Positions 1 through 44,635 of a stretch of DNA of 44,635 nucleotides are shown piece after piece. The notes under the pieces were generated by a model. That model had not been told where the DNA came from and ran no database searches. It was given only the letters and a program-made list of their open reading frames with translations. The position numbers and the translations under genes are program-made. Position 1 is the first letter of the stretch. Each line of letters starts with the position of its first letter. Source of the DNA: Ruminococcus sp. (lineage in GTDB: Bacteria > Bacillota > Clostridia > Oscillospirales > Ruminococcaceae); NCBI GenBank assembly GCA_017470535.1, contig JAFUYP010000032.1, positions 1 to 44,635 of the forward strand, given 5' to 3'.

Positions 1-26
1 AACCCCTTTCCAAAGACTTCTAATTT

Positions 27-66
27 ATTTTTTCATAAAGGGCATATATGCCCTTTATGAAAAAAT
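27..66. repeat. Perfect 40-bp palindrome
   Basis: Positions 27-46 are the exact reverse complement of 47-66, centred on GGGCATATATGCCC. The arms end in six T and six A, so either strand could give a hairpin followed by a T run. No gene lies to its left in the window. It may be a bidirectional terminator for a gene just outside the edge or part of a dispersed intergenic repeat. Confidence 0.75.
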
Positions 67-91
67 GGGTCAAAAGTTTTAGGAAGGGGGT

Positions 92-128
92 CTGGGGGAG
101 AACCCTTTTTCAAAAGGGTTTCCCCCAG
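92..128. repeat. G/C-tract hairpin repeat
   Basis: CTGGGGGA at 92-99 pairs with TCCCCCAG at 121-128. The stem continues through AACCCTTTT/AAAAGGGTT with one bulged base, giving a near-complete hairpin. The purine-rich run before it (about 71-98) and this hairpin look like a dispersed intergenic repeat of gut Firmicutes; that identification is from memory and untested. Nothing coding is seen from 1 to 264. Confidence 0.6.
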
Positions 129-229
129 TAGAACATATAAGTATCTCTATTAGCACTGCCCAAATGCTCCCCGGGTTTTTGCGTCTGTCCGGCGTGGACA
201 CGAGATGATAAGTAAATGTTCCAAACACA

Positions 230-263
230 AAAACCGTCCCCGGTTCGATCCGAGGACGGTTTT
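230..263 (-). terminator. Terminator of the SHOCT-like gene
   Basis: AAAACCGTCC at 230-239 pairs with GGACGGTTTT at 254-263. On the minus strand the hairpin lies directly after the stop codon at 265 and is followed by a T run. The loop contains GGTTCGATCC, which resembles a tRNA T-loop, but no tRNA surrounds it. Confidence 0.8.
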
Positions 264-264
264 A

Positions 265-828
265 TTATTCAGTAAGCTCCTTGATCTTCTGAGCTTTTTC
301 TTCTTTGGTTATAAGACCAAGCTCAGCCTGCTGCTCAACTTTCCGTATCGCTTCAAAATTCTCGACTTTCTTGTATGCTCTTTTTAGCTTTGTATCATAC
401 TCTTCCTGTGTTAAAAGATCCATTCCCAACGCTTTGTCAAGCTTTTGTTTTTCTTTAAGATAGTCCTGCTCTGCAATTGCTTTATCACGGACAATGTCCT
501 TCTGCTTGATCTCTTTTTCAAGCTGTATGATCTTTTGCTGCAATTCCTGTTTTTTTGTGAGCTTGGGGTCTATCATTTTTAGAATATCAGATATATCTAT
601 TCCCGGCATTTCATTCGTTTCAATTACGAGATCAAGATATTTTCTGCCTATTTGTACATAAGCAGCATTTAGCTCCTGGTCTATTACATTGATCTGTGAA
701 CGTAAAGATACAAGCTCTGCCTGCTCCTGTGTTGCAACGGTAGCATTTGACCCTAATTTACCTGCTGTTGTAGATGCAGTTCTCCCAATGCTTTTTGCTG
801 TTGATTGGACTTTGTCAAAAATGCCCAT
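265..828 (-). CDS. Coiled-coil protein with SHOCT-like C-terminus
   Basis: A 187-residue protein of unknown function with no signal peptide or membrane segment. The first 40 residues are Ser/Thr/Ala-rich. From about residue 45 the protein is helical and charged (KKQELQQKIIQLEKEIKQK), predicting a coiled coil. The last 60 residues contain two motifs of the type G-(L/I)-(L/I)-T-x-E-E-(Y/K)-x-x-K, which resemble SHOCT domains, short C-terminal oligomerisation modules in bacteria. A consensus promoter lies just upstream (TATAAT at 859-864 and TTGACA at 882-887 on the minus strand, 17-bp spacer) and a terminator follows, so it is probably monocistronic. It is divergent from the XRE regulator at 962, a possible controller of this gene; that is inference from position only. 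Confidence 0.75.
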   Translation of the reverse strand: MGIFDKVQSTAKSIGRTASTTAGKLGSNATVATQEQAELVSLRSQINVIDQELNAAYVQIGRKYLDLVIETNEMPGIDISDILKMIDPKLTKKQELQQKIIQLEKEIKQKDIVRDKAIAEQDYLKEKQKLDKALGMDLLTQEEYDTKLKRAYKKVENFEAIRKVEQQAELGLITKEEKAQKIKELTE

Positions 829-858
829 AAAATGACCACCTTTCGTTTCTTTTTTATA

Positions 859-887
859 ATTATATCACTAAACTCACTATTTGTCAA
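859..887 (-). promoter_or_regulatory. Sigma-A promoter of the SHOCT-like gene
   Basis: Read on the minus strand: TTGACA (882-887), 17 bp, TATAAT (859-864). Both boxes match the vegetative consensus and the start codon lies 31 bp downstream. Confidence 0.8.
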
Positions 888-908
888 GTGTAAACTCTCT
901 TAAAGTGA

Positions 909-931
909 GCATATTTCATAAAAAAATATGC
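909..931. promoter_or_regulatory. Inverted repeat upstream of the XRE gene, possible operator
   Basis: GCATATTT (909-916) and AAATATGC (924-931) form a perfect 8-bp inverted repeat with a 7-bp spacer. It sits about 30 bp before the XRE start and next to a weak -10-like TATCAT (932-937). Autoregulation by the adjacent XRE protein is plausible but unproven. Confidence 0.4.
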
Positions 932-961
932 TATCATTATATAAAAGGCGGTGGATTTGAT

Positions 962-1303
962 ATGAGCAGCATTGGCAGCAGGATAAAAAATGCACGTAAA
1001 AGAGTGAGTATGACACAACGTCAACTGGCAGGGAAAGCATTTGTGAGTGAAAGCTATATAGCTATGATCGAGCTTAATAAAAGAAACCCCAGCACAGATG
1101 TTGTGATAAAGATAGCCGATATACTTGGGGTAAGCCCCGATAAGCTTCTTATTGGTGAACAGCAAGATAGAAATGTGGAGTTGTATGATGAATGGAAAGC
1201 GCTTATGAATGGGCGTACACCCGCTGAAATAGAAAATGCCAATAGACTTGTGAGACAGTTTTTCAGCTCGCTTGACGATTTGAAAGAGCATGAGAGAGCT
1301 TAG
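962..1303 (+). CDS. XRE-family HTH transcriptional regulator
   Basis: A 113-residue DNA-binding protein. Residues 1-60 form a classical Cro/CI helix-turn-helix (IGSRIKNARKRVSMTQRQLA, then SESYIAMIE, then PSTDVVIKIADILGVSPDKL). The remaining 50 residues are a short acidic helical tail. The ATG at 962 was chosen because AAGGCGGTGG precedes it and the HTH begins directly there; an upstream in-frame ATG at 881 would add 27 residues lying over the promoter. No phage genes are nearby, so this is probably a small chromosomal regulator. Its target may be itself or the divergent gene at 265-828, given the inverted repeat at 909-931. Confidence 0.85.
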   Translation: MSSIGSRIKNARKRVSMTQRQLAGKAFVSESYIAMIELNKRNPSTDVVIKIADILGVSPDKLLIGEQQDRNVELYDEWKALMNGRTPAEIENANRLVRQFFSSLDDLKEHERA

Positions 1304-1350
1304 AAATAAAGTAAGATTATTTTTTGTTTATTATTCCGCCAAACACTAAA

Positions 1351-1383
1351 AAAGAGCCCGGCGCATAAAGCGTCAGGCTCTTT
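1351..1383 (-). terminator. Terminator of the acidic-tailed lipoprotein gene
   Basis: AAAGAGCC (1351-1358) pairs with GGCTCTTT (1376-1383). On the minus strand this follows the stop at 1420 and ends in a T run. Confidence 0.75.
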
Positions 1384-1419
1384 GTATATCCAAATTTAAG
1401 CGTGGTAAAAGGGCTGAAA

Positions 1420-2205
1420 TTACTCAGCAGCCTCTTCAACGCCCTCAGCAGCTTCCTCGCCGCCTTCAACAGCCTCTTCGCCGCCTTCAACAGCTTCTTC
1501 TGTGCCCTCAGCGTCTTCAGCACCTTCCTCAGTGCCCTCTGCGCCTTCTTCTGTGCCTTCAGCAGTCTCGTCGCCCTCAGCAGCTTCGCCTTCCTCAAAA
1601 GCAGTTGTGAGGTCTACGCTTGCGTTAGCAACATAGATAGCGCCCTTGAACTCTTCAGAGTCAGGCATCTCGTTTGTGAGAACCGTAGTGCCGTCGTTCT
1701 CCTCAAGCTCGAACTCGCTTGAAACGTTGTTGATGTTTGTGATGATCTTCTTGCCCTCGATCGTGTATGTACCAACGAGCTTGCCCATGCCGACCTGTGC
1801 GCACATAGCCTTGCCGTCAGCGCTGAATGCATATGTTACCATCTGTGACTCAGGATCAGCACCGATCTCTGCTGCATAGTCAGCGATCTGTACTACTGTG
1901 TCGTCTTGCTTAACGAGCATACCGAGTGTCCAAGCGTTAGCTGTAAGAGCTGCTGTGTCAACTTCACCGTCAGCTGCGGGAGTCTCTGCCTCGGAGCTTG
2001 CTTCGTCTGTTGTGCTCTCTGCTGTGCTCTCTGCTGCCGAGCTCTCTTCTGCTGCGCTGCTGCTCTCTGCTGCCGAGCTTGCTGCTGCGGAGCTGGACTC
2101 TGCTGCCTTGCTGCTGGATGAGCTGTCATCACCGCAAGCTGTCATAGACATCATCATAGCGATAGCCATAGCGAGAACTGCGGAAGCCTTGTAAATCTTC
2201 TTCAT
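1420..2205 (-). CDS. Lipoprotein with Ser/Ala linker and acidic repetitive tail
   Basis: A 261-residue predicted lipoprotein. It has a basic/hydrophobic leader and a lipobox ending at the Cys of MTAC (residue 24). A Ser/Ala/Glu-rich low-complexity linker spans about 25-80. A folded core of about 120 residues (83-205) carries the phrases WTLGMLVKQDD and GTYTIEGKKI, like the small beta-rich domains of other clostridial surface lipoproteins. The tail from about 210 is built of repeats of EEGAEGTEEGAE type and is strongly acidic. The encoding DNA (1420-1590) is a degenerate tandem repeat and may vary in length between strains. Function unknown; the acidic tail could bind cations or keep the protein extended at the surface (speculation). 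AGGAGG precedes the ATG. Confidence 0.8.
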   Translation of the reverse strand: MKKIYKASAVLAMAIAMMMSMTACGDDSSSSSKAAESSSAAASSAAESSSAAEESSAAESTAESTTDEASSEAETPAADGEVDTAALTANAWTLGMLVKQDDTVVQIADYAAEIGADPESQMVTYAFSADGKAMCAQVGMGKLVGTYTIEGKKIITNINNVSSEFELEENDGTTVLTNEMPDSEEFKGAIYVANASVDLTTAFEEGEAAEGDETAEGTEEGAEGTEEGAEDAEGTEEAVEGGEEAVEGGEEAAEGVEEAAE

Positions 2206-2516
2206 AGTAAAATCCTCCTAAACAATTTGGTACATAATAAAATATGAATCTGCTTTAACATTTGATATTTTACCATTATTTTAACAAAGTGTCAAGGGTT
2301 TTTCCTGTGTGAAAACAAATTTCTTGCACTGCAACATATTTTACAATAAAAACACATATTTTTTGTGCAATTAGCACACAAAGGCTCTTGAAAAATCCGT
2401 GTTAACTAAATGTTAATAATTTTCTCTTTAGTGAGTATTGACAAAACGGCTTAATATATGCTATAATTTTTATACAAAATAAGCAAATAGCGCTTAGTAA
2501 AGAGGAGGATATTATT
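2206..2516. other. Intergenic region between divergent genes
   Basis: An A/T-rich spacer of 311 bp holding the 5' region of the lipoprotein gene and the promoter of rubrerythrin. No ORF, RNA gene or repeat was recognised apart from the promoter listed separately. Confidence 0.6.
2438..2467 (+). promoter_or_regulatory. Sigma-A promoter of rubrerythrin
   Basis: TTGACA (2438-2443), 18 bp, TATAAT (2462-2467), followed by a leader and AAGAGGAGG before the ATG at 2517. No clear PerR box was seen. Confidence 0.8.
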
Positions 2517-3065
2517 ATGGCAAAGTTTGTATGTTCAGTATGTGGTTACGTTTATGAGGGCGACGCTGCACCCGAGCAGTGCCCGGTATGTAAAGCACCT
2601 GCATCAAAATTCAATAAAATGGACGAGGAAGCAGGCATGACCTGGGCTTCCGAGCACGTTGTAGGTATCGCATCAGACGTTCCGGAGGATATAAAGAAGG
2701 ATCTCAGATCCAACTTCGAGGGTGAATGCAGCGAAGTTGGTATGTACCTTGCAATGGCAAGAGTAGCATATAGAGAGGGCTACCCCGAGGTAGGAATGTA
2801 CTACGAAAAGGCAGCCTATGAGGAGGCAGAGCACGCTGCAAAGTTTGCTGAGCTGTTAGGCGAGGTGCTTACAGACAGCACAAAGAAGAATCTCCAGATG
2901 CGTGTTGACGCCGAGAACGGCGCTACCGCAGGCAAGACCGACCTTGCAAAGAGAGCAAAGGCTCTCAACCTCGACGCTATCCACGATACCGTTCATGAAA
3001 TGGCTCGTGACGAAGCAAGACACGGCAAGGCATTCAAGGGCCTGCTCGACAGATATTTCGGCTAA
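2517..3065 (+). CDS. Reverse-type rubrerythrin
   Basis: A 182-residue cytoplasmic diiron protein that in anaerobes reduces hydrogen peroxide to water using electrons relayed through a rubredoxin centre. Residues 1-32 form the rubredoxin-like Fe(Cys)4 site (C6-x2-C9 and C22-x2-C25). Residues of about 45-182 form the four-helix ferritin-like domain with carboxylate/His ligands in GECSE, EEAEHA and DEARHG. Classical rubrerythrin carries the rubredoxin domain at the C-terminus; here it is N-terminal, the reverse arrangement known from clostridial oxygen-induced rubrerythrins. It has its own strong promoter and is monocistronic. Identification is firm; peroxide detoxification is family knowledge. 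Confidence 0.95.
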
Positions 3066-3074
3066 AACAAAACC

Positions 3075-3142
3075 GACCCACCCCGTAAGACGAATACCCA
3101 TATAGAAGTTTTGCCCCTGAGTGTTACAAAGCACTCAGGGGC
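3075..3142. repeat. Dispersed repeat with hairpin, left copy
   Basis: The hairpin GCCCCTGAGTG (3113-3123) / CACTCAGGGGC (3132-3142) directly abuts a 38-bp segment (3075-3112). About 32 of 38 bases of that segment match the reverse complement of 3725-3762. The hairpin may also terminate rubrerythrin, although no good T run follows. It pairs with the element at 3686-3762. Confidence 0.65.
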
Positions 3143-3178
3143 ATTGTGCATATTTATGTTGCTAAGCTAAATCAGAAT

Positions 3179-3613
3179 TTATACCCGCTTTTTTGAATTT
3201 CTGATATATAGTGCTGTTGTAATAACAACCGCCAGAATAAGAATGTGCAAAATGGTATGATAAACATCGGGTATATATCTTCCGTCAATTTCGATCCACT
3301 TTATAGCACCTGAGAAATACTTTATCTTATCTTCAAGTGAACCCATTACACCTTTGCTAAAAATAGTGTACCATTCGTGGCATAAAAATTGAATTACGAA
3401 CCATAATGATGTCCATACCCAAACAGCCCATTTCCCGATTTTCTCCTTAAAGATGAATAATATCATCGCTGCTAAATAAATAAGAAAAAATAATCCGTCA
3501 TCTTTATATGAACGTGTGACCAGATATGAATTGCTGAAATAGACACCTGTCATATCAAGAAAAAACCACAGCAGAAGAAGTGTTTGGGTTATTATACAAT
3601 ATCTTTTCTTCAT
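3179..3613 (-). CDS. Small polytopic membrane protein, function unknown
   Basis: A 144-residue protein with four likely transmembrane segments at about 5-27, 43-56, 62-80 and 114-137. Loops are short and positive residues at the ends suggest a cytoplasmic C-terminus (NSKKRV). No catalytic or transport motif was recognised. The gene has lower GC than its neighbours. It stands alone between two mirrored copies of an intergenic repeat (3075-3142 and 3686-3762), so acquisition or mobilisation as a cassette is conceivable. Start at the ATG encoding MKKRYCI; the upstream sequence GGTGG on the minus strand is only a modest ribosome site. Confidence 0.65.
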   Translation of the reverse strand: MKKRYCIITQTLLLLWFFLDMTGVYFSNSYLVTRSYKDDGLFFLIYLAAMILFIFKEKIGKWAVWVWTSLWFVIQFLCHEWYTIFSKGVMGSLEDKIKYFSGAIKWIEIDGRYIPDVYHTILHILILAVVITTALYIRNSKKRV

Positions 3614-3685
3614 TATTTACCACCTAAATTCCGATTTTTGTCAGTAAAAATTATAGCACATCATCTCTGTACTGTCAATAGAAAC

Positions 3686-3762
3686 GCCATAGTACTTCTG
3701 ACTGTAAATCAGAAATACTATGGCTAAAACTTCTATATGAGTATCTTTCTTATGGAGTGGGT
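3686..3762. repeat. Dispersed repeat with hairpin, right copy
   Basis: An imperfect 16-bp inverted repeat (3686-3701 / 3709-3724, one mismatch) is followed by 3725-3762. That segment begins AAAACTTCTATATG and ends GTGGGTC. The same hairpin-plus-38-bp layout occurs in opposite orientation at 3075-3142. Confidence 0.65.
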
Positions 3763-3775
3763 CTTTTTTCTTTGT

Positions 3776-5110
3776 TTACTTTACCTTTACCTTCTTAACA
3801 GCCGAGTAAGCACCTGCGTACTTTTTGCCGCTCACATTCTTGTAAGCTCTCACCTTTACATAATAGGTCTTGCCCTTTTTGAGCTTCTTTACCGTCTTGC
3901 TGAGCTTGCTTGCGCCCTTGACCGTAACAGTCTTAGTCGTTTTCTTAGTAAACTTCTTGGAGGTCGAGTATGTCACCTCGTACCCTGTAACGCCGCCGGC
4001 AGCCTTCTTGTAAGTTACTTTGAGCTGCTTTGTCTTGGGGCTTGTGAGCTTGTTTACCGTTACCTTTTCAGGTACTATCTTGAATGTCTTCTTTTTAGTG
4101 CCCGAGAAGTTGCCCAGACCCTTGATAGTAACTGTTGCCGTACCTATCTTTGTGTTGTTCTTGTAGGTGAGCTTGTAATCTCTGTCCTTGATAAGATCGA
4201 CCTGGTCAAACTTTACATTTACTATCGGCTTTTTAGCCTTGCCTGTGTACTTGTAGGAAGTCTTGTTTAATGTGATATTGAGCTCCTTGACATTTATAGT
4301 CTTGTCACTGACCTGACCATTGCCGCTCTCGCCCTTGTCGATGAGCCAGTATTTGAAACCGTGAGCCTTTGCATACTTTTCAGCACCGCTGCCCGAGTAG
4401 CAGCTTATCACAAAGCTCGTGTTCTTGGCATAAGCATCACCTTTGGTATCGTAAACAAAACCGAGCTTGCTCTCTTCGAGCTGCTTTTTGGTGATAGTGC
4501 AGTTTTTCGGGAACTCAACTCTCATAAGATTGTCAAGTCCGAACAGTGAGAAATAACCGAGTGTGCCAATTTTCTCAGGCATATCTATATACCAGAGATT
4601 CTTGTGATTTGCAATAACGCCTACATCGCTATCATCAAGAAGACTTGTAAGATCTTCCTTGAGCGTCAGCGTGTTCATACCATTCGGCACGATGACCGGG
4701 AAAACATCATTTGTCAGCGGATTGAGTGCGTAAAGCACGCCGTTGTTTGCAAAATAATGCCTGCTGTGAGTTCCGAATGCCGTAGCATAGGGACCTACTG
4801 TAACAGCTATAGCAGGAGATTCGTAATTGAAGTAGCTGATAAGCCTCGGTGAAAGGCTTATAGTGCTTGAATTATCAATGACAGACGGGATAGTAACTAC
4901 CGTGTCAGAGTCCTCCGTGTAGCTTGTAAGCTCCTTGTAGTCGCTGCCCTCAAAGGTATAGTATTCAAAACCATAGTAGCTGCCTACGATAGCCGTATCC
5001 GTGTCATTTGCAGACGCAATAACATTTTCAAAGCCTGTCTCTGCCGGCAGAGACGCCGCCGAGCCGAACAGTACAGCCAGAGCAAGAACGCCCGATGCAA
5101 TTTTTTTCAT
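3776..5110 (-). CDS. Secreted protein with leucine-rich-like, Ig-like and FN3-like domains
   Basis: A 444-residue exported protein. The signal peptide is residues 1 to about 25 (MKKIASGVLALAVLFGSAAS). Residues of about 60-265 resemble degenerate BspA/LRR_5-type surface repeats (NLWYIDMPEKIGTLGYFSLF, then GSGAEKYAKAHGFKYWLID). Residues of about 280-350 form an Ig-like module (YTGKAKKP, YKNNTKIGTATVTIKG, KKTFKI). The last 90 residues form a fibronectin-III-like module ending in the basic AYSAVKKVKVK. There is no LPXTG anchor, so it is released or held by the basic tail. The ATG at 5110 follows AAGGAGG; an earlier ATG 24 bp upstream lacks such a site. It is a paralogue of the protein at 5432-6526, sharing the last two domains. 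Role inferred: adhesion or carbohydrate binding. Confidence 0.8.
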   Translation of the reverse strand: MKKIASGVLALAVLFGSAASLPAETGFENVIASANDTDTAIVGSYYGFEYYTFEGSDYKELTSYTEDSDTVVTIPSVIDNSSTISLSPRLISYFNYESPAIAVTVGPYATAFGTHSRHYFANNGVLYALNPLTNDVFPVIVPNGMNTLTLKEDLTSLLDDSDVGVIANHKNLWYIDMPEKIGTLGYFSLFGLDNLMRVEFPKNCTITKKQLEESKLGFVYDTKGDAYAKNTSFVISCYSGSGAEKYAKAHGFKYWLIDKGESGNGQVSDKTINVKELNITLNKTSYKYTGKAKKPIVNVKFDQVDLIKDRDYKLTYKNNTKIGTATVTIKGLGNFSGTKKKTFKIVPEKVTVNKLTSPKTKQLKVTYKKAAGGVTGYEVTYSTSKKFTKKTTKTVTVKGASKLSKTVKKLKKGKTYYVKVRAYKNVSGKKYAGAYSAVKKVKVK

Positions 5111-5396
5111 TTGTTTTTCCTCCTTAATGAGCATCTTTAAAAGATGTATTTTATTGACGTTTTCATTATAACACTAATTCATTATTTTGTCAATAACCCC
5201 CCCGAGTACGCCACGGAGATAGGTTCTTGCTTTCCTCAGATGCTCAGAAGCAATTCCCTAAAAAATGCTTTCCGTGCGAGTACCCGGCGACCGCCCCCGA
5301 CCTTCTCCGCATCACTTGCCCGAAAGGGCATCCGTCCGCCGCCAGCGGACACCATAACTGTTACCTGTTACCTGAACAAAGAGGGTATGGAGTGAC
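5111..5396. other. Intergenic region with CCTGTTA-type repeat
   Basis: A 286-bp spacer between two surface-protein genes with no credible coding sequence. 5357-5374 contains the repeat ACTGTTACCTGTTACCTG, preceded by a GC-rich CGCCGCCAGCGGACACC stretch. A related combination occurs at 8885-8928 and, degenerately, at 9353-9393. Confidence 0.5.
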
Positions 5397-5425
5397 CAAA
5401 AGACCCCCGAAAGATCGGGGGTCTT
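5397..5425 (-). terminator. Terminator of the second Ig/FN3 protein gene
   Basis: AGACCCCC (5401-5408) pairs with GGGGGTCT (5417-5424). On the minus strand it lies just after the stop at 5432 and is followed by TTTT. Confidence 0.8.
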
Positions 5426-5431
5426 GTAATA

Positions 5432-6526
5432 TCATTTAACTTTGACCTTCTTAACAGCCGAGTAAGCACCGTAGTACTTAACACCGTTCACCACCTTGTA
5501 AGACCTTACCTTAACATAATAAGTCTTGCCCTTTTTGAGCTTTTTTATCGTCTTGGAGGTCTTGCCGGCGCCCTTGACCGTAACAGTCTTAGTCGTTTTC
5601 TTAGTAAACTTCTTGGAAGTCGAGTATTTCACCTGATACCCTGTGACCCCCTTGACCTTGCCGTAAGAAACCTTGAGCTGCCTGGTCTTCGGACTTGTAG
5701 CTTTCTTGATAGTAGTTTTCTTAGGGTTTATCTTGAAAGTTTTTGTGATAGTACCGGTATAAGCGCCCTTGCCCTTGATAGTAACAGTCGCCTTGCCGAC
5801 CTTGGTGTTGTTCTTGTAGGAAACAGTGTAGTCAGTGCCTTTTTTGAGCGTCTTTCCGCCCAGCTTAACGACCGGTGCCGGCTTTATAGCCTTTCCTGTG
5901 TAGACCTTGTTTGAAACGCCTGAAACACTTGCCTTTGTAAGACTCTTACCTGTTATCTTAAATGTCTTAGTTATTTTCTGTCCTGCAAAATATCCCTTGC
6001 CTTCAATGATAACGCTTGCAGTGCCGACCTTTGTATTGTTTTTGTAGGTAACGGAGTATTCGTAGTCCTTTTTAAGAGTATAGCTGCCCGATTTTACAGT
6101 GAAGTTCTGTGTCTGAGCCTTGCCTGTGTAGACCTTGTTTTTGATACCTGTAACAGTCGCCTTGCTTAGATCATTGCTTATATTTTCGTATCCGCCGCCC
6201 CCCGTGGGAGGGTTCGCTGTAGAATACTCCGGAGGAGTTACAGGCTCTTTATCATCAGGATCTAACTTCGGCTCAGGAATAGGAACCGGCGATTGATCTA
6301 TAATTGATCCATTCTCTTCAGCATACCTTTCGGCAGCCGACCCTCTGAAGCACTTTATCGTGTAATCGTCATCTGCTTGATAGGTGATCATCTGATGCTC
6401 GTCCTCTGCCGCCTGCGCCGCAATACCCCACTCTGCGCCGCAAACCCCTCCGGCAGCCGGCAGATACGCCGCCGCACCGAACACGATCCCCAGCGCCAGC
6501 GCCGAAGAAACAACTTGTCTTACCAT
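5432..6526 (-). CDS. Secreted protein with two Ig-like repeats and an FN3-like domain
   Basis: A 364-residue exported protein with a signal peptide (likely cut after AAQA, about residue 40). A short region carries CFRGSAAERYAEENG, which matches the GSGAEKYAKAHG segment of its neighbour, then a Pro-rich linker (about 78-112). Two tandem Ig-like repeats follow (each VYTGKA, then YKNNTKVG, then TKTFKI; about 120-195 and 200-270). The FN3-like C-terminus again ends AYSAVKKVKVK. Compared with the paralogue at 3776-5110, the LRR-like part is missing and an extra Ig repeat is present, as expected from modular duplication. The ATG at 6526 follows GGAGG with 8-nt spacing. Surface role inferred; no ligand can be assigned. 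Confidence 0.8.
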   Translation of the reverse strand: MVRQVVSSALALGIVFGAAAYLPAAGGVCGAEWGIAAQAAEDEHQMITYQADDDYTIKCFRGSAAERYAEENGSIIDQSPVPIPEPKLDPDDKEPVTPPEYSTANPPTGGGGYENISNDLSKATVTGIKNKVYTGKAQTQNFTVKSGSYTLKKDYEYSVTYKNNTKVGTASVIIEGKGYFAGQKITKTFKITGKSLTKASVSGVSNKVYTGKAIKPAPVVKLGGKTLKKGTDYTVSYKNNTKVGKATVTIKGKGAYTGTITKTFKINPKKTTIKKATSPKTRQLKVSYGKVKGVTGYQVKYSTSKKFTKKTTKTVTVKGAGKTSKTIKKLKKGKTYYVKVRSYKVVNGVKYYGAYSAVKKVKVK

Positions 6527-6658
6527 TTTTCATTCCTCCATATTAAATTTATATAAATATTATATCACATTCCATATAAAAATACAATTATTGATCTTGC
6601 TCAAATATGATAATACCAATTGTTATTATCTAACAAATAAACAAAAAATATAACAAAA

Positions 6659-6683
6659 CCCCCCGGGGATAATTCCCGGGGGG
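6659..6683 (-). terminator. rplL terminator
   Basis: CCCCCCGGG (6659-6667) is the exact complement of CCCGGGGGG (6675-6683). On the minus strand it follows the rplL stop and runs into TTTT. It is the likely end of the rplJ-rplL operon. Confidence 0.85.
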
Positions 6684-6701
6684 TAGTGATCAGATCTTAA
6701 A

Positions 6702-7073
6702 TTACTTAAGCTCAACAGTAGCGCCTGCTGCCTCGAGCTTCTCCTTGATCTCCTCAGCCTCAGCCTTGGAAGCGCCTTCCTTGATAGCCTTGGGAGCGCC
6801 CTCAACAAGCTCCTTAGCCTCTTTAAGACCAAGACCTGTGATCTCCTTAACAGCCTTGATAACGCCCATCTTAGCATCGCCGAAGGAAGCGAGAACAACG
6901 TCGAACTCAGTCTTCTCAGCCTCGCCGCCTGCTGCACCGCCTGCTGCCGGAGCTGCTGCGATAGCTGCTGTTACGCCGAACTCTTCCTGGATTGCGTCTA
7001 CGAGCTCCTTGAGCTCTAAAACTGTCATTGCTTTAACTTCTTCAATGATATTAGTGATCTTTTCAGATGCCAT
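6702..7073 (-). CDS. rplL: 50S ribosomal protein L7/L12
   Basis: A 123-residue stalk protein of the large ribosomal subunit, which recruits and stimulates translational GTPases. The N-terminal dimerisation helix ([20 protein letters not shown]), the Ala/Gly hinge (about 37-52) and the C-terminal globular domain ([44 protein letters not shown]) are all present. AGGAGA precedes the ATG. It lies 72 bp downstream of rplJ, the usual order, and is expected to be co-transcribed from the promoter at 7827-7855 and controlled through the L10 leader. Confidence 0.97.
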
Positions 7074-7145
7074 GATTATTTCTCCTTTACAAATTAATAA
7101 ATAAGTTTTGCAGCTTATGCTGCCCTTACGCCGCCGAAATAGTTA

Positions 7146-7658
7146 TTATGCAGCGTCGCCGTTTTTGTCTGCAACAGCCTGTAATGTTGCAGCGAGCTTC
7201 TGGATAGGACCCTGGAGCGAACCCACGAGCTGTGCCAGAAGAGTATCCCTTGAAGGGATCTTGGAAAGAGCCTTAACGCCGTCAGCGTCATAGATCTCCT
7301 CGCCGATGTAGCCGGCTTTGAGAGCGAATATCTCACGCTCCTTTACGGAATCAGCGAACTTGCCGAGAATTCTTGCCGGAGCAGTCTGATCGTCATTCGA
7401 GATAGCGATAGCTGTTGTGCCCTCAAGAACATCGGTGATGCCCTCCAGCCCTGCATTTTTGAATGCAAAACGGAGAATGGAGTTCTTCTCTACAAAGTAG
7501 GTAACGCCTGCTTCTCTTAACTCTTTTCTGAGCTTGGTGTCCTCCTCAACAGTTATACCCTTGTAATCAACGAGTACGCCTGCTGCGGAATTTTTGAGCA
7601 TTTCGGTGAGCTTGTCTACCTTTTCCTTCTTTGCAGCTAAAACCTTTTCACTTGCCAT
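7146..7658 (-). CDS. rplJ: 50S ribosomal protein L10
   Basis: A 170-residue protein that anchors the L7/L12 dimers to 23S rRNA at the stalk base. The N-terminal rRNA-binding domain contains VDYKGITVEEDTKLRKELRE and YFVEKNSILRFAFKNAG. The C-terminal helix, which binds L12, covers about 135-165. A GAGGTGA ribosome site precedes the ATG. The upstream neighbour on the same strand is an unrelated lipoprotein gene rather than rplK-rplA, so the operon begins here with its own promoter and a leader of about 170 nt, the region where L10 (as L10-L12) normally represses its own synthesis. Confidence 0.97.
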   Translation of the reverse strand: MASEKVLAAKKEKVDKLTEMLKNSAAGVLVDYKGITVEEDTKLRKELREAGVTYFVEKNSILRFAFKNAGLEGITDVLEGTTAIAISNDDQTAPARILGKFADSVKEREIFALKAGYIGEEIYDADGVKALSKIPSRDTLLAQLVGSLQGPIQKLAATLQAVADKNGDAA

Positions 7659-7820
7659 GTTTTTAGTTTCACCTCGTTTGTAAATAGATTTACAACCGCA
7701 TCAAAAAATCTCTCTATATCAAAAAGACATAAAGAGATCACAAAGCATATCAGTGTTGCCTTTGTTTCCTCGACAGGACTTACGCTTTTTACAGCACCTG
7801 TTGTCTTTAGATACGAATGC
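7659..7820 (-). promoter_or_regulatory. rplJ leader, probable L10-binding autoregulatory RNA
   Basis: About 160 nt of 5' untranslated RNA between the rplJ promoter and start. In Firmicutes this position carries the ribosomal L10 leader, a structure that binds the L10-L12 complex. I see the position and length and several self-complementary segments, but did not fold it. An 82-codon open frame across it is not credible. Confidence 0.55.
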
Positions 7821-7826
7821 TTAAAT

Positions 7827-7855
7827 ATTATATCATAGTCTTGCCGCCTTGTCAA
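7827..7855 (-). promoter_or_regulatory. Sigma-A promoter of rplJ-rplL
   Basis: Minus strand: TTGACA (7850-7855), 17 bp, TATAAT (7827-7832), a full consensus match, as expected for a ribosomal protein operon. Confidence 0.88.
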
Positions 7856-7898
7856 GCGCACGCAGAAACTTTGTGTATCTTTCACAAATGCGCCGCCG

Positions 7899-8582
7899 TC
7901 AGTCGCCGGTGTTTATAGGGTTTTCAACACGCTCTACAGCATTTTTGTCAGTTATCTCTATCTTGTAGGCGTAGGTCTTTTTGCTCCCGTCAATGTCCAC
8001 ATCGGTCGTTTCTGTAAAGTATAAAAGCTCCTCGCCCTTGAAATAATAGTCTGCAAAAAACGCCGTCGCCGTACCCTCGTCAAGCTCGGGCGAGATCTTT
8101 TCAAGATCGTATTCGTGATGAATGTGCGTCACACCGTTCTCGTCCGTGACCTTAGCCTCACTCACCGAGCCGGGCTGGTATATTATCAGCCCCATGTCCG
8201 CCTGAGGGTGCTTAGCGTCCTTAGAGTACGCCGCAAAATCCTTGTCGCCCTTGACAAGATGCGTCACCTTGCCGTTTTCCTCGGTGTAGCTCTCTAAGCT
8301 GTTGTTGTACTGGGCGTAGCTTTTGTTGTCGGTCTTGCCGACGTAGGAGTAAGTCAGTAAGCCCTTCTCATCGTACTTGAAAACAAACTCCTGCTCCTTT
8401 TCGCCGGTGTCAGTCCTTGTCATCGTGACCCTTGCGCTTTCAAGAGAGGCGTAGCTCTCCCTTGCTTTTTTTATAAGCTCTCCGCCCTCAACATCGGGCG
8501 CTTCGCCGCATGAGGCGAGTATAAACGCCGCCCCTATCACCGAAATAAGACCTTTGAGCCTGCTTTTTATCGTTCTTTTCAA
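7899..8582 (-). CDS. Lipoprotein, LolA-like fold candidate
   Basis: A 227-residue predicted lipoprotein with leader MKRTIKSRLKGLISVIGAAF and lipobox LASC (Cys 25). The mature part alternates short strands (SARVTMTRTD, EFVFKYDEKGLLTYSYVG, KKTYAYKIEIT) and resembles the LolA-like outer-surface lipoproteins of Gram-positives that may carry lipids; this is a fold impression, not a domain hit. The start is a TTG at 8582 preceded by AAGGGG. It lies 12 bp downstream of the small membrane protein at 8595, so the two are probably co-transcribed. Function unknown. Confidence 0.75.
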   Translation of the reverse strand: MKRTIKSRLKGLISVIGAAFILASCGEAPDVEGGELIKKARESYASLESARVTMTRTDTGEKEQEFVFKYDEKGLLTYSYVGKTDNKSYAQYNNSLESYTEENGKVTHLVKGDKDFAAYSKDAKHPQADMGLIIYQPGSVSEAKVTDENGVTHIHHEYDLEKISPELDEGTATAFFADYYFKGEELLYFTETTDVDIDGSKKTYAYKIEITDKNAVERVENPINTGD

Positions 8583-8594
8583 TGTGACTGCCCC

Positions 8595-8855
8595 TTAAAG
8601 ATTCTTGCAGGTCTTGGCGTAGACTATCAGCATTACGGGAATGGTGATAAGCTGCGCCACCGTGCAGTTGAGCATCAGCCCGAAGCTGAAGCGGATAATG
8701 TATAAGTTGATGTTTATATTCTCGACGCCCAATTCCTTTCCCCACGCAAGCCAGTCCACCACAGACCCCTGCGCCAGAAAACTTATAAACGCCCCCAGCA
8801 CTATCCCGGCTAAGAAAAAGAATATAAACGCCAGCGTTTTCTTAAAATTCCCCAT
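8595..8855 (-). CDS. DUF4321-like small membrane protein
   Basis: An 86-residue protein with two membrane segments (about 7-29 and 57-80) separated by a short extracytoplasmic loop (WLAWGKELGVENININ). The C-terminal half, with IIRFSFGLMLNCTVAQ, resembles the DUF4321 family of small clostridial membrane proteins of unknown role. Its start follows AAGGAGAG. It probably forms a two-gene operon with the lipoprotein downstream. The family call is from memory of the pattern and is moderately certain. Confidence 0.65.
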   Translation of the reverse strand: MGNFKKTLAFIFFFLAGIVLGAFISFLAQGSVVDWLAWGKELGVENININLYIIRFSFGLMLNCTVAQLITIPVMLIVYAKTCKNL

Positions 8856-8884
8856 TTTCTCTCCTTATGTATCAAATAATATCC

Positions 8885-8928
8885 ATGCGCCCCGGCGGCA
8901 CACCTCACCTGTTACCTGTTACCTGTTA
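8885..8928. repeat. GC-rich/CCTGTTA repeat overlapping a gene end
   Basis: CCTGTTA occurs three times in tandem (8908-8914, 8915-8921, 8922-8928) after GCGCCCCGGCGGCACACCTCA. The first unit contains the stop codon of the acetyltransferase on the minus strand, so the repeat supplies its last residues (LTGNR). Related sequence lies at 9353-9393 and 5340-5374. Confidence 0.55.
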
Positions 8929-9337
8929 GCTCTTTCCTCAGTCCTGCCTTGTCATGCCCCTTTACCCCCGTAAAGTCCTCAAACACCACAAAGACCTCGT
9001 AGCCGTTGTTTTTGTAAAACCGGAGATTTCTCTCTCCTGCCGTCCAGGTGTAGATGTGCCTGCAAACGCCTGATGCCTTTTGCTCGATAAGCCGTAAAAG
9101 CTCACTTCCAAGCCCTTTGCCCCGACAGCGCTCACTCACCCATAGATCCGAAAGATAAAACAGCTCATGCTCGCTGATCCCCGAAACATACCCGACGATA
9201 TTTCCGCCCTCAAAAGCGCCCAGCTCGAACCTTACGCTGTTTTCGGCCGGTATGCCGAGCCGCCTGTCAATGCTCTCAAAATCTTTGTAAATATCATCAA
9301 GCTCCGCCCGGCTCAGCTTAACATCCCTTATCTGCAT
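8912..9337 (-). CDS. GNAT-family N-acetyltransferase
   Basis: A 141-residue acetyl-CoA-dependent acetyltransferase. The acetyl-CoA pyrophosphate-binding loop is RGKGLGS within LSDLWVSERCRGKGLGSELL (about residues 65-85). The downstream strand-helix YTWTAGERNLRFYKNNGYEV is the typical motif B region (NxRFYxxxGYE). The substrate cannot be predicted. AAGGAG precedes the ATG. The final residues are encoded by a tandem CCTGTTA repeat shared with intergenic DNA elsewhere in the window, which suggests the original C-terminus was altered by repeat insertion or expansion. It is monocistronic, between the DUF4321 pair and the yab cluster. Confidence 0.88.
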   Translation of the reverse strand: MQIRDVKLSRAELDDIYKDFESIDRRLGIPAENSVRFELGAFEGGNIVGYVSGISEHELFYLSDLWVSERCRGKGLGSELLRLIEQKASGVCRHIYTWTAGERNLRFYKNNGYEVFVVFEDFTGVKGHDKAGLRKELTGNR

Positions 9338-9352
9338 AACAGCTCCTTAATA

Positions 9353-9393
9353 CCCATGCGTTACCGCCGCATACCTCAACTGTTGCCTTAACT
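9353..9393. repeat. Degenerate copy of the GC-rich/CCTGTTA repeat
   Basis: CCATGCGTTACCGCCGCATA followed by CCTCAACTGTTGCCTTAAC aligns with 8885-8928 at roughly three quarters of positions. The two copies flank the acetyltransferase gene in the same orientation. Confidence 0.4.
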
Positions 9394-9424
9394 AAAAAAA
9401 GTCCGTCTGTCACACTTAAAATCA

Positions 9425-9447
9425 AAGCCGCCCCGGTAAGGCGGCTT
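9425..9447 (-). terminator. Terminator of the yabP-yabQ-divIC-yabR cluster
   Basis: AAGCCGCC (9425-9432) pairs with GGCGGCTT (9440-9447). On the minus strand it follows the yabR stop at 9454 and is trailed by TTTGATTTT. Confidence 0.75.
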
Positions 9448-9453
9448 GCTTGT

Positions 9454-9978
9454 TTATTTTCTTCTTGACGAACCACGGCGCTTGTTGTCAAGAACGTGCT
9501 TTAAGTCCGAGAATTTCTCCTCGCTCGTCGCCTTGAACCTTGACATCATGTCCTCAAAATTCTGGTCGTCGCTCGTCCTCGCAACATATACCGGCGGAGG
9601 TGTCTTCGTAAGATCAACAGGCTCGCCCTGGTCAAAGCTCTTCTCCTTTTTAAAGCCGCCCTGCGGTCTTCTGTCCTGACGGCGTTCAGAGCCGTTCCTG
9701 CCGCCTCTGCCGCCACGGTCATTCCTGTCGCTCCTTGCAGGCGTGGGCAGAGCCTTTTTTATAGACAGACTTATCTTGCCGTCGTCGCCCATGCTCAGTA
9801 CCTTGACCTTGACCTCCTGCCCCTCTGAGATGTGATCCCTTATCTCGCTTACAAACGTGTTTGCGATCTCAGAGATGTGTACCATTCCGGTGGTGTTCTT
9901 GTCAAGCTCCACAAAAGCGCCGAACTTGGTTATGCCTGTTACCTTGCCGTCGTAGATCTTACCTACTTCAAGATTCAT
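9454..9978 (-). CDS. yabR: S1-domain RNA-binding protein, YabR type
   Basis: A protein of about 174 residues with one N-terminal S1 domain (VGKIYDGKVTGITKFGAFVE, then GMVHISEIAN, then GQEVKVKVLSMGDDGKISLS). A disordered Arg/Gly-rich segment follows (RSDRNDRGGRGGRNGSERRQ), then a basic C-terminus. Homologues bind RNA or the ribosome; the role of yabR itself is poorly defined. The second ATG (9978) is preferred because homologues begin at Met-x-(I/L)-E-V-G and GGAAGG precedes it; an ATG at 9999 would add seven residues without a good ribosome site. It closes a yabP-yabQ-divIC-yabR series as in Bacillus subtilis, where spoIIE follows; here a terminator follows instead. Confidence 0.88.
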   Translation of the reverse strand: MNLEVGKIYDGKVTGITKFGAFVELDKNTTGMVHISEIANTFVSEIRDHISEGQEVKVKVLSMGDDGKISLSIKKALPTPARSDRNDRGGRGGRNGSERRQDRRPQGGFKKEKSFDQGEPVDLTKTPPPVYVARTSDDQNFEDMMSRFKATSEEKFSDLKHVLDNKRRGSSRRK

Positions 9979-10033
9979 ATTCTTATTTTTTCCTTCCATT
10001 CCATATATGTGTATGTGTTAAAGCCGGAGGCTT

Positions 10034-10339
10034 TTAATCGCCGTTTATAATGTAAAAGCGTTTTTCCCCGGGGTATGCGTAGCCGAGCTTGCCAATGGCT
10101 ATCTGCTCCATGTAGGTGTCCTCGTCGTCCTCGCTGAGCAGCCTTGTGAACTCATCGTTCTGCTGCTTTGCGACAGTTATCTTGTCGCTGAGCTCCTGAG
10201 TGTCCTGCTTTAACTGCGCTATCTCGCTGCGCTGCGAGAGTATAGTCCATATCGCATATCCGATAAGACAAAGTACCGCTATCACACCGAGTATCGTGAT
10301 AAGTATGCTCCTCTTGCCGCTCTCGCTCTTGGAAGCCAC
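10034..10339 (-). CDS. divIC: Septum formation initiator, DivIC/FtsB family
   Basis: A 101-residue bitopic membrane protein with a short basic cytoplasmic N-terminus, one transmembrane helix (about 13-34: ILITILGVIAVLCLIGYAIW) and an extracytoplasmic coiled coil (SQRSEIAQLKQDTQELSDKI). The C-terminus contains the family's IAIGKLGYAYPGEKRFY. DivIC works with FtsL and DivIB/FtsQ in the divisome. A GTG start at 10339 is chosen because GGGGGAGGG lies 4-5 nt before it; an ATG at 10372 would overlap yabQ and lacks this site. Position between yabQ and yabR matches B. subtilis. Confidence 0.9.
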   Translation of the reverse strand: MASKSESGKRSILITILGVIAVLCLIGYAIWTILSQRSEIAQLKQDTQELSDKITVAKQQNDEFTRLLSEDDEDTYMEQIAIGKLGYAYPGEKRFYIINGD

Positions 10340-10355
10340 AGCGCCCTCCCCCTTT

Positions 10356-10877
10356 TTATTTAATAGTATCACTTGCCTTTTTATTATACACCATGCGGCG
10401 GCAGTGTTTCAAGCGATTTTTAATTATTTTTTTACAAACCGGGGATTTTTTGTATTTTTGAACAAAACGCCGCCCGATGCCGCCTGCTTTTTTGGCAATA
10501 AATCCGAGCGGCGGCAGCAATAGCTTTTCCTTAATTTTCCTGTCGAGCCGGGCAAACAGCCTTATGAGCGGCACTCCTATCAAAAAGTGGATAAGCACAC
10601 CGCTCAGTCCCATGCCGAAGGCTATGAACCACCGCATGGAAATATCGTACCCTGTGAAGATCATGAACCAACCGCCGCCGCATAAAAGCCCAAACAGCAT
10701 ATCCTCCACAAACACCATGATCTTTAAATGCGGCGCTGCGATCCTTGCTATCCTCAGCACCTGATAAAAAAGCCCCAGACACGCCCCTGTGATGCAGGAG
10801 AGCAGGAATACCTCCAGCTCCTTTGAAATGCCCAGCTGCATGGGCAGCATACCCTCAAAGGTGCGAAGAAATATCAT
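10356..10877 (-). CDS. yabQ: Spore cortex biosynthesis membrane protein YabQ
   Basis: A 173-residue protein with about four membrane segments (residues 22-45, 55-75, 80-105, and an amphipathic stretch) and a strongly basic C-terminal tail (KKAGGIGRRFVQKYKKSP onward). The N-terminal pattern ELEVFLLSCITGACLGLFYQ followed by a membrane region with VFVEDMLFGLLCGG matches the YabQ family, needed for cortex formation in B. subtilis. The ATG overlaps the yabP stop as ATGA (10874-10877), indicating translational coupling. Its retention implies a sporulation programme, though cells need not sporulate readily. Confidence 0.88.
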   Translation of the reverse strand: MIFLRTFEGMLPMQLGISKELEVFLLSCITGACLGLFYQVLRIARIAAPHLKIMVFVEDMLFGLLCGGGWFMIFTGYDISMRWFIAFGMGLSGVLIHFLIGVPLIRLFARLDRKIKEKLLLPPLGFIAKKAGGIGRRFVQKYKKSPVCKKIIKNRLKHCRRMVYNKKASDTIK

Positions 10878-11131
10878 CTGAACAGCCGCTCCTTCAGCCC
10901 CGGTTTGTGAGTGAGCTTGTCGCCGTAAACGATAGAGTCTATCATGCCCTCGATCACCATGCCGCCGCTCTCGACGCTCATTTCATTTATGTGCAGACTG
11001 CTCCCCTTTATGGAAAGCGCCGCAAGCTCTGTGTAAAGACGTATCTCCCTCTCGTTAAAACAGTCAACATCAGTCACGCCGGTGAGCGTGAGCTTTTTTC
11101 TTTCATCAAGAATAAGTCCGTGTGTATCCAT
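10874..11131 (-). CDS. yabP: Sporulation protein YabP
   Basis: An 85-residue protein of the YabP/YqfC family. The body matches LILDERKKLTLTGVTDVDCF, then the strand-rich IKGSSLHINEMSVESGGMVI and EGMIDSIVY. In B. subtilis yabP is sigma-E dependent and needed for spore cortex. It is the first gene of yabP-yabQ-divIC-yabR and divergent from the HtrA-like protease. On the minus strand upstream, CATAGATT about 15 bp after GTGAATTA loosely resembles a sigma-E promoter, which is a weak suggestion only. GGAGGGG precedes the start. Confidence 0.88.
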   Translation of the reverse strand: MDTHGLILDERKKLTLTGVTDVDCFNEREIRLYTELAALSIKGSSLHINEMSVESGGMVIEGMIDSIVYGDKLTHKPGLKERLFR

Positions 11132-11300
11132 AGCAGCCCCTCCAGTATTCTTTATTACTAAAATCTATGCAAAAACAACGGGAATAATTCACAGACTTAA
11201 ATTCACTCTGCTATCATATAACTATCACATTCGGGGGTATAATATAAATTATAGTAATATAAGTATAAACAATGCTTAGCATTGATCCGGGGTAAAGAAT

Positions 11301-12818
11301 ATGAACGAGTTCAATAATAACAATAATAATACCGGCGGCTTCGGCAATAGCACGGATCCGCAGAGAGGGAACTATACAGGGTATGATAACGGCTTCTACC
11401 ACTATAACGGCGCACAGGGCAGCTATTTCAGCGGCGGCGATCAGCAGCACCGTGATCCGTTCGGCAGACCTCCTGTTTATAATACCAATGAATACTCCTA
11501 CCAGCCCACCGCCACAGCACCAAAGAAAAGTAAGGCTATGCCTGTTATAATTACACTTGCGGCAGTAGCAGTGCTGGGTGTCGGTTCAGTCGCAGGGTAT
11601 CACCTTATATCCGGCGGCAGGGGCAGCAGTAACGACAGCTCGGTGACACAGCTTGAGGGGGGTGCAAAGAAGGCCGCCTCCTCCTCAGCCGACAGCGAAA
11701 CTACCGTTGACAGGACTGACCTCCCGACATTGGAGCAGCTCTCTACTCCCAGCGACGCTATGTCGATACCGGATATAGTAGAGCTCGTTTCTCCGTCAGT
11801 CGTAGGTGTTTCCTGTACAGGTGCTACATCGGCAGCAACAGGTACGGGTATAATTTTAAGCGACGACGGCTATATAATCACAAACGCCCACGTCGTGAGC
11901 GGCAGCTCCGACGGCAGCGGTATAAGCGTCATGCTGCACGACAGCTATTATAAAAAAGACGACAGCAGTAAGGAAGGCGCTGATGATACAAAGAATAACT
12001 TCATCACCGCCGAGCTTGTCGGACGTGATACTCAGGCGGATATAGCAGTCCTTAAAATAGACCGTAAGGATCTAAAGCCTGCAACGCTCGGCAAATCCGC
12101 AGAGATAAAGGTCGGCGAAGCATCTATCGTAATAGGCAACCCTCTCGGCTTCGAGCTTAAAGGCTCAGTCACAGCAGGCATAATCTCGGCGACAGACAGA
12201 ACACTGTCCGTCGAGGACAGAACGATGAAGCTGATACAGACAGACGCATCGATAAACAGCGGTAACTCAGGCGGACCTCTGATAAACGCCTACGGACAGG
12301 TCATAGGTATAACATCAGTCAAGGTGTCCTCCACCTACGGCGAGGGTCTTGGCTTTGCGATACCGATAGATGAGGCGCTTCCTATAATCAATGACCTTAT
12401 GGAGTATGGCTATGTCACCGGCAGACCTACGCTTGGCTGGTCGGGCAAGAATATCACCGAGATATATTCGCAGTATTATAAAGTACCTCAGGGCTTCTAT
12501 GTGTCCGATATGACCAGCGGCGGACCTGCTGAGCAGGCAGGAATCGAGATAGGCGATATAATCGTAGGCGTCAACGGTACGACTATCACGACTGTCGAGG
12601 AGATAAATAAGATAGTCGAGGAGTTCAAGGCAGGCGATACGGTCACTATCGCATTTTACAGAGATGATAAGCTCAACAGCGTAGATGTTGTCCTGGGCGA
12701 TGCCGCAGAGACAGGTAAGGGTGCAGACACACAGTCGGATAATTATGGCGGCTATGATAACTACGGCGGCTATGACGACTACGATCTGTTCCGCAGATTC
12801 TACGGCTTCGGCTTCTGA
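11301..12818 (+). CDS. HtrA/DegP-like membrane-anchored serine protease with PDZ domain
   Basis: A 505-residue quality-control protease at the outer face of the membrane. Residues 1-78 are a cytoplasmic low-complexity Asn/Gly/Tyr region, 80-104 a transmembrane anchor and 105-150 a Ser-rich linker. The trypsin-like domain has its triad at His197 (ITNAHVV), Asp247 (QADIAVL) and Ser323 (GNSGGPL). A PDZ domain covers about 375-465 (GGPAEQAGIEIGDIIVGVNG). The tail from 478 is Gly/Tyr/Asp repeats ending in an aromatic RRFYGFGF, which might act as an internal PDZ ligand (speculation). Start follows GGGGTAAAGA. It is monocistronic with a strong terminator at 12861. Confidence 0.95.
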   Translation: MNEFNNNNNNTGGFGNSTDPQRGNYTGYDNGFYHYNGAQGSYFSGGDQQHRDPFGRPPVYNTNEYSYQPTATAPKKSKAMPVIITLAAVAVLGVGSVAGYHLISGGRGSSNDSSVTQLEGGAKKAASSSADSETTVDRTDLPTLEQLSTPSDAMSIPDIVELVSPSVVGVSCTGATSAATGTGIILSDDGYIITNAHVVSGSSDGSGISVMLHDSYYKKDDSSKEGADDTKNNFITAELVGRDTQADIAVLKIDRKDLKPATLGKSAEIKVGEASIVIGNPLGFELKGSVTAGIISATDRTLSVEDRTMKLIQTDASINSGNSGGPLINAYGQVIGITSVKVSSTYGEGLGFAIPIDEALPIINDLMEYGYVTGRPTLGWSGKNITEIYSQYYKVPQGFYVSDMTSGGPAEQAGIEIGDIIVGVNGTTITTVEEINKIVEEFKAGDTVTIAFYRDDKLNSVDVVLGDAAETGKGADTQSDNYGGYDNYGGYDDYDLFRRFYGFGF

Positions 12819-12860
12819 TATTCGCTTTTTCCTAATTTTTTCATATTCTTTTACTTCCGG

Positions 12861-12891
12861 AAAACCGCCGACTGTCATGGTCGGCGGTTTT
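12861..12891 (+). terminator. Terminator of the HtrA-like gene
   Basis: AAAACCGCCGA (12861-12871) pairs with TCGGCGGTTTT (12881-12891), followed by a T-rich run. Confidence 0.88.
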
Positions 12892-13001
12892 CTTTTTCCG
12901 GTCGTGGCACAGGCAAAAGATAAGCCTGCTTTATGAAATAAAAAAATATTAACTTAAAGGTTTTCGTCATTAAATATTTATATTTTTTTGCCGCCGCCCC
13001 C

Positions 13002-13030
13002 TTGTAAAAGAAAGGTAAATGTGTTAGAAT
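13002..13030 (+). promoter_or_regulatory. Promoter of the GH94 gene
   Basis: TTGTAA (13002-13007), 17 bp, TAGAAT (13025-13030), followed by a 65-nt leader that contains a short TGCGGC/GCCGTA inverted repeat and AAGGAGTG before the ATG at 13096. Confidence 0.55.
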
Positions 13031-13095
13031 AGGGATAGGTCAATATGAAACTATGCGGCATAGCCGTAAATAAATATCAAGGAGTGTTTTAACCA

Positions 13096-15510
13096 ATGCA
13101 GTACGGATATTTTGATCTTGAAAACAAGGAATATGTCATCACAAGACCCGATACGCCTGCACCGTGGGCAAACTACTTAGGCTCACCCGAGTACGGCGCT
13201 ATCGTATCACAGAGCGGCGGCGGATATAGCTTTGTAAAGAGCGGCGCTAACGGAAGGATAGCAAGATACCGCTTCAATTCAAACATCGGTCTCCCGGGCA
13301 GATATGTATATATCAGGGATAACGACCTTAACGACTACTGGTCTGCAACATGGCAGCCTGTGGGCAAGCCGCTTGACAAGTTTAAGACAGAGTGCCACCA
13401 CGGTACAGCTTATACGACCGTTAAGAGCGAGTATGAGCAGATAGCCTCCGAGCTTACATACTATGTTCCTCTCAATAAGACCTATGAGGTCTGGAGACTA
13501 AAAGTCACCAATAACTCCGACAGGGTAAGGAGCCTTTCGACATTCGGCTTTATAGAGTTTACAAACGAGAACAACTATGAGCAGGATCAGGTAAACCTCC
13601 AGTATACCCTCTTTATCACAAGGACTTCCTTTGAGGGCAACAAGATAGTTCAGCATATCAACGAAAACAGCGGCAAGGACGAGAACGGCTCCAACTGGAG
13701 AGAAAGATTCTTCGGTCTTGTAGGCGCACCTGTTTCGGCATACAACGGCAGCCTTGACAGCTTTATCGGCTCTTACAGAGATTACGGAAACCCTGTTGCA
13801 GTCGAGAGGGGTTTCTGCGACAATAAGTGCAACTATAACTCAAATGCCTGCGGCGCACTCCAGAGCGAGGTCATGCTCGCACCCGGCGAAACTAAGGAGC
13901 TTATCTATATCTTAGGTCAGAAAAACCCGACCGAGGCTCAGGCTATACTTGATACATATAAAGAAGCAGGCAAGGTAGACGCTGAGGTCAGGGAGCTTGT
14001 TGATTACTGGCACGGTCAGCTCAACAACTTCCAGGTAAAGACTCCGTCAGAGGAGTTCAATAACATGGTAGACGTATGGAACGCTTACCAGTGCTTTATC
14101 ACATTCATCTGGTCAAGAGCCGCATCATTCATCTACTGCGGACTCAGAAACGGCTACGGTTACAGAGATACCGTTCAGGATATACAGGGTATCATCCATA
14201 TCAACCCCGAGCTTGCAGCCGAGAAGATAAGATTCATGCTCTCCGCACAGGTGTCAAACGGCGGCGGACTTCCGCTCGTTAAGTTCGACCATAACGCAGG
14301 ACATGAGACCTGCCCCGATGAGAACGACGAAAACAGCATTTACGCTAAGGAAACAGGCCACCCGTCATACAGAGCAGACGATGCACTGTGGCTGTTCCCG
14401 ACTATCGTTAAGTATATAGGCGAAACAGGCAATAAGGCATTCCTTGATGAGGAGATAGTTTATGCAGAAGAGGGCGGCGGCAAGGCTACCGTTTATGAGC
14501 ATCTCAAAAACGCTATCAGATTCTCGCAGGAGCGTCTTGGCGCACATAAGATGCCTGCCGGTCTGCACGCAGACTGGAACGACTGCCTGAGAATGGGCAA
14601 GCAGGGCGAGTCTACCTTCGTGGCATTCCAGCTCTACTACGCTATGAGCGTCATCAAGGGCTACGCCGAGGACAGAAACGATACAGAGTATGTGGAGTAT
14701 ATCAATAAGGTACAGGCAGAGCTTGGTAAGAGCCTTGCAGACTGCTGGGACGAGGACAGATTTATCCGTGGTATCCGTGATAACGGCGAGGTAGTCGGCG
14801 CTAAGAAGGATCCCGAGGCTTCAATGTGGCTCAATCCTCAGTCATGGTCGGTAATTTCCGGCTTCGCTTCCAAGGAGCAGGCTGAAACTGCTATGGATAA
14901 GGTCCACGAGATACTTAATACACCTTACGGTGTCAAGATCATGGAGCCGCCTTATGTAGATCACTACTTTGACGGTGCGCTCATGCACATCTTCAACCCC
15001 GATACAAAGGAAAACGGCGGTATCTTCTCGCAGACACAGGGCTGGGCTATACTTGCGGAGTCGCTTCTCGGCAGAGGTGACAGAGCGTTTGAGTACTTCC
15101 TCGAATCCGCTCCTGCATCTATGAACGATAAGGCAGAGGTAAGAGTATTAGAGCCGTACGTTCACGGTCAGTTCACCGAGTCCACACGTTCACCGTATGC
15201 AGGCAGGAGCCATGTTCACTGGCTGACAGGTACAGGCTCTACCGTTATGGTAGGATGCGTTGAGGGTATCTGCGGTATGCGTCCGAACGCTGACGGCCTG
15301 GTGATAAGCCCGTCTATCCCTCACGAGTGGGACGGCTTTGAGATAGAGAAGAACTTCAGAGGCAAGCACCTCTCGATCGTGATCAAGAACCCCGACCACG
15401 TTCAGTCTGGCGTCAAGTCCGTCACAGTAAACGGCGAGGCTGTTGAAGGCAACTTCGTTTGTGAGTGCAAGATGACAGACAATACAAAGATAGAAGTAGT
15501 ATTAGGCTAA
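13096..15510 (+). CDS. GH94 glycoside phosphorylase, cellobiose phosphorylase-like
   Basis: An 804-residue cytoplasmic enzyme that cleaves a beta-linked disaccharide with phosphate to give a sugar 1-phosphate plus a free sugar, sparing ATP. The N-terminal beta-sandwich starts MQYGYFDLENKEYVITRPDT and the (alpha/alpha)6 catalytic barrel contains GYGYRDTVQD and HADWNDC. Asp493 of that last motif aligns with the family's general acid. The length is typical for the cellobiose/chitobiose phosphorylase branch. By memory, parts of the N-terminus (PAPWANYLGS, GDYW-type segment) also resemble the N,N'-diacetylchitobiose enzyme, so the substrate is not certain; cellobiose is most likely in a Ruminococcus-type organism. 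No exporter or sugar transporter lies alongside. Monocistronic, terminator at 15521. Confidence 0.9.
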   Translation: MQYGYFDLENKEYVITRPDTPAPWANYLGSPEYGAIVSQSGGGYSFVKSGANGRIARYRFNSNIGLPGRYVYIRDNDLNDYWSATWQPVGKPLDKFKTECHHGTAYTTVKSEYEQIASELTYYVPLNKTYEVWRLKVTNNSDRVRSLSTFGFIEFTNENNYEQDQVNLQYTLFITRTSFEGNKIVQHINENSGKDENGSNWRERFFGLVGAPVSAYNGSLDSFIGSYRDYGNPVAVERGFCDNKCNYNSNACGALQSEVMLAPGETKELIYILGQKNPTEAQAILDTYKEAGKVDAEVRELVDYWHGQLNNFQVKTPSEEFNNMVDVWNAYQCFITFIWSRAASFIYCGLRNGYGYRDTVQDIQGIIHINPELAAEKIRFMLSAQVSNGGGLPLVKFDHNAGHETCPDENDENSIYAKETGHPSYRADDALWLFPTIVKYIGETGNKAFLDEEIVYAEEGGGKATVYEHLKNAIRFSQERLGAHKMPAGLHADWNDCLRMGKQGESTFVAFQLYYAMSVIKGYAEDRNDTEYVEYINKVQAELGKSLADCWDEDRFIRGIRDNGEVVGAKKDPEASMWLNPQSWSVISGFASKEQAETAMDKVHEILNTPYGVKIMEPPYVDHYFDGALMHIFNPDTKENGGIFSQTQGWAILAESLLGRGDRAFEYFLESAPASMNDKAEVRVLEPYVHGQFTESTRSPYAGRSHVHWLTGTGSTVMVGCVEGICGMRPNADGLVISPSIPHEWDGFEIEKNFRGKHLSIVIKNPDHVQSGVKSVTVNGEAVEGNFVCECKMTDNTKIEVVLG

Positions 15511-15520
15511 TAAATAAAGA

Positions 15521-15556
15521 CCGCCCGGTGGCAAACAAGCTGCCGGGCGGATTTTT
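15521..15556 (+). terminator. Terminator of the GH94 gene
   Basis: CCGCCCGG (15521-15528) pairs with CCGGGCGG (15543-15550), followed by ATTTTT. Confidence 0.85.
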
Positions 15557-15581
15557 AAAAGAAAAACAGGAGGAGAAAAAT

Positions 15582-16181
15582 ATGTTTTGTTCACAATGCG
15601 GAGCGCAGAATAACGACGGCGCTTCATTCTGCGTCGCCTGCGGCGCACCAATGAAAAAAGTGACACCCCCACAGGGTCAGCAGTTCACACAGATACCCAC
15701 GCCCCCTCAGTACGGGCAGCAGCCCCAGCAGAGCGGCAGCTTCGGCGAGATGATAAACGACCTGAAAATGAGCCTTACCACCCCCGGCGGACTGATCGCA
15801 TTCATACTCAGCCGTTTCAATGTCATAGCTATCGGCGGCGCATTGCTTATGTTTATCGGGCTCTTCCCGAACTTCGTGTCAGCATCTGTCTATGGGCTTA
15901 AAATAGGTGCTGCGCTCATCAAGGGCGGCGACGGCGTGATAGTGCTTATCGTGTCGCTTATCTGTATATGTGCAGGATTGCTCGGAATGCACAAGACGAC
16001 TATCGCCTGTGCGGCAGTAAACCTGCTGATAATATTTATTGATATAGCAGATATATCAGGCAGCCTTGACGTAGGCGCAGGCTTTGTGCTGATACTCTTA
16101 GGCGGACTTGCAACGATAGCAGGCTCGGTAATGGGCATCATGTACGCAAAGCAGGGCAAAAAGCTCCCCCTGCAAAAATGA
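15582..16181 (+). CDS. Zinc-ribbon membrane protein
   Basis: A 199-residue protein with an N-terminal double-CxxC zinc ribbon (C3-x2-C6 and C17-x2-C20; MFCSQCGAQNNDGASFCVAC). A Gln/Pro-rich linker (about 26-52) follows, then about four membrane segments (residues 76-100, 107-135, 138-155, 160-185). Such zinc-ribbon/polytopic proteins are common in clostridia and mostly uncharacterised. The ATG at 15582 follows AGGAGGAG and begins exactly at the ribbon. Its terminator at 16201 shows it is a single-gene unit. Confidence 0.8.
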   Translation: MFCSQCGAQNNDGASFCVACGAPMKKVTPPQGQQFTQIPTPPQYGQQPQQSGSFGEMINDLKMSLTTPGGLIAFILSRFNVIAIGGALLMFIGLFPNFVSASVYGLKIGAALIKGGDGVIVLIVSLICICAGLLGMHKTTIACAAVNLLIIFIDIADISGSLDVGAGFVLILLGGLATIAGSVMGIMYAKQGKKLPLQK

Positions 16182-16200
16182 TATGATACCTAAAAAATAT

Positions 16201-16236
16201 CTCCCTCACCTGTTTAAAGGTGGGGGAGATTATTTT
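16201..16236 (+). terminator. Terminator of the zinc-ribbon gene
   Basis: CTCCCTCACC (16201-16210) pairs with GGTGGGGGAG (16219-16228) with one G-T pair, followed by ATTATTTTTT. Confidence 0.8.
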
Positions 16237-16327
16237 TTATGTGTTTCTTCATTCCCGGATATAGTTTTTCTTGCGATAATGCTAAGATATAGCAAAGATG
16301 TATCATCAGCAAACTGCATTCCCTGCT

Positions 16328-16570
16328 TTATTGATCAGTATTCTCATATTTTTTCAGCCTTTCCTCACGAATGTCTTTCATATCAATATCAGCTTTATTT
16401 TTCAGAATACCTCTTAGCTGTGAAACTATCATCGTTACATCTTTTTGGGGAGGAATGAGCCTTGCAACTTCTTTGCCGTTTTTGAGTATCATTATTTCCT
16501 CTCCGTCCTGTGCCGTCTGTAAATAGCGTCCGAAATCGTTGTGAAATTCTGTCGATTCCACGGTTATCAC
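16328..16570 (-). CDS. Phd/YefM-type antitoxin without visible toxin
   Basis: An 80-residue protein of the Phd/YefM family. Its N-terminal DNA-binding half is ITVESTEFHNDFGRYLQTAQ, then EEIMILKNGKEVARLIPP. The C-terminal toxin-neutralising half is short and charged (RGILKNKADIDMKDIREERL). The GTG at 16570 is favoured by AGGAGG 8 nt upstream; a longer open frame to 16630 starts within a GC-rich palindrome. No Doc, YoeB or PIN-type toxin gene follows on the same strand. The 3' side contains only an open frame of 29 codons (16230-16319) beginning ATGCAGTTTGCTGATG with weak AGGGA upstream, then the zinc-ribbon gene's terminator. It is therefore an orphan antitoxin or the remains of a toxin-antitoxin pair. 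Confidence 0.8.
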   Translation of the reverse strand: MITVESTEFHNDFGRYLQTAQDGEEIMILKNGKEVARLIPPQKDVTMIVSQLRGILKNKADIDMKDIREERLKKYENTDQ

Positions 16571-16645
16571 TGCACTCACCTCCTGTTGATAATAACTCCC
16601 CCGGCAGACCACATCGTCCCCCGGGGGCATACATTTTTTGTAGTA

Positions 16646-18526
16646 TTATACCATCAGATCACAGACTAAATTCGCAAACTCCACCGGGTCCTCTATCGGC
16701 AGACCCTCGATAAGCTGTGCCTGTGCGTAAAGCAGCTTAGTGTAGTCTGACAGCTTGTCCTTGTCGCTGTCGTAAAGACTTTTGAGCTTTTCAAAGATCG
16801 CATGGTTCGGGTTTATTTCAAGCGCTTTTTCAGCCTTGACCTTGTTGTCATTCTGCGGCATGGAATTGAGTACCTTTTCCATTTCGATCGTTATGTTGCC
16901 GTCTGATGACAGACAAACAGGGTGACTTTTGAGCTTGCCCGAAAGCCTTACTGTCTTAACCTTGTCGGCAATTGCCTTCTGCATATATTCAAGCATTTCC
17001 TTGCTGTTGTCGGCGAGCTTCTTTGCCTCTTCCTTTTCCTCTTCGGAATCAAGATCAAGCTCTGCATCGCTTATCGACTTGAAGTGCTTGCCCTCGTACT
17101 CCATGAGTACCTTTATCGCAAACTCGTCTACGTCCTGTGTAAAGTAAAGCACCTCGTATCCCTTGTCCTTGAACGCCTCCATCTGCGGCAGCAGATCTAT
17201 GCGCTCCTTTGTTTCGCCGCAGGCGTAGTAGATGTCCTCCTGCCCCTCCTTCATTCTCGAAACATATTCGGCAAGCGTTACATTCTTGCCCTCAAATGTA
17301 GACGGGAATATCAGCAGATCTTTGAGCGTGTCCTTGCATGAGCCGTATGACTGGTATATGCCGAACTTGAACTGTAGCCCGAATACCGAGAAGAACTTCT
17401 CATACTTCTCCCTGTCGTTTTTGAGCAGCTTTGTAAGCTCGTTCTTGATAGAGCGTTCAAGATTTCTGGCGATTATTTTCAGCTGCCTGTCATGCTGTAA
17501 AAACTCACGGGAAATGTTTAATGATAAGTCCTCGGAATCCACAACGCCCTTTACAAAGCTGAACCAGTCAGGTAAAAGCTCTGCACACTTGTCCATTATC
17601 ATGACCCCGCTCGAATAGAGCTGCAAGCCCTTTTCGTAGTCCTTTGAGTAGTAGTCAAACGGCGCACGGGCAGGAATGTATAAAAGCGCATCATAAGTCG
17701 CCGTGCCTTCGTTCTTTGCGTGAATGTGAGTTATCGGCGGCTCGTAGTCCATGAATTTGTCAACATAGAAATTGTTGTAATCCTCATCGGTAAGCTCGCT
17801 CTTTGAGCGCTTCCAGATAGGTGTCATGGTGTTGAGCGTTTCTATTTCTTTTGTAACGGTCGGCTCCTTGCCCTCTTCCTCGTAGTGGGTGTGCTCGACC
17901 TCCATTTTTATCGGGAACCTGATGTAGTCGGAGTATTTCTTTACAAGCGACTGTATCTGATACTGCTCCAAATACTTGTCATAGTTCTCATCATCAGTGT
18001 TGTCTTTGAGTATCAGCGTTATCTCCGTGCCGAAAGTATCCTTTTCGCAAGGCTCTACCGTGTAGCCGGACGCACCCTTTGAGCGCCACTCAAACGCCTC
18101 ATCACTGCCGTATGACTTCGATCTTACTATGACCTCCTTTGCCACCATGAACGCCGAGTAGAAGCCTACACCGAACTGTCCTATTATGTCAACATCATCG
18201 CCCAGCTCGTTTTCCTTTTTGAATGCCAGTGAGCCCGACTTTGCGATAGTACCGAGATTGGTTTCAAGCTCGCTCTCGGTCATGCCGATGCCGTTGTCTG
18301 TTATTTTGAGTATGCGATTTTCCTTGTCTGCCTCTATCATAATGCAGAAATCGTCCTTGTTCAGCCCCACAGAGGTGTCTGTCAGCGACTTGAAATACAG
18401 CTTGTCAAGCGCATCAGATGCGTTTGATATAAGCTCTCTTAAAAATATCTCCTTGTGTGTGTAGATAGAACCTATCATCATATCCAGCAGCTTTTTGCTC
18501 TCTGCCTTGAACTGTTTTGTGCCCAT
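16646..18526 (-). CDS. htpG: Chaperone protein HtpG (Hsp90)
   Basis: A 626-residue ATP-dependent chaperone dimer. The N-terminal GHKL ATPase domain contains [13 protein letters not shown] (catalytic Glu and Asn), the ATP-lid Asp motif ITDNGIGM and the glycine-rich [12 protein letters not shown]. The middle domain contains [19 protein letters not shown] with the conserved catalytic-loop Arg. The C-terminal dimerisation domain is present and the length is normal. The start follows AGGAGT. A perfect CIRCE operator lies at 18569-18595, directly downstream of the promoter, so HrcA control and heat induction are expected. This differs from B. subtilis, where htpG is not an HrcA target. Confidence 0.97.
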
Positions 18527-18568
18527 GCTTCATTACTCCTTTATATATGTTTTCGGGAAACGAGTGTT

Positions 18569-18595
18569 TTAGCACTCTTATCTCCCGAGTGCTAA
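18569..18595. promoter_or_regulatory. CIRCE operator (HrcA-binding site)
   Basis: TTAGCACTC (18569-18577), 9-bp spacer, GAGTGCTAA (18587-18595): an exact match to the CIRCE consensus. It begins within 5 bp of the -10 box of the htpG promoter, where bound HrcA would block transcription. Confidence 0.97.
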
Positions 18596-18599
18596 TTAT

Positions 18600-18627
18600 A
18601 TTATACACCATTGTCCACAAAAATCAA
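18600..18627 (-). promoter_or_regulatory. htpG promoter
   Basis: Minus strand: TTGATT (18622-18627), 16 bp, TATAAT (18600-18605), immediately upstream of CIRCE. A second overlapping TATAAT lies at 18595-18600. Confidence 0.75.
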
Positions 18628-18689
18628 CCCCTGTAAAGAAATATCAAAGATTAGTTTACATAATATTAATATTTATATCTCCCATTTAT

Positions 18690-18718
18690 TTGAAAAATAC
18701 CTTATGATATGTTATAAT
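18690..18718 (+). promoter_or_regulatory. Promoter of the CPBP protease gene
   Basis: TTGAAA (18690-18695), 17 bp, TATAAT (18713-18718); ribosome site GGAAGG before the ATG at 18749. It is divergent from the htpG promoter. Confidence 0.75.
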
Positions 18719-18748
18719 AAGAACATATGAAAGAACGGAAGGAACACT

Positions 18749-19816
18749 ATGGATATATATAACCCCTATCCTCCGGGCGGCGCACCTGTGCCCGACCCGG
18801 TCATGATGATAAATGAGCAGCGCCGCCGGGAACGCCACGGGCTGTTTGTAAACGCCATGAAGCTCGGTATACTGCTTCTTATGTATGAGGGGCTTACATA
18901 TGTGATGAACAGACTTTATTTCATCGCACTCTATGTAAGCGCCACAGGCTCGTTCACACTTGATATGAACGAGATACGCAAATACCTGTCGGATCACTAC
19001 TCCACCTATTCATCGAGCTTTTACAGTATGCTCGGCAACCTCTCAATAGTCAGCGTGTCAGTCGTGGTGCTGTTTGTTGCGGCAAGAGTGATGTTTAAGA
19101 TAAGCCTTGTGCCTATGCTAAGACCAAAGGCTGCGTATTTTTCCGGCGGCATAAAATGGTTCTCAGCGTCAATGAGCATAAACGTGCTGGTGTCGTTTCT
19201 CGTAGGTATACTTGTGTATGTATTAGGAACGATAGGCGTAGTCGTGCCGGAGTCTGATTTTTCCATGACTGACAGCTCCTTAGGTACGCTCATCATGCAG
19301 TTTCTCTACGTCGTAGCCATAGGTCCTGTATGTGAGGAATTTATCTATCGTGGGCTTGTCATAACCCTGTTAAAGCCCTACGGCAAGGGGCTTGCGGTGT
19401 TCTTCTCGGCGTTCATCTTCGGCTTAATGCACGGCAATATCCCGCAGTTCGCAGCCACCTTTGCAGGCGGTCTTGTGTTTGCGGCAGTCGCCGTGAAGTA
19501 TGATTCCATCGTGCCGACGCTCGTTATGCACATACTCAATAACATTGCAGCGAGCATCTACGATTTCACCGATGTTTTAGGCATATCAAGAAGCACCGCC
19601 GGCAATATCTATAATTCCATAGTGATAGTATGTATGGTGTTCGGGCTTTATATGCTGATAGTACATTTCAGACAGCTAAGACCTTCGGAGGAAAAGCGCT
19701 TTTCCCTCACATCGGGACAGAGAAGACTTGCTGTGTTTTCAAATATAGCGATGCTCGTGTACTTCGGGTTCATCGCAATAAAATATATAAGATCATTTAT
19801 GATGTACAATCAATGA
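18749..19816 (+). CDS. CPBP-family intramembrane metalloprotease
   Basis: A 355-residue integral membrane protein of the CAAX-protease/bacteriocin-processing (ABI) family. About eight membrane helices are seen. The active-site motifs lie in the C-terminal half: CEEFIYRG (EExxxR), FGLMHGN (FxxxH) and VMHILNN (HxxxN). Bacterial members process peptides or give immunity to bacteriocins; substrate unknown. It is followed after 45 bp by a large membrane protein, and the two may be co-transcribed. The gene's end lies in a tandem duplication (GTACAATCAATGATCTT then GTACGATCAATGATCTT, 19803-19838), so the stop codon is within the first copy. Confidence 0.9.
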   Translation: MDIYNPYPPGGAPVPDPVMMINEQRRRERHGLFVNAMKLGILLLMYEGLTYVMNRLYFIALYVSATGSFTLDMNEIRKYLSDHYSTYSSSFYSMLGNLSIVSVSVVVLFVAARVMFKISLVPMLRPKAAYFSGGIKWFSASMSINVLVSFLVGILVYVLGTIGVVVPESDFSMTDSSLGTLIMQFLYVVAIGPVCEEFIYRGLVITLLKPYGKGLAVFFSAFIFGLMHGNIPQFAATFAGGLVFAAVAVKYDSIVPTLVMHILNNIAASIYDFTDVLGISRSTAGNIYNSIVIVCMVFGLYMLIVHFRQLRPSEEKRFSLTSGQRRLAVFSNIAMLVYFGFIAIKYIRSFMMYNQ

Positions 19817-19861
19817 TCTTTGTACGATCAATGATCTTAATGTAAAGGGGGGCGAGCGTAA

Positions 19862-22549
19862 ATGCTGCTGTTTGTATGGCTCATATTGCCTTTGATACTG
19901 CTGCCGCTGTTTATCAGGGAGCAGAATAAAACCAAGCGCCATGCTGTGTTCATAAACGAGCTTTACTGTACCGGGCGTATCTCCGATGATGAGTATTTCA
20001 AAGCCCTCGGCTATGCCCCTGCTTTCGTGCTCAGACAGCAGCGTGAGAATTTCCTGCGCTCTCAGGGTGTCGCTCCTGCTGCCTCTGCGCCTTCACCTGC
20101 CCCGGGCGCACCTGTTCCGCCTGTTCCGCCGCAGGGCGTACCTCCCATACCGCAGGGCGTACCACCCATACCGCAGGGCGTACCACCCATGCCCGGCAGT
20201 ATCCCAAAGCCTGCACCTGCACAGTTCACATCGGCAGGCACAGGGAATATAAACGCCCCTCATCAGAACCTGCAAAATGGCTATATCCCCTCTGCCCCTG
20301 CATATACACCGCCGCCAAAGCAGCAGGTAAGCTCATCATCTGTCATGCTGACAGTGGGCGTTGTGCTGGTATCTGTCGCAGGGCTTATATTCGCAACAGC
20401 CGTCTGGTCAACGATGAGCGGTCTCGGCAGGAGCGCTACTATCGCATTTGCGGCAGCATTTTTCTATATCATCAGCTTCTTTTCAAATAAAAAGCTCGGC
20501 GTTAAAAATTCCTCCAACGCCTTCTTTATGTTAGGCTCGGTGTTTTGTGTTATAACCTTTCTTACCGCCGGCTATTATCAGCTTATGGGCAATGAGTTCA
20601 CCTTTGACGGCGACCACCAGTGGCTTTTCATCGGTACGTCAGCACTGCTTGCAGCGCTTCTTGCCCACGCCGGCAGCAGACTTTTTGCAAGACCCTACTA
20701 TCATGGCGCTTCGATATGCGGCGTGTACCTTTTCTATGTTCTGCTGTCAGTCGATGTGTCGGTGCCGTCCTCGGGGGCGTTCTCGCTTATGATGTCGGCA
20801 GCACTGTGCGTCACGGCACCCCTGACGGCAATACATAAAAAGTCCGGCTCTGTTACAGACACCCTTTTGCCGGTGCTTACAGGCTTGTCCGCCGTGATGA
20901 CGCTCTATTCGCCGTTCACGGTGAGGTTTGCACGCTGGAAGACCCCCGATACGCTTGCAGCAATGGTAGTTTTTCTGCTGCTGTGCGCCCTTGCCTGTAA
21001 ACGTGAGAGCAGGAACCTCTGGGGCGTGCATAGTATATATGTCATACCCTTTGTTATAAGTATCATAATGCAGACTATGAGTGATAAGGACGATCTGCTC
21101 CTTATGACGTTTATATACCTCTCAGTTTTGTGCGTGGGGCTTGTGTACAGAGCCTTTCCGCTTATAAGGTCTGACATCTCCGATAACGTCTATCTCATAG
21201 CCGGAGCTGTTATCCTTATCGTGAATATCGGCACGAACGCCGACTATTCCCTTGTCCCGGCGCTGCTTTACATTGTCCTGTTCGGGCATCTTTGTATTTT
21301 CGCCTTTGATAAGCGTGTAAAGCCTGACAGGAATATCTACCCTCTCTGCCTGCCCATTCCCCTGCTTTTTGCAGCCGTGTGTGTAAGGCTATATGTAAAC
21401 CACAGCCTGCCCACCGCTTCCGATACGCTTTCAAGATCCGACAAGTCCTCGCTCATCATAGCATCACTTGTCGTTATATATGCAGCGGCAGAGTTTTATT
21501 TTTCATCACTTTATAAAAGCAAGAGCTTCTACCGCTTGCACGCATATGCCTTTACAGCAGGGGCGGTTATAATGTCAGTGTTCCTGTTCGACACGGGGGA
21601 AAATATCCCTGTTATGATATTTGCGTCCTTTGCAGCGGCATTAGCGGCTGCTGCAACGCACCTGAGTACGGCACAGCCTGCCTCGGCAGTCCCGGCAGCG
21701 GTGTGTATGCTCGTTGTCACTAATATAATAGTTTCGGCAGTCGATGACGGATATGCTTTCACAGACCTTTTCGTCCGTGCAGGTGTTACGGCATTTGCGG
21801 CACTGCTGTCAAGACTTCTCTTCCCCGGCTCGCTTGTAAAGACCGAAAACGGTAAAACAAAAGCCGACTTTCTTGCCGCCGCATCAATGATAGGTCTTGT
21901 CAGTCTGTTTATGCTTGATGTCTTTGAAGTACCGGCAGGTGACGCTAAGACAGCACGCTTTGTATTCTGGCTGCTTGCAGCGTTCATCGCATTTATGTTT
22001 ATAAGGAAAAGCGCCAATGACAGCTTTAATACAGCGCTCAGGCTGATATCGTCATTTGCACTGATGAAAGCCTTTATCGCAAGACCGTTCCTTGTGTCGG
22101 ACGAGCAGAGCGTCAATACAAAGATCGCCGTTACGCTGGTCGCACTTTTCGGCTTTGCGGCAAGGTATATCCTTCGCAAAAACGAGGTCTTTTCCGAAAA
22201 CTTCGCCATGACCGTGCATATCATCTCACTTGTGATACTTGTGGGAGATGCGCTCACACACCAGACGCTTGCAAATACCCTTATAGTAATGTCCACGGCG
22301 GCAGTGATAATGGTAGTGTCATTTATCATCAAGAAAAAGCGCTGGTTCCTTATCTCCGCCGTAATGCTCACAGGGCTTACGATATATGTGTGCAGGGATT
22401 TCCTTATGTCGATAAGCTGGTGGGTGTACCTTCTTGTTGTCGGCTCGGCGCTTATCGCTATCGCCGTCACCAACGAATACTTAAAGAACCGCCCCCGTGA
22501 CGACAGCGAAAAGCCGCACGGCAGATTTTTTGAGGAATGGAAATGGTAG
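19862..22549 (+). CDS. Large polytopic membrane protein with SHOCT-like N-terminus and PQGV repeats
   Basis: An 895-residue protein of unknown function. Residues 2-18 form a membrane helix. A SHOCT-like segment follows (FINELYCTGRISDDEYFKAL, about 31-50), then a Pro/Ala-rich cytoplasmic linker (70-160) with three copies of the heptad PPIPQGV encoded by a 21-bp tandem repeat. From about 165 to 880 there are some 22-25 hydrophobic helices with almost no long loops, ending in a charged tail (RPRDDSEKPHGRFFEEWKW). The layout recalls DUF2339/DUF2157-type giant membrane proteins of Firmicutes. No transporter signature was recognised. Start follows AAAGGGGGGCGAG. Probably in an operon with the CPBP protease. 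Confidence 0.75.
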   Translation: MLLFVWLILPLILLPLFIREQNKTKRHAVFINELYCTGRISDDEYFKALGYAPAFVLRQQRENFLRSQGVAPAASAPSPAPGAPVPPVPPQGVPPIPQGVPPIPQGVPPMPGSIPKPAPAQFTSAGTGNINAPHQNLQNGYIPSAPAYTPPPKQQVSSSSVMLTVGVVLVSVAGLIFATAVWSTMSGLGRSATIAFAAAFFYIISFFSNKKLGVKNSSNAFFMLGSVFCVITFLTAGYYQLMGNEFTFDGDHQWLFIGTSALLAALLAHAGSRLFARPYYHGASICGVYLFYVLLSVDVSVPSSGAFSLMMSAALCVTAPLTAIHKKSGSVTDTLLPVLTGLSAVMTLYSPFTVRFARWKTPDTLAAMVVFLLLCALACKRESRNLWGVHSIYVIPFVISIIMQTMSDKDDLLLMTFIYLSVLCVGLVYRAFPLIRSDISDNVYLIAGAVILIVNIGTNADYSLVPALLYIVLFGHLCIFAFDKRVKPDRNIYPLCLPIPLLFAAVCVRLYVNHSLPTASDTLSRSDKSSLIIASLVVIYAAAEFYFSSLYKSKSFYRLHAYAFTAGAVIMSVFLFDTGENIPVMIFASFAAALAAAATHLSTAQPASAVPAAVCMLVVTNIIVSAVDDGYAFTDLFVRAGVTAFAALLSRLLFPGSLVKTENGKTKADFLAAASMIGLVSLFMLDVFEVPAGDAKTARFVFWLLAAFIAFMFIRKSANDSFNTALRLISSFALMKAFIARPFLVSDEQSVNTKIAVTLVALFGFAARYILRKNEVFSENFAMTVHIISLVILVGDALTHQTLANTLIVMSTAAVIMVVSFIIKKKRWFLISAVMLTGLTIYVCRDFLMSISWWVYLLVVGSALIAIAVTNEYLKNRPRDDSEKPHGRFFEEWKW
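20129..20191 (+). repeat. Three 21-bp tandem repeats inside a coding sequence
   Basis: Units at 20129-20149, 20150-20170 and 20171-20191 differ at one or two bases and encode the repeat PPQGV(P)PI in the linker of the large membrane protein. Copy number is likely to vary by slippage. Confidence 0.85.
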
Positions 22550-22570
22550 CCGGGCTCCACGGATATGTCA

Positions 22571-22599
22571 TTGACAAAAAATTTAATATATGGTAATAT
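22571..22599 (+). promoter_or_regulatory. Promoter of the ABC exporter operon
   Basis: TTGACA (22571-22576), 17 bp, TAATAT (22594-22599), then AGGAGGAG before the ATG at 22652. Confidence 0.75.
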
Positions 22600-22651
22600 A
22601 TTTCTATATGGGTCATAATAGTACCCGGTTTATTAAAAAGGAGGAGAAAAT

Positions 22652-23386
22652 ATGGAAAAAGTGCTGGAAGTCAAGGGGCTTTCCAAGCAGTATAAGAAGG
22701 GTGTCTACGCATCACAGGGCGTTACGTTCCATGTGAATAAGGGCGAGATATTCGCACTTATCGGACCAAACGGTGCCGGCAAGACCACCACTATCAGAAT
22801 GATAGCCACACTTCTTAAAGCTACGGAGGGCGACGCTGTTGTCGCAGGTCACAGTATACTCACAGAGCCTGATAAGGTGAGGGAGAATATCACCTACCTT
22901 CCCGATGAAGCAGGCGCATATAAGAATATGAAGGGTATAGATTACCTTAAATTCATGGCAGGCATCTACGCTAAGGACGCTAAAAGTGCCGCAGAATATG
23001 TAGAGCGTGCAAAGGAGATATGCGGTCTGGGCGACAGACTCAATGATAAGATAGGCGGCTATTCCAGAGGTATGGCAAGAAAGCTGCTCATAGCCCGTGC
23101 TATCATGCCGCAGCCTGCACTTGCGATATTCGACGAGCCGACATCGGGTCTTGATATAATAAACGCCCTTGATGTAAGGCGTATGATAAAGGATCTTGCC
23201 GCAAAGACAGGCATGAGCTTCCTGCTTTCCTCGCATAATATGCTGGAGATAGAATATGTCTCCGACAGAGTGGGCATAATAGCAAAAGGTCACGTCCTTG
23301 AGGTCGGCGAGCCCAAGGAGCTTATCGAGAAATACGAAGCACGCAATCTTGAAGAGGTCTTTGAAAGGGTGGTGAAACAGCAGTGA
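22652..23386 (+). CDS. ABC transporter ATP-binding protein, NatA-like
   Basis: A 244-residue nucleotide-binding domain. Walker A is GPNGAGKTT (about 37-45), the signature region is GGYSRGMARK, Walker B is LAIFDEP, and the switch His is in LSSHNML. The signature differs from LSGGQ in the way seen in NatA/CcmA-like exporters. The C-terminal YEARNLEEVFERVVKQQ is typical of this group. It overlaps the permease gene by GTGA at 23383-23386, indicating translational coupling. Together they resemble the NatAB sodium/ABC-2 exporter type; the substrate (ion, drug or peptide) cannot be read from sequence. Confidence 0.93.
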   Translation: MEKVLEVKGLSKQYKKGVYASQGVTFHVNKGEIFALIGPNGAGKTTTIRMIATLLKATEGDAVVAGHSILTEPDKVRENITYLPDEAGAYKNMKGIDYLKFMAGIYAKDAKSAAEYVERAKEICGLGDRLNDKIGGYSRGMARKLLIARAIMPQPALAIFDEPTSGLDIINALDVRRMIKDLAAKTGMSFLLSSHNMLEIEYVSDRVGIIAKGHVLEVGEPKELIEKYEARNLEEVFERVVKQQ

Positions 23387-24699
23387 AATTCGTTCATCTT
23401 TTCAAAAAGGAATTAAAAGAGATGCTCAGCCCCTCTACCATCGCCACCATGATAATAACAGTTATGGTCATGATAATGGCAGGCAATGCTATGTCAGGTG
23501 CAGTTGACGAAGCAGAGGAAGAGAGCAGCGCTATCACTATATGTAATCAGGACGATACCGAGTTTACAAAGCAGGTGCTTAAATTCCTTGAAACTCCGGC
23601 AGGCGGCGAGAAAAACGATGTCAAGTATGTAACACTTGATTCTGATGACTATACAAAAGAGCTTAAAGACAAGGACATCAAAAACGTAGTCATCATACCG
23701 GCAGGCTTCTCCGAGAAGATCTCAAACAGCGAGCAGGCTACAATAAAGTACGTTGCAAGAATGACATCACTTTCAACTATGTCAAATGTGTCTACCGGCT
23801 CTACAAACGCTATGAACCTTATAAACGCAGCGGTCAAGAGTGCGTTCTATTCATCAAAGGTGCAGTCGGGCGCTCTTGCGGATAAGGAAGTCGCAATGCT
23901 CGAATCCCCGGTCAAGGTCGAGGAAACGACAGTAGTTGCCGATAATTCTCAGAGTATATCCCCGAGCCTTATAATAGCTGCGACCCAGATGAGCAATATG
24001 TTCCTGCCGATAATGGTGTTCGTGCTGGTTCTGTATTCATCGCAGATGATACTCAATGCCGTTGCGACCGAAAAGATAGACAAAACGCTCGAAACACTTC
24101 TTTCAGCGCCCGTGTCAAGACTGTCTGTCCTTACAGCGAAGATGCTCGCAGCAGGCATAGTTGCAGGTATAAACGCAATTGTGTATATGTTCGGTATGAA
24201 CCGTATGACAAGCTCTGTCTCAAACCTTACATCAAGCTCAGTCGATAACCTTGACGAGGTGCTTAAAAACTTAGGGCTCACACTGTCAGTAGGCGACTAT
24301 GTCCTTGTAGGCGTGCAGATGTTTTTGACTATACTCATAACACTTTCTATCTCGCTCGTCCTCGGCGCACTTGCCAAGGATATGAAGAGCACACAGTCCT
24401 ACATACTCCCCGTAATGGTAATGGCTATGATACCGTATATGCTCTCGATGTTTGTGGATATAACCACCCTGACACCGGCACTTAAATATGCAGTATACGC
24501 TATACCGTTCACACATACCTTTATGGCGACACAGAACGTAATGTTCGGCAACACCACACTTTACTGGGCAGGTCTTGCATATCAGCTGGTACTGCTGATA
24601 CTGTGCATGGGCTTTGCAGTAAGAGTGTTTACAAGCGATAAGATATTCACAATGACCCTTTCCTTCGGGAAAAAGAAGCATAAGAGTGCAGAAGAATAA
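23383..24699 (+). CDS. ABC-2 family permease, NatB-like
   Basis: A 438-residue membrane protein with a GTG start overlapping the ATPase stop. One membrane segment near the N-terminus (about 18-38) is followed by a long extracytoplasmic domain (about 40-190; DESSAITICNQDDTEFTKQV onward). Five or six further helices from about 200 form the ABC-2 core, with the TEKIDKTLETLLSAPVSR motif characteristic of NatB-type permeases. Expected to form the membrane half of the exporter with the gene at 22652. It ends 6 bp before the TraB/GumN lipoprotein gene, so all three may be one transcript. Confidence 0.9.
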   Translation: MKFVHLFKKELKEMLSPSTIATMIITVMVMIMAGNAMSGAVDEAEEESSAITICNQDDTEFTKQVLKFLETPAGGEKNDVKYVTLDSDDYTKELKDKDIKNVVIIPAGFSEKISNSEQATIKYVARMTSLSTMSNVSTGSTNAMNLINAAVKSAFYSSKVQSGALADKEVAMLESPVKVEETTVVADNSQSISPSLIIAATQMSNMFLPIMVFVLVLYSSQMILNAVATEKIDKTLETLLSAPVSRLSVLTAKMLAAGIVAGINAIVYMFGMNRMTSSVSNLTSSSVDNLDEVLKNLGLTLSVGDYVLVGVQMFLTILITLSISLVLGALAKDMKSTQSYILPVMVMAMIPYMLSMFVDITTLTPALKYAVYAIPFTHTFMATQNVMFGNTTLYWAGLAYQLVLLILCMGFAVRVFTSDKIFTMTLSFGKKKHKSAEE

Positions 24700-24705
24700 T
24701 TACCT

Positions 24706-25749
24706 ATGAAAAAAAGAAAACTTTTGTTGTGCCTTGCCCTGGCAGCTTTGATGCTGTCAGGCTGCGGCAGCAGCTCCTCATCATCTGAACCGGACAGCGA
24801 AGAAAATACCGTGACCGAAAGCTCTGACAGCAAGGTCATAGTCACACTTCCGCAGGACAGCTCTTCCCCCGATGAGTCATCGCAGGAGGATACTCAGTGT
24901 ACACCGCTCACCTGGCGCATCACCGCCGAAAACGGCAATACTATGACGCTTATGGGCTCAATGCACGCACTTGATCCCGACATCTTTCCTCTGCCCGAAA
25001 AGATCACAGACGACTATGAAGCCGCAGATGTTCTTGCAGTCGAGTGCGATGTAAAAGAGTTCAACAACAATCTCACCGAGCAGCTCAGACTTATGAATAT
25101 GACGACCTATGAAGGCGATGAAACGATCTTAGACCATATAAAGCAAAGCACCTGCGACAGCCTGCTTGAGTTTTTGAATAATAACGGCTATAATATGCAG
25201 AGCTTAGGCTCCTATAGGCCGTGGTATCTGCAAAGTATGTGCGAAAATATCATACTGCAAAAAGCCGGGCTCGATGCGTTCAGGGGCTTTGATTTTACGC
25301 TGCTCAATATGGCGCACGATGACGGCAAGGAGATATATGAAGTCGAGTCTATCGAGATACAGCTGCAAATGCTCACAGAGCTTCCGGATGAGATAATGGA
25401 TATTCAGCTTGCAACATATACAGTCGGGAACGACCGGCACCTGACCGACCAGATGAGAGCGCTCTATGATGTGTGGCGTATAGGCGACATTGACAAAACG
25501 GCGCAGTTTATCAAAGACGATGAAGAAGCAACAAAAGAGTCTGTCGGCGAGGAGCTGGCGCAGCAGCTTGAAGAGTATAATAAAAAGCTCGAGGACGACA
25601 GAAACGTCGTAATGGCAGACGCTGCCGAAAAGCTGCTAAGCGAGCATAAAAATACAATGTTCGTAGTCGGTCTTGCTCATTTTATGGGCGATAACGGAAT
25701 AATAAAGCTGCTTGAAGACAGAGGCTATACAGTAACACTTGATAAATAA
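24706..25749 (+). CDS. TraB/GumN-family lipoprotein
   Basis: A 347-residue predicted lipoprotein (leader MKKRKLLLCLALAALMLSGC, lipobox LSGC) with a Ser/Glu-rich linker to about residue 65. The rest is a TraB/GumN (Tiki-like) domain: the N-terminal motif GSMHALD contributes a conserved His, AVECDV a conserved Glu, and the C-terminal GLAHF motif a second His. Eukaryotic Tiki relatives are metalloproteases; bacterial GumN-type activities are poorly known. It begins 6 bp after the permease gene and is likely part of that operon. Confidence 0.88.
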   Translation: MKKRKLLLCLALAALMLSGCGSSSSSSEPDSEENTVTESSDSKVIVTLPQDSSSPDESSQEDTQCTPLTWRITAENGNTMTLMGSMHALDPDIFPLPEKITDDYEAADVLAVECDVKEFNNNLTEQLRLMNMTTYEGDETILDHIKQSTCDSLLEFLNNNGYNMQSLGSYRPWYLQSMCENIILQKAGLDAFRGFDFTLLNMAHDDGKEIYEVESIEIQLQMLTELPDEIMDIQLATYTVGNDRHLTDQMRALYDVWRIGDIDKTAQFIKDDEEATKESVGEELAQQLEEYNKKLEDDRNVVMADAAEKLLSEHKNTMFVVGLAHFMGDNGIIKLLEDRGYTVTLDK

Positions 25750-25773
25750 TATGACCATACCCACGGAAAGGAC

Positions 25774-27996
25774 GTGATCTTTATAAATATCACATTTAAT
25801 GAAAAGACAAGGACATTCAAGCTCGATGCTAAGGATACGACATATATGCTCATGGTGGCAGACGGCGAGTACCTCGCTCATGTATACTACGGCAGAAAGC
25901 TCCCCGATGATTCGCTCATATCTGTAATGAGATTTGACGAAAGCCCCTTTACACCTGCAACAAATAACCGTGACAGGGCGTCGTATCTTGATACACTTCC
26001 TATGGAGTACCCATGCTTTGGTATCGGCGACTACCGTGAGCCGGTGCTGCGTATAACCGCACCCGACGGCACATCTACCTGTGACCTGAGATATAAGGGG
26101 TATGATATCACATCAGGCAAGCCTTCCCTTGAAGGTATGCCTGCGACCTTTGCGACCGATGACAGCCCGTGCAACACCCTTGAGATAATACTTGAAGATA
26201 AGCCGGCAGGGCTTGAGGTGTCGCTTTTCTATACAGCCTTTGAAAAGCTCGATGTCATCACAAGAAGTGCAGTTATAAGAAATGTAAGCAATGACAAGAG
26301 CGTGTACCTTACCCGTGCGCTGTCTGCGTGTGTTGAGTTCGATACACATGAATTTGATATGATAACATTAAACGGCTCGTGGGCAAGAGAGCGTGCCGTC
26401 GAGAGATGCAGGCTTCACCACGCAAAGCAGCTCGTTGATTCCTGCAAAGGCGAAAGCTCCCACCAGAACAATCCGTTCGTAGCTCTCTGCGAGCATAAGG
26501 CAGACGAGGATATAGGCGAGGTGTTCGGCTTTAACTTCGTTTACTCCGGCAACTTCATGGCGCAGGCAGAGGTCACACAGCATAAGAAAACACGCTTTGT
26601 AATGGGTATAAATTCGATAGACTTTTCGTGGAAGCTCGATAAGGGCGAGAGCTTTACCGCCCCCGAGGTGGTAATGGTCCATAGCGACAGCGGTATCGGC
26701 AAGATGTCACGCACCTTCCATGACCTGTATAGAAACAACCTTATCCGTGGCGAGTATAAGGATAAGCGCCGCCCGATACTTATAAATAACTGGGAGGCTA
26801 CATACTTTGATTTCAATACCGATAAGCTGATAGATATTGCCCGTGAGGCAAGTAAGCTCGGTATCGAGATGCTCGTTATGGACGACGGCTGGTTCGGTCA
26901 CAGAGACAGCGATAATTCCTCCCTCGGCGACTGGTTCGTGTATGAAAAGAAGATAAACGGCGGCTTGAAGCACCTTGTAGATGAGGTCAATAAGCTGGGG
27001 CTCAAATTCGGTATCTGGTTCGAGCCTGAAATGGTCTCCCCCGACTCCGAGCTTTATAAAGCGCACCCCGACTGGGCGATACAGATCGGCGGACGTGAGC
27101 TTACCATGTCAAGAGAGCAGTATGTGCTTGACTACTCCCGTAAGGAGGTCAGAGACTACGTCTACGGCATGATGAAGAATATCCTTGACTCTGCGAACAT
27201 CGAGTATATCAAGTGGGATATGAACCGCCAGCATACCGAGGTCGGCTCAAACGCACTTCCTGCCGACAGACAAAAGGAGCTGTGGCATAGATATGTCCTG
27301 GGCGTCTATGACCTTATGGACAGACTCACCACAGACTATCCGCATATACTTCTTGAAAACTGCTCGGGCGGCGGCGCAAGGTTTGACCCTGCAATGCTTT
27401 ATTATAGCCCGCAGATATGGTGCTCTGACGATACCGATGCGATAGAGCGCTTAAAGATACAGCACGGCACATCTGTCTGCTACCCCTGCTCGGCAATGGG
27501 CGCACACGTTTCCGACTGCCCGAACCATACCGTCGGCAGGAACACACCCTTTGAAACAAGGGGCGATGTCGCACTTGTCGGTACATTCGGCTATGAGCTT
27601 GATGTCACCCGTATCCCCGAGGAGGACAGGAACGCTATCCCCGGTCAGATAGAGAAGTTCAAGAAGTACAATCCCCTTGTGCGTACCGGCGACCATTATA
27701 GGATAGGCAATGTGTTTGAGGATAATACCTGGGACGCATGGATGTTTGTAGCAAAGGATAAGAGCGAGGCGCTGTTTGAGTTTGTCCAGGTGCTTGGAAG
27801 ACCTAACGAGCGATCACGCAATATCAAGCTAAAAGGCCTTGACCCCGACGCATACTACTATGAGGAAACAAAGCCCGATGAAAAGCTCTCAGGTGCGGCA
27901 CTCATGTATGTCGGCATCAATATCGCCAAGATGTGGAACGTAGACGGTCTGTACGGCGATTTCAAGTCAAAGACCCTGCATTTTGTGAGGGCTTGA
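25774..27996 (+). CDS. Alpha-galactosidase, GH36
   Basis: A 740-residue cytoplasmic glycosidase that releases galactose from alpha-1,6-galactosides such as melibiose and raffinose-family sugars. The N-terminal beta-supersandwich is followed by the TIM barrel. The nucleophile is Asp482 in IKWDMNR and the acid/base is Asp552 in CSDDTDAIERLK; their spacing of 70 matches characterised GH36 enzymes. Other family motifs are DDGWFG, GIWFEPEMV and CSGGGARFD. It has a GTG start with GGAAAGGA upstream. No signal peptide, so substrate must be imported. The stop codon overlaps the -35 box (27993-27998) of the first small RNA in the following toxin array. Confidence 0.96.
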   Translation: MIFINITFNEKTRTFKLDAKDTTYMLMVADGEYLAHVYYGRKLPDDSLISVMRFDESPFTPATNNRDRASYLDTLPMEYPCFGIGDYREPVLRITAPDGTSTCDLRYKGYDITSGKPSLEGMPATFATDDSPCNTLEIILEDKPAGLEVSLFYTAFEKLDVITRSAVIRNVSNDKSVYLTRALSACVEFDTHEFDMITLNGSWARERAVERCRLHHAKQLVDSCKGESSHQNNPFVALCEHKADEDIGEVFGFNFVYSGNFMAQAEVTQHKKTRFVMGINSIDFSWKLDKGESFTAPEVVMVHSDSGIGKMSRTFHDLYRNNLIRGEYKDKRRPILINNWEATYFDFNTDKLIDIAREASKLGIEMLVMDDGWFGHRDSDNSSLGDWFVYEKKINGGLKHLVDEVNKLGLKFGIWFEPEMVSPDSELYKAHPDWAIQIGGRELTMSREQYVLDYSRKEVRDYVYGMMKNILDSANIEYIKWDMNRQHTEVGSNALPADRQKELWHRYVLGVYDLMDRLTTDYPHILLENCSGGGARFDPAMLYYSPQIWCSDDTDAIERLKIQHGTSVCYPCSAMGAHVSDCPNHTVGRNTPFETRGDVALVGTFGYELDVTRIPEEDRNAIPGQIEKFKKYNPLVRTGDHYRIGNVFEDNTWDAWMFVAKDKSEALFEFVQVLGRPNERSRNIKLKGLDPDAYYYEETKPDEKLSGAALMYVGINIAKMWNVDGLYGDFKSKTLHFVRA

Positions 27997-28021
27997 CAAA
28001 CAGAATAAATGATGCTATAAT
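27993..28021 (+). promoter_or_regulatory. Promoter of antitoxin RNA 1
   Basis: TTGACA (27993-27998), 17 bp, TATAAT (28016-28021). The -35 box overlaps the stop codon of the alpha-galactosidase. Confidence 0.85.
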
Positions 28022-28027
28022 AAAAGT

Positions 28028-28107
28028 GTCAAAACAAACAAGTTGACCGTCAGGTCAAAACAAAGCACCCCCAACGAAACTGCTACTTTCGTCGGGGGCT
28101 TTGTTTT
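28028..28107 (+). ncRNA. Putative antitoxin RNA, unit 1
   Basis: Predicted transcript of about 80 nt from the promoter at 27993 to the bidirectional terminator. Its 5' end carries TCAAAACAAACAAGT (28029-28043), identical to 28231-28245 within the start region of peptide gene 1. It is therefore complementary to the toxin mRNA around its TTG start. A second zone of complementarity is the shared terminator. The size and layout match antitoxin RNA II of the pAD1 par locus (family knowledge). Confidence 0.7.
28057..28107. terminator. Bidirectional terminator, unit 1
   Basis: AAAACAAAGC (28057-28066) pairs with GCTTTGTTTT (28098-28107), with inner CCCCC/GGGGG and ACGAAA/TTTCGT stems. Both strands end in T-rich runs, so it can stop the plus RNA and the minus peptide mRNA. 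Confidence 0.85.
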
Positions 28108-28129
28108 AGGCTGTTGCTGTCAGTTAGTT

Positions 28130-28243
28130 TTACTTCCTTTTTCCGTTCAGCCATTTACGAATGCGCCTGCGAAGATATGTAAAAATAAAGTTTGCAAGCA
28201 CACCCGTTGCAACGGGCAAAAGAATATACATCAAAACAAACAA
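28130..28243 (-). CDS. Fst-like small hydrophobic toxin, copy 1
   Basis: A 37-residue peptide with a Pro-containing hydrophobic segment (residues 2-22, with LLPVATGVLANF) and a strongly basic tail (YLRRRIRKWLNGKRK). The TTG at 28243 is chosen because AAAGGGGGG lies 6 nt upstream and the aligned copy 2 has no in-frame ATG. An ATG at 28231 (33 residues) is possible but its ribosome site would be about 18 nt away. The mRNA of about 225 nt starts near 28283 and ends at the terminator shared with antitoxin RNA 1. Expected to insert in and damage the cell's own membrane, as Fst does; this is inferred from architecture and composition. Confidence 0.78.
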   Translation of the reverse strand: MFVLMYILLPVATGVLANFIFTYLRRRIRKWLNGKRK

Positions 28244-28289
28244 GTCAGTCCCCCCTTTCCGCTATCGGATTGGGTTTGACAGCACTATA

Positions 28290-28352
28290 ATTATACCACA
28301 CCTATTCCAGGAAGTCAAAGGACTTGACAAACAGAAGAAATAATGCTATAAT
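28290..28352. promoter_or_regulatory. Back-to-back promoters: toxin 1 (minus) and antitoxin RNA 2 (plus)
   Basis: Minus strand: TTGACT (28313-28318), 17 bp, TATAAT (28290-28295). Plus strand: TTGACA (28324-28329), 17 bp, TATAAT (28347-28352). The two -35 boxes are only 5 bp apart. A TTGACAGCACTATAAT string on the plus strand nearby is not a promoter, having a 4-bp spacer. Confidence 0.82.
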
Positions 28353-28358
28353 AAGTAC

Positions 28359-28434
28359 AGTAATGAACGAACAACTAAACTCAAAAACAAAGAACCCCCT
28401 CAAGAGTTGCAGCTCTTTTGGGGGTCTTTGTTTT
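28359..28434 (+). ncRNA. Putative antitoxin RNA, unit 2
   Basis: Predicted transcript of about 76 nt. Its 5' part carries GAACGAACAACT (28365-28376), identical to 28559-28570 across the TTG start of peptide gene 2, and different from the repeat used by unit 1. It ends at the terminator 28384-28434. Confidence 0.7.
28384..28434. terminator. Bidirectional terminator, unit 2
   Basis: AAAACAAAGA pairs with TCTTTGTTTT around CCCCCTCAAGAG / CTCTTTTGGGGG. T-rich ends on both strands, as in unit 1 but with a different loop sequence. Confidence 0.85.
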
Positions 28435-28454
28435 AGGCTGTTGCTGTCAGAGTT

Positions 28455-28568
28455 TTACTTCCTTTTTCCGTTCAGCCATTTACGAATGCGCCTGCGCAGA
28501 TATGTAAAAACAAAATTTGCAAGCACACCCGTTGCAACGGGCAAAAGAATAGATAATAGAACGAACAA
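28455..28568 (-). CDS. Fst-like small hydrophobic toxin, copy 2
   Basis: A 37-residue peptide differing from copy 1 only at a few N-terminal and membrane positions (MFVLLSILLPVATGVLANFV, then the same basic tail). No in-frame ATG exists; the TTG at 28568 follows GGGGTGA with 6-nt spacing, as in copy 1. Promoter TTGACT-17-TATAAT at 28615-28643 on the minus strand. The start region differs from copy 1 exactly where the antitoxin RNA's repeat differs, so each RNA matches its own toxin. Confidence 0.78.
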   Translation of the reverse strand: MFVLLSILLPVATGVLANFVFTYLRRRIRKWLNGKRK

Positions 28569-28614
28569 CTTTCTCACCCCTTTCCGCTATCGGATTGGGT
28601 TTGACAGCACTATA

Positions 28615-28677
28615 ATTATACCATACCTATTCCATGAAGTCAAAGGACTTGACAAACAGAATAAATGATGCTATAAT
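28615..28677. promoter_or_regulatory. Back-to-back promoters: toxin 2 (minus) and antitoxin RNA 3 (plus)
   Basis: Minus strand: TTGACT (28638-28643), 17 bp, TATAAT (28615-28620). Plus strand: TTGACA (28649-28654), 17 bp, TATAAT (28672-28677). The arrangement is the same as at 28290-28352. Confidence 0.82.
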
Positions 28678-28683
28678 ATAAAT

Positions 28684-28760
28684 GGTCAAGGGTATTATAA
28701 GTAACTGACCAACAGGTTTACAAAAAGAAAAGCCGGAGGAAGGCAGTCCTCCGGCTTTTT
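28684..28760 (+). ncRNA. Putative antitoxin RNA, unit 3
   Basis: Predicted transcript of about 77 nt. It carries AAGGGTATTATAAGTAACT (28688-28706), matching 28852-28868 except for a two-base indel. That segment encodes the residues just after the ATG of peptide gene 3. It ends at the terminator 28728-28760. Confidence 0.68.
28728..28760. terminator. Bidirectional terminator, unit 3
   Basis: AGCCGGAGGA (28731-28740) pairs with TCCTCCGGCT (28748-28757), with A/T runs on both sides. It is shared by antitoxin RNA 3 and toxin 3. Confidence 0.85.
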
Positions 28761-28767
28761 ATGCTGG

Positions 28768-28872
28768 CTACTTCTTTTTACACTTGCTGTACAGCCATTT
28801 GCAGATGTCGTAGATAAAATTGGCAGTAACACCTGCTCCAACAGAAGCAATAAGGGTAATAAGTAACTCCAT
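28768..28872 (-). CDS. Fst-like small hydrophobic toxin, copy 3 (diverged)
   Basis: A 34-residue peptide, MELLITLIASVGAGVTANFI followed by YDICKWLYSKCKKK: one membrane segment and a basic tail. Relative to copies 1 and 2 it conserves G-V-x-A-N-F and K-W-L, lacks the Pro and has two Cys. It has an ATG start with a strong AAGGAGGTGG site, unlike the TTG starts of the others. Its N-terminal LITLIASVGAGV is the part most like classical Fst peptides. Own promoter at 28921-28949 (TTGACT-17-TATAAT on the minus strand). Confidence 0.78.
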   Translation of the reverse strand: MELLITLIASVGAGVTANFIYDICKWLYSKCKKK

Positions 28873-28920
28873 ACAGGTCCACCTCCTTCCTTATTAGGTC
28901 GGAGCAGAAGCAGCACTATA

Positions 28921-28949
28921 ATTATACCATACTCCTATCGTTAAGTCAA
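28921..28949 (-). promoter_or_regulatory. Promoter of toxin 3
   Basis: Minus strand: TTGACT (28944-28949), 17 bp, TATAAT (28921-28926). There is no back-to-back plus-strand partner here, so this marks the end of the array. Confidence 0.8.
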
Positions 28950-28956
28950 ACAAACT

Positions 28957-28990
28957 ACCCCCGACAAAAGCCATAGCTTTTGTCGGGGGT
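28957..28990 (-). terminator. hisC terminator
   Basis: ACCCCCGACAAAAGC (28957-28971) is the exact complement of GCTTTTGTCGGGGGT (28976-28990). It lies between the hisC stop and the toxin array. The T run after it on the minus strand is short. Confidence 0.7.
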
Positions 28991-28995
28991 CATTG

Positions 28996-30057
28996 TCATC
29001 TTACAAACTCTCTCACCGCCTCGGTAAGCCTGTCAGATTCCTCGTCCGTGCCTACCGTTATGCGTAAATAGTTGTCTATCCTCGGCGAATCAAAATACCT
29101 TATGAATATCCCCTTGTCACGCAGATAAGTGAAAATATCCTTTGCCTTGTAACGTGGGTGCGTCACAAACAGGAAATTCGCCGCACTCGCAGCCACCTTA
29201 AATCCCAGCTCTGTAAACTCACCTGCCAGCCGCTCACGGGTAGCTATGAGCTTTTTAAGCGTACCCTTGAAATACTCATCGTCCTCTACTGCCGCACAGC
29301 CTGCCGCTATCGCCACCGCATCTACGGGGTAGGAGTTGTAGGAATCCTTCACCGCATTCATGTATGAGATAAGCTCCTCGCTGCCCATAGCAAAGCCGAG
29401 CCTCATGCCTGCAAGCGAGCGTGACTTTGAAAACGTCCTTGTTATAACAAGATTGTCGTAGCTTCCAAGTAAGTCCACACAGCTTTCACCGCCAAAGTCT
29501 ATGTATGTTTCATCAAGCACTACGATAACATCACGGTTTGCGTCGAGCAGCCTTATTATCTCACCTTTTGAGAGCGCAATGCTCGTCGGCGCATTCGGGT
29601 TCGGGAAAATGATGCCGCCGTTCGGTACGCAATAGTCATCGACATTTATCGTAAAGTCCTCCCTCAGCGGTATCGTTTTGAAGGGGATCTTTAATATCTC
29701 GCACCATACCGGATAGAATGAATAGGTCACATCGGGGTAAAGTATCGGCTCACTGCCGTTGAAAAACGCCCTGAACGCCGCTGCCAGAACATCATCAGAG
29801 CCGTTGCCTACAAATATCTGTGAGGTCTTTAAACCGTAATACTCCGCCAGCCTTGACCTTAGCGGCTCGCCCGAAAAATCCGGGTACCTGCGAAGCGATG
29901 ATACATCAAATCCGTTTATCGCTTTTTGTACCATAGGCGACGGCGGATAAGCGTTCTCGTTGGCATTGAGCTTTATTATCCTGTCATTTTTCGGCTGTTC
30001 GCCTGCAACGTAAGGCGTGATGTTTATAAGATTTCTGCGAAAGCCTGTCTTTTCCAT
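28996..30057 (-). CDS. hisC: Histidinol-phosphate aminotransferase
   Basis: A 353-residue fold-type I PLP enzyme that converts imidazole-acetol phosphate and glutamate to histidinol phosphate in histidine synthesis. Key segments: KLNANENAYPPSP near the N-terminus, the YPDVTYSFY region, FPNPNAPTS, LDETYIDF (Asp binding the PLP nitrogen), and TFSKSRSLAGMRLGF with the Schiff-base Lys. The C-terminal Arg region is YLRITVG. No other his gene is adjacent, and members of this family can also serve aromatic or other amino acids, so the exact substrate is family-level. AAGGAG precedes the ATG. Confidence 0.9.
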   Translation of the reverse strand: MEKTGFRRNLINITPYVAGEQPKNDRIIKLNANENAYPPSPMVQKAINGFDVSSLRRYPDFSGEPLRSRLAEYYGLKTSQIFVGNGSDDVLAAAFRAFFNGSEPILYPDVTYSFYPVWCEILKIPFKTIPLREDFTINVDDYCVPNGGIIFPNPNAPTSIALSKGEIIRLLDANRDVIVVLDETYIDFGGESCVDLLGSYDNLVITRTFSKSRSLAGMRLGFAMGSEELISYMNAVKDSYNSYPVDAVAIAAGCAAVEDDEYFKGTLKKLIATRERLAGEFTELGFKVAASAANFLFVTHPRYKAKDIFTYLRDKGIFIRYFDSPRIDNYLRITVGTDEESDRLTEAVREFVR

Positions 30058-30082
30058 ATTATTCTCCTTTTTAACAAATCAA

Positions 30083-30107
30083 ACCGTCCGCCGGTATAGC
30101 GGACGGT
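30083..30107 (-). terminator. Terminator of the CAP-domain protein gene
   Basis: ACCGTCCGC (30083-30091) pairs with GCGGACGGT (30099-30107). It lies between the stop at 30146 and hisC on the minus strand. T runs flank both sides. Confidence 0.65.
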
Positions 30108-30145
30108 GTTTTTTTATGTATCATGATAAGGTGTTCTCTTTCTCA

Positions 30146-31876
30146 CTACGGCGTGTAGAATAGCTGCTCCCAGTAATTGTAATCATCACCGTTTTTGTCA
30201 GTAAAGGCATATAACCCTATCGCCATGTAACGGAAATCCGGGTTTATCATGTTTGCGTAATGCGTCGGCGAGTTCTTCCAGTTCTCAAAAGCGTCCTTGA
30301 CCTCGTAGGTCTTGTTCTTGCCGTATGTGATGTTCTCGCCCACCGAGCCGTACCCCAGATCAAACTCACCATAAACGGTCGTAAATGATTTGTTGTTCGG
30401 TCTTGTGTGGTCAAACAGCGTTTTAAGCTCTTTGGCTCTCTTGTCCGCCGCATCATCAAGTATCTCGTACCCCTCAAGAGGGTCAACGCCGACTTCTTTT
30501 CTCAAAGCGTTTATGTATTTGAGCATTTCCTTGGTGTACTTGTTTATCGTGCCGTTTTTGAGCTTTACAGGCTTGGTCGTCACGACAGTTGACTGCGGGT
30601 CGTCCGAGAACGCCGCTTGGAGCGCATATAACGAATACCCGTCCACCACGACTCTGTAAAATCCGTTGTCAGTGATGCCGGTGCATTTTGCATTGTAATA
30701 CTGCGTGCAGCTGCCCCTTACATCAGACCCCGTGTCAGGCTGGTCGTAGAATACCGTGTCCTGAAGCGCATATATCGTCATGCTGCATTCCTGTATCGTG
30801 AATGACGGCGCAGGTGTCGTCGCAGCAGTGACAACAGGCGCAGGTGTCGTCGTTATCACAGGCTCGGGAGTGGTAGTCTGCGGCTGTGTTTCAGGCGGCT
30901 GCGTCTGCGGCGGCTCAGTCGGCTGCGGCGTGGTCGTCGTAGTTGTCGTTGTAGTCGTCGTAGTGGTCGCCTTTGTGGTCTTTTTGGTAGTCTTTTTCTT
31001 TGTGGTCGTCACAGGTGCTTTGGTGGTCGCCTTTGTGGTGGTGGTCGTTTCGACAGTCGTTACCGCACCGGAATCTTCAAGCGATGTCATCATGACATTG
31101 TAAAGCACCGTCAGCTTGTTCGTATCAAGCTCATACGGCGAGTCCTTGTCGTATCCCGGCTTGTCGATGTTCACCTTTTCGGTAAGCGTGTTAAGCTCTT
31201 CGATGACAGCACCGATCTTTTCGGCACAGTCTCTGTCCTCGTAGCTCTCTAAAAACTGAGAGTATCTGCCTATCTCATAATAATGCTCGTTTATCTCATT
31301 TATAAGCGTATTCACCGATATGTATTTCCGGTCAAGCTCACCTGTCATAACATATTTTTTAAGTGCGCCGAACGCCTCTGTGTCCTCTTGTATAAGCGTA
31401 AAAAGCGTCTGTATGTCAAGCTGTTCGCTGCCGCTTTCTGCTTTGAGTATGCCCTGTGAGGTGTGTAAGTCACCGTTTTGATCCATGAATACACGGCCGC
31501 CGTCGATGTAGAGATCATTCACAAGACCGTTTCCGTCCGAGAACCTCAGCTCACCGCCTTCGGTGTATACCCTTATCCTTACACCGTGGTCGTCGGTAAA
31601 AGTGTATTCATCTATCCTTTCATCATTGCCATAGATAACATATCCGTCCGCCGATGAAGAGATGTGTACCTCACTGTACTCACCGCCGGCAGGGAGCGAT
31701 ACCTTGTCAAGCAGCTCTACGGCATTTATCACCTGCTCCTGCTGAGGCTCTTCCTCCTCCGTAAGACCATACACAGGCTTGCTTTCAAATGTCTGTGCAG
31801 GCAGATACCCTGCCGAAACTCCGACAGCTGCAAACCCCAGAGCAAACAGCGCCGAAAGATATTTCTTGTGCTGCAT
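30146..31876 (-). CDS. Secreted CAP/SCP-domain protein with Thr-rich linker
   Basis: A 576-residue exported protein. The signal peptide is the first 28 or so residues (MQHKKYLSALFALGFAAVGV). An N-terminal region of about 240 residues has no recognised domain. A Thr/Pro/Lys linker (about 265-360, with a run of 13 Thr) resembles linkers of ruminococcal extracellular enzymes. An SH3-like segment (about 370-425: MTIYALQDTVFYDQPDTGSD) precedes a C-terminal CAP domain (about 455-576), which shows INALRKEVGVDPL, FDHTRPNNKSF and GENITYG with the conserved His/Glu, and WKNSPTHYANMINPDFRYMA. CAP proteins in Firmicutes are often spore or surface proteins of unknown activity. The ATG at 31876 follows GAGGAGG. 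Confidence 0.85.
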   Translation of the reverse strand: MQHKKYLSALFALGFAAVGVSAGYLPAQTFESKPVYGLTEEEEPQQEQVINAVELLDKVSLPAGGEYSEVHISSSADGYVIYGNDERIDEYTFTDDHGVRIRVYTEGGELRFSDGNGLVNDLYIDGGRVFMDQNGDLHTSQGILKAESGSEQLDIQTLFTLIQEDTEAFGALKKYVMTGELDRKYISVNTLINEINEHYYEIGRYSQFLESYEDRDCAEKIGAVIEELNTLTEKVNIDKPGYDKDSPYELDTNKLTVLYNVMMTSLEDSGAVTTVETTTTTKATTKAPVTTTKKKTTKKTTKATTTTTTTTTTTTTPQPTEPPQTQPPETQPQTTTPEPVITTTPAPVVTAATTPAPSFTIQECSMTIYALQDTVFYDQPDTGSDVRGSCTQYYNAKCTGITDNGFYRVVVDGYSLYALQAAFSDDPQSTVVTTKPVKLKNGTINKYTKEMLKYINALRKEVGVDPLEGYEILDDAADKRAKELKTLFDHTRPNNKSFTTVYGEFDLGYGSVGENITYGKNKTYEVKDAFENWKNSPTHYANMINPDFRYMAIGLYAFTDKNGDDYNYWEQLFYTP

Positions 31877-32006
31877 GAAAGCACACCTCCTCACTTTAAA
31901 ATACTAATAACCTACATTACATTATACCATTTTATATAGTAATCGTCAACAAGATATTATTAACCGTGCTTACCGAATTTGTGAATTATGTAAAAGTATA
32001 AATTAG

Positions 32007-32960
32007 CTATGAAATAGTATCTGCTACCCTTTTAAGGTCATCAAGGGTAAACAGCTTGTCGGTGTTTCCCCTTATCCTTGCAGCATCGGGCAAGCCCTTG
32101 ACGTACCACGCTACGTTTTTGCGCATCTCCTTTATGCCCTGCTCCTCGCCCTTGAGTTTGCAAAGCAGCTGTGCGTGTTCAAGCATTATCTCAGCTTTCT
32201 GTAAAGGCTCCGGTTCAGGTACCACCTCACCGTCAAGCAGGTATCTTCTCACCTGCTCAAACACCCACGGTCTGCCGTAGCTTCCCCTGCCTATCATCAC
32301 AAGATCGCACCCCGTCTGCTCGTACATAGCCTTGCAGTCCATAGGCGTTTTCACATCACCGTTTCCGATGACTGGGACGGATACGGCGTTCTTTACCTGC
32401 CTTATTATCTCCCAGTCTGAGTGCCCGGAGTACATCTGCTGCCTTGTTCTGGGGTGAACGGTTATCGCAGCAGCGCCTGCCTTTTCCATAAGGGAAGCAA
32501 ACTCCACCGCATTGATGCTCTCTTTGTCCCACCCGGCACGGATCTTTACCGTCACAGGGCAGGGTGCGTTCTCGACAGTCGCTGCGACTATCTCGGCAGC
32601 CCTTACCGGGTCCTTCATAAGCGCCGACCCCGAGCCGTTTGAAACTATCTTAGGCACCGGGCAGCCCATGTTTATGTCTATTATCAGGGGCGAGTATTCT
32701 TTGAGCATATCAGCCGCCTTCCCCATAAACTCCGGCTCTTCGCCGAATATCTGTAAAGCGCATGGATATTCCTCGGTAAGTAACAAGCATAGCTTTGCCG
32801 TCTTTTTGTCACCGTAAACAAGCCCCTTTGACGAGATCATCTCGCTTACCGAGTACGCTGCCCCGAACCGTTTGCACATTATCCTGTATGCCGCATCAGC
32901 CACCGACGCCATAGGCGCCAGCGCCGCAGTCTTTTCGATCGTAATGCCGCCTATCTGCAT
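32007..32960 (-). CDS. dusB: tRNA-dihydrouridine synthase
   Basis: A 317-residue FMN enzyme that reduces uridine to dihydrouridine in tRNA D-loops with NADPH. The TIM barrel carries LAPMASVADAAYR, the catalytic-Cys loop DINMGCPVPKIVSNGSGSAL, VKIRAGWD, AITVHPRTRQQMYSG, PVIGNGDV and MIGRGSYGRPWVF. The C-terminal helical tRNA-binding domain is present. The order and motifs fit the DusB branch common in Firmicutes; subtype is less certain than family. The ATG at 32960 follows AAAGGAG; an upstream in-frame ATG at 33005 lies inside the GC-rich hairpin and is rejected. Confidence 0.92.
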   Translation of the reverse strand: MQIGGITIEKTAALAPMASVADAAYRIMCKRFGAAYSVSEMISSKGLVYGDKKTAKLCLLLTEEYPCALQIFGEEPEFMGKAADMLKEYSPLIIDINMGCPVPKIVSNGSGSALMKDPVRAAEIVAATVENAPCPVTVKIRAGWDKESINAVEFASLMEKAGAAAITVHPRTRQQMYSGHSDWEIIRQVKNAVSVPVIGNGDVKTPMDCKAMYEQTGCDLVMIGRGSYGRPWVFEQVRRYLLDGEVVPEPEPLQKAEIMLEHAQLLCKLKGEEQGIKEMRKNVAWYVKGLPDAARIRGNTDKLFTLDDLKRVADTIS

Positions 32961-32984
32961 AAATACTCCTTTGCCTTTTGCAAA

Positions 32985-33042
32985 GACCCCCTCCCCTGAA
33001 CGCATTATCCGCCTGCTGCAGAAAACGCTCGGGGAGGGGGTC
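32985..33042. repeat. Long-loop GC-rich inverted repeat between coaX and dus
   Basis: GACCCCCTCCCC (32985-32996) is the exact complement of GGGGAGGGGGTC (33031-33042), with a 34-nt loop. There is no T run, so it may be an mRNA-processing or attenuating structure between coaX and dus rather than a plain terminator. Confidence 0.5.
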
Positions 33043-33047
33043 AGCCG

Positions 33048-33815
33048 TCACCGATTATTCTTGTTGTATAATACTAAAAGTCCTTTTAGCAGAAGATCCT
33101 CATCAAGTATTATCTCTCTCCTGCAAAGCGGTATCACCAGCGGCGCAAGACCGCCCGTTGCGATAACGGTGCATTTTTCGCCAAGCTCCGCCTCCATGCG
33201 TTCGATTATGCTGTCTATCGCCCCCGAGGTCGAGTACATTATGCCGCTTTTCATGCAGTCAACGGTGTTGGTGCCGATGACCTTCTTCGGGCGCTCAAAG
33301 GCTATCTTCGGCAGCTGTGATGTTCGGCTGGTAAGCGCATCTGACGATACAGCCATGCCTGTCATGATAACGCCGCCTAAGTAGTTTTTGTTTTTGTCTA
33401 TCGCCGCCATAGTGGTCGCAGTACCGAGGTCAATTATTATCATAGGTGCTTTGTATTCGTTGATGCCTGCTACCGCACCGACCACAAGGTCAGACCCGAG
33501 CTGTGCCGGGTTGTCTATAAGAATACTAAGCCCTGTCTTTATCCCCGGGCCCACCACCATAGTGTCAACGCCTGTTATCTTTTTTATCGCCGCTTTGAGC
33601 GTATTGGTCACTGACGGGACAACAGAGGATATTATCGCACCGCTTATGTTTTCTTTATTTATGCTGTTCAAAACAAACGCCGTCATCAGTACAGATGCGT
33701 ATTCAAGCTCAGTCGCTGCGAGGTTTGTCGATGTCCTCTCACGGAAGAGTATCTCCTCCCCCTCAATGCAGCCGAACACCGTGTTTGAGTTTCCTATGTC
33801 TACCGCAAGGATCAT
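33048..33815 (-). CDS. coaX: Type III pantothenate kinase
   Basis: A 255-residue ASKHA-fold kinase that catalyses the first committed step of coenzyme A synthesis, ATP plus pantothenate to 4'-phosphopantothenate. Phosphate-binding motifs DIGNSNTVFG (residues 5-14) and DLGTATTMAAID, and the GGVIMTGMAVSSDALTSRTS segment, are all present. Type III enzymes need a monovalent cation and escape CoA feedback. It sits 16 bp downstream of a PanT-like transporter gene and near coaBC, forming a vitamin B5 uptake and CoA group. Confidence 0.95.
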   Translation of the reverse strand: MILAVDIGNSNTVFGCIEGEEILFRERTSTNLAATELEYASVLMTAFVLNSINKENISGAIISSVVPSVTNTLKAAIKKITGVDTMVVGPGIKTGLSILIDNPAQLGSDLVVGAVAGINEYKAPMIIIDLGTATTMAAIDKNKNYLGGVIMTGMAVSSDALTSRTSQLPKIAFERPKKVIGTNTVDCMKSGIMYSTSGAIDSIIERMEAELGEKCTVIATGGLAPLVIPLCRREIILDEDLLLKGLLVLYNKNNR

Positions 33816-33831
33816 TTTCTACTCCTTTGTA

Positions 33832-34458
33832 TCATGCCGCTTTGAGCTCGGGAACAAGACGAGCCTTGTAAAGTGCGGCACCTACTGCCGATGTGACTAA
33901 TGTGCATACAGCCATTTCAGCTAAGGCATTAAAGCCTACGAAAGTCACGATAAATACGAATACGTTCTTGCCGTCCATGAGCTTTTGCATATACTCTGTG
34001 TTCCCGAAAAGCACTACGAGCGACGACATGAACAGAAGTGTGTTGAAAAACGCAGAGCTGAACCCTGCAATGCCGCAGGATATAGCCTTGTTCTCTGTCT
34101 TTGAGTTTGCGGCTTTAAAGATAAGTCCTGCAATAAAGCCGTCCAGCAGACGAGGGATAAAACGCTGAATAAACGCAAGTGCCGGGCTTATGTCAAAGAG
34201 TGCCGCACCCATGCCGCTCGTTATACCAACGCCTATGCACTGTAAAAAGCTGAAAATACCGAATACACCGCCGATAACAGCGCCGCCCACAGGACCGCAC
34301 GCAACAGCAGCTATGGCTATCGGGATCACATTGAGCGTTACCGATAAAGGCCCTATCGGGATAGTGCCTATGGGCGTGAACGAGAACACCAGCACAAGTG
34401 CTGTCATAAGCCCTAAAATAACGATCTGACAAGTGTTGAAAAATTTGTTTGTTTTCAT
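33832..34458 (-). CDS. panT: ECF transporter S component, probable pantothenate-specific PanT
   Basis: A 208-residue integral membrane protein with six predicted helices. It is the substrate-capture subunit of an energy-coupling-factor transporter, which works with shared EcfA/A'/T modules encoded elsewhere. Segments such as FTPIGTIPIGPLSVTLNVIP and GPVGGAVIGGVFG are typical of S components. Assignment to pantothenate rests on its tight linkage to coaX and proximity to coaBC. The ATG at 34458 follows AAAGGAGG; the longer open frame to 34707 runs through a fold-back repeat and is rejected. Confidence 0.82.
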   Translation of the reverse strand: MKTNKFFNTCQIVILGLMTALVLVFSFTPIGTIPIGPLSVTLNVIPIAIAAVACGPVGGAVIGGVFGIFSFLQCIGVGITSGMGAALFDISPALAFIQRFIPRLLDGFIAGLIFKAANSKTENKAISCGIAGFSSAFFNTLLFMSSLVVLFGNTEYMQKLMDGKNVFVFIVTFVGFNALAEMAVCTLVTSAVGAALYKARLVPELKAA

Positions 34459-34552
34459 AATGAAAACCTCCTTTGTTATTATTCCCGTTTCCGGGATACA
34501 ATACAAACGGCTGCAAACTTCCGCTTTAAAGCCGTGTGACAAGTCAGGCTCA

Positions 34553-34731
34553 TTAAGGCAACACCGCACGACCACCGGCGGATACCTTTGTGTGCCATCT
34601 GCTTGCCGGATTTCCGTCATAATACCTGGTTTACCTTGTCTTACGTCAGTAAAACTGCGGCAAAAATGGGCATTCTGACGAAAATCCGGACTGCGCATCT
34701 GACACACAATGGTCGTGCGGTGCTGCCTTAA
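34553..34731. mobile_element. MITE-like fold-back element (179 bp)
   Basis: The ends are inverted repeats: TTAAGGCAACACCGCACGAC at 34553 against the complement of GTCGTGCGGTGCTGCCTTAA ending at 34731 (one mismatch). Internal segments continue to pair imperfectly (TTGTGTG, CCGGATTT and CGTCA with their complements), with about 13 extra bases in the left arm. It has no coding capacity and TTAA at each edge. It lies in the panT/coaBC divergent region. A non-autonomous transposon or dispersed fold-back repeat is the best reading. Confidence 0.65.
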
Positions 34732-34851
34732 CGATACCTGCTAAGACCTTAAAACAAAATCATTACCGCCGCACAGGGGACTATCCCCTGCCGAAAATTA
34801 TTATATCATATTTTTTTTTCAAAAGCTATATATTTTTTTGAAATTCTGTGT

Positions 34852-34857
34852 TATAAT
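34852..34857 (+). promoter_or_regulatory. Extended -10 promoter of coaBC
   Basis: TATAAT at 34852-34857 preceded by TGT gives an extended -10 (TGnTATAAT). No good -35 is seen in the T-rich stretch upstream. TTGGAGG precedes the ATG at 34903. Confidence 0.55.
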
Positions 34858-34902
34858 GAAATTAAGCACTCTTGCAATATATACATTTGGAGGAAATATA
34901 CA

Positions 34903-36090
34903 ATGCTTAAAGGAAAAACGACAGTATTGGCAGTCACAGGCTCTATCGCCGCCTATAAAATGGCAAACGTCGCCCGTATGCTCATCAGACTCGGCGCAGA
35001 TGTCCATGTGCTTATGACAGACAACGCCACACAGTTTATAAACCCTGTGACCTTTGAAACGCTCACAAACCATAAGTGCCTGATAGATACCTTTGACAGG
35101 AACTTTCAGTACAGTGTCGAGCACGTCGCTCTTGCAAAGGCGGCGGACGTGGTGCTTGTCGCTCCTGCATCTGCAAACGTCATCGGCAAGATAGCAAACG
35201 GCATCGCCGACGATATGCTCACAACGACAGTCATGGCGTGCCCCTGCAAAAAGCTCATCTCCCCTGCGATGAACCATAATATGCTGCATAACCCCATAGT
35301 TGAGGATAATATAAAAAAGCTCGCTTCCTACGGCTATACGATCATCGCTTCCGATAACGGTATGCTCGCAAACGGCGATATAGGCGACGGCAGACTTCCC
35401 GATGAGAGCGTGCTTTTGGAATATGTCATACAGGAGATAGCCTATGAAAAAGACCTTAAAGGCAAAAGGATCCTTGTCACCGCCGGCGCTACCAGAGAGG
35501 CGATCGACCCTGTGAGATATATCACTAACCATTCAAGCGGTAAAATGGGCGTCGCCCTTGCAAGGGCGGCTTCACGCAGAGGTGCGCAGGTAACGCTCGT
35601 CCACGGCGCTATGGAGATAGATGAGCCTATGTTTGTTAAAAATATCCCCGTCACCTCCGCTCAGGATATGTATGACGCCGTAATGAGCGAGAGAGAAACT
35701 CAGGACATCATCATCAAAGCCGCAGCAGTTGCAGACTATACCCCGGCTAAGACGGCAGACAGCAAGCTGAAGAAAAAGGACGATGACCTTAAAATAGAGC
35801 TTAAACGCACAAAGGATATATTAAAAGCCCTCGGCGAAAACAAGCGTGCAGACCAGATGATCTGCGGCTTTTCGATGGAAACAGATAACGTCCTTGAAAA
35901 CTCACGCAGAAAGCTGATAAGTAAAAACTGCGATATGATCTGTGCAAACTCATTAAGAACAGAGGGCGCAGGCTTTAAAACAGATACAAACGTCCTTACC
36001 CTCATAACAAAGGACAGCTGCGAGGAGCTGCCGCTTATGAGCAAGGACGCCGCCGCACATAAAGTGCTTGATAAGCTCACAGGAAAGTAA
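34903..36090 (+). CDS. coaBC: Bifunctional phosphopantothenoylcysteine decarboxylase/phosphopantothenate-cysteine ligase
   Basis: A 395-residue enzyme for steps two and three of CoA synthesis. The N-terminal FMN-dependent decarboxylase (about 1-180) contains VTGSIAAYKMANVARML, the active-site His region SVEHVALAKAADVVLVAPAS, the PAMNHNM motif and the Cys-bearing flap GRLPDES region. The C-terminal ligase (about 185-395) contains VTAGATREAIDPVRYITNHS, SGKMG and AAAVADYTP. Together with coaX and panT on the opposite strand, it makes the locus a small pantothenate-to-CoA hub. The 4-phosphopantetheine adenylyltransferase and CoA kinase are not in the window. Confidence 0.96.
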   Translation: MLKGKTTVLAVTGSIAAYKMANVARMLIRLGADVHVLMTDNATQFINPVTFETLTNHKCLIDTFDRNFQYSVEHVALAKAADVVLVAPASANVIGKIANGIADDMLTTTVMACPCKKLISPAMNHNMLHNPIVEDNIKKLASYGYTIIASDNGMLANGDIGDGRLPDESVLLEYVIQEIAYEKDLKGKRILVTAGATREAIDPVRYITNHSSGKMGVALARAASRRGAQVTLVHGAMEIDEPMFVKNIPVTSAQDMYDAVMSERETQDIIIKAAAVADYTPAKTADSKLKKKDDDLKIELKRTKDILKALGENKRADQMICGFSMETDNVLENSRRKLISKNCDMICANSLRTEGAGFKTDTNVLTLITKDSCEELPLMSKDAAAHKVLDKLTGK

Positions 36091-36106
36091 TACCGGAGGT
36101 GGAAAA

Positions 36107-36598
36107 ATGCTAAAAGATCATACACAGCTTGCCGGCTCGCTCTTTACAGAAAAAGGTCTTAACTGCGCTCAGTCGGTGTTTGCAGCATTTTGCGATGTCA
36201 CAGGGCTTGACTATGACACAGCACTAAGACTTTCCTCATCATTCGGCGGCGGCATGGGAAGAATGAGAGAGGTCTGCGGCACCTGCAGCGCTATGTTCAT
36301 GACAGCAGGTCTTTTGTACGGGCTTGGCGAGGAGTATTCCTATGACGAAAAGGCAGAGCATTATAAGCGTGTCCAGGAGCTTGCGGCAAGGTTTAAGGCA
36401 GAGCATGAAACTATCATCTGCCGTGAGCTTTTAAAGGGTCTTAAAGTCACCAGCACCCCCGAGCCTGACAGGAGGACGGCGCAGTATTATAAAGTCCGCC
36501 CCTGTATAAAATTCGTAAAGACCGCAGCTAAGATACTTGATGAATATATAAGTGAAAACGGCATACCGGAAAGGAGCAGCAGCAATGACAGAGTATAA
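36107..36598 (+). CDS. C_GCAxxG_C_C family redox-type protein
   Basis: A 163-residue protein of the C_GCAxxG_C_C family, probably a metal- or redox-active Cys protein. The spaced cysteines are in GLNCAQSVF, the FGGGMGRMREVCGTCSAMFM core, ETIICRELL and VRPCIKFVK. Family members are often near transporters or oxidoreductases; activity is unknown. It starts at 36107 after GGAGGTGG, 16 bp after coaBC. Its end overlaps the following peptidase start by 14 bp, indicating a coaBC-C_GCAxxG_C_C-M20 operon. Confidence 0.87.
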   Translation: MLKDHTQLAGSLFTEKGLNCAQSVFAAFCDVTGLDYDTALRLSSSFGGGMGRMREVCGTCSAMFMTAGLLYGLGEEYSYDEKAEHYKRVQELAARFKAEHETIICRELLKGLKVTSTPEPDRRTAQYYKVRPCIKFVKTAAKILDEYISENGIPERSSSNDRV

Positions 36599-37874
36599 AC
36601 AACAGATAAGCGATTACTTTAAAGCCCATAAGGACGAGATGCTCATCTCACTTTCAGAGATAGTGGCGATAGATTCAAGCTATCAAAAGAGCAGTGACCC
36701 CGAAAAGCCCTACGGCGAAGGCTCGGCAGCCGCACTTGCGTGGGCGCAGGAGTTTGCACGCAAAAACGGCTTTAAAACACGCAATTTCAAAAACCACGCT
36801 ATCGACATAGACTTTAACGATAAAGAGCCTGCCCTCGGCATTCTCAGCCACCTTGATGTAGTCCCGGCAGGTGAGGGCTGGAGCAGCGACCCGTTTGAAC
36901 TCACAGTGCATGACGGCAATATCTACGGCAGAGGTACGATAGATGATAAAGGTCCGTCGGTCGCAGTGCTTTATGCGATAAAGTGCTTAAAGGAGCTTGA
37001 TATACCGCTTTCAAAGGGCGTGCGTGTGATAATGGGCGGCAACGAGGAGCGTGGCTGTAACGACATCGAATACTATAAGTCGGTAGAAAAGCTGCCGGAG
37101 AATATCTTCACCCCCGACGGCTCCTTCCCGGTGCTCAACTGTGAAAAGGGTCTTTTGCAGATCACCTTTTCAGCGCCCCTTGATGATGATAGTATAACAG
37201 AGCTTTCAGGCGGCAAAACTCTCAACGCTGTCCCTGCAAAATGTATAGTCACTGTAAACGGGCAGACCACCGTGTATACCGGTAAGAACTCCCACGGCTC
37301 ACGCCCCGAGAACGGCGATAACGCAGTTACAAAATTCCTTGCCGCCTATAACGGCAGCAGTAAGAGATTAAAAGCGCTTGCCTCCCTTTTCCCTCACGGC
37401 GAGTATGACGGCAAAAGCTGCGGCATGGGCTTTAGTGACAGTATATCCGGTAAAATGACCTGTGCGCTCACCGTTTTGGAGCTTTCAGACGGTATGCTCA
37501 CAGGCGGTGTCGATATACGCTACCCTATCGACAAAACACTTGAAGAGATAACATCACTTATCACTTCAGCACTTGAAAAAGCAGGCTTTGCAGCCTTGCT
37601 CGAAGAGGGTATGCAGCCGCACTATGTAGACGAGAACAGCGACTTTATTCAGACGCTCCTTAAAGTCTATGAGTCCGTCAGCGGCGAAAAGGGCAGATGT
37701 ATCGCCGAGGGCGGTGTAACATATGTCCATAGAACAGAAGGCGGCGTGGCTTTCGGCGCAGAGTTCGAGTGGGAGAATAATAATATGCACGGCGCCGACG
37801 AGCATATAAGCGAAAAGACCTTCGAGATAAACTTCAATATGTACGCAAACGCCATAGCCGAGCTTTGTAAATAA
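36585..37874 (+). CDS. M20-family dipeptidase (PepV/Sapep type)
   Basis: A 429-residue dizinc or dimanganese peptidase. Metal ligands are recognisable in LGILSHLDVVPAG (His, with the catalytic Asp two residues on), GRGTIDDKGP (bridging Asp) and GGNEERG (general base Glu plus metal Glu). The lid domain (about 190-330) has NSHGSRPENG. The length and SDPFELTVHDGNIYGRG match the PepV/Sapep dipeptidase group, which acts in cytoplasmic peptide turnover. It starts at 36585 after AAAGGAGC, within the end of the upstream gene. Confidence 0.9.
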   Translation: MTEYKQQISDYFKAHKDEMLISLSEIVAIDSSYQKSSDPEKPYGEGSAAALAWAQEFARKNGFKTRNFKNHAIDIDFNDKEPALGILSHLDVVPAGEGWSSDPFELTVHDGNIYGRGTIDDKGPSVAVLYAIKCLKELDIPLSKGVRVIMGGNEERGCNDIEYYKSVEKLPENIFTPDGSFPVLNCEKGLLQITFSAPLDDDSITELSGGKTLNAVPAKCIVTVNGQTTVYTGKNSHGSRPENGDNAVTKFLAAYNGSSKRLKALASLFPHGEYDGKSCGMGFSDSISGKMTCALTVLELSDGMLTGGVDIRYPIDKTLEEITSLITSALEKAGFAALLEEGMQPHYVDENSDFIQTLLKVYESVSGEKGRCIAEGGVTYVHRTEGGVAFGAEFEWENNNMHGADEHISEKTFEINFNMYANAIAELCK

Positions 37875-37888
37875 GGTGCCCTTTGACC

Positions 37889-38797
37889 TCATCGCCGTGC
37901 ATTCACAGCCGTCATTCCAGAGCATACGAGAATACCTGATATGATGTACCGAATGTCAAACGCTTCCCCGAGGAACACACAGCAAAGCACTACGCTCATA
38001 AGCGGTATCAGCGAATTGCATATCGCTATGCGGCTCACAGGGTTGCAGGTAAGCAGCTTGTTGTAGATCCCGAACGCCGCTGCCGATATGGATACAAGAG
38101 CAAGAATTATCACAGCACCCTTTGGGGTCAGTACCGTGAGCCTTCCGCCGGGCAGCACCCCTGCCAGTGCAAGTGCTGCACCGCCTGTGAGCATACTTAT
38201 CCCGGTGGCGGTGTAGGGCGATGTTCCGCTCAGCGCTTTTCTGGTGTAAAGCCCCCCTGCTGCTGATGATACCACACTTAAAAGCATCACCCCGTCCCCC
38301 GAAAAAGTAAACCTTCCCGATCCAGAGCCTGCATTTATCACCACTATCCCGGCAATGCCGAGAATGCACCCGAGTATCGTCATGGTATCGAACCTGTCAT
38401 CTGTAAAAAAGGCGCACGACAGCGTGATAAGTATAAACGTGGACATCGCTTCTATTATGGAAGCCCTTGAACCGGTGGAGTTGCTCAGGCCTATGTAAAA
38501 GCACATATAATGTACCCCTGTGTTTATAAGCCCGAAAAGGACTGTGTGCAGCATTTTCCCCGGGCTTTCGGGGGCGAGCCTTTCACCCTTTTTCATGGCA
38601 AATAAACACACAGCCGCCCCTGCAAGAAAGAACCTCACCCCTGCAAACAGCATTTTAGCGGCGGTGTCGTCCTCCGCTATCGCATATTCCGCCATTCCGA
38701 CCTTTATCAGCGGGAACGCCGCCGACCACATAAGCGTGCATAAAAGCCCGAGTGCCACAGCGCTCCTGCCTGTGAATATGCTCCCCTTGTCCTTCAT
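37889..38797 (-). CDS. EamA/DMT-superfamily transporter
   Basis: A 302-residue membrane protein with ten predicted helices arranged as two EamA repeats (about 10-140 and 150-295). The first repeat has LLCTLMWSAAFPLIKVGM and the second ends with LGEAFDIRYIISGILVCSGM. Drug/metabolite exporters of this type move amino acids, nucleotides or small metabolites; substrate unknown. The ATG at 38797 follows GGAGGG; a TTG at 38809 reads straight through that ribosome site and is not the start. Convergent with the M20 gene, 14 bp apart, with no obvious terminator between. Confidence 0.88.
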   Translation of the reverse strand: MKDKGSIFTGRSAVALGLLCTLMWSAAFPLIKVGMAEYAIAEDDTAAKMLFAGVRFFLAGAAVCLFAMKKGERLAPESPGKMLHTVLFGLINTGVHYMCFYIGLSNSTGSRASIIEAMSTFILITLSCAFFTDDRFDTMTILGCILGIAGIVVINAGSGSGRFTFSGDGVMLLSVVSSAAGGLYTRKALSGTSPYTATGISMLTGGAALALAGVLPGGRLTVLTPKGAVIILALVSISAAAFGIYNKLLTCNPVSRIAICNSLIPLMSVVLCCVFLGEAFDIRYIISGILVCSGMTAVNARR

Positions 38798-38812
38798 AAG
38801 ACCCTCCAAAAA

Positions 38813-38837
38813 ATAAGCGGCCGGAAACCGACCGCTT
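38813..38837 (-). terminator. Terminator of the displaced host gene
   Basis: AAGCGG pairs with CCGCTT around CCGGAAACCGA. On the minus strand it follows the stop of the gene remnant at 38861 and runs into TTATTTTTT, just before the EamA gene's ribosome site. Confidence 0.6.
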
Positions 38838-38860
38838 TTGTTGTTTTGTAAATGTTAGAC

Positions 38861-38935
38861 TTACTTCATAGCCTCTTCCACAGCAACTGCGCAAGCAACA
38901 GTAGCACCGACCATCGGGTTGTTGCCCATGCAATG
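38861..38935 (-). pseudogene. 3' remnant of a host gene at the element boundary
   Basis: On the minus strand the last ~24 codons of a gene are readable (HCMGNNPMVGATVACAVAVE, then EAMK and stop) and are followed by a proper terminator. Upstream (38936-38938) the frame hits a TGA and the sequence becomes A/T-rich and non-coding. It contains a directly repeated GCA(A/T)TGTC motif (38930-38937, 39006-39013). This is what is left on one side when an element integrates into the 3' part of a gene; the rest should lie beyond the other end of the element. I could not identify the gene. Confidence 0.55.
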
Positions 38936-39090
38936 TCAAAAAAATTTACCGTTACAAGAAACGACTTACAATGACGAGAAAAGCCCGTAACTACGCCATT
39001 GTAACGCATTGTCTAAAATTTATCAAAATCTATTTTGACGGCGCTTTACTCACAAAAATTTATTTTTGGGTGACAAATGGGTGACAAAAA
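38936..39090. other. Probable attachment-site and recombinase arm region
   Basis: Between the gene remnant and the integrase lie an 8-bp inverted repeat (TTACAATG 38966-38973 / CATTGTAA 38997-39004), near-direct repeats beginning GCAATGTC at 38930 and GCATTGTC at 39006, and two copies of GGGTGACAAA (39068-39077, 39079-39088). These are the kinds of short repeats bound by tyrosine recombinases and excisionases. The exact core cannot be set without the other end. Confidence 0.45.
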
Positions 39091-39093
39091 TGC

Positions 39094-39123
39094 TTGACTT
39101 TTTCGGGTGTGGCGCGCTATAAT
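39094..39123 (+). promoter_or_regulatory. Integrase promoter
   Basis: TTGACT (39094-39099), 18 bp, TATAAT (39118-39123), 16 bp upstream of the integrase ATG. Confidence 0.7.
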
Positions 39124-39139
39124 AAATGAGGGTGATCTT

Positions 39140-40327
39140 ATGGCAGATATCAACGCTCGCAAGCGTGGAAAGAAATGGGAATACTACTTTGAGATAGCCA
39201 AGATGGACGGCAAGAGAAAGCGTATCAGCAAGGGCAGTTTCAACACAAAGGCTGAAGCGGTCAGCGAGGGTGTCAAGGCTATGCACGAATACCAGACCGC
39301 AGGCACAGTGAACACGCCTTCCGAGCTTTCCATGCACGACTACCTCAATTATTGGATTGAGATGTACTGTATCCCGAATCTGAAACCAACGACTGTTGCT
39401 AACTATAAAAAGTATATCAGGCTTCATATATCTCCGAAGATCGGCAAGTACCGTCTTGCTACGATCACGGCGGAACAGCTCCAGAAGCTGATCAACGATA
39501 TGGTCGCTAACGGTTACAGCAAGAATACCGTCATCGGCATCAAGGGTGTGCTGTCAAGCAGTCTGAACTATGCCGTACAGCCGCTTCACTATCTGAAAAC
39601 CTCGCCTATGGCGTATGTGAAGATACCCAAAGGCTCACGCACCAATTACCGTTCGTCACAGTACAAGCGTGAGGTCATCGAAAAGGATATTATCGACGAG
39701 ATATTTGTGCGTTTTCCGAAAGGCAGTTCCACCTTTCTTCCGCTGATGTTCGCTTATCACTGCGGTATGCGTCTTGGTGAAGCCTTTGCGATCACATGGG
39801 ATAACGTGAACTTCGCTGACAGGACAGTCACGATCAACAAACAGCTTCAATGGGATTTAGAGAAGAAGTTTTGGTATCTGACTCCACCGAAGTACAATTC
39901 AAGCAGGACTATTGATTTAGACGGCACTATGGTGGAGCTTCTGCAAGAAATGCAGGAAAAACAGATACGGGCAAAGGAATACTACGCCGATGAATACTCA
40001 CTGATATACTACGATGAGGAACTCGGCATCAACGAAAGCACAGGCAACGTGATAGATTTTGTAAACGTATATGAAAACGGCGGCTTCATTCAGCCGAGAA
40101 CGATACAGCATACAAGTCAGGTTATACACAAGTTCTATCCTGTGTTCACATTCCACTCCCTGCGCCATACACACTGCACCCGTCTGCTCGAAGCTGGGCT
40201 TCCTATTAAATATGTGCAGGAGAGATTAGGTCACAAAAACATCAGCGTTACAATGGACATTTACAATCATCTGACTCAGAGCCAGGCAGAACTGAGCAAG
40301 AGAGCGCTGGAAGATGTGTTCAAATAA
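39140..40327 (+). CDS. int: Tyrosine recombinase (integrase)
   Basis: A 395-residue site-specific recombinase of the phage/Tn916 type. An N-terminal arm-binding domain (ARKRGKKWEYYFEIAKMDGK, about 5-45) is followed by a SAM-like core-binding domain (about 65-150). The catalytic domain has Arg in HCGMRLGEAF, His-x-x-Arg in FHSLRHTHCTRLLEAG, His in LGHKNIS and the nucleophile Tyr in DIYNHLTQ. All catalytic residues are present, so it appears functional. The start at 39140 follows GAGGGTGA. It lies at the left end of the element next to the host-gene remnant and is convergent with the excisionase gene. Confidence 0.95.
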   Translation: MADINARKRGKKWEYYFEIAKMDGKRKRISKGSFNTKAEAVSEGVKAMHEYQTAGTVNTPSELSMHDYLNYWIEMYCIPNLKPTTVANYKKYIRLHISPKIGKYRLATITAEQLQKLINDMVANGYSKNTVIGIKGVLSSSLNYAVQPLHYLKTSPMAYVKIPKGSRTNYRSSQYKREVIEKDIIDEIFVRFPKGSSTFLPLMFAYHCGMRLGEAFAITWDNVNFADRTVTINKQLQWDLEKKFWYLTPPKYNSSRTIDLDGTMVELLQEMQEKQIRAKEYYADEYSLIYYDEELGINESTGNVIDFVNVYENGGFIQPRTIQHTSQVIHKFYPVFTFHSLRHTHCTRLLEAGLPIKYVQERLGHKNISVTMDIYNHLTQSQAELSKRALEDVFK

Positions 40328-40335
40328 ACATAAAA

Positions 40336-40366
40336 GAGGATAGCACCTTTTCATGATGCTATCCTC
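40336..40366. terminator. Bidirectional terminator between int and xis
   Basis: GAGGATAGCA (40336-40345) is the exact complement of TGCTATCCTC (40357-40366). T-rich sequence follows on the plus strand and TTTTATG on the minus strand. Confidence 0.82.
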
Positions 40367-40371
40367 AGTTT

Positions 40372-40587
40372 TTATGCTGTGGCGGTGAGTTTCTCCACAT
40401 TCTTCGGGTCGGAAAGATCATAGCCCTCGTATTCGGACAGAAACTTCATCAGAGCTTCGTGCCGAACCTTATATGAGCCCAGCTTCAGCACAGGCAGCAG
40501 CCCCGTATTGATGAGCTGATAAACATAGGACGGATTTGTGTGAAGTATCTGCGATACCTCTTTGACTGTGTAAAGAACTTTCTCCAT
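40372..40587 (-). CDS. xis: Excisionase-like HTH protein
   Basis: A 71-residue DNA-binding protein with a MerR/excisionase-type winged helix (YTVKEVSQILHTNPSYVYQL, then GLLPVLKLGSYKVRHEALMKFL). Such small proteins direct excision by their partner tyrosine recombinase and bend att DNA. It starts at 40587 after AAGGAGG; the longer open frame runs back through the iteron region and is not coding. Convergent with int, sharing a terminator. Confidence 0.88.
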   Translation of the reverse strand: MEKVLYTVKEVSQILHTNPSYVYQLINTGLLPVLKLGSYKVRHEALMKFLSEYEGYDLSDPKNVEKLTATA

Positions 40588-40635
40588 TCTTTTTCCTCCT
40601 TTATTTTTCGGAACATAAACAACTTGATAAAATAG

Positions 40636-40792
40636 CGTGTTCCCGTGTAAACAACGAAAATACGCTGTTTTGAGCGTGTACCTATGCCGTGTAAAGTGTC
40701 TGACAGCGTGTGTGCTACACGCCATTTCTGCGGTCACACGCCTGACCTACACGGCAGAAAGCTCGCAGTTACGGGCTTTACACGCCTACACG
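40636..40792. repeat. Inverted iteron cluster, candidate replication origin of the element
   Basis: CGTGT occurs five times on the plus strand (starts 40636, 40644, 40675, 40688, 40707), then ACACG five times (starts 40717, 40736, 40749, 40780, 40788). Most copies extend to GCGTGTA or TACACGCC. The left half is all in one orientation and the right half all in the other, giving a large dyad around 40714. It lies between xis and the 3' end of the helicase gene and looks like an iteron origin or a regulatory array. Confidence 0.6.
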
Positions 40793-40806
40793 CCTTAATA
40801 ACCACT

Positions 40807-42198
40807 CTACTTAAACTTTAACGCAATGCCCTTGAATCCACGGACATGACTGCTCCCACTCGGAATATTGAGGTCATACCTGATATGATACGCCGCTTCA
40901 TTCTGCCTGAGCCATGATACAAAAGTTTCACGTTTCAGGGCTGTGAGGGCGTTGTCCTCGCACCAATGGTAGTAACTGTCATACAGTGCCGATGAAGCGA
41001 CCCGCAAATTCTCCCCATACTGCACCCTGTCAGTATCTTCCAGAAATTCGGTAATATTGCAGTTGTCCTGCATCGTTTCCATGACGTTCTGTCTTGCCCT
41101 CTCGGAGATAGTAAAGCGGTAATTGTTGGCAAGCAGTCGGAGCAGACCGTCATACATCCAGCAGAAGATCTTCTCTTTCTCAGCGATGAACTTCTCGGCG
41201 ATATAGGGGTCAATAATACGCCTTTCGGGCGGCGGCAGGGTGGTGAGGATGATCATTCGCCTTGAAAAGCCCTTGCTCTTGTCATAGAGCGTTTTCGGAC
41301 TGCCGTTGCCGAAGCACAATAGCCTTGTGTAAAGCAAAGCCTGTTCCGACTGCTTGCCTTTCGCTTCAACATCTATCGGCGTTTCGGCTGTCACAAGGTT
41401 TTTGATATATCCCGTGGACGAGAGCGCCTGCATCTGCATATCATCGTCCACCATCAGCAGACGGTCTTTGAGATTGTAGCGGAAAAAGCGGTCGTTCTCG
41501 ATGCGGTGGACATTCCCCGTCAGCATATTGTTCATGAATATCTCACGGAGAACGATACCAATGCGAGATTTTCCCTCACCGCCCTGACCTATGAGGAACA
41601 TCATCTTCTGCCCTTTTGTGGAGGGTATCATCAGATAGCCGAGATACTCCTGCAAAGTGACCACATCTTCCGGTGTAAGCAGTTCCAACAGAAACGTCAT
41701 GAACTGTTTGGGATAATAAGCACCGTTTCGGATATTCGGGTCGTAACAGATGTTCAGGCGGTTGGTGCAGAACTCCTTTCGTGGATAAAAGTTACCATTC
41801 AGGTCGAGCTTTCCGTTCTGAACGTGGATAAAGTTCAGGTCGGGGTTAAGCGGCGCACTGTATGTATAGAGCCTGAGAGCGTCCATGAGCTGCAACACTT
41901 TCTTTGACAGTCCTATCCATACGCCCTGACGGAGCATACGATAAACCTCCGCCCCGAGAGCATTCTCGTCAACCAGTCCGTCATAGTCGAAGAACCGTCC
42001 GCCGATGCACTTCATGGGGTGCTTCTGCGTGAACAGCTTGCAGAATTTCAGCTCATTGACAGTAGTCTTGTCAAGCATCCAGTCGGGAAGCTCACGTTCC
42101 TGCTTTTTCTTTTCAGGTGGTGCTTTGGCAGCCGTATTCTCTTTGGCAGAATCGCTATTCTCCCCATTCTTCGACACATCGTTTGTATTCTCGTTCAA
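40807..42198 (-). CDS. P4/D5-type phage-plasmid primase-helicase
   Basis: A 463-residue replication ATPase. A charged N-terminal region (1-45) is followed by a D5_N-like region (about 60-190). The SF3-type helicase core has Walker A GQGGEGKSRIG, Walker B region LLMVDDDMQ and the sensor-like LLCFGNGSP. A C-terminal winged-helix-like region ends the protein. Proteins of this type open origins and unwind DNA for phage, plasmids and integrative elements. The start is a TTG at 42198, 8 nt after GGAGGT; it overlaps the upstream primase gene by 44 bp, suggesting coupled translation. The iteron cluster lies directly downstream, which fits an autonomous replication module. Confidence 0.9.
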   Translation of the reverse strand: MNENTNDVSKNGENSDSAKENTAAKAPPEKKKQERELPDWMLDKTTVNELKFCKLFTQKHPMKCIGGRFFDYDGLVDENALGAEVYRMLRQGVWIGLSKKVLQLMDALRLYTYSAPLNPDLNFIHVQNGKLDLNGNFYPRKEFCTNRLNICYDPNIRNGAYYPKQFMTFLLELLTPEDVVTLQEYLGYLMIPSTKGQKMMFLIGQGGEGKSRIGIVLREIFMNNMLTGNVHRIENDRFFRYNLKDRLLMVDDDMQMQALSSTGYIKNLVTAETPIDVEAKGKQSEQALLYTRLLCFGNGSPKTLYDKSKGFSRRMIILTTLPPPERRIIDPYIAEKFIAEKEKIFCWMYDGLLRLLANNYRFTISERARQNVMETMQDNCNITEFLEDTDRVQYGENLRVASSALYDSYYHWCEDNALTALKRETFVSWLRQNEAAYHIRYDLNIPSGSSHVRGFKGIALKFK

Positions 42199-42748
42199 TC
42201 CTGTCTACCTCCAGTTTAACTTCTGCCTGTTGCTCCTTGTCGAAACGGTTGAACGCTTCAAGCATATACTCCGCATAGCCGATATTCTGCAAAGCGTACA
42301 CGAAACGCCTGTCCGTTTCCTCATCGGGAGAAGTCGGCGCATAGCGCATTTTGTACTTGTCCAGCAAGGTAAAGTACCTCAGCAGAACATCATACATATG
42401 CTCCACCCTTGCTTTCTCTGCCTTACGCTCGGCGATCTTCCTGCGCCGTCTGTTGACTTTCTCCATATCGGGTGGCTTGTCCACGTCCAGACCAAGTGCG
42501 AAATCGCTGTTGAGCTGCTTCACGGCTTCGATCGGTTTCAGCCCGAAAAGCTCCTGCACCAGCCTGATCACATCGCCGTGCGCCTGACAGCCGAAGCAAT
42601 AATAGTGATCTTCATAGAGCTTGCAGGACGGGTGACGCTCCCTGTGGAACGGGCAGAGCGCCATGTTTCCTCGGTATACCTCTACACCGTAAGTGCGAGC
42701 TGCCGTCGGCACATCGACAAGCTCTTTTATATCGTCGAAAATAGTCAT
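42155..42748 (-). CDS. CHC2 zinc-finger primase-like protein
   Basis: A 197-residue protein beginning with a DnaG-type CHC2 zinc finger (CPFHRERHPSC, then YYCFGCQAHGDVIRLVQ, about 35-70). A charged helical region rich in Arg/Lys (NRRRRKIAERKAEKARV) and a C-terminal helical part follow. It lacks a TOPRIM catalytic domain, so it is either a DNA-binding primase subunit acting with the downstream helicase or a separated zinc-finger part of a split primase. The start at 42748 follows AGGAGG. It is first in the leftward replication operon and divergent from the STAND NTPase gene. Confidence 0.87.
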   Translation of the reverse strand: MTIFDDIKELVDVPTAARTYGVEVYRGNMALCPFHRERHPSCKLYEDHYYCFGCQAHGDVIRLVQELFGLKPIEAVKQLNSDFALGLDVDKPPDMEKVNRRRRKIAERKAEKARVEHMYDVLLRYFTLLDKYKMRYAPTSPDEETDRRFVYALQNIGYAEYMLEAFNRFDKEQQAEVKLEVDRIEREYKRCVEEWGE

Positions 42749-42766
42749 TTCGTGACCTCCTGATAC

Positions 42767-42795
42767 TTGAATTTGATATAGCCTTGTGCTATAAT
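42767..42795 (+). promoter_or_regulatory. Promoter of the STAND NTPase gene
   Basis: TTGAAT (42767-42772), 17 bp, TATAAT (42790-42795). A short imperfect palindrome (AATGATATT-GG-AATATTATT, 42793-42812) overlaps the expected start of transcription and could be an operator. AAAGGGG precedes the ATG at 42828. Confidence 0.6.
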
Positions 42796-42827
42796 GATAT
42801 TGGAATATTATTGAAAGGGGCTGCCGT

Positions 42828-44635
42828 ATGAACTGTGATATCAAAACCGTGATCGCCATTCTGTATAAACAGCTCGTATCATCGTCTGTGGGCACCTATC
42901 AGGCATTGGTGGATATGCTGTTCAAGTCCTATTTTAACGATCCGACCAGTCCGGAATATGACCGTTCAGAACCGTCAAAGCTGAATAAAGGCACTCGCAC
43001 CTTATCCTCTAATATCACGGATTTTTATGTGCGAAAGGATAAGTCTGTACTGCTCGGTGATATTAAAGGTATGCTGAAATATATCCTCGACAAGCCGCAG
43101 CTCCACGTTTCGTTCTTTGACCTTATCATCAATGATCCGCTGATATCAAAGCCCTATAAAAAGCAGTTTGCTTTGAATAATACCCGTGAATACTCCGATG
43201 ATGAGCATCTTGCGGAAGTGTTCTATACTGCCGTGACCATTGCCGCATACCGTCCTTATTATAAGGTTGATAAGAACTGGTATGCGGACTACTACTATGA
43301 TCCGAACAGCAATTCGGACGGTCTGTTTTCAAAAGCCAAACCCCAAGCACCGCCAAAATATTTTACCGGACGTGAAAAGGAACTTGACGAGCTGCACGCA
43401 TTGATGCAGTCCGATGGTAAAGTGTTTCTGACTGGCGTTGCAGGTGTCGGCAAGAGCGAGCTTGTCCGCAAATATGCTCAGGAATATAAATCAGAATATG
43501 CCCATATCGGATATTATAATTACAATGAATATCGTAACGGCATAGCCGATATTATTGCGAATGTTCTGCCGAATATGGCATTTATCCGCAGTGACATTGA
43601 AGCTCTCTATGAAGAAAACCTTGAACTGCTTTCGGCATTTGGGAAAAATCTCCTGCTTATCATCGACAACTATAATGTCCCTGCCGATCGTGACTCCAAC
43701 CTGCCTGACCTTCTTGAATTGGAATGTGATGTTATTTTCATTTCCTATTCTCACTATGACGATGATTTTACTGTATATGACCTGACAGAGTTCAGGACAT
43801 TCCGTGAATCGTATGATCTGATAAAGCAGTTTTACCCGTTTGATGAGAATGATCCTGATGTAAAATTCAAAATGCACCGTCTTGCGTTAATAACAGATAA
43901 ATATCCGTTTTCATTAGAGCTGTGTGCCCGTTCCATGAAAAGAGGAACCGACACACCCGATACCTGTGCAGATGCCCTTGTAGGAGGAATCAAGAATATG
44001 AAAGCAAGAATCCCTGCTAATAAAGACCGTAAGCCTAAGACCGACACACACTATCGTCACATTGAAAGCCTGTTCAGAAAGGCAGACCTCACTGTTACCG
44101 ATAAATACGTTCTGTCATATATGCGTTTCATGCCCGAATCGGGTGTTCCGAAAATGTTGTTTCAGAAATTGACAAGGCTTATTGATTTCACAGAGATAGA
44201 CAAGCTGATTGACCTCGGCTTTATCCATAATAACTCTGACGGTACGATCTCCATATCCTCTATTGTACGCAAGCTCGTTGAAGCCGATTATAAGATCAAC
44301 CCCGAAGAAATGCTTGCGTTCGGTGAGACTTTGTTCTCTACGGATACAAGCGAAGCTCCCAAAGAAGTACTTGCTGAGATTGCTGATAGAATTTCACCCT
44401 TGAAATATCTAACGATGATCGAAAGTGATGTTTTTGTTGCATATCATCTGCTGTTTCAGTTTTACTTCAAGATCGAAAGCAATTTCAGCACAGATATGGC
44501 TATGAGCTGCTTGGCTATGAACTATAACAAGAACATTTTCAAACACCGCCTGCTGTACCAGGCAGACAAGGCTCAGTTTTTTGAGCGTTTCAAGGACAGC
44601 GAAAACTTTGATCTTATCAAGCAGACTCTTGAAAA
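42828..44635 (+). CDS. STAND-type NTPase, partial, candidate antiphage defence protein
   Basis: An open frame of at least 602 codons that continues past the right edge. Residues 1 to about 175 form an N-terminal region with no recognised domain (MNCDIKTVIAILYKQLVSSS onward), possibly the effector or death-like adaptor. At 178 the STAND/NB-ARC module begins (YFTGREKELDELH). Walker A is GVAGVGKS (203-210) and Walker B is LLLIIDN with Asp280, followed by a helical and winged-helix-like part (to about 490) and then helical sequence resembling TPR-type sensor repeats. STAND proteins of this layout act as pathogen sensors in bacteria (Avs and related systems). It is carried by an integrated element and transcribed away from its replication genes, a typical cargo position. 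Defence function is inferred. Confidence 0.8.
   Translation, partial: MNCDIKTVIAILYKQLVSSSVGTYQALVDMLFKSYFNDPTSPEYDRSEPSKLNKGTRTLSSNITDFYVRKDKSVLLGDIKGMLKYILDKPQLHVSFFDLIINDPLISKPYKKQFALNNTREYSDDEHLAEVFYTAVTIAAYRPYYKVDKNWYADYYYDPNSNSDGLFSKAKPQAPPKYFTGREKELDELHALMQSDGKVFLTGVAGVGKSELVRKYAQEYKSEYAHIGYYNYNEYRNGIADIIANVLPNMAFIRSDIEALYEENLELLSAFGKNLLLIIDNYNVPADRDSNLPDLLELECDVIFISYSHYDDDFTVYDLTEFRTFRESYDLIKQFYPFDENDPDVKFKMHRLALITDKYPFSLELCARSMKRGTDTPDTCADALVGGIKNMKARIPANKDRKPKTDTHYRHIESLFRKADLTVTDKYVLSYMRFMPESGVPKMLFQKLTRLIDFTEIDKLIDLGFIHNNSDGTISISSIVRKLVEADYKINPEEMLAFGETLFSTDTSEAPKEVLAEIADRISPLKYLTMIESDVFVAYHLLFQFYFKIESNFSTDMAMSCLAMNYNKNIFKHRLLYQADKAQFFERFKDSENFDLIKQTLE

What the first reader, a model, noticed from the sequence alone, without database searches (positions are those of the whole stretch)
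27993..28949. Three tandem Fst/par-like type I toxin-antitoxin modules
Three ~330-bp units each contain a minus-strand gene for a 34-37 residue membrane peptide with a basic tail. Each also has a convergent plus-strand RNA of ~75-80 nt, consensus promoters for both, and one shared bidirectional terminator. The predicted mRNA (~190-227 nt) and antitoxin RNA sizes match the pAD1 par locus. The sequences are too short for ordinary gene calling, so the locus would normally be left blank. A three-copy chromosomal array in a Ruminococcus-type bacterium is, to my knowledge, undescribed.
Basis: partly seen in the sequence, partly recalled or inferred. Interest (0 to 1): 0.92.

Follow-up and report, generated by a model that had tools for sequence, protein, structure and literature searches.

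The report
Tandem self-specific toxin–antitoxin RNA modules
Three side-by-side copies of a tiny gene pair that looks like a poison with an RNA antidote were found in a Ruminococcus-like bacterium; each antidote fits only its own poison, and the same unannotated design recurs in related bacteria, in arrays of up to six.

Summary
Window 27993-28949 holds three ~325-bp units, each with a minus-strand gene for a 34-37 aa single-helix peptide, a convergent plus-strand RNA (~76-83 nt predicted), near-perfect promoters for both and a shared bidirectional terminator. The peptides carry the Fst/Ldr signature (P/SxxxG, W before the charged tail), although curated Fst/Ldr models miss them.

Profiles built from them find the module in 26 of 394 genomes sampled in the order, 21 of 391 in the class and 17 of 398 in the phylum. 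In 84 units the antitoxin fits its own toxin best, ties included, in 76 (strictly best in 69). Tandem arrays recur, up to six units, mostly mutually specific; among similar paralogues the recognition block is the least conserved part in 28 of 32 pairs. Seven plasmid or phage copies fetched share the design. Expression and toxicity are untested. New member of a known kind; the orthogonal arrays are the interesting part.

The parts
27993..28021 (+). Unit 1 antitoxin promoter (TTGACA-17-TATAAT); its -35 box overlaps the stop codon of the GH36 gene
28028..28107 (+). Unit 1 predicted antitoxin RNA (~80 nt)
   Evidence: from promoter and terminator positions; inferred, not mapped
28029..28043 (+). 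Unit 1 recognition element in antitoxin (TCAAAACAAACAAGT)
   Evidence: 15/15 identical to 28231-28245; 0 of 500 shuffles
28067..28099 (.). Unit 1 shared bidirectional terminator
28130..28243 (-). Unit 1 toxin ORF, TTG start, 37 aa MFVLMYILLPVATGVLANFIFTYLRRRIRKWLNGKRK
   Evidence: dN<dS
28231..28245 (-). Unit 1 recognition element over the toxin start codon
28290..28318 (-). Unit 1 toxin promoter (TTGACT-17-TATAAT); predicted mRNA 28283-28058
28324..28352 (+). Unit 2 antitoxin promoter
28359..28434 (+). Unit 2 predicted antitoxin RNA (~76 nt)
   Evidence: inferred
28365..28376 (+). Unit 2 recognition element in antitoxin (GAACGAACAACT)
   Evidence: 12/12 identical to 28559-28570 within a longer gapped match; 0 of 500 shuffles
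28394..28425 (.). Unit 2 shared bidirectional terminator
28455..28568 (-). Unit 2 toxin ORF, TTG start, 37 aa MFVLLSILLPVATGVLANFVFTYLRRRIRKWLNGKRK
28559..28570 (-). Unit 2 recognition element over the toxin start codon
28615..28643 (-). Unit 2 toxin promoter; predicted mRNA 28608-28385
28649..28677 (+). Unit 3 antitoxin promoter
28684..28766 (+). Unit 3 predicted antitoxin RNA (~83 nt)
   Evidence: inferred
28688..28717 (+). Unit 3 recognition element in antitoxin (AAGGGTA..ATAAGTAACT..ACAGGT, gapped)
   Evidence: matches 28852-28878 with gaps; 0 of 500 shuffles
28728..28759 (.). Unit 3 shared bidirectional terminator
28768..28872 (-). Unit 3 toxin ORF, ATG start, 34 aa MELLITLIASVGAGVTANFIYDICKWLYSKCKKK
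28852..28878 (-). Unit 3 recognition element over the toxin start codon
28921..28949 (-). Unit 3 toxin promoter; predicted mRNA 28914-28719
28957..28990 (-). Perfect 15-bp hairpin terminator after the aminotransferase gene 28996-30057; separates that gene from the array

Best explanation
Each unit is a type I toxin-antitoxin module of the par (RNA I/RNA II) design. The toxin promoter makes a ~200-225-nt mRNA whose 5' end folds back on the sequence just after the stop codon and whose Shine-Dalgarno is held in a hairpin. The convergent promoter makes a ~80-nt antitoxin RNA. The two RNAs share the terminator hairpin (first contact, by analogy with pAD1) and a 12-30-nt repeat at the antitoxin 5' end that is complementary to the toxin's translation start (block of ribosome binding). 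If antitoxin synthesis stops, the mRNA, inferred to be longer-lived, is translated and the peptide, a single membrane helix with a charged tail, damages the membrane or halts growth. The units are duplicates whose toxins stayed alike while the recognition repeats diverged in step on both RNAs, so that each antitoxin controls only its own toxin: three independent switches in a row. Shown by sequence: anatomy, cognate-only complementarity, coding constraint, conservation, recurrence. Inferred: transcription, RNA half-lives, translation block, toxicity.
For: Architecture. Cognate repeats in the window: own 30/30/32 with 0 of 500 shuffles each, cross 12-18; duplex energies own -27.3/-23.4/-37.3, cross -9.9 to -18.4 kcal/mol. 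84 units with a convergent promoter picked by promoter score alone: own leader best, ties included, for 76 of 84, strictly best for 69 of 84; own mean 30.7 against 13.4 for 6972 cross pairs; own duplex lowest for 79 of 84. Compensated change: G006 has TCAAAATAAACAAGT in both RNAs where the window has TCAAAACAAACAAGT in both. Toxin 5' end pairs with its own post-stop region better than with others' on average (74 units, 0 of 2000 permutations). Shine-Dalgarno paired in the folds of 3 of 3. Peptides: hydrophobic 19-aa stretch, PVATG/PVATG/SVGAG; W in 46 of 46 aligned relatives (rows chosen by me from the 54 ORFs). Commonest NCBIfam hit of the relatives is a type I toxin: NF047374 in 21 of 46, best E 5.5e-5; Pfam Ldr in 5 of 46, NCBIfam Fst in 4 of 46. 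Recognition block least conserved in 28 of 32 similar paralogue pairs. Plasmid and inovirus copies: 7 of 7 fetched have a convergent promoter (9-12 of 12) and a repeat over their own start. G003 keeps an orphan antitoxin without toxin, G005 is empty.
Against: No transcription, translation or toxicity data. The window peptides hit no Fst/Ldr model (Pfam and NCBIfam, E<=1); the only type I hit is NF047374 for unit 3 at E 0.027, 14.9 bits against a cut-off of 60. In Pfam the commonest weak hit of the relatives is not a toxin (ATPase_gene1, 8 of 46) and a holin family has 4 of 46, as small hydrophobic peptides would give. No YUNR U-turn in the three terminator loops (read). 7 of 95 ORFs had no convergent promoter by my rule and 4 were cut by contig ends. 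In 8 of 84 units another leader scores above the own one, once the tandem neighbour's (L030, 26 against 24). The 5'-end pairing is a group effect: only 12 of 74 units individually beat the 5% level. Median net charge is +1 and 50 of 84 peptides are net positive, so a basic tail is not general. The window genome is a 76%-complete draft.
Confidence: 0.92

Rival explanations
1. The peptide is a small regulatory membrane protein (not a toxin) whose dose is tuned by antisense RNA, for example acting on a transporter or on sugar use; the same RNA logic without poison and antidote.
For: Sequence alone cannot show toxicity. Low, patchy prevalence and 34 of 84 peptides not net positive. In the window, G001, G003 and G006 the antitoxin promoter overlaps the end of an alpha-galactosidase gene, and some chromosomal par loci are tied to sugar genes (PMC7472228, abstract and passages).
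Against: Carriage by small plasmids and an inovirus, arrays with private antitoxins, an orphan antitoxin and the weak likeness to type I toxins fit poison and antidote better; the neighbours listed differ from locus to locus.
Confidence: 0.08
2. Not an alternative to the mechanism but to its purpose: an anti-addiction bank. Chromosomal units were captured from plasmids or phages and are kept because their antitoxins neutralise incoming modules of the same recognition type.
For: Same design on plasmids of Mediterraneibacter, Waltera, Butyricicoccus, Mogibacterium and others; orphan antitoxin kept without its toxin in G003; diverse recognition types side by side.
Against: No chromosomal antitoxin was compared with, or shown to match, a plasmid toxin; the 7 mobile units do not match one another (cross scores 10-20). 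The listed neighbours of chromosomal units are mainly housekeeping genes with few integrases.
Confidence: 0.2
3. A selfish duplicating repeat in which the ORFs are by-products.
For: 92% identity of units 1 and 2 over 228 nt; patchy occurrence.
Against: dN<dS in 10 of 10 pairs; mismatches between units 1 and 2 are concentrated in the recognition block (11 of 18 in 35 of 228 nt) and each antitoxin carries the matching change; no ORF over 120 aa lies in the intergenic stretch, so no transposase there.
Confidence: 0.02

Closest known systems
par of plasmid pAD1 (Fst, RNA I/RNA II) and chromosomal par loci (E. faecalis EF0409, S. mutans fst-Sm/srSm)
   Same: Convergent promoters, bidirectional terminator, direct repeats over the toxin start codon, toxin-mRNA self-pairing (PMC7472228 passages); ~200- and ~70-nt RNAs in fst-Sm, whose antitoxin starts 108 bp from the toxin stop codon (PMC3543317 passages), against about 102 nt predicted in unit 1 (28028 to 28130).
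   Different: Peptides not recognised by Fst models; KWLD/KWLN tail motif; tandem arrays of mutually specific units; no U-turn loop in the window's units. The review notes that the repeats are poorly conserved between par loci and that the pAD1 antitoxin does not protect against the EF0409 toxin, so specificity itself is not new.
Ldr/Rdl of E. coli
   Same: Fst/Ldr signature; three of the four E. coli LDR units stand in tandem (PMC4147584 passages).
C. difficile type I toxins (CD2517.1-RCd8 and kin; NCBIfam NF047374)
   Same: Convergent toxin and antitoxin, small membrane peptides, mostly cognate-only neutralisation (PMC6563280 passages); weak NF047374 hit in 21 of 46 family members.
   Different: Toxins of 34-53 aa with lysine-rich tails, reported as without homology to other type I toxins (same passages); scores here far below the 60-bit cut-off.

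Membership tests
par-type (Fst) type I TA locus | Convergent promoters for toxin mRNA and antitoxin RNA | tested here: met
   3 of 3 units, 11-12 of 12 consensus positions
par-type (Fst) type I TA locus | Shared bidirectional intrinsic terminator | tested here: met
   3 of 3 units by sequence (scan hits); function not tested
par-type (Fst) type I TA locus | Direct repeats giving antitoxin complementarity to the toxin start region | tested here: met
   3 of 3 units, cognate only; own best incl. ties in 76 of 84 family units
par-type (Fst) type I TA locus | Toxin mRNA self-pairing that hides the 5' end and the Shine-Dalgarno | tested here: met
   MFE folds of 3 of 3; 5'-end pairing as a group effect, 0 of 2000 permutations over 74 units, 12 of 74 individually below the 5% level; not probed
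par-type (Fst) type I TA locus | YUNR U-turn in the toxin terminator loop (not in all homologues, says the review) | tested here: not met
   loops GUAGCAG, CUGCAA, ACUGCC read; review passage
Fst/Ldr toxin superfamily | W between the transmembrane helix and a charged C-terminus | tested here: met
   3 of 3 (in units 1 and 2 the W lies inside the basic tail); 46 of 46 in A5, 79 of 84 with a W after residue 12; both sets were gathered with profiles that hold the W
Fst/Ldr toxin superfamily | P/D/S/TxxxG(C) motif in the helix | tested here: met
   PVATG, PVATG, SVGAG; strict motif 48 of 84 in the family, 79 of 84 if S or N is allowed for G
Fst/Ldr toxin superfamily | Match to curated Fst/Ldr profiles | tested here: not met
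   no hit for the window peptides; sub-threshold for a few relatives. So: par-type by anatomy, Fst/Ldr-like by signature, not a member of the curated Fst family by score
Type I toxin-antitoxin | Peptide toxic, antitoxin RNA neutralises it | not testable with these tools
   needs experiment
C. difficile CD_typeI_toxin (NF047374) | Score above the curated 60-bit cut-off | tested here: not met
   unit 3 14.9 bits; best of 46 members E 5.5e-5

The most novel reading that the evidence does not exclude
Clostridia carry a large, unannotated family of par-type RNA-controlled peptide toxins, on chromosomes, cryptic plasmids and filamentous phages, in which duplicated units are driven to orthogonality: the RNA recognition block diverges fastest while toxin and promoters are kept, producing arrays (two to six) of independent poison-antidote switches. 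The arrays may act as a bank of private antidotes against plasmid- or phage-borne modules.
Probability: 0.4. Interest if true: 0.78.

Novelty: new member of a known kind. Interest (0 to 1): 0.58.

Why it matters
The units are very short and too diverged for the curated models tried, so modules of this kind can stay blank in annotation, as they do on the plasmids looked at (PLSDB gene tables, which are incomplete). Arrays of similar toxins with private antitoxins are a natural experiment on how RNA-RNA specificity evolves: 84 cognate pairs plus cross pairs inside one genome let pairing rules be tested directly. They also bear on why chromosomes keep such modules, which the 2020 review calls largely obscure.

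Tried and rejected
Fourth copy in the same genome: contig C68 proved a redundant contig; the C77 hit is a promoter before another ORF, with no unit (read). Rfam: two sub-threshold hits only, SpF66 (E 0.0089) and RsaJ (E 0.79); not used. Neighbourhood: 138 of the 139 nearest ORFs listed were scanned; the 25 families shown of 157 (Pfam) and of 70 (PHROGs) are mainly housekeeping or unnamed with a few integrases; the rest of both lists was not seen. Unit 3 by tblastn: no phage match at E<=1, one weak plasmid match at E<=10. The first architecture scan chose the promoter partly by the repeat score and was replaced. Rows dropped before counts: 8 of the 54 ORFs before building A5 (L023, L033 and L066 for poor starts or contig ends; L041-L044 and L046 judged spurious); 11 of 95 ORFs (7 without promoter, of which L112 is clearly no family peptide; 4 truncated). 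A first paralogue count (27 of 30) used 11 of the 16 multi-unit loci; one search repeats it on all 16: 28 of 32 pairs with rest-of-ORF identity of at least 0.70 (a filter that raises the ORF column but not the leader column), 44 of 58 without the filter. The array loci were chosen because they had several hits. Structure prediction was not run. A profile comparison with Fst proteins proper was not run.


Full report
CHECK. The sequence at 27993-28949 holds three units as described. Plus promoters are 12/12 consensus with a 17-bp spacer, minus promoters 11/12, all six with TG before the second hexamer; they make up 6 of 16 such sites (11/12 or better) in the 44.6-kb window. Each unit has one short minus-strand ORF with a Shine-Dalgarno and a hairpin with T-runs on both strands. 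Predicted mRNAs are 226, 224 and 196 nt, antitoxin RNAs 80, 76 and 83 nt. The array lies between an alpha-galactosidase gene (GH36, 25774-27996) and an aminotransferase gene (28996-30057, minus), which has its own terminator at 28957-28990.

THE MISSING PIECE. The first transcribed bases of each plus-strand RNA repeat the plus-strand sequence over the start codon of the same unit's toxin: unit 1, 15 of 15 (28029-28043 = 28231-28245); unit 2, 12 of 12 inside a longer gapped match; unit 3, a gapped match of 30 against 27 nt. Own scores are 30, 30, 32 (0 of 500 shuffles each); the six cross scores are 12-18. Predicted duplex energies are -27.3, -23.4, -37.3 for own pairs and -9.9 to -18.4 for cross pairs. 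So each antitoxin is complementary to the ribosome-binding region of its own toxin mRNA and not of its neighbours. Units 1 and 2 differ at 18 of 228 ungapped positions, 11 of them in a 35-nt recognition block (Fisher p 3.7e-6; the block was chosen after the repeats were seen).

RELATIVES. The genus set has 7 genomes, own included, 3 of them at least 90% complete. Homologous units sit beside GH36 in G001 (two units; 2-contig genome), G006 (one) and G002 (one, with another gene between). G006 has a C-to-T change in both the antitoxin and the toxin leader, a compensated change. G003 keeps the promoter, recognition element and terminator of an antitoxin of unit-1 type beside GH36, but its locus and genome give no toxin hit; G005 has GH36 and no unit there and no hit in the genome. 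G004 gave no GH36 match but has a unit-3-like unit on contig 37, and G006 has another peptide on contig 29 without a convergent promoter. The unit-1/2-type gene is under purifying selection (dN<dS in 10 of 10 pairs of 5 genes).

FAMILY. A profile of the seven genus peptides hits 47 of 396 genomes of the family at E<=0.05; the weakest hits look spurious. A 46-row profile hits 26 of 394 genomes of the order, 21 of 391 of the class and 17 of 398 of the phylum at E<=0.001; the own genome is in each sample and a few others recur, and a few hits lie in longer frames. From the loci held at that time 95 distinct ORFs were taken: 84 had a convergent promoter whose -10 box lies 55-150 nt beyond the stop (chosen by promoter score alone), 7 did not, 4 were cut off. 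For the 84, the own leader gives the best score, ties included, in 76 and strictly in 69; own mean 30.7, cross mean 13.4 (6972 pairs), 99th percentile 22, exceeded by 77 of 84. Of the 8 units that lose, one loses to its tandem neighbour (L030, 24 against 26) and the others to units elsewhere, some of them similar peptides (L100 to L115, L076 to L045); cross scores of 30 or more occur 10 times, among them the window's unit 1 with G002 and G006, which share its recognition element. The own duplex is the most stable in 79 of 84. The toxin mRNA 5' end pairs with the region after its own stop codon better than with that of others on average (74 units with a toxin promoter found; own -11.7, cross -8.6; 0 of 2000 permutations), though only 12 of 74 pass the 5% level one by one. 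Peptides are 24-38 aa.

ARRAYS. Eighteen loci, the window included and 16 of them with two or more units, were examined because they had several hits or came from the same genomes. Six units in a row stand in G1452 contig 28, four in G1317, three and three in G1442, three in G368 (a one-contig genome), and pairs elsewhere. The 49 own scores average 31.6 (minimum 22); the 116 within-locus cross scores average 14.4, and 6 of 116 reach 22: two are exact duplicates in L053, two are in the four-unit array L226 (23, 30), one in L047 (23) and one in L056 (26). In L231 two toxins identical at 34 of 35 residues have repeats that do not cross-match (own 27 and 37, cross 15 and 16). Over all 58 within-locus pairs the recognition block is on average 62% identical, the leader/promoter 76% and the rest of the ORF 72%, and the block is the lowest in 44; over the 32 pairs with ORF identity of at least 0.70 the means are 67, 84 and 81% and the block is the lowest in 28 (one search was an earlier count on part of the loci). 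This is what selection for private recognition after duplication would give; the start of the ORF may also simply tolerate change.

MOBILE COPIES. tblastn with a blended family peptide lists 241 plasmid records (179 Enterococcus) and 12 phage records at E<=1; the listed Enterococcus rows are weak (E 0.04-0.7). Seven records were fetched, picked by me: plasmids of Mediterraneibacter gnavus, Waltera intestinalis, Butyricicoccus sp., Mogibacterium neglectum, Ligilactobacillus salivarius and Streptococcus thermophilus, and an inovirus from rodent faeces. All seven have a convergent promoter (9-12 of 12) and a repeat over the toxin start (own 20-41, cross 10-20; the Butyricicoccus copy is the weakest, 20, reached by 1 of 100 shuffles), and none has a listed gene at the match; the plasmid gene tables are incomplete.

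KNOWN KINDS. Weaver's 2020 review (PMC7472228; abstract and passages) gives the features used in the membership table. By curated profile the window peptides are not Fst or Ldr. Among 46 relatives the commonest NCBIfam hit is the C. difficile type I toxin model (21, below cut-off); Fst has 4; in Pfam, Ldr has 5 and Fst 1, but an ATPase-subunit family has 8 and a holin family 4 (E<=0.1). The Clostridia review (PMC6563280; passages) says that an earlier homology search found Ldr/Fst-like sequences in two Clostridium species only, and that C. difficile antitoxins are mostly cognate-only; Weaver's review names commensal Clostridia among Fst hosts. Three tandem Ldr units are known in E. coli (PMC4147584; passages). 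Passages of PMC10903887 and PMC11318856 did not bear on this family. The listings showed no paper on par/Fst arrays or type I modules of Ruminococcus or Lachnospiraceae; one paper holding all terms (PMC11406385) was not opened, and the library is open-access only.

MECHANISM AND FUNCTION. Most likely: translation of a membrane-active peptide is blocked by its own short antisense RNA, three times over in parallel, each pair insulated. What the array is for is not settled. A link with sugar use is possible: in the window, G001, G003 and G006 the -35 box of the first antitoxin overlaps the GH36 stop codon, so no terminator can lie between and GH36 read-through would carry the antitoxin sequence in its 3' end (sequence observation; function inferred). 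An anti-addiction bank is the boldest reading that the data leave open.

Noticed in passing
window 27993-27998: The -35 box of antitoxin promoter 1 overlaps the stop codon of the GH36 alpha-galactosidase gene; also in G001, G003, G006. GH36 mRNA would end in the antitoxin sequence.
   Followed up: partly
L126 about 2693-2800 (G003): Orphan antitoxin RNA gene of unit-1 type beside GH36, with no toxin found in the locus.
   Followed up: partly
L225 675-3119 (G1452 contig 28): Six par-like units in tandem, each with its own recognition repeat, plus a seventh on the other strand 4.4 kb away.
   Followed up: yes
L242 (inovirus PQ006183.1) and L237, L238 (gut plasmids): The same module on a filamentous phage and small plasmids, with no listed gene at the match.
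   Followed up: partly
G000 contig C68 (L007): Assembly redundancy: 7520 bp, 99.99% identical to window 20944-28463, ending inside unit 2.
   Followed up: yes
L062 (G006 contig 29): A family peptide with a toxin promoter but no convergent promoter by my rule: perhaps a solitary or differently controlled toxin.
   Followed up: no
window 28717-28906 (-): Sub-threshold Rfam match to SpF66, a streptococcal sRNA (E 0.0089), spanning the unit-3 toxin mRNA; that RNA may itself be a type I toxin mRNA.
   Followed up: no
window 24706-25749: TraB/PrgY-family protein gene just upstream of GH36.
   Followed up: no
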